Shown piece after piece: positions 1 to 15,020 of a stretch of 15,020 bases of DNA (position 1 is its first letter; each line of letters opens with the position of its first letter). The stretch comes from Comamonadaceae bacterium (GTDB taxonomy: Bacteria > Pseudomonadota > Gammaproteobacteria > Burkholderiales > Burkholderiaceae_C). The stretch is taken from assembly GCA_947494405.1 (NCBI GenBank), contig CANLWQ010000016.1:1-15020 (forward strand), in the 5' to 3' direction. The position numbers and the translations under genes are program-made. The notes under the pieces are model-generated. The model did not search any database. It had not been told where the DNA came from and worked only from the letters and a program-made list of their open reading frames with translations.

Positions 1-1112
1 ATATCACGAACAAGTCGAGGATTGGAAACAAAAGGTTCTGCGCGAGCCAACATGGGTTGTTGCTCAGCAATGATGGCGTCGATCACGGGTTGCTTACATT
101 CTAGGCAACCAATGCCCGCGCGCGCGCACTCGGTTTGCACCCATTCGCGGGTAGCGACCGGTGAATAAACCAAATGAAATTGCCAAACCGGACAGCGCTC
201 GGGATTACCCGCATCGCTGCGTTTGACTCTGGCCGGATCGGTGGGCATGCGCTTGACCTTGGTCTCTATGCTGGCCTTGTCTTCGCGCATGGCAATGGTG
301 TTGTTGTAGCTTTTGCTCATCTTGGCGCCATCCAAGCCTGGCAATTTACTGGCTTGGGTCAGCAAAGCATGGGGTTCGGTCAGCACCGCTTTGCCTGTGC
401 CTTTGAAATAGCCTTCCAAGCGCTCGCGGTCATGGTCGTTGAGTTCAGGCGCGGTTTTCAAATAGCCCAATGCGCCTTCCAAAGCTTTGGCGTCACCCGT
501 TTCTTGAAATTGTTTACGCGATTTTTCGAAGCGTTTGACGCTGTCTTTGGGCAACTTGGCCAAGCAGTCTTGCACCAAGGCGTCGAAATTGGGTTCCCGC
601 CCGTACAAATGGTTGAAGCGGCGCGCGGTTTCGCGGGTTAACTCAACATGGCTGGCCTGGTCTTCACCCACCGGCACATGACGGGCTTTGTAAATCAGGA
701 TGTCGGCAGCTTGCAGCAAGGGGTAGCCCAAGAAACCATAGGTGGTGAGGTCTTTGTCTTTGAGCTTTTCGATTTGGTCTTTGTAGGTAGGCACCCGCTC
801 TAGCCAACTCAAGGGTGTGCCCATGGCCAGTAAAGTGAACAATTCGGCGTGCTCGGGAATACGGCTTTGCAAGAAGATGGTGCATTTTTGCGGGTCTAAA
901 CCGGCGGCCAGCCAGTCGATGACCATTTCATAGACGCTTTTCTCTATGACGTCGCGGCTTTCATAGTGGGTGGTCAAAGCATGCCAATCGGCGACGAAAT
1001 AAAAACACTCCATCTCGGACTGCAGACGCACCCAGTTCTTCAAGGCACCGTGGTAGTGGCCCAAATGAAGCGCACCCGTGGGGCGCATGCCAGAGAGTAC
1101 GCGCTCGGTCAT
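1..1112 (-). CDS. trpS: Tryptophan--tRNA ligase, 3' end cut by window edge
   Basis: Charges tRNA-Trp with tryptophan in the cytoplasm, using ATP (class I aminoacyl-tRNA synthetase). The visible 370 residues start MTERVLSGMRPTGALHLGH; the HIGH-type motif is HLGH (residues 16-19) and KMSKS is at 264-268. In E. coli TrpRS KMSKS lies near residue 195, so this protein carries about 70 extra residues, rich in charged helices, just before it. Downstream are four cysteines, C307, C329, C336 and C339 (C-x21-C-x6-C-x2-C), closely resembling the [4Fe-4S] pattern known from Thermotoga maritima TrpRS; cluster binding is inference. The ATG overlaps the stop of the upstream M50 protease gene as ATGA, so the two are translationally coupled. 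The C-terminus lies outside the window. Family assignment is very secure. Confidence 0.97.
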   Translation of the reverse strand, partial: MTERVLSGMRPTGALHLGHYHGALKNWVRLQSEMECFYFVADWHALTTHYESRDVIEKSVYEMVIDWLAAGLDPQKCTIFLQSRIPEHAELFTLLAMGTPLSWLERVPTYKDQIEKLKDKDLTTYGFLGYPLLQAADILIYKARHVPVGEDQASHVELTRETARRFNHLYGREPNFDALVQDCLAKLPKDSVKRFEKSRKQFQETGDAKALEGALGYLKTAPELNDHDRERLEGYFKGTGKAVLTEPHALLTQASKLPGLDGAKMSKSYNNTIAMREDKASIETKVKRMPTDPARVKRSDAGNPERCPVWQFHLVYSPVATREWVQTECARAGIGCLECKQPVIDAIIAEQQPMLARAEPFVSNPRLVRD

Positions 1113-1786
1113 GGTGAAAGCTGAAGTAAAGAGGCCAAAGGTTCAAGCGACCATTGAATGGCTTGGGTGGTGGCTTGCATGATGGGGCGCATCCAAAAGG
1201 TGTTGACTGCACCCATCAGCACCAAGCCCATGACAATGAAAAAGCCATAGCGCTCTATGTGCGAGAAACCAATGGCCAAACGCATGGGGAGCAAGCCCAC
1301 CAAGATACGACCGCCATCCAGTGGCGGCAAAGGAAACAGATTGAAGGCAAACATCACCAAATTGACCAGCACACCGGCTTGAGCCATCTCAAGAAAGAAG
1401 CGCTCTTCGCTGCCCATGCCTGAGAGCAGGTAAATCACCACCGCCCAGGCAAAGGCTTGGAATAAATTGGCCGCTGGGCCGGCCAAAGCCACCCAGATCA
1501 TGTCGCGCTTGGGGTGTCCCAGACGGGAAAAATCCACCGGAACTGGCTTGGCATAACCAAACAAAAACTGACCAGAAGTGACGAAAAACAGCATCAAAGG
1601 CATGATGACCGTGCCAATCAGGTCGATATGGGGAAAGGGATTGAGTGTCACGCGGCCCATTTGCCAAGCGGTATCGTCGCCCAGTTGGCGAGCCGCATAA
1701 CCATGGGCGGCCTCGTGCAGGGTAATGGCCAGCAGCACAGGAATGGCATGCGTGGAAATTGTTTGTACTAATTCATTTAAATTCAC
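1109..1786 (-). CDS. Site-2 protease family (M50) membrane metalloprotease
   Basis: A 225-residue intramembrane zinc metalloprotease of the compact bacterial M50 group. The zinc motif is HEAAH (H24, E25, H28), and the second metal-binding motif is NLFPLPPLDGG, with D157 as the expected third ligand. Hydrophobic segments lie at roughly 13-28, 56-78, 96-122, 134-156 and 178-195. It lacks the PDZ domains of RseP-type proteases, and its substrate is unknown. The start is GTG at 1786, preceded by GAGAGA about 9 bases upstream; an ATG inside that leader is followed at once by a stop. Its stop overlaps the trpS ATG. Such a protease next to trpS is, to my knowledge, common in Burkholderiales; a functional link to tRNA charging is not established. 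Confidence 0.93.
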   Translation of the reverse strand: MNLNELVQTISTHAIPVLLAITLHEAAHGYAARQLGDDTAWQMGRVTLNPFPHIDLIGTVIMPLMLFFVTSGQFLFGYAKPVPVDFSRLGHPKRDMIWVALAGPAANLFQAFAWAVVIYLLSGMGSEERFFLEMAQAGVLVNLVMFAFNLFPLPPLDGGRILVGLLPMRLAIGFSHIERYGFFIVMGLVLMGAVNTFWMRPIMQATTQAIQWSLEPLASLLQLSP

Positions 1787-1825
1787 AAATCCATTCTCTC
1801 ATTAATTTTTATCAATTTATTGGCT

Positions 1826-1848
1826 AAAAGTATGTGATAAATACTTTT
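1826..1848. repeat. AT-rich inverted repeat in the gap before the M50/trpS pair
   Basis: Perfect 8-bp arms AAAAGTAT (1826-1833) and ATACTTTT (1841-1848) flank the 7-base loop GTGATAA. The repeat sits inside an AT-rich gap of 115 bp (1787-1901) between yciO and the M50 gene, in otherwise much more GC-rich DNA. On the plus strand a T-run follows, but no plus-strand gene ends here. On the minus strand the run of A precedes it, so it is a poor intrinsic terminator for yciO. It may instead be an operator or part of the promoter for the M50-trpS pair. I found no convincing -35/-10 pair. Function is a guess. Confidence 0.35.
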
Positions 1849-1901
1849 TTTTAAGCCGTTTAGCGCTGACATAATTTTGAAATAACACTATATATGTAAT
1901 T

Positions 1902-2537
1902 TTACAAACCTAAAAGTTCTAATTCCCCTAAACCTTGACGTAAAACTTCTGGTTCACCGCCCTCGCTCATGCCTGTCAAATCGACAACAGTGGTGGCTTG
2001 AAGGCTGCAAGCGCCCGCATCGATGACCGCGGCGACTTGGTGTTCATAACGCTGGCGAATCAAGTCGGCGTCGTTCAGGGCTTGGGTTTCATCTTTGGGG
2101 ATCAATGTGGTGGCCAGCAAAGGCGACCCATGAATTTCCAGCAAAGCCAGCAAGGTCGCATGGTCCGGCACCCGCAAACCAATGGTTTTGCGCTGTGGAT
2201 GGGCTACGCGGCGCGGCACTTCTTTGGTGGCCTCTAATATGAAGGTGTATGCCCCAGGTGTCGCGGCTTTGAGCAAACGAAATTGACGGTTATCCACCTT
2301 GGCATACAAAGAGAGTTCGCGCAAATCGCGGCACAACAAGGTCAGATGGTGTTTGTCGTCGACACCACGGATCTGGCGCAAGCGGTCAATCGCGGTCTTA
2401 TCGTCTATGTGACAGACCAAGGCATAACTGGAGTCGGTGGGCACCGCCAGCACACCGCCTTGGGTGAGCAATGCAGCAGCTTGCTTGAGCAAACGGATTT
2501 GTGGATTGTCCGGATGGACTTGAAATAATTGCGCCAT
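1902..2537 (-). CDS. yciO: YciO, Sua5/YrdC/YwlC-family protein
   Basis: A 211-residue single-domain YrdC-fold protein. It shows the nucleotide/threonylcarbamoyl-AMP pocket segments of the family: GGVLAVPTDSSYAL (about 27-40), the HHLTLLCRDL segment (about 63-72), PGAYTFILEATKEVPRR (about 94-110) and GLRVPDH (about 120-126). The N-terminus (FQVHPDNPQIRLL) and the KEVPRR segment match E. coli YciO more closely than TsaC, the enzyme that makes threonylcarbamoyl-AMP for tRNA t6A. YciO proteins are poorly characterised, and I would not assign essential t6A synthesis to this gene. The ATG start follows the PHP gene stop by 16 bases without a good Shine-Dalgarno, suggesting translational coupling. 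In E. coli yciO is also next to the PHP gene yciV, so the pairing is conserved. Confidence 0.9.
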   Translation of the reverse strand: MAQLFQVHPDNPQIRLLKQAAALLTQGGVLAVPTDSSYALVCHIDDKTAIDRLRQIRGVDDKHHLTLLCRDLRELSLYAKVDNRQFRLLKAATPGAYTFILEATKEVPRRVAHPQRKTIGLRVPDHATLLALLEIHGSPLLATTLIPKDETQALNDADLIRQRYEHQVAAVIDAGACSLQATTVVDLTGMSEGGEPEVLRQGLGELELLGL

Positions 2538-2553
2538 GGGATAAGCGTTGCGC

Positions 2554-3405
2554 TTATTGGATGCGGTGGGTCAGCAGTTCCCACACCGGTGTCAGGTTTC
2601 CGGGCAACCATGGCAGTGCACCTAAATCGGTACGGCTTTCTTCTGGACTGTGAAAGTCGCTGCCCCTTGAAGCAGCCAAACCAAACTCGCGGGCCATATC
2701 GGCGTATTGAATGGCTTCAGCGGCCGAATGGCTGCCGGTGACCACTTCGACGGCTTGACCGCCGTGGCGTTTGAATTCAGAAAACAGCGCGTATTCCTCG
2801 GTGGGCGTGAAGTCGTAGCGCGCAGGATGGGCAATCACAGCAACCCCTTGGCACTCGCGAATCCAACTTACCGCGTTGCCCAGACCTGCCCAGCGGTGCT
2901 CTACATAGCCCGGTTTGCCTTCAGTCAGAAAGCGGCGAAAAACTTCGTAGGTATCAGCGCAAACACCGGTTTCGACCAAGTAACGGGCAAAGTGGGTGCG
3001 GGAAATCAAGTCGGGGTTGCCTGCATAGGTGAGCGCACCTTCAAAGCTGCCGTGTATGCCGACCTTGGCCAAACCAGCGGCCATGTCCAAAGCGCGGTCG
3101 TGCCGACCACCCCGGGTGGAGCGCAAACCTTCTTGCATGCGGGGGTCTTGCGGATCAAAGCCCAGACCCACAATATGTACCGTGCGACCGGCAAAGGATA
3201 CCGATATTTCGGTGCCATACAAATAGCCCATGCCCAGCGCTTGGGCGGCAGCGCAAGCACGCGCTTGACCGCCAATTTCGTCATGGTCGGTGAGAGACCA
3301 CAACTCCACACCATTGGCGTGTGCCCGTGCAGCCAGCGCCTCGGGCGTGAGGGTTCCGTCGGAGACGACAGAGTGGCAATGCAAATCGGCGTTAAGAATA
3401 GACAC
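2554..3405 (-). CDS. rnm: PHP-domain phosphoesterase, RNase AM / 3',5'-nucleoside bisphosphate phosphatase (YciV-like)
   Basis: A 283-residue PHP-domain hydrolase. Metal ligands expected of the family are all visible: H9, H11 and D16 (DLHCHSVVSD), D40-H41-D42 (TDHDE), E66 (GTEIS), H77 (VHIVG), H193 (AHPARY), and D250 with H252 (GSDFH). Homologues remove the 3' phosphate from 3',5'-nucleoside bisphosphates such as pAp, and E. coli YciV (RNase AM) trims the 5' ends of small structural RNAs. The start is GTG at 3405, just one codon (CCC) after the recJ TGA and in the same frame, with no Shine-Dalgarno; translation must rely on termination-reinitiation by ribosomes leaving recJ. Co-expression with recJ, which produces nucleotides, is plausible. 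Assignment to the family is secure; exact substrate preference is inferred. Confidence 0.92.
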   Translation of the reverse strand: MSILNADLHCHSVVSDGTLTPEALAARAHANGVELWSLTDHDEIGGQARACAAAQALGMGYLYGTEISVSFAGRTVHIVGLGFDPQDPRMQEGLRSTRGGRHDRALDMAAGLAKVGIHGSFEGALTYAGNPDLISRTHFARYLVETGVCADTYEVFRRFLTEGKPGYVEHRWAGLGNAVSWIRECQGVAVIAHPARYDFTPTEEYALFSEFKRHGGQAVEVVTGSHSAAEAIQYADMAREFGLAASRGSDFHSPEESRTDLGALPWLPGNLTPVWELLTHRIQ

Positions 3406-3408
3406 GGG

Positions 3409-5124
3409 TCAATTGTAGAAGGGCTGCATGGCTTCAATCTGTAACTGCACTTTGTCCATCCCTTGCCAGTGGTTGATGTCAAGCCGGTAGGCCAAGATGG
3501 CTTGCACAGGCAAGCTTTGCGTGCGGCCAAACCAAATAGCGTCCACCACTTGTCCGTGCAGTTGCAACTTCAGCGACAAATGTTTCTCACCCACTATTTT
3601 TTGGCTCATCACATGCACCGTGTCTTGAAAAACAGGCGCAGCAAAACCCTGTCCCCATACTTGAGATTGCAGCTCTTTAATGAGGTCGGGGCGCAAATAC
3701 TGCTGCGGCAAGCTGCCATCCGTGGCCAGTGTTTGCGCCAAAGTGGCCTCATCCAACCACTCAGAAGAAATGTCTTGCAAGGCCATCTCAAACAAAGCCA
3801 AGTCGTCTTCAAGCAAAGTACAACCCGCAGCCATGGCGTGACCGCCAAAGCGCAGCAATAAATTCGGATGTCGTTTGGCTATGGCGTCCAAGGCATCGCG
3901 CAAATGAAAACCGGCGATGGAGCGACCCGAGCCTTTGAGCACCGCTTGACCCTGGGACTGGCTGCTGGCAAACACAAAACACGGGCGGTAATGCAAGTCT
4001 TTCAATCGACCCGCGATGATGCCCACCACGCCCTCGTGGAAATCTTCATCAAACACGCAAAGAGCGGCAGGCGCCTCTTCTTCTGTGTCCATCAAAGACT
4101 CGGCCAACAGCAATGCTTGTTCGCGCATATCGCCTTCAAGGCTTCTGCGCTCGCGGTTGATGGCGTCGAGTTGGCTGGCTAAACGCCAAGCGAGTTCGCT
4201 GTCGTCGGTGCGCAAGCATTCAATACCCAAGCTCATATCGGACAAGCGACCGGCGGCGTTGATGCGCGGGCCAATGGCAAAACCCATGTCTTGGCTGCTG
4301 GCTTGCGCTGGGTCGCGACCCGCCACTTTGAACAAGGCTGCTAATCCTGCGGGCATATGGCCACGGCGCATGCGCAACAAACCTTGAGAGACCAAACGGC
4401 GGTTGTTGGCGTCGAGTACCACCACATCGGCCAGCGTCCCCAAGGCAACCAAAGGCAGCAAGCTGTCGAGTTTGGGCTCGCTGTCTTTATTGAAAATACC
4501 GCGTTCGCGCATCAGCGCGCGCAAGGCCAGCAAGACATAAAACATCACGCCCACACCCGCCATGCTTTTGCTCTCAAAAGTACAAGCTGGTTGATTGGGA
4601 TTGACCAATGCATCTGGCGTGGGCAGTTCGCTGCCTGGCAAATGGTGGTCGGTGATCAGCACTTGCATGCCCAATTGATGGGCTTCTTGCACGCCGCTCA
4701 CGCTGGCAATGCCGTTGTCTACAGTGATCAACACCTGCGCGCCGCTGGCGTGAACACGCTTGGCAATCTCGGGCGTTAAGCCGTAGCCATCGACCACGCG
4801 GTCTGGCACGATGAAGCTCAGGTGTTGCGCGCCTAGCAGTGCCAAACCACGCAAGGCCACTGCGCAGGCAGTGGCGCCGTCACAGTCGTAATCGGCCACG
4901 ATGCAAATGCGCAGTTGTTGGGCTATGGCGTTGGCCAACAAGCTGGCGGCTGCGTCTATGCCTTTGAGACCTGAGGGCGGCAGCAGCAGACGCAATTCGG
5001 TCTGCAGTTGTTGTGCATCGTGCACGCCGCGGGCTGCATACAAACGCGCCATCAAAGGATGGACACCGCTTTGTTCCAGCGCCCAAACACTTCTAGGCGG
5101 TACATCACGCACCTGAAGTTTCAT
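3409..5124 (-). CDS. recJ: Single-stranded-DNA-specific 5'-3' exonuclease RecJ
   Basis: RecJ degrades single-stranded DNA 5' to 3' in RecF-pathway recombination, mismatch repair and repair of stalled forks. The 571-residue protein has the usual family length. DHH-domain motifs are intact: D78, D80 and D82 (VADYDCDGATA), D136 (VDNGI) and D159-H160-H161 (TDHH). The DHHA1-type motif GGHAMAAG begins at residue 427, followed by the C-terminal OB-like part. An open frame extends further upstream to 5412, but the start is placed at the ATG at 5124 because a near-perfect GGAGGT lies 6 bases upstream and homology begins at MKLQVRDVPP. This ATG overlaps the stop of the RpfE-like gene (ATGA). The stop is followed after one codon by the PHP gene. 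Confidence 0.97.
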   Translation of the reverse strand: MKLQVRDVPPRSVWALEQSGVHPLMARLYAARGVHDAQQLQTELRLLLPPSGLKGIDAAASLLANAIAQQLRICIVADYDCDGATACAVALRGLALLGAQHLSFIVPDRVVDGYGLTPEIAKRVHASGAQVLITVDNGIASVSGVQEAHQLGMQVLITDHHLPGSELPTPDALVNPNQPACTFESKSMAGVGVMFYVLLALRALMRERGIFNKDSEPKLDSLLPLVALGTLADVVVLDANNRRLVSQGLLRMRRGHMPAGLAALFKVAGRDPAQASSQDMGFAIGPRINAAGRLSDMSLGIECLRTDDSELAWRLASQLDAINRERRSLEGDMREQALLLAESLMDTEEEAPAALCVFDEDFHEGVVGIIAGRLKDLHYRPCFVFASSQSQGQAVLKGSGRSIAGFHLRDALDAIAKRHPNLLLRFGGHAMAAGCTLLEDDLALFEMALQDISSEWLDEATLAQTLATDGSLPQQYLRPDLIKELQSQVWGQGFAAPVFQDTVHVMSQKIVGEKHLSLKLQLHGQVVDAIWFGRTQSLPVQAILAYRLDINHWQGMDKVQLQIEAMQPFYN

Positions 5125-6107
5125 TGCAATACCTCCGACAGCGTTGGCCGGCGCCACAAAGCTTGAAGCTGGTGCAACCAGCCCGAAGCTGGGGCATGCA
5201 AAAGAACACTGCGTGCGGGCTCGCACAGCAGCACCGGTTCTTGTCGCCGCAACGCTGGCGCTATCAGGTCGCGCAGCACCGCATTGAAAGCCGGCATAAA
5301 AACATCGGGCGTTTGGCTTAGCCATGCCTCTCGCAAGTCGTCGTTCAAAACGACGGCTGGCTTGGCGCTGGTATGGGGCTTGTTGGGTAAGTCGCCGGTG
5401 CCGCTGAACCAAATGGAATTCAAAGCAATGTCTCGCCTATCGTTGACGGCATGCGTGTAGAACAGCATTTGTATTTCGTTTTGCAAGCGACGCAGTTGTC
5501 GTTGAACCGGGTTTTGCTCTGCAATCTTGTCGTGTTCAAACCAAGTGTCTATGCGTTGGCCATTGACCCGGTCTAAAGAAACAGTTGGCAAGCCTTTGAA
5601 CAATGGGGAGTGAGCCAACCAGCGCCCGGGGCGCCAAGCATGTAAATGGATGCCGTCTTGTGCCAAAAACGTTTGCAAAGCCAACAGCAATGCATCCGAC
5701 TCCTCAGGGCTGATGGGTTTGGGGACCGTTAAATTCACCTGCCCTTGGCTGATGTGCCAGTTCACCGCATCCATGAAAGCCCATCCGTGATCAGCAGGGC
5801 AATGCAAACCTTGGGACAGTGCGGCGTCAGCGGCCAGTGGCACCAAACCATCAGCGACTTGCCAGCCCAGTGCTTGCGCCCAAGCCATTTCATGGCTGGC
5901 GCTGTGCGCCGTTGCTGCCAGTGTCTTTCTTTCGCTCAGCTTGGCTTGCCGCAAGGGCACCAGTAATTCGGCGCTGCTCAAACTGTCAAATGCCTGTTGC
6001 CAGTGCACACGATCGGGGTGATGAAGAGCCAACCCTAGCGGCAGGGCGAAAGCAACAATGGTCAAAGGCGCAGCAGCAGTCATAAAGAGGATTGTGCAAG
6101 ATGCCAC
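5121..6107 (-). CDS. RpfE-like conserved hypothetical protein upstream of recJ
   Basis: A 328-residue protein of unknown function. It resembles the family of Xanthomonas RpfE, which I recall is also next to recJ; some relatives carry the label phosphoglycerate mutase, which I would not trust. The N-terminus is moderately hydrophobic (TIVAFALPLGLAL) but does not look like a cleavable signal. Visible blocks are AHSASHEMAWAQALGW, a DAVNWHISQGQVNL strand region, a central LQNEIQMLFYTHAVNDRR segment, and NSIWFSGTGDLP. No metal or nucleotide motif is obvious. The start is uncertain: GTG at 6107 has AGGA 5 bases upstream, whereas ATG at 6083 lacks a Shine-Dalgarno. It is the first gene of the minus-strand block and is ATGA-coupled to recJ, suggesting a role in the same process. 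It diverges from the Lol permease gene with only about 12 bp between starts. Confidence 0.75.
   Translation of the reverse strand: MASCTILFMTAAAPLTIVAFALPLGLALHHPDRVHWQQAFDSLSSAELLVPLRQAKLSERKTLAATAHSASHEMAWAQALGWQVADGLVPLAADAALSQGLHCPADHGWAFMDAVNWHISQGQVNLTVPKPISPEESDALLLALQTFLAQDGIHLHAWRPGRWLAHSPLFKGLPTVSLDRVNGQRIDTWFEHDKIAEQNPVQRQLRRLQNEIQMLFYTHAVNDRRDIALNSIWFSGTGDLPNKPHTSAKPAVVLNDDLREAWLSQTPDVFMPAFNAVLRDLIAPALRRQEPVLLCEPARSVLLHAPASGWLHQLQALWRRPTLSEVLQ
5131..5136 (-). promoter_or_regulatory. Strong ribosome binding site that fixes the recJ start
   Basis: The minus strand reads GGAGGT, 6 bases before the ATG at 5124, inside the last codons of the upstream RpfE-like gene. It is one of the few clear Shine-Dalgarno sites in the left block and rules out the 96-residue longer reading of recJ. 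Confidence 0.8.
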
Positions 6108-6119
6108 AATAGTCCTGCA

Positions 6120-7385
6120 ATGAATCTTTCACACATGCCTTTTGAGTTACTGGTGGGTTGGCGCTATACCCGTGCCGGCCGAGCGGCTCGCCGCAACCGC
6201 TTTATCTCTTTCATTTCCTCGGTGTCCATGCTGGGCATCGCTTTGGGTGTGGCCGCCCTCATCATTGTTTTGAGCGTGATGAATGGTTTTCAAAAAGAGG
6301 TGCGCGACCGCATGCTGGGTGTGTTGTCGCATGTGGAGGTTTTGGCCTACACCAGCGCAGCGCTTGTGGATGCACCGGCCTTGCAAAACAAACTGGCCCT
6401 GCATTCGCAGGTGGTGGCCAGCGCCCCCTTTGTGTTGTCACAAGGTTTGTTGGCCCAAGGCGAGGACATGCGAGGCGCGGTGGTGCGTGGCATTGACCCA
6501 GCGCAAGAAGTGCTGGTGACGCAGGCCGTGGCGCAGATGCCGCGTGAGGTGCTAGACCAGTTACAAGCAGGTGGCTTTGGGGTGGTGTTGGGCAGCGAAT
6601 TGGCGCGTGCTTTAGGTGTGAAGACCGGCGAGCACATCACCTTGGTTGCGCCCGGTGGGCAGGTCACGCCCGCGGGCGTGGTGCCGCGATTGAAACAGTT
6701 GACAGTGGTGGGCTTGCTCGACTCAGGTCACTATGAATACGACGCGTCATTGGCCTTGCTGCATATGGATGACGCACAACGCATCTTCAGGCTGGAAGGG
6801 CCTAACGGTATACGCGTGAAATTGAAAGACGCGCAACAAGCGCGACAAGTGGCGGCCGAACTCACCCCTCTATTGGGCGACGATGTGATGGTTCGCGACT
6901 GGACCCGCGCCAACCGCACTTGGTTCGCCGCTGTGCAAATCGAAAAACGCATGATGTTCATCATCCTCACCCTCATCGTGGCGGTGGCGGCCTTTAACTT
7001 GGTCAGCACCTTGGTGATGACGGTCACCGACAAACAAGCCGACATCGCCATCTTGCGCACTTTGGGTGCCAGTCCGTCCAGCATCATGGGTATTTTTGTG
7101 GTGCAAGGCGCGCTGGTGGGTGTGGTGGGCACCTTGTCGGGCTTGGCACTGGGGCTGTTGGTGGCTTTCAATATTGGCAGTATCGTGCCGGCCATCGAGC
7201 AGGCTTTGGGCGCGAGCTTTTTACCCAAAGACATTTACCTCATCAGTCGCATGCCCAGCGACCCGCAGTGGGCCGACATTGGTCCCGTGGTCATCATCGC
7301 TTTGGTGTTGGCCTTTGTGGCCACCCTCTACCCCAGTTGGCGCGCCAGTCGCATAGACCCCGCAGAGGCATTGCGTCATGAGTAA
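6120..7385 (+). CDS. lolC: LolC/LolE-family lipoprotein-releasing ABC transporter permease
   Basis: Inner-membrane permease of the Lol system, which extracts mature outer-membrane lipoproteins from the inner membrane and hands them to LolA. The 421-residue protein has the family layout: N-terminal cytoplasmic segment ([17 protein letters not shown]), TM1 about 28-55 ending in the conserved [14 protein letters not shown], a large periplasmic domain about 60-270, and three C-terminal TM segments near 278-301, 322-350 and 387-408. The cytoplasmic loop [12 protein letters not shown] follows TM2, as in FtsX/MacB-type permeases. Only one permease gene is present, where E. coli has both lolC and lolE; whether the other lies elsewhere cannot be seen, so the C versus E symbol is tentative. 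ATG codons at 6120 and 6135 are both possible, neither with a Shine-Dalgarno. It overlaps lolD by 8 bp. Confidence 0.93.
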
Positions 7386-8052
7386 GTTGGTGCTGCAAGC
7401 CCAAGGTTTGGGCAGACGTTTTCACGAGGGCGTGATTGATGTCACGGTGCTGCATGACATCGATGTGCAAGTGCATGCGGGCGAAACACTGGCGGTGGTG
7501 GGCACCTCGGGTTCGGGCAAAAGCACACTTTTGCACCTGCTAGGGGGGTTGGACACGCCCACCACGGGCCAGGTGCGCTTACTCGACCAAGGTTTGCAGG
7601 GATTGAGCGCCAAGGCTTTGGGACGTTTGCGCAACCAGCATTTGGGCTTTGTCTACCAGTTTCACCATTTGTTACCTGAGTTCACCGCCTTGGACAATGT
7701 GGCCATGCCCCTGTGGATACGCCGCATGCCGCGAGAGCAAGCCGCTGTTCAAGCCAAAGCAATGTTGCAGGCCGTGGGTTTGGGCGAGCGAGTGCACCAC
7801 ACACCCAGCGAGTTGTCAGGGGGCGAGCGCCAGCGGGTAGCGATTGCCCGCGCCTTGGTCACCCAACCAGCTTGTGTGCTGGCCGATGAACCCACAGGCA
7901 ATTTAGACCGCGCTACAGCGGACAACGTGTTTGCGCTGATGTTGCAATTGGCCAAGCAACAAGGCACGGCTTTTGTGGTGGTTACCCATGATGAGCGTTT
8001 GGCCGCGTTGTGCGACCGGCAATTGCGTTTGGTGGCCGGGCGCTTGGTTTAA
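7378..8052 (+). CDS. lolD: Lipoprotein-releasing ABC transporter ATP-binding protein LolD
   Basis: The cytoplasmic ATPase that powers lipoprotein release by the LolC/E permease. The 224-residue protein has all ABC motifs: Walker [10 protein letters not shown] (42-50), Q-loop Q94 ([12 protein letters not shown]), signature LSGGE (146-150), Walker B VLADEP with D170 and E171, D-loop around 177 and H-loop H204. The [17 protein letters not shown] segment is characteristic of LolD rather than other MacB-type ATPases. The ATG lies inside the last codons of the permease gene, with GAGG about 9 bases upstream. The next feature downstream is an 80-bp palindromic repeat, which may end its transcript. 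Confidence 0.96.
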
Positions 8053-8087
8053 CTCTGTTCGTGATCGCTAAGCCCTAGCTATTGCTT

Positions 8088-8167
8088 GGCCACCAGGGCG
8101 GGCTCGTTCGCCACTCACCACCGCTTCGCGCTGATGCTCGAGGCTAGCCCGACCCGCCATGCTGGCC
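8088..8167. repeat. Palindromic intergenic repeat, copy A (REP/MITE-like)
   Basis: An 80-bp non-coding element that aligns with 9776-9857 at about 88% (8 substitutions and 2 single-base gaps); 8127-8151 is 25 bases identical to 9816-9840. Its ends form an imperfect inverted repeat: GGCCACCAGGGCGGG (8088-8102) against the complement of 8153-8167 (13 of 15 match). It lies 35 bp after the lolD stop, between convergent genes, so a transcript could fold it into a long GC-rich hairpin and end there. No transposase or flanking direct repeat is visible. Spurious open frames cross it. It is probably one member of a dispersed family in this genome. Confidence 0.85.
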
Positions 8168-8169
8168 TG

Positions 8170-8196
8170 ATTAATTGGGATCTGACCCCGATTAAT
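8170..8196. repeat. ATTAAT/GGGGTCAGATCCC hairpin downstream of the antitoxin
   Basis: Arms ATTAATTGGG (8170-8179) and the complement of CCCCGATTAAT (8186-8196) match at 9 of 10 positions around a short loop. On the minus strand it reads ATTAATCGGGGTCAGATCCC and begins 9 bases after the antitoxin stop, where it could act as a terminator, though no long U-run follows. I recall that GGGGTCAGA-CCC palindromes are frequent beside toxin-antitoxin genes and REP-associated transposases, which would mark it as a mobile-element scar. That comparison is from memory. Confidence 0.5.
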
Positions 8197-8204
8197 TTGC
8201 AGCT

Positions 8205-8492
8205 TCAACCAACTTGCACCAACAACTGTTTTCCACAAGCTTGGACATATTTACGCAGGGTAGCTACAGAAGGTGAGTGCTTGCCGGTGGCTAAGGCTCT
8301 TTCCAGCCTAGCGACAGCAGGTGCATGTGTGCCCATGCGCCTCGCCAGCTCTGCTTGCGAGAGTCCGGCTGCCATGCGAGCCTTGAGTAAAGCGTCCAAT
8401 AATTCTCCTTCCTCGCGTTCAATCCGTTCAATCTCGGCTTTCACGCGGGGACGCCGCATCAAGGTATCAACAACTTGGTCATGGGTTTTCAT
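8205..8492 (-). CDS. XRE-family HTH antitoxin of a type II toxin-antitoxin pair
   Basis: A 95-residue DNA-binding antitoxin. The N-terminal half (about 15-40) is a charged helical segment. The XRE helix-turn-helix covers about 36-70, with LSQAELARRMGTHAPAVARLE as its core (44-64); the C-terminal tail (LRKYVQACGKQLLVQVG) is typical of HigA-like antitoxins paired with Gp49-type toxins. It should neutralise the toxin encoded just upstream and repress their shared promoter. The ATG lies 14 bases inside the toxin frame, and a purine-rich GAAGAAAG precedes it. Toxin-first order is the usual HigBA arrangement. Base composition is somewhat more AT-rich than in the flanking housekeeping genes, fitting acquired DNA. 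Confidence 0.88.
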   Translation of the reverse strand: MKTHDQVVDTLMRRPRVKAEIERIEREEGELLDALLKARMAAGLSQAELARRMGTHAPAVARLERALATGKHSPSVATLRKYVQACGKQLLVQVG

Positions 8493-8811
8493 ATTTGACT
8501 TTCTTCATTCGCATCATTGCCACAGCCAATTCGTTTGCCGGTGTCTTTGGGGTTTTCTTGACAAAGCTGTGCAGCATGACAATTCGGCGTCCTATCAAGG
8601 TGCAGTAAAAAACTCTTGCAATCCCCTCAGCACCTTTAAGTCGCAATTCAAACAAACTTTGTCCCATGGCTTTCGTATGGGGTTCTCCTAAGTGCGGTCC
8701 CAATGCCACCATGCGCCGCGTCAGCACTACATAGCGAGCTGCCAAAGTTGGAGGCAAACTTAGGATGTCTTTTTGCACCTGATCGCTGAAGTATTGGATG
8801 ACATAGTCCAT
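8479..8811 (-). CDS. RelE/HigB-superfamily toxin, phage Gp49-like
   Basis: A 110-residue toxin of the Gp49-like branch of the RelE/ParE superfamily; relatives are ribosome-dependent mRNA interferases. Diagnostic segments are FELRLKGAEGIARVFYC (about 54-70), the strand RRIVMLHSFVKKTPKTP (about 75-91) and the terminal helix ELAVAMMRMKKVKYE. Basic residues R57, R66 and K85-K86 lie where catalytic and RNA-binding residues are found in the superfamily, though exact roles cannot be assigned from sequence alone. It is the first gene of the pair and overlaps the antitoxin start by 14 bp. The start ATG at 8811 lies just downstream of two palindromes likely to be the operator. The gene is full length and appears intact. 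Confidence 0.88.
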   Translation of the reverse strand: MDYVIQYFSDQVQKDILSLPPTLAARYVVLTRRMVALGPHLGEPHTKAMGQSLFELRLKGAEGIARVFYCTLIGRRIVMLHSFVKKTPKTPANELAVAMMRMKKVKYENP

Positions 8812-8819
8812 GCGTATAT

Positions 8820-8846
8820 TAACAAATTTGTTATTGATCTGATCAA
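8820..8846. promoter_or_regulatory. Tandem palindromic operator upstream of the toxin-antitoxin genes
   Basis: Two perfect palindromes abut: TAACAAATTTGTTA (8820-8833) and TTGATCTGATCAA (8834-8846, one-base centre). They begin 9 bases before the toxin ATG, where the minus-strand promoter should lie; TTGATC and TAATAT on that strand are weak -35/-10 candidates at a long 19-base spacing. XRE antitoxins generally repress their own promoters by binding such palindromes, so an autoregulatory operator is the natural reading. Two different half-site sequences are unusual. Confidence 0.65.
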
Positions 8847-8932
8847 GGCAATCCAGTGTGTAGGGAATCAGGGGTTTAAGGTTGTGCTTTGTGCACCTGA
8901 TAAGGGTGAGCCATTAACAGGACAATAGAGTC

Positions 8933-9739
8933 ATGCCTTGGATAGACAGCCACTGCCATCTTGATGCGCCGGAATTCGCTGCCGACCGCGACGCGGTGCG
9001 CCAAGCCGCACGGCTAGCGGGGGTGGTTACTTGCCTTATCCCAGCAGTGGAGGCAGCCAACTTTGAAGCTGTGCGTCAACTCGCCCACCAGCACGGCGAT
9101 GTTTACGCTTTAGGCATTCACCCGCTGTACACACCGCAGGCCAGTGAGTCCGACCTGCAAACACTGAATGACGCCTTGCAACAGCACCAAGCCGACCCTC
9201 GCTTGGTGGCAGTGGGTGAAATTGGTTTGGATGGTTTTGTTCCTGGCTTGGACATGGTGCGACAACAACTTTTTTACCAAGCGCAACTCAAGTTGGCTCA
9301 ACAGCACGACCTGCCAGTCATCATGCATGTGCGGCGCAGCGCCGATTTGCTGCTTAAAGGTTTACGCAAAACACCTGTCAAGGGCGGCATTGCCCACGCC
9401 TTCAATGGCAGCTTGCAGCAAGCTCAGCAATTCATTGCCATGGGTTTCAAGCTGGGTTTTGGTGGTGCACTCACCTTCGAACGCGCACATCAACTGCGAA
9501 TGCTCGCTACCCAACTGCCCTTAGAAGCCTTGGCGCTCGAGACCGACTCCCCCGACATCCCGCCGCATTGGTTGTATGTGACCGTCGAAGACCGCGCCCG
9601 AGGTTTGCCGCAAGGGCGCAACTCGCCAGACCAAATCCCGCGCATCGCCCAAGCGCTGGCAGCCTTACGCGGCATCAGCATGGAAGAAGTACAGCTTGCC
9701 ACCACCGCCAATGTGAAGGCGGTGTTGCAGATGGAATAG
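8933..9739 (+). CDS. TatD-family metal-dependent hydrolase / deoxyribonuclease (YjjV-like)
   Basis: A 268-residue TIM-barrel metallohydrolase of the TatD DNase family, cytoplasmic, with a role in DNA end processing in characterised members. Metal-site residues are intact: H7 and H9 (DSHCHLD), E96 (GEIGLD), H132 (MHVRRS), H155 (AHAFNGS) and D205 (LETDSPD). The GIHPLYTP and HAFNGSLQQAQQF segments fit the E. coli YjjV branch better than TatD itself. ATG at 8933 is preceded by AGGA 10 bases upstream. The 5' neighbour is the divergent toxin operon, so its promoter should lie in 8847-8932, where I see no clear elements. Its TAG stop touches an inverted partial copy of the palindromic repeat. Confidence 0.93.
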   Translation: MPWIDSHCHLDAPEFAADRDAVRQAARLAGVVTCLIPAVEAANFEAVRQLAHQHGDVYALGIHPLYTPQASESDLQTLNDALQQHQADPRLVAVGEIGLDGFVPGLDMVRQQLFYQAQLKLAQQHDLPVIMHVRRSADLLLKGLRKTPVKGGIAHAFNGSLQQAQQFIAMGFKLGFGGALTFERAHQLRMLATQLPLEALALETDSPDIPPHWLYVTVEDRARGLPQGRNSPDQIPRIAQALAALRGISMEEVQLATTANVKAVLQME

Positions 9740-9764
9740 GCCAACCAAGGCGGGTCGGGCTAGC
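9739..9764. repeat. Partial inverted copy of the palindromic repeat
   Basis: These 26 bases match the reverse complement of the right end of copy A (8143-8167) at 23 of 26 aligned positions, including an identical 16-base run GGCGGGTCGGGCTAGC. The match starts at the last base of the tatD-like stop codon. It can also pair with the right end of copy B (9833-9857), so 9739-9857 could fold as one large stem. It is either a truncated older insertion or a longer form of the element. Confidence 0.7.
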
Positions 9765-9775
9765 AGGTGCGTGAC

Positions 9776-9857
9776 AGCCAACAGGGGCGGGTTCGTTCGC
9801 CTCTCACCATCGCTGCGCGCTGATGCTCGAGGCTAGCCCGCCCCGCCCCTGCTGGCC
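9776..9857. repeat. Palindromic intergenic repeat, copy B (REP/MITE-like)
   Basis: An 82-bp relative of copy A in the same orientation. Its terminal inverted repeats are better preserved: AGCCAACAGGGGCGGG (9776-9791) matches the complement of 9842-9857 at 14 of 16 positions. It lies between the tatD-like gene and the spermidine-synthase-like gene and contains a false start codon at 9823 that would lengthen the latter by 22 residues. No protein-coding content. It could weaken read-through between the two genes. Confidence 0.85.
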
Positions 9858-9888
9858 GCAGCGTGCTGTGTACGGCGACAATACCTGC

Positions 9889-10641
9889 ATGGTCAGCAAA
9901 CAAACCCTTCCGCAAGTCAATATCTCCGAACATGGCAAGGTGCGTTATTTGCATTTGGGCTCTCAGTGGGTGCAAGGCTCCATGGACACCCGCAAACCCA
10001 ACGCCATCCATTTGGACTATGTGCAACGCATGCAGGCATGGCTGTTGTTTGTCGACCCAGACACGGTAAACCAATTACACGCCATGCAACTGGGTTTGGG
10101 GGCTGCCGCACTCACCAAAAATTGCCACAAAGTCTTGGGCATGCAAACCACCGCCATCGAACTCAATCCACAAGTCATTGGGGCTTGTCGCAGCTGGTTT
10201 GGCTTGTCCGAAGATGATGACAAGTTGTCGGTGGTCTTGGGCGACGCAGCCGAGGTGGTGGTGCATGCCTATTGGCGCGCCCAAATCGATGTCTTGCATG
10301 TTGACTTGTACGACCAAGAAGCCGCGGCCCCGGTGCTTGATGACGCCGATTTTTATGCCCAATGCCGCCAACTTCTCACGCAGCAGGGCTGCATGGCGGT
10401 CAATCTGTTTGGTCGTTCTTCCAGTTTTGAAAAGAGCATGGCGCATATCGCCCAAGCCTTTGGTGAAAAAACCTTGTGGACTTTCAAACCCACCAAAGAA
10501 GGCAACACCGTTGTGCTGGCGCTGGCCCAGCCTCATGCTGTGGACACACAGTTGTTGTCAAGCCGTGCCGAGGCGATACAAGCGCGTTTTGGCTTGCCAG
10601 CGCCGCTGTGGCTCAAGTCGCTCAAACCCTTTTCGGTTTAG
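9889..10641 (+). CDS. Spermidine-synthase-like SAM-dependent protein, function unknown
   Basis: A 250-residue protein with the Rossmann methyltransferase-like fold of the spermidine/spermine synthase superfamily. Motif I is LGLGAAALTK (68-77), the acidic residue after strand 2 is E91 (AIELNP), GDAAE (118-122) would contact the adenine ring, and HVDLYDQ (137-143) ends strand 4. The specific polyamine-synthase substrate residues are not evident, and the N-terminal beta-domain is short, so polyamine synthesis should not be assumed. The open frame extends upstream to 9823 inside the repeat; I prefer ATG at 9889, where the domain begins, although no good Shine-Dalgarno is seen and GTG at 9868 is possible. 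It is followed by tctB after 38 bp. Confidence 0.82.
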   Translation: MVSKQTLPQVNISEHGKVRYLHLGSQWVQGSMDTRKPNAIHLDYVQRMQAWLLFVDPDTVNQLHAMQLGLGAAALTKNCHKVLGMQTTAIELNPQVIGACRSWFGLSEDDDKLSVVLGDAAEVVVHAYWRAQIDVLHVDLYDQEAAAPVLDDADFYAQCRQLLTQQGCMAVNLFGRSSSFEKSMAHIAQAFGEKTLWTFKPTKEGNTVVLALAQPHAVDTQLLSSRAEAIQARFGLPAPLWLKSLKPFSV

Positions 10642-10679
10642 GTGACAATGCCAGTCTCTCCATTGCCATAGGTCGTAAT

Positions 10680-11174
10680 GTGTCGATCAAAAGCGAAAAA
10701 GACTTTGCCTCCGGTTTGCTGTTCATCGTCACAGGTGGCGGCTTCACATGGGCCAGTACCTCGTCCTACACCATAGGGTCTGCCAGTCAGATGGGGCCGG
10801 GCTATGTGCCCTTGGTCTTGGGTTTGGTATTGACAATGCTTGGCGGTCTAATTCTATTTTTCTCATTGGTGGTGGAGACACCTGATGGCGGAAAAATAGG
10901 CGACATTGCTTGGCGTCCTTTGGTGTGTATTTTGGGTGCCAACCTCGCCTTTGGCGCATTGCTGGGTGGCGTGCAAAGCATAGGCTTGCCCTCCATGGGT
11001 TTGATGGTGGCGATCGTGGCGCTTACCGTGATTGCCGCCATGGCCGACGAGGCGGCTTTTGAAATTCGCCGCGTCTTGTTGCTGGCTACCGTATTGGCTG
11101 GCGGCAGCTACCTTATTTTCATTGCTTTGTTGGGCTTGCCAATGCCTATTTGGCCTGCTTTTTTGGTTTTGTAG
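10680..11174 (+). CDS. tctB: Tripartite tricarboxylate transporter small membrane subunit TctB
   Basis: A 164-residue small integral-membrane subunit of the TTT-family secondary transporter; with TctA and a periplasmic TctC/Bug binding protein it imports carboxylates. The N-terminus IKSEKDFASGLLFIVTG and the segment TIGSASQMGPGYVPLVLG are characteristic of TctB. Four or five hydrophobic segments lie near 10-25, 42-63, 80-98, 103-118 and 128-150. The open frame runs much further upstream, over the end of the preceding gene; GTG at 10680 is chosen because AGGT lies 7 bases before it and homology begins there. Its stop is 11 bases before tctA. Confidence 0.88.
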   Translation: MSIKSEKDFASGLLFIVTGGGFTWASTSSYTIGSASQMGPGYVPLVLGLVLTMLGGLILFFSLVVETPDGGKIGDIAWRPLVCILGANLAFGALLGGVQSIGLPSMGLMVAIVALTVIAAMADEAAFEIRRVLLLATVLAGGSYLIFIALLGLPMPIWPAFLVL

Positions 11175-11185
11175 ATCGGAATCTC

Positions 11186-12697
11186 ATGGATTTGCTTGCC
11201 AATTTAGCCACCGGTTTCAGTGTTGCGGGTACCCCCATCAATTTGCTCTATGCCTTGGTGGGTTGCCTGCTGGGCACCCTGATTGGTGTCTTGCCTGGCA
11301 TTGGCCCTGTGGCCACCATCGCCATGCTGCTGCCCGCCACCTATGCCTTGCCGCCCGAGTCGGCCTTGATCATGTTGGCCGGTATTTACTATGGCGCGCA
11401 ATATGGCGGCTCGACCACAGCGATTTTGGTTAATTTGCCGGGCGAGTCTTCATCGGTGATCACCACCATCGATGGCTACCAAATGGCCCGTCAAGGGCGT
11501 GCCGGCCCCGCTTTGGCCGCCGCTGGTTTGGGCTCGTTTTTTGCGGGCTGTGTGGGTACTTTGTTGTTGGCGGCGTTTGCCGCACCGCTCACTGAGATGG
11601 CGTTTGCCTTTGGTCCTGCCGAATACTGCGCCCTGATGGTCCTGGGTTTGGTTGGCGCGGTGGTGTTGGCCTCGGGTTCCTTGCTCAAAGCCATTGCGAT
11701 GATTATTTTGGGTTTGCTTTTGGGCTTGGTAGGCACCGATGTCAACTCTGGCATTGCGCGCTTCAACATGGATATTCCCGAATTGACCGATGGAATTGGT
11801 TTTGTGGCCGTGGCCATGGGTGTGTTTGGTTACGGAGAAATCATCGCCAACTTGGCCAAGGCGGGTGAGGACCGTGAAGTCTTCACTGCCAAAGTGCACG
11901 GACTGATGCCCACCCGTGAAGACTTTCGCCAAATGATGCCCGCGGTTTTGCGCGGTACCGCGCTGGGCTCGGTGTTGGGCATCTTGCCTGGCGGTGGCGC
12001 GGTACTGGCGTCTTTTGCCGCCTACACCTTAGAGAAAAAAATCAAGCGCAAGGCGAGTGAAGTGCCGCTGGGTCAAGGCAATATCCGTGGTGTGGCTGCC
12101 CCCGAGGCTGCCAACAACGCGGGGGCGCAAACTTCCTTTATTCCTTTGCTGACCCTGGGAATTCCGCCCAATGCGGTGATGGCGCTGATGGTGGGCGCCA
12201 TGACGATTCACAATATTCAGCCCGGCCCGCAGGTGATGACGGTCAACCCAGAATTGTTTTGGGGTCTGATTGCGTCCATGTGGATTGGCAATTTGATGTT
12301 GGTTGTTTTGAACCTGCCCTTGATCGGTGTCTGGATCAAATTACTCACCGTGCCCTATCATTTTTTGTTTCCGGCCATTGTGTTGTTTTGTGCGGTGGGC
12401 GTTTACACCACCAACAATGCCACCTTCGATATTGCGCTGGTGGCCATGTTTGGAATGGCGGGCTACCTGTTTCATAAACTTGGCTGCGAACCTGCGCCGC
12501 TTTTGCTGGGCTTTGTCTTAGGCCCTATGTTGGAAGAGTATTTAAAGCGCGCTTTAAAACTGGCGCGCGGCGACTGGTCGGTGTTCATCACCCGGCCCTT
12601 GTCCGCCGCTTTGTTGGCCATCGCCTTGTTATTGGTGGTCATGGTTTTGCTGCCGGCTGTCAAGTCCAAAAGAAAAGAAGCTTTTGTCGAAGATTGA
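11186..12697 (+). CDS. tctA: Tripartite tricarboxylate transporter permease TctA
   Basis: The large membrane subunit of the TTT transporter, 503 residues with about 12 hydrophobic segments, the usual family length. Hallmarks are GTLIGVLPGIGPVATIAMLL (30-49), the GIYYGAQYGGSTTAILVNLPG region (about 71-91), a second LPGGGAVLASF segment (about 266-276) and the APEAANNAGAQTSFIPLLTLGIP block near residues 307-329. ATG at 11186 is used rather than an in-frame ATG at 11150 inside tctB; GGA lies 6 bases upstream. No tctC-type binding-protein gene is in the window, so the substrate cannot be guessed; betaproteobacteria often have many unlinked Bug proteins that could serve it. The next gene starts 5 bases after its stop. 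Confidence 0.95.
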   Translation: MDLLANLATGFSVAGTPINLLYALVGCLLGTLIGVLPGIGPVATIAMLLPATYALPPESALIMLAGIYYGAQYGGSTTAILVNLPGESSSVITTIDGYQMARQGRAGPALAAAGLGSFFAGCVGTLLLAAFAAPLTEMAFAFGPAEYCALMVLGLVGAVVLASGSLLKAIAMIILGLLLGLVGTDVNSGIARFNMDIPELTDGIGFVAVAMGVFGYGEIIANLAKAGEDREVFTAKVHGLMPTREDFRQMMPAVLRGTALGSVLGILPGGGAVLASFAAYTLEKKIKRKASEVPLGQGNIRGVAAPEAANNAGAQTSFIPLLTLGIPPNAVMALMVGAMTIHNIQPGPQVMTVNPELFWGLIASMWIGNLMLVVLNLPLIGVWIKLLTVPYHFLFPAIVLFCAVGVYTTNNATFDIALVAMFGMAGYLFHKLGCEPAPLLLGFVLGPMLEEYLKRALKLARGDWSVFITRPLSAALLAIALLLVVMVLLPAVKSKRKEAFVED

Positions 12698-12702
12698 AAC
12701 CC

Positions 12703-13992
12703 ATGATGGTCACTGAACACCCTTTACGCCGGGCTTTGCACAACGAGGTGCACGCCCGCCCCCCCGAACCCATGGCCGCGCCTGTGGCCATCTGCCATAT
12801 GGTGATGTTGGCCGATGCTGATGTGCGTCAAGCCAGCCGCGCCCACTTGATCAGCTTGTTGCATGACCACCATTTGCCCGTTCCCGATGAACAAACCAAT
12901 CACCTGCGGGTGGATATGGGCACTTGGCGTTTGCGTTGGGAGTTGCATACCGAGTTCGTCACTTGGACTTTCATGACGGACGCTCCCATGGGTTTGCCCA
13001 AAGGCAGCGACTATGACTTGGCTTTGCGCCAACTGCCTCAAGAGTGGTTGAAAAACTTGCCCGGTGAATGCTTGGCGCATATCCAACTGTGGGCCAAGTT
13101 GACGCAAGATTTGGCTGACCGCGAAGAACTGCATCAGCAGTTTCGCGAAGAAAGTTTGGTGGCTTGCCAACTCGCTGAAGGCTCGGCCACACTGCATACC
13201 GATTTCCAAATTGACCCCAGTGGCTGCTCGCGCATGTTGTTGCGTGTGGGACAAATCTCGCAACGCCGTTTGGGTCGATTGGTTCAGCGATTGCTGGAAA
13301 TTGAAACCTACCGCATGATGGCTTTGCTGGGCTTGCCAGTTGCCCGCAGCGCCGTGCCAGCCTTGGCCGCTGCTGAGCAAGAGTTAGCTGATTTGGCACA
13401 AGCCATACGCAGTGCCAGCCAAGAACAAGAAGCCGATTTGTTAGAACGCTTGACCCGCTTGGCCGGTCAAGTTGAAGGCTTGTATGCCTCTCAGCATTCA
13501 CGCTTTTCCGCCAGCCAAGCTTATTTTGAATTGGTCGACCGTCGTATCAAAGATATTCGCGAAACCCGCTTGCCTGGTTTTCAATCGGTGGGCGAGTTCA
13601 TGGAGCGACGCTTAAGCCCCGCGCGCAGCACCTGTGACTGGGTGGCCAAGCGGCAAACCGCGCTCTCTGAACGGGTCTCGCGCATGAGCAATTTGTTGCG
13701 CACACGAGTGGATTTTCAGCAGCAGCAAAGCAGCCAAGCACTGCTGACCGCCATGAACCGCCGCCAAGGCATGCAACTGAAATTGCAAACCACAGTGGAA
13801 GGCTTGTCGGTGGCGGCCATCACTTATTACATTGCCGGACTGGTGCATTACATGGCCGAGGGCTTGCAAGCCAAGGGTTGGATTCAAAATCCCGCTATGG
13901 CCACCGCCATTGCCGTACCACTGATTGCGTTGGTGATTTGGTGGGTCACCCGCCGTTTGCATTTCAAGGTGATGAAGACAGATAAAACATGA
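12703..13992 (+). CDS. DUF3422 family membrane protein
   Basis: A 429-residue protein of the DUF3422 family, function unknown. The N-terminal signature HPLRRALHNEVHARPPEP is diagnostic. Middle regions are helical and rich in charged residues and glutamine (about 215-365, including ERRLSPARSTCDWVAKRQ), suggesting coiled coil. Two TM segments close the protein, about 366-386 and 400-418, leaving a short basic tail, so most of it is probably cytoplasmic; the overall layout recalls CorA-type membrane proteins only loosely. TTG at 12694 would overlap tctA, and ATG at 12703 or 12706 is more likely. Its stop overlaps the start of the transferase gene as ATGA, implying co-translation and possibly a shared pathway. 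Confidence 0.9.
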   Translation: MMVTEHPLRRALHNEVHARPPEPMAAPVAICHMVMLADADVRQASRAHLISLLHDHHLPVPDEQTNHLRVDMGTWRLRWELHTEFVTWTFMTDAPMGLPKGSDYDLALRQLPQEWLKNLPGECLAHIQLWAKLTQDLADREELHQQFREESLVACQLAEGSATLHTDFQIDPSGCSRMLLRVGQISQRRLGRLVQRLLEIETYRMMALLGLPVARSAVPALAAAEQELADLAQAIRSASQEQEADLLERLTRLAGQVEGLYASQHSRFSASQAYFELVDRRIKDIRETRLPGFQSVGEFMERRLSPARSTCDWVAKRQTALSERVSRMSNLLRTRVDFQQQQSSQALLTAMNRRQGMQLKLQTTVEGLSVAAITYYIAGLVHYMAEGLQAKGWIQNPAMATAIAVPLIALVIWWVTRRLHFKVMKTDKT

Positions 13993-15020
13993 CATTCCAT
14001 TTCTCAAACCCCTACACCAGCACCCGCCTTCCTGTTTTTGCTCGCAACATCGTTTCCACCTCCCACCCCTTGGCTGCCCAAGCGGGTTTACGCGTCTTGT
14101 GGCAAGGCGGTAATGCGGTGGACGCTGCCATCGCCGCTGCCGCGGTGCTGACCATCGTCGAACCTGTGAGCTGTGGCTTGGGTTCGGACGCGTTTTGTAT
14201 TTTGTGGGACGGCAAAGCCTTGCATGGTTTGAACGCCTCGGGGCGTGCGCCTCAAACTTGGACGCCTGAATATTTCCAAGACAAATACGGCGCTGATGCA
14301 CTGCAACCACCCAAGCGCGGCATCGACTCGGTGACCGTGCCTGGTGCGGTGGCGAGTTGGGTGGCGATGAGCGAGCGGTTTGGCAAACTGCCTTTTGCCG
14401 ATTTGCTGCAGCCGGCCATAGAAATTGCCGAGCGGGGGTTTTTGCTGAGTGTGGTGGTGCAAGAAAAATGGGCGGCGGCGGTGCAAGAGCTGCAAAGCCA
14501 ACCCGGCTTTGCCGAGCATTTTCTGCCCAGGGGACGCGCGCCCCAGGTAGGCGAGTTGTTTCAGTTTGCGGCAGCCGCTCGCGGTTTGCGTGCGATTGCC
14601 GACACCAAAGGCCAAGCGTTTTACGGCGGCGAAATAGCCCAAGCCTTGGAGAAATTTTCCAATGCCCACGGCGGCAGCTTGAAAGCCAGCGACTTTGCGG
14701 CCTACCAAGCCGATTGGGTCACGCCTATTTCACAAAACTACCGTGGCCACACCCTGCATGAAATTCCACCCAATGGCCAGGGCATTGCCGCGCTCATCAC
14801 TTTGGGTATTTTGGGTAATTTCGATTTGGCTGGCTTGGCGCTGGACGGCGTGGATTCGCAACACCTGCAGATCGAGGCGATGAAACTGGCCTTTGCCGAT
14901 GTCTACCGCTATGTGGCTGATGCGCAAAGCATGGAAGTCACTGCCCAACAGATGCTGGACCCTTCTTATTTGAAGCAACGCGCTGGCATGATTGATATGA
15001 AGAAAGCGCAAGACTTCAAG
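13989..15020 (+). CDS. Gamma-glutamyltransferase-family protein, 3' end cut by window edge
   Basis: The first 344 residues of an Ntn-hydrolase of the gamma-glutamyltransferase family, which makes one chain that cleaves itself into two subunits. Visible family blocks are VSTSHPLAAQAGLRVL, the GGNAVDAAIAAAAVL segment (about 41-55), VEPVSCGLGSDAF (about 58-70), SVTVPGAVASW and IPPNGQGIAAL. The GLGSDAF block resembles B. subtilis YwrD and other cytoplasmic members rather than classical periplasmic GGT, and no signal peptide is present. The catalytic threonine of the small subunit would lie beyond the edge, so activity cannot be confirmed. It might hydrolyse gamma-glutamyl compounds or a related amide. 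The ATG overlaps the DUF3422 stop. Confidence 0.92.
   Translation, partial: MTFHFSNPYTSTRLPVFARNIVSTSHPLAAQAGLRVLWQGGNAVDAAIAAAAVLTIVEPVSCGLGSDAFCILWDGKALHGLNASGRAPQTWTPEYFQDKYGADALQPPKRGIDSVTVPGAVASWVAMSERFGKLPFADLLQPAIEIAERGFLLSVVVQEKWAAAVQELQSQPGFAEHFLPRGRAPQVGELFQFAAAARGLRAIADTKGQAFYGGEIAQALEKFSNAHGGSLKASDFAAYQADWVTPISQNYRGHTLHEIPPNGQGIAALITLGILGNFDLAGLALDGVDSQHLQIEAMKLAFADVYRYVADAQSMEVTAQQMLDPSYLKQRAGMIDMKKAQDFK

Follow-up and report, generated by a model that had tools for sequence, protein, structure and literature searches.

The origin of the palindromes found between bacterial genes, and what moves them, are still debated. In the sections of Di Nocera et al. (2013, PMC3733652) that describe them, REPs are 20–40 bp long and carry an unpaired GTAG or CGTC tag. 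The repeat studied here, which we call hairpin A, is like the REPs of that account in being a palindrome, in all likelihood intergenic, that is frequently found between convergent or unidirectional genes and forms inverted dimers with partly unlike halves. It is unlike them in its 67-nt core, its longer arms, its lack of a constant tag and its conserved loop inside the stem. Immediately 5' of the core loop, 39 of 115 copies had GTAG and 42 of 115 had AACGTC (four of 119 copies, in which no core could be read, were left out), and neither was unpaired at an end.

For the TIR repeats associated with TIRYT genes, the part of the same paper devoted to them gives the motif GGGGWSAS (PMC3733652). This motif fits a short palindrome adjoining the first of our copies, as well as the repeats at the Y1 transposase gene of the same genome (GGGGTCAG type), but it does not occur in the consensus of hairpin A, which, unlike the TIRYT families, was not found at Y1 loci. 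With the BIMEs, as treated in the relevant pages of Nunvar et al. (2010, PMC2817692), hairpin A shares an organization into several palindromic modules of set order and orientation (compare A with a second hairpin, B, below), but the RAYT genes of those pages are flanked by their own REPs, whereas A flanked none of 30 Y1 loci. The REPINs, in the portions of Bertels and Rainey (2011, PMC3116915) that concern their structure and spread, are likewise dispersed hairpins with compensatory changes that occur in tandem arrays and are supposed to be mobilized in trans; they consist of constant REPs with a variable spacer, whereas in A the inner part is constant and the variation lies in the tip and the outer arms. 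ERIC, YPAL and other small MITE-like repeats, of approximately 100–170 bp and present at many intergenic sites in the passages describing them (PMC2229807, PMC2759123), are also comparable, but are enterobacterial in those papers.

Hairpin A behaves like a REP, BIME or REPIN in being dispersed, hairpin-forming, arranged in inverted dimers of fixed polarity and mosaic, but fails the tests for a REP in size, tag and transposase. In our reading it is a REP/BIME-like dispersed hairpin family that has no GTAG or CGTC tag and for which the loci examined gave no mover. No paper joining Limnohabitans, the likely genus of the bacteria that carry A, with "repetitive extragenic palindromic" was found, which does not prove absence from print. 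Among the matches listed in a search with sequence words, none concerned a bacterial repeat by its title, and among the papers listed in a broader search none named Limnohabitans.

Two copies and their surroundings

The window (the whole stretch of 15,020 nucleotides that was analyzed) is part of a genome referred to here as G000. An initial annotation had drawn attention to two similar copies with an identical 25-base core and imperfect inverted ends, and all of these features were confirmed. In a repeat search of the window, 8096–8158 aligned with 9785–9847 at 92% over 63 nt; BLAST of 9739–9860 against its own genome matched 8089–8167 at 89% identity (E 2.5e-22); and an exact 25-mer was the longest identical run common to both copies. 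The imperfect inverted ends are GGCCACCAGGGCGGG and CCCGCCATGCTGGCC in copy 1 and GCCAACAGGGGCGGG and CCCGCCCCTGCTGGCC in copy 2. Two further features had escaped that annotation: copy 2 is part of one 119-bp imperfect palindrome, 9739–9857, and a second palindrome family (AATTGGGATCTGACCCCGATTAA) touches copy 1. In a relative, G014, A likewise has a comparable half unit in front of it.

Table 1. Features around the two copies of hairpin A in the window. R1 is a covariance model, and both window copies are among the sequences from which it was built.
Feature	Position	Strand	Remarks
ABC-transporter ATPase gene	7378–8052		copy 1 comes after it
Hairpin A, copy 1	8087–8168	-	model core 8094–8160; R1 85 bits, E 5.8e-16; RNA fold z -3.58
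Separate short palindrome (GGGGTCAG/TIR type)	8173–8195	.	adjoins copy 1; of one family with the repeats on either side of the Y1 transposase gene of G000
HTH_3 protein	8205–8492	-	between the copies
Gp49-like protein	8479–8811	-	between the copies
tatD (TatD_DNase)	8933–9739		between the copies
Left arm (5' half of another A unit)	9739–9764	+	complementary to 9832–9857; inverted pair I5, 81%
Hairpin A, copy 2	9776–9857	-	model core 9783–9849; R1 81 bits, E 5.0e-15; RNA fold z -6.67

The ATPase gene is lolD-like. Copy 2 sits between tatD and a spermine/spermidine-synthase-like gene. Judged by their families, the HTH_3 protein would be an antitoxin and the Gp49-like protein its toxin. The initial annotation had stressed that the copies flank this unit, and such a neighbor did not prove to be general: in 106 frames of 90–600 aa within 700 bp of A, the only toxin-antitoxin families matched more than once, among the families listed, were Barstar (three) and PIN (two). 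The toxin-antitoxin neighbor of A looks incidental, as far as this weak test goes, and the window element probably has no effect on the adjoining genes.

Hairpin structure and distribution of copies

When folded as RNA, the minus strand of each of six copies formed one long hairpin (z -2.76 to -6.67), and none of 200 shuffles of either window copy was as stable. Folded as DNA, the window copies gave z-scores of -3.40 and -2.32 for the minus strand and -1.09 and -1.56 for the plus strand. The result for the shuffles, together with the further copies in other contigs and genomes, indicated that the window repeat was more than a product of chance.

Model R1 describes the hairpin as it reads on the minus strand of the window and was built from six copies, four from G000 and two from G007. 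Its core has 67 positions. Alignment A4 comprised 78 matches in 65 distinct rows, with 25 pairs and 1543 cells; its rows share ancestry, and fitting them to the model biases the pair counts in favor of the structure. Of the cells, 87.1% were paired, against at most 52.3% in versions slid out of register. Double-sided change was seen in 18 of the 25 pairs, compared with a shuffle mean of 12.1 and 9–12 in the slid versions, and its covariation was 0.335, compared with 0.127 (sd 0.007) in shuffles; none of 500 shuffles was as high on either measure. Since A4 was fitted to the model, pairing was also tested on sequence outside it. In the 14 nt on either side of the model, the arms of 115 distinct copies scored -8.80 with their own partner and -5.91 (sd 0.22) with swapped partners, a comparison that is free of model-fitting bias only, as the ancestry common to the copies remains. 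Pairing is therefore present within the 14 nt next to the core on each side; farther out there was little difference (-5.49 vs. -5.18, sd 0.19).

The part of the core nearest the tip, CGARC-RT..GTGAG, hardly varies and holds a fixed internal loop and a U.G pair. The loop is three-by-one, with G in 63 of 65 rows, A in 65 of 65, and A (53 rows) or G (12 rows), opposite an A in 64 of 65. Positions 29 and 52 of A4 are A in 65 and 64 of the 65 rows, respectively, and pair 33–49 is U.G in 64. Over all 1543 cells there were 153 G.T pairs, 64 of them from pair 33–49, against 44 A.C, and hence one strand is favored. The hairpin of A is strand-specific, and compensatory changes have preserved it.

The family is dispersed, as the initial annotation had proposed, and extends well beyond the two copies in the window; a restriction to these two, which the annotation had named as a refutation, did not occur. 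BLAST found four copies in G000, a genome that is 79.7% complete and in 270 contigs, and a scan with R1 found at least 11. Of 84 genomes in the genus, 20 had R1 matches with E up to 0.01, at least 171 in total, and the number per carrier ranged from one (G036) to at least 42 (G007); these counts are lower bounds because the filters were strict and no more than 61 candidates were scored in each genome. A second model, R2, was used to scan 399 genomes of the family and matched in three, G000, G084 and G303; as just 12 candidates per genome were scored, the absence elsewhere in the family is a soft one. The match in G303, which belongs to another genus, was weak (36 bits) and was rejected as a true copy, since by eye it resembles high-GC coding DNA.

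An exact pattern of the core occurred in 59 stretches of a contig collection, all labeled as Comamonadaceae, Burkholderiales, Betaproteobacteria or Limnohabitans MAGs. Identical match coordinates equated G066 with SHXP01 (a Limnohabitans record), G007 with CANGHG01 and G084 with CAISPG01. From this we infer that the carriers belong to Limnohabitans or a genus very near it. Hairpin A was found in a single branch of these freshwater, Limnohabitans-like bacteria. In a tree of TatD from 30 genomes, fetched out of 77 with a TatD match, carriers made up 17 of the 18 members of one clade (support 98/96) and none of the 12 genomes outside it; the carriers G036, G102 and G107 are absent from this tree.

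Arrangement of the copies and candidate movers

Of 25 pairs of A neighbors within 350 bp, 13 were inverted and 12 direct, and the 5' ends faced each other in all 13 inverted pairs, with no case of the other polarity. In 45 of 115 distinct copies, hairpin B was situated on the 5' side of A, on its strand and no more than 400 nt away; in eight it was found only on the 3' side, again on the strand of A (tandem arrays), in two it was on the other strand, and 61 had no B nearby, the B classes being overlapping ones. The palindromic arms of hairpin A are present, and in one B-A composite (L156) TGAAGTCACGC and GCGTGACTTCA bound a single 255-bp unit, of which looser variants exist elsewhere. Owing to linkers of unequal length, aligning the composites with MAFFT yielded little.

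Other palindromes accompany A. A GGGGTCAG-type palindrome was present within 80 nt on the 3' side of 21 of 119 copies and on the 5' side of eight, and the word GATTGCTTCG on the 3' side of 24 of 119 (none reversed) and, in reverse only, on the 5' side of five; in a control with random positions the frequency of such words was 0.4 to 1.1%. By our own reading only, the GATTGCTTCG repeat resembles REPs of the CGTC type.

Both neighboring genes were found for 56 of 76 A copies, by a crude rule for calling ORFs. Twenty-six of these contexts were convergent, six divergent and 24 tandem, the latter with 12 in each orientation. The even split of the tandem contexts fits DNA, and is no proof of DNA. 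The intergenic placement claimed in the initial annotation stood for 39 of the 76 copies, which lay outside every called frame, and is less certain for the other 37, which overlapped an unverified frame of at least 80 aa (most of them short, a few of 160–522 aa); an intergenic position of A is likely.

That annotation had also recommended looking for a Y1 transposase gene (Y1_Tnp), and one was found in G000. It is flanked on either side by the GGGGTCAG palindrome, whose GGGGTCAG/TIR pattern had 38 forward and 40 reverse matches in that genome, where one palindrome can score on both strands, and none in either direction in a reversed control. A Y1 gene was present in 65 of the 84 genomes of the genus, namely 17 of 20 carriers and 48 of 64 non-carriers. 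Among 30 Y1 loci that were fetched, an exact ATTGGGGTCAGA occurred one or more times in 17 and was absent from 13; hairpin A was found at none of the 30, of which 13 came from carriers (E up to 0.1, flanks of up to 1.5 kb). Based on the different palindrome at its own flanks and on these loci, the resident Y1 transposase was rejected as the plain cognate of A, and is kept below as a candidate mover of palindrome-bounded A. In the 106 neighboring frames described above, which came from loci of the contig collection, no transposase family among those listed (25 of 94) occurred in two or more, and a PADLOC scan found no family in more than two members. Neither a mover nor an excision product of A was found in the loci examined, and inspection by eye revealed no target-site duplication, a feature that the annotation had advised checking, at either window copy or at L156.

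The best evidence for movement came from the tatD and lolD-tatD sites of relatives, at which modules come and go in the same places. Hairpin A was present at four of 30 tatD loci (G000, G014, G099 and G007) and absent in G013, G016 and G015; of 21 loci searched with a motif for tatD, all but L198 and L204 gave a reading of the gene. On the downstream side of tatD, there is no insert in G015, only B in G013 and G016, both hairpins in G099 and G007, and A in G000. In G014, A lies there at a contig end in the opposite orientation to that in G000. The lolD-tatD interval of G013 and G014 has a palindrome-B-palindrome arrangement with neither A nor the toxin-antitoxin genes. No target-site duplication was seen at any junction inspected. 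Since the A element also occurs at the tatD site of G014, in the other orientation, the copy at this site in the window is probably old. The "recent spread" put forward in the initial annotation is accordingly too simple, the more so as the family is common to a whole clade.

Proposed origin and competing explanations

We propose, with a probability of approximately 0.6, that A is a REP/BIME-like repeat, dispersed and non-autonomous, whose origin lies in one clade of Limnohabitans-like bacteria or shortly before it, and which then multiplied to copy numbers that differ between species. The features established by computation to which this proposal refers are the many copies, their clustering in one clade, the strand-specific hairpin with its compensatory changes, the near-invariant loop and U.G pair, the fixed polarity of inverted pairs, the fixed order with B in part of the copies and the few divergent contexts. 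The enzyme moving A would act in trans and would recognize a single-stranded hairpin, presumably in ssDNA during replication or transfer, RNA being the rival substrate. The loop GAR/A is a putative recognition site, and the arms could change freely provided that they remain paired. We further speculate that some species have copies of A that move within larger structures with other REP-type palindromes at their ends; in one species these may be of the GGGGTCAG type that accompanies the resident Y1 transposase, and in another of the GATTGCTTCG type.

In a more far-reaching version, which we think rather unlikely, A and B would serve as the pair of hairpins by which a so far undescribed, hairpin-based mobile element is recognized, the B-A composite, with terminal inverted repeats of approximately 11 bp in the clearest case. 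An enzyme of the clade would copy it as ssDNA and recognize the constant GAR/A loop, with the arms drifting together as pairs, and gain, amplification and decay could be traced within the clade.

A (and B) might instead be cargo of elements bounded by GGGGTCAG-type palindromes and moved by the resident Y1 (RAYT/TIRYT-like) transposase. A palindrome of this type was present within 50 bp of 20 of 76 A copies, compared with 3.1% of random positions at the same loci; L086 has the order palindrome-A-B-A-palindrome with inverted ends, the lolD-tatD interval of G013 and G014 has B between two palindromes, and most A-bearing genomes have a Y1 gene. However, so do most genomes without A, the Y1 loci themselves lack A even in A-bearing genomes, and in CANGHG (G007, which has more copies than any other genome) the word GATTGCTTCG stands beside A, in place of any GGGGTCAG palindrome, at the loci that were fetched. 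We consider this explanation unlikely. A little less probable still is that A is a structured RNA (a 3' UTR stabilizer, a processing site or a small RNA) spread by duplication and kept by selection on the RNA. The excess of G.T over A.C, the covariation of the arms, the small number of divergent contexts (6 of 56) and the very stable folds would all suit such an RNA, but the tandem contexts are split evenly by orientation and the patchy, lineage-specific copy number resembles that of mobile DNA. A known Rfam RNA was ruled out, as there was no match at the gathering score of Rfam 15 in the window, and ten other loci (E up to 1) yielded only two weak, unrelated matches below that score.

Long near-perfect hairpins are known substrates for template switching. 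It is conceivable, if quite improbable, that the covariation is a by-product of such switching during replication, which would perfect imperfect palindromes with no selection on the hairpin. The known behavior of such substrates is in keeping with this idea, as is the inversion of the tatD-site element between G000 and G014, since palindromes can be inverted. Yet the same process would erase fixed mismatches, and both the U.G pair and the loop bases at 29 and 52 have persisted in 64–65 of 65 rows. Hardly credible are the suggestions that the repeats are integron attC sites around a toxin-antitoxin cassette or, as the annotation had allowed, remnants of a duplicated gene segment. The copies bracket toxin-antitoxin material at two places, the window and contig C12 (where there is a short antidote-domain frame). 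The end boxes of attC sites are GTTRRRY and RYYYAAC, and no such box was found at either window copy on either strand; an integron integrase exceeded the TIGR02249 cut-off in none of six genomes, the weaker matches in all six being paralleled in 14 of 14 controls, and an attC identity was ruled out on these grounds. A duplicated coding sequence would not be expected to give covarying arms.

To return to the REP/BIME-like repeat that we favor, its design, with a constant inner core and free arms, is the opposite of that of REPINs. In ERIC, YPAL and other small MITE-like repeats as well, it is the arms rather than the core that are constant. The comparison of carriers, which have between 1 and at least 42 copies, with close non-carrier relatives offers a direct means of searching for the gene for the mover. 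The lone non-carrier inside the carrier clade of the TatD tree, G024, is sister to a carrier.

Palindromes around the Y1 transposase gene

The single copy of the Y1 transposase gene in the source genome (contig G000:C90) has a palindrome of the AATTGGGGTCAGA type on either side, and palindromes of this type occur at dozens of sites in that genome, including one in the window. These palindromes match the GGGGWSAS motif of the repeats of TIRYT transposases (PMC3733652).

Coordinates of repeat features
Feature	Locus	Position	Remark
AATTGGGGTCAGA-type palindromes	L011 (G000:C90)	472-496, 1240-1264	bracket Y1 gene
AATTGGGGTCAGA-type palindrome	window	8173-8195	
Hairpin A after tatD	L009 (G014:C31 end)	1485-1586	orientation opposite to window
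Hairpin B, example	L082	2638	
Hairpin B, example	L063	396	
Hairpin B, example	L189	2385	

Repeats at the end of tatD

In the relative G014, the contig break falls within the hairpin A that follows tatD. Inspection by eye of two other relatives, G016 and G007 (loci L190 and L191), indicated that the repeat at this site apparently starts at or across the tatD stop codon, and it may therefore provide the 3′ end of the gene in these genomes.

Toxin-antitoxin-like genes and hairpin B

The lolD-tatD interval of the source genome contains toxin-antitoxin-like genes (window 8205-8811). Reading by eye, we observed similar-looking sequence upstream of tatD in G099 (L189, equivalent position) and, apparently damaged, in G007 (L191), and found no such genes between lolD and tatD in G013 and G014. 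A short frame on G000:C12 (L005 1267-1470) is bracketed by two mutually inverted hairpin A copies; it matches positions 2-49 of the 90-position profile PF21716, an antidote domain of addiction modules.

A second family, hairpin B, has a CTGSKCTHTCGCTC core flanked by T and A runs and enclosed by GC-rich arms; hairpin A lies downstream in some cases and is absent in others.
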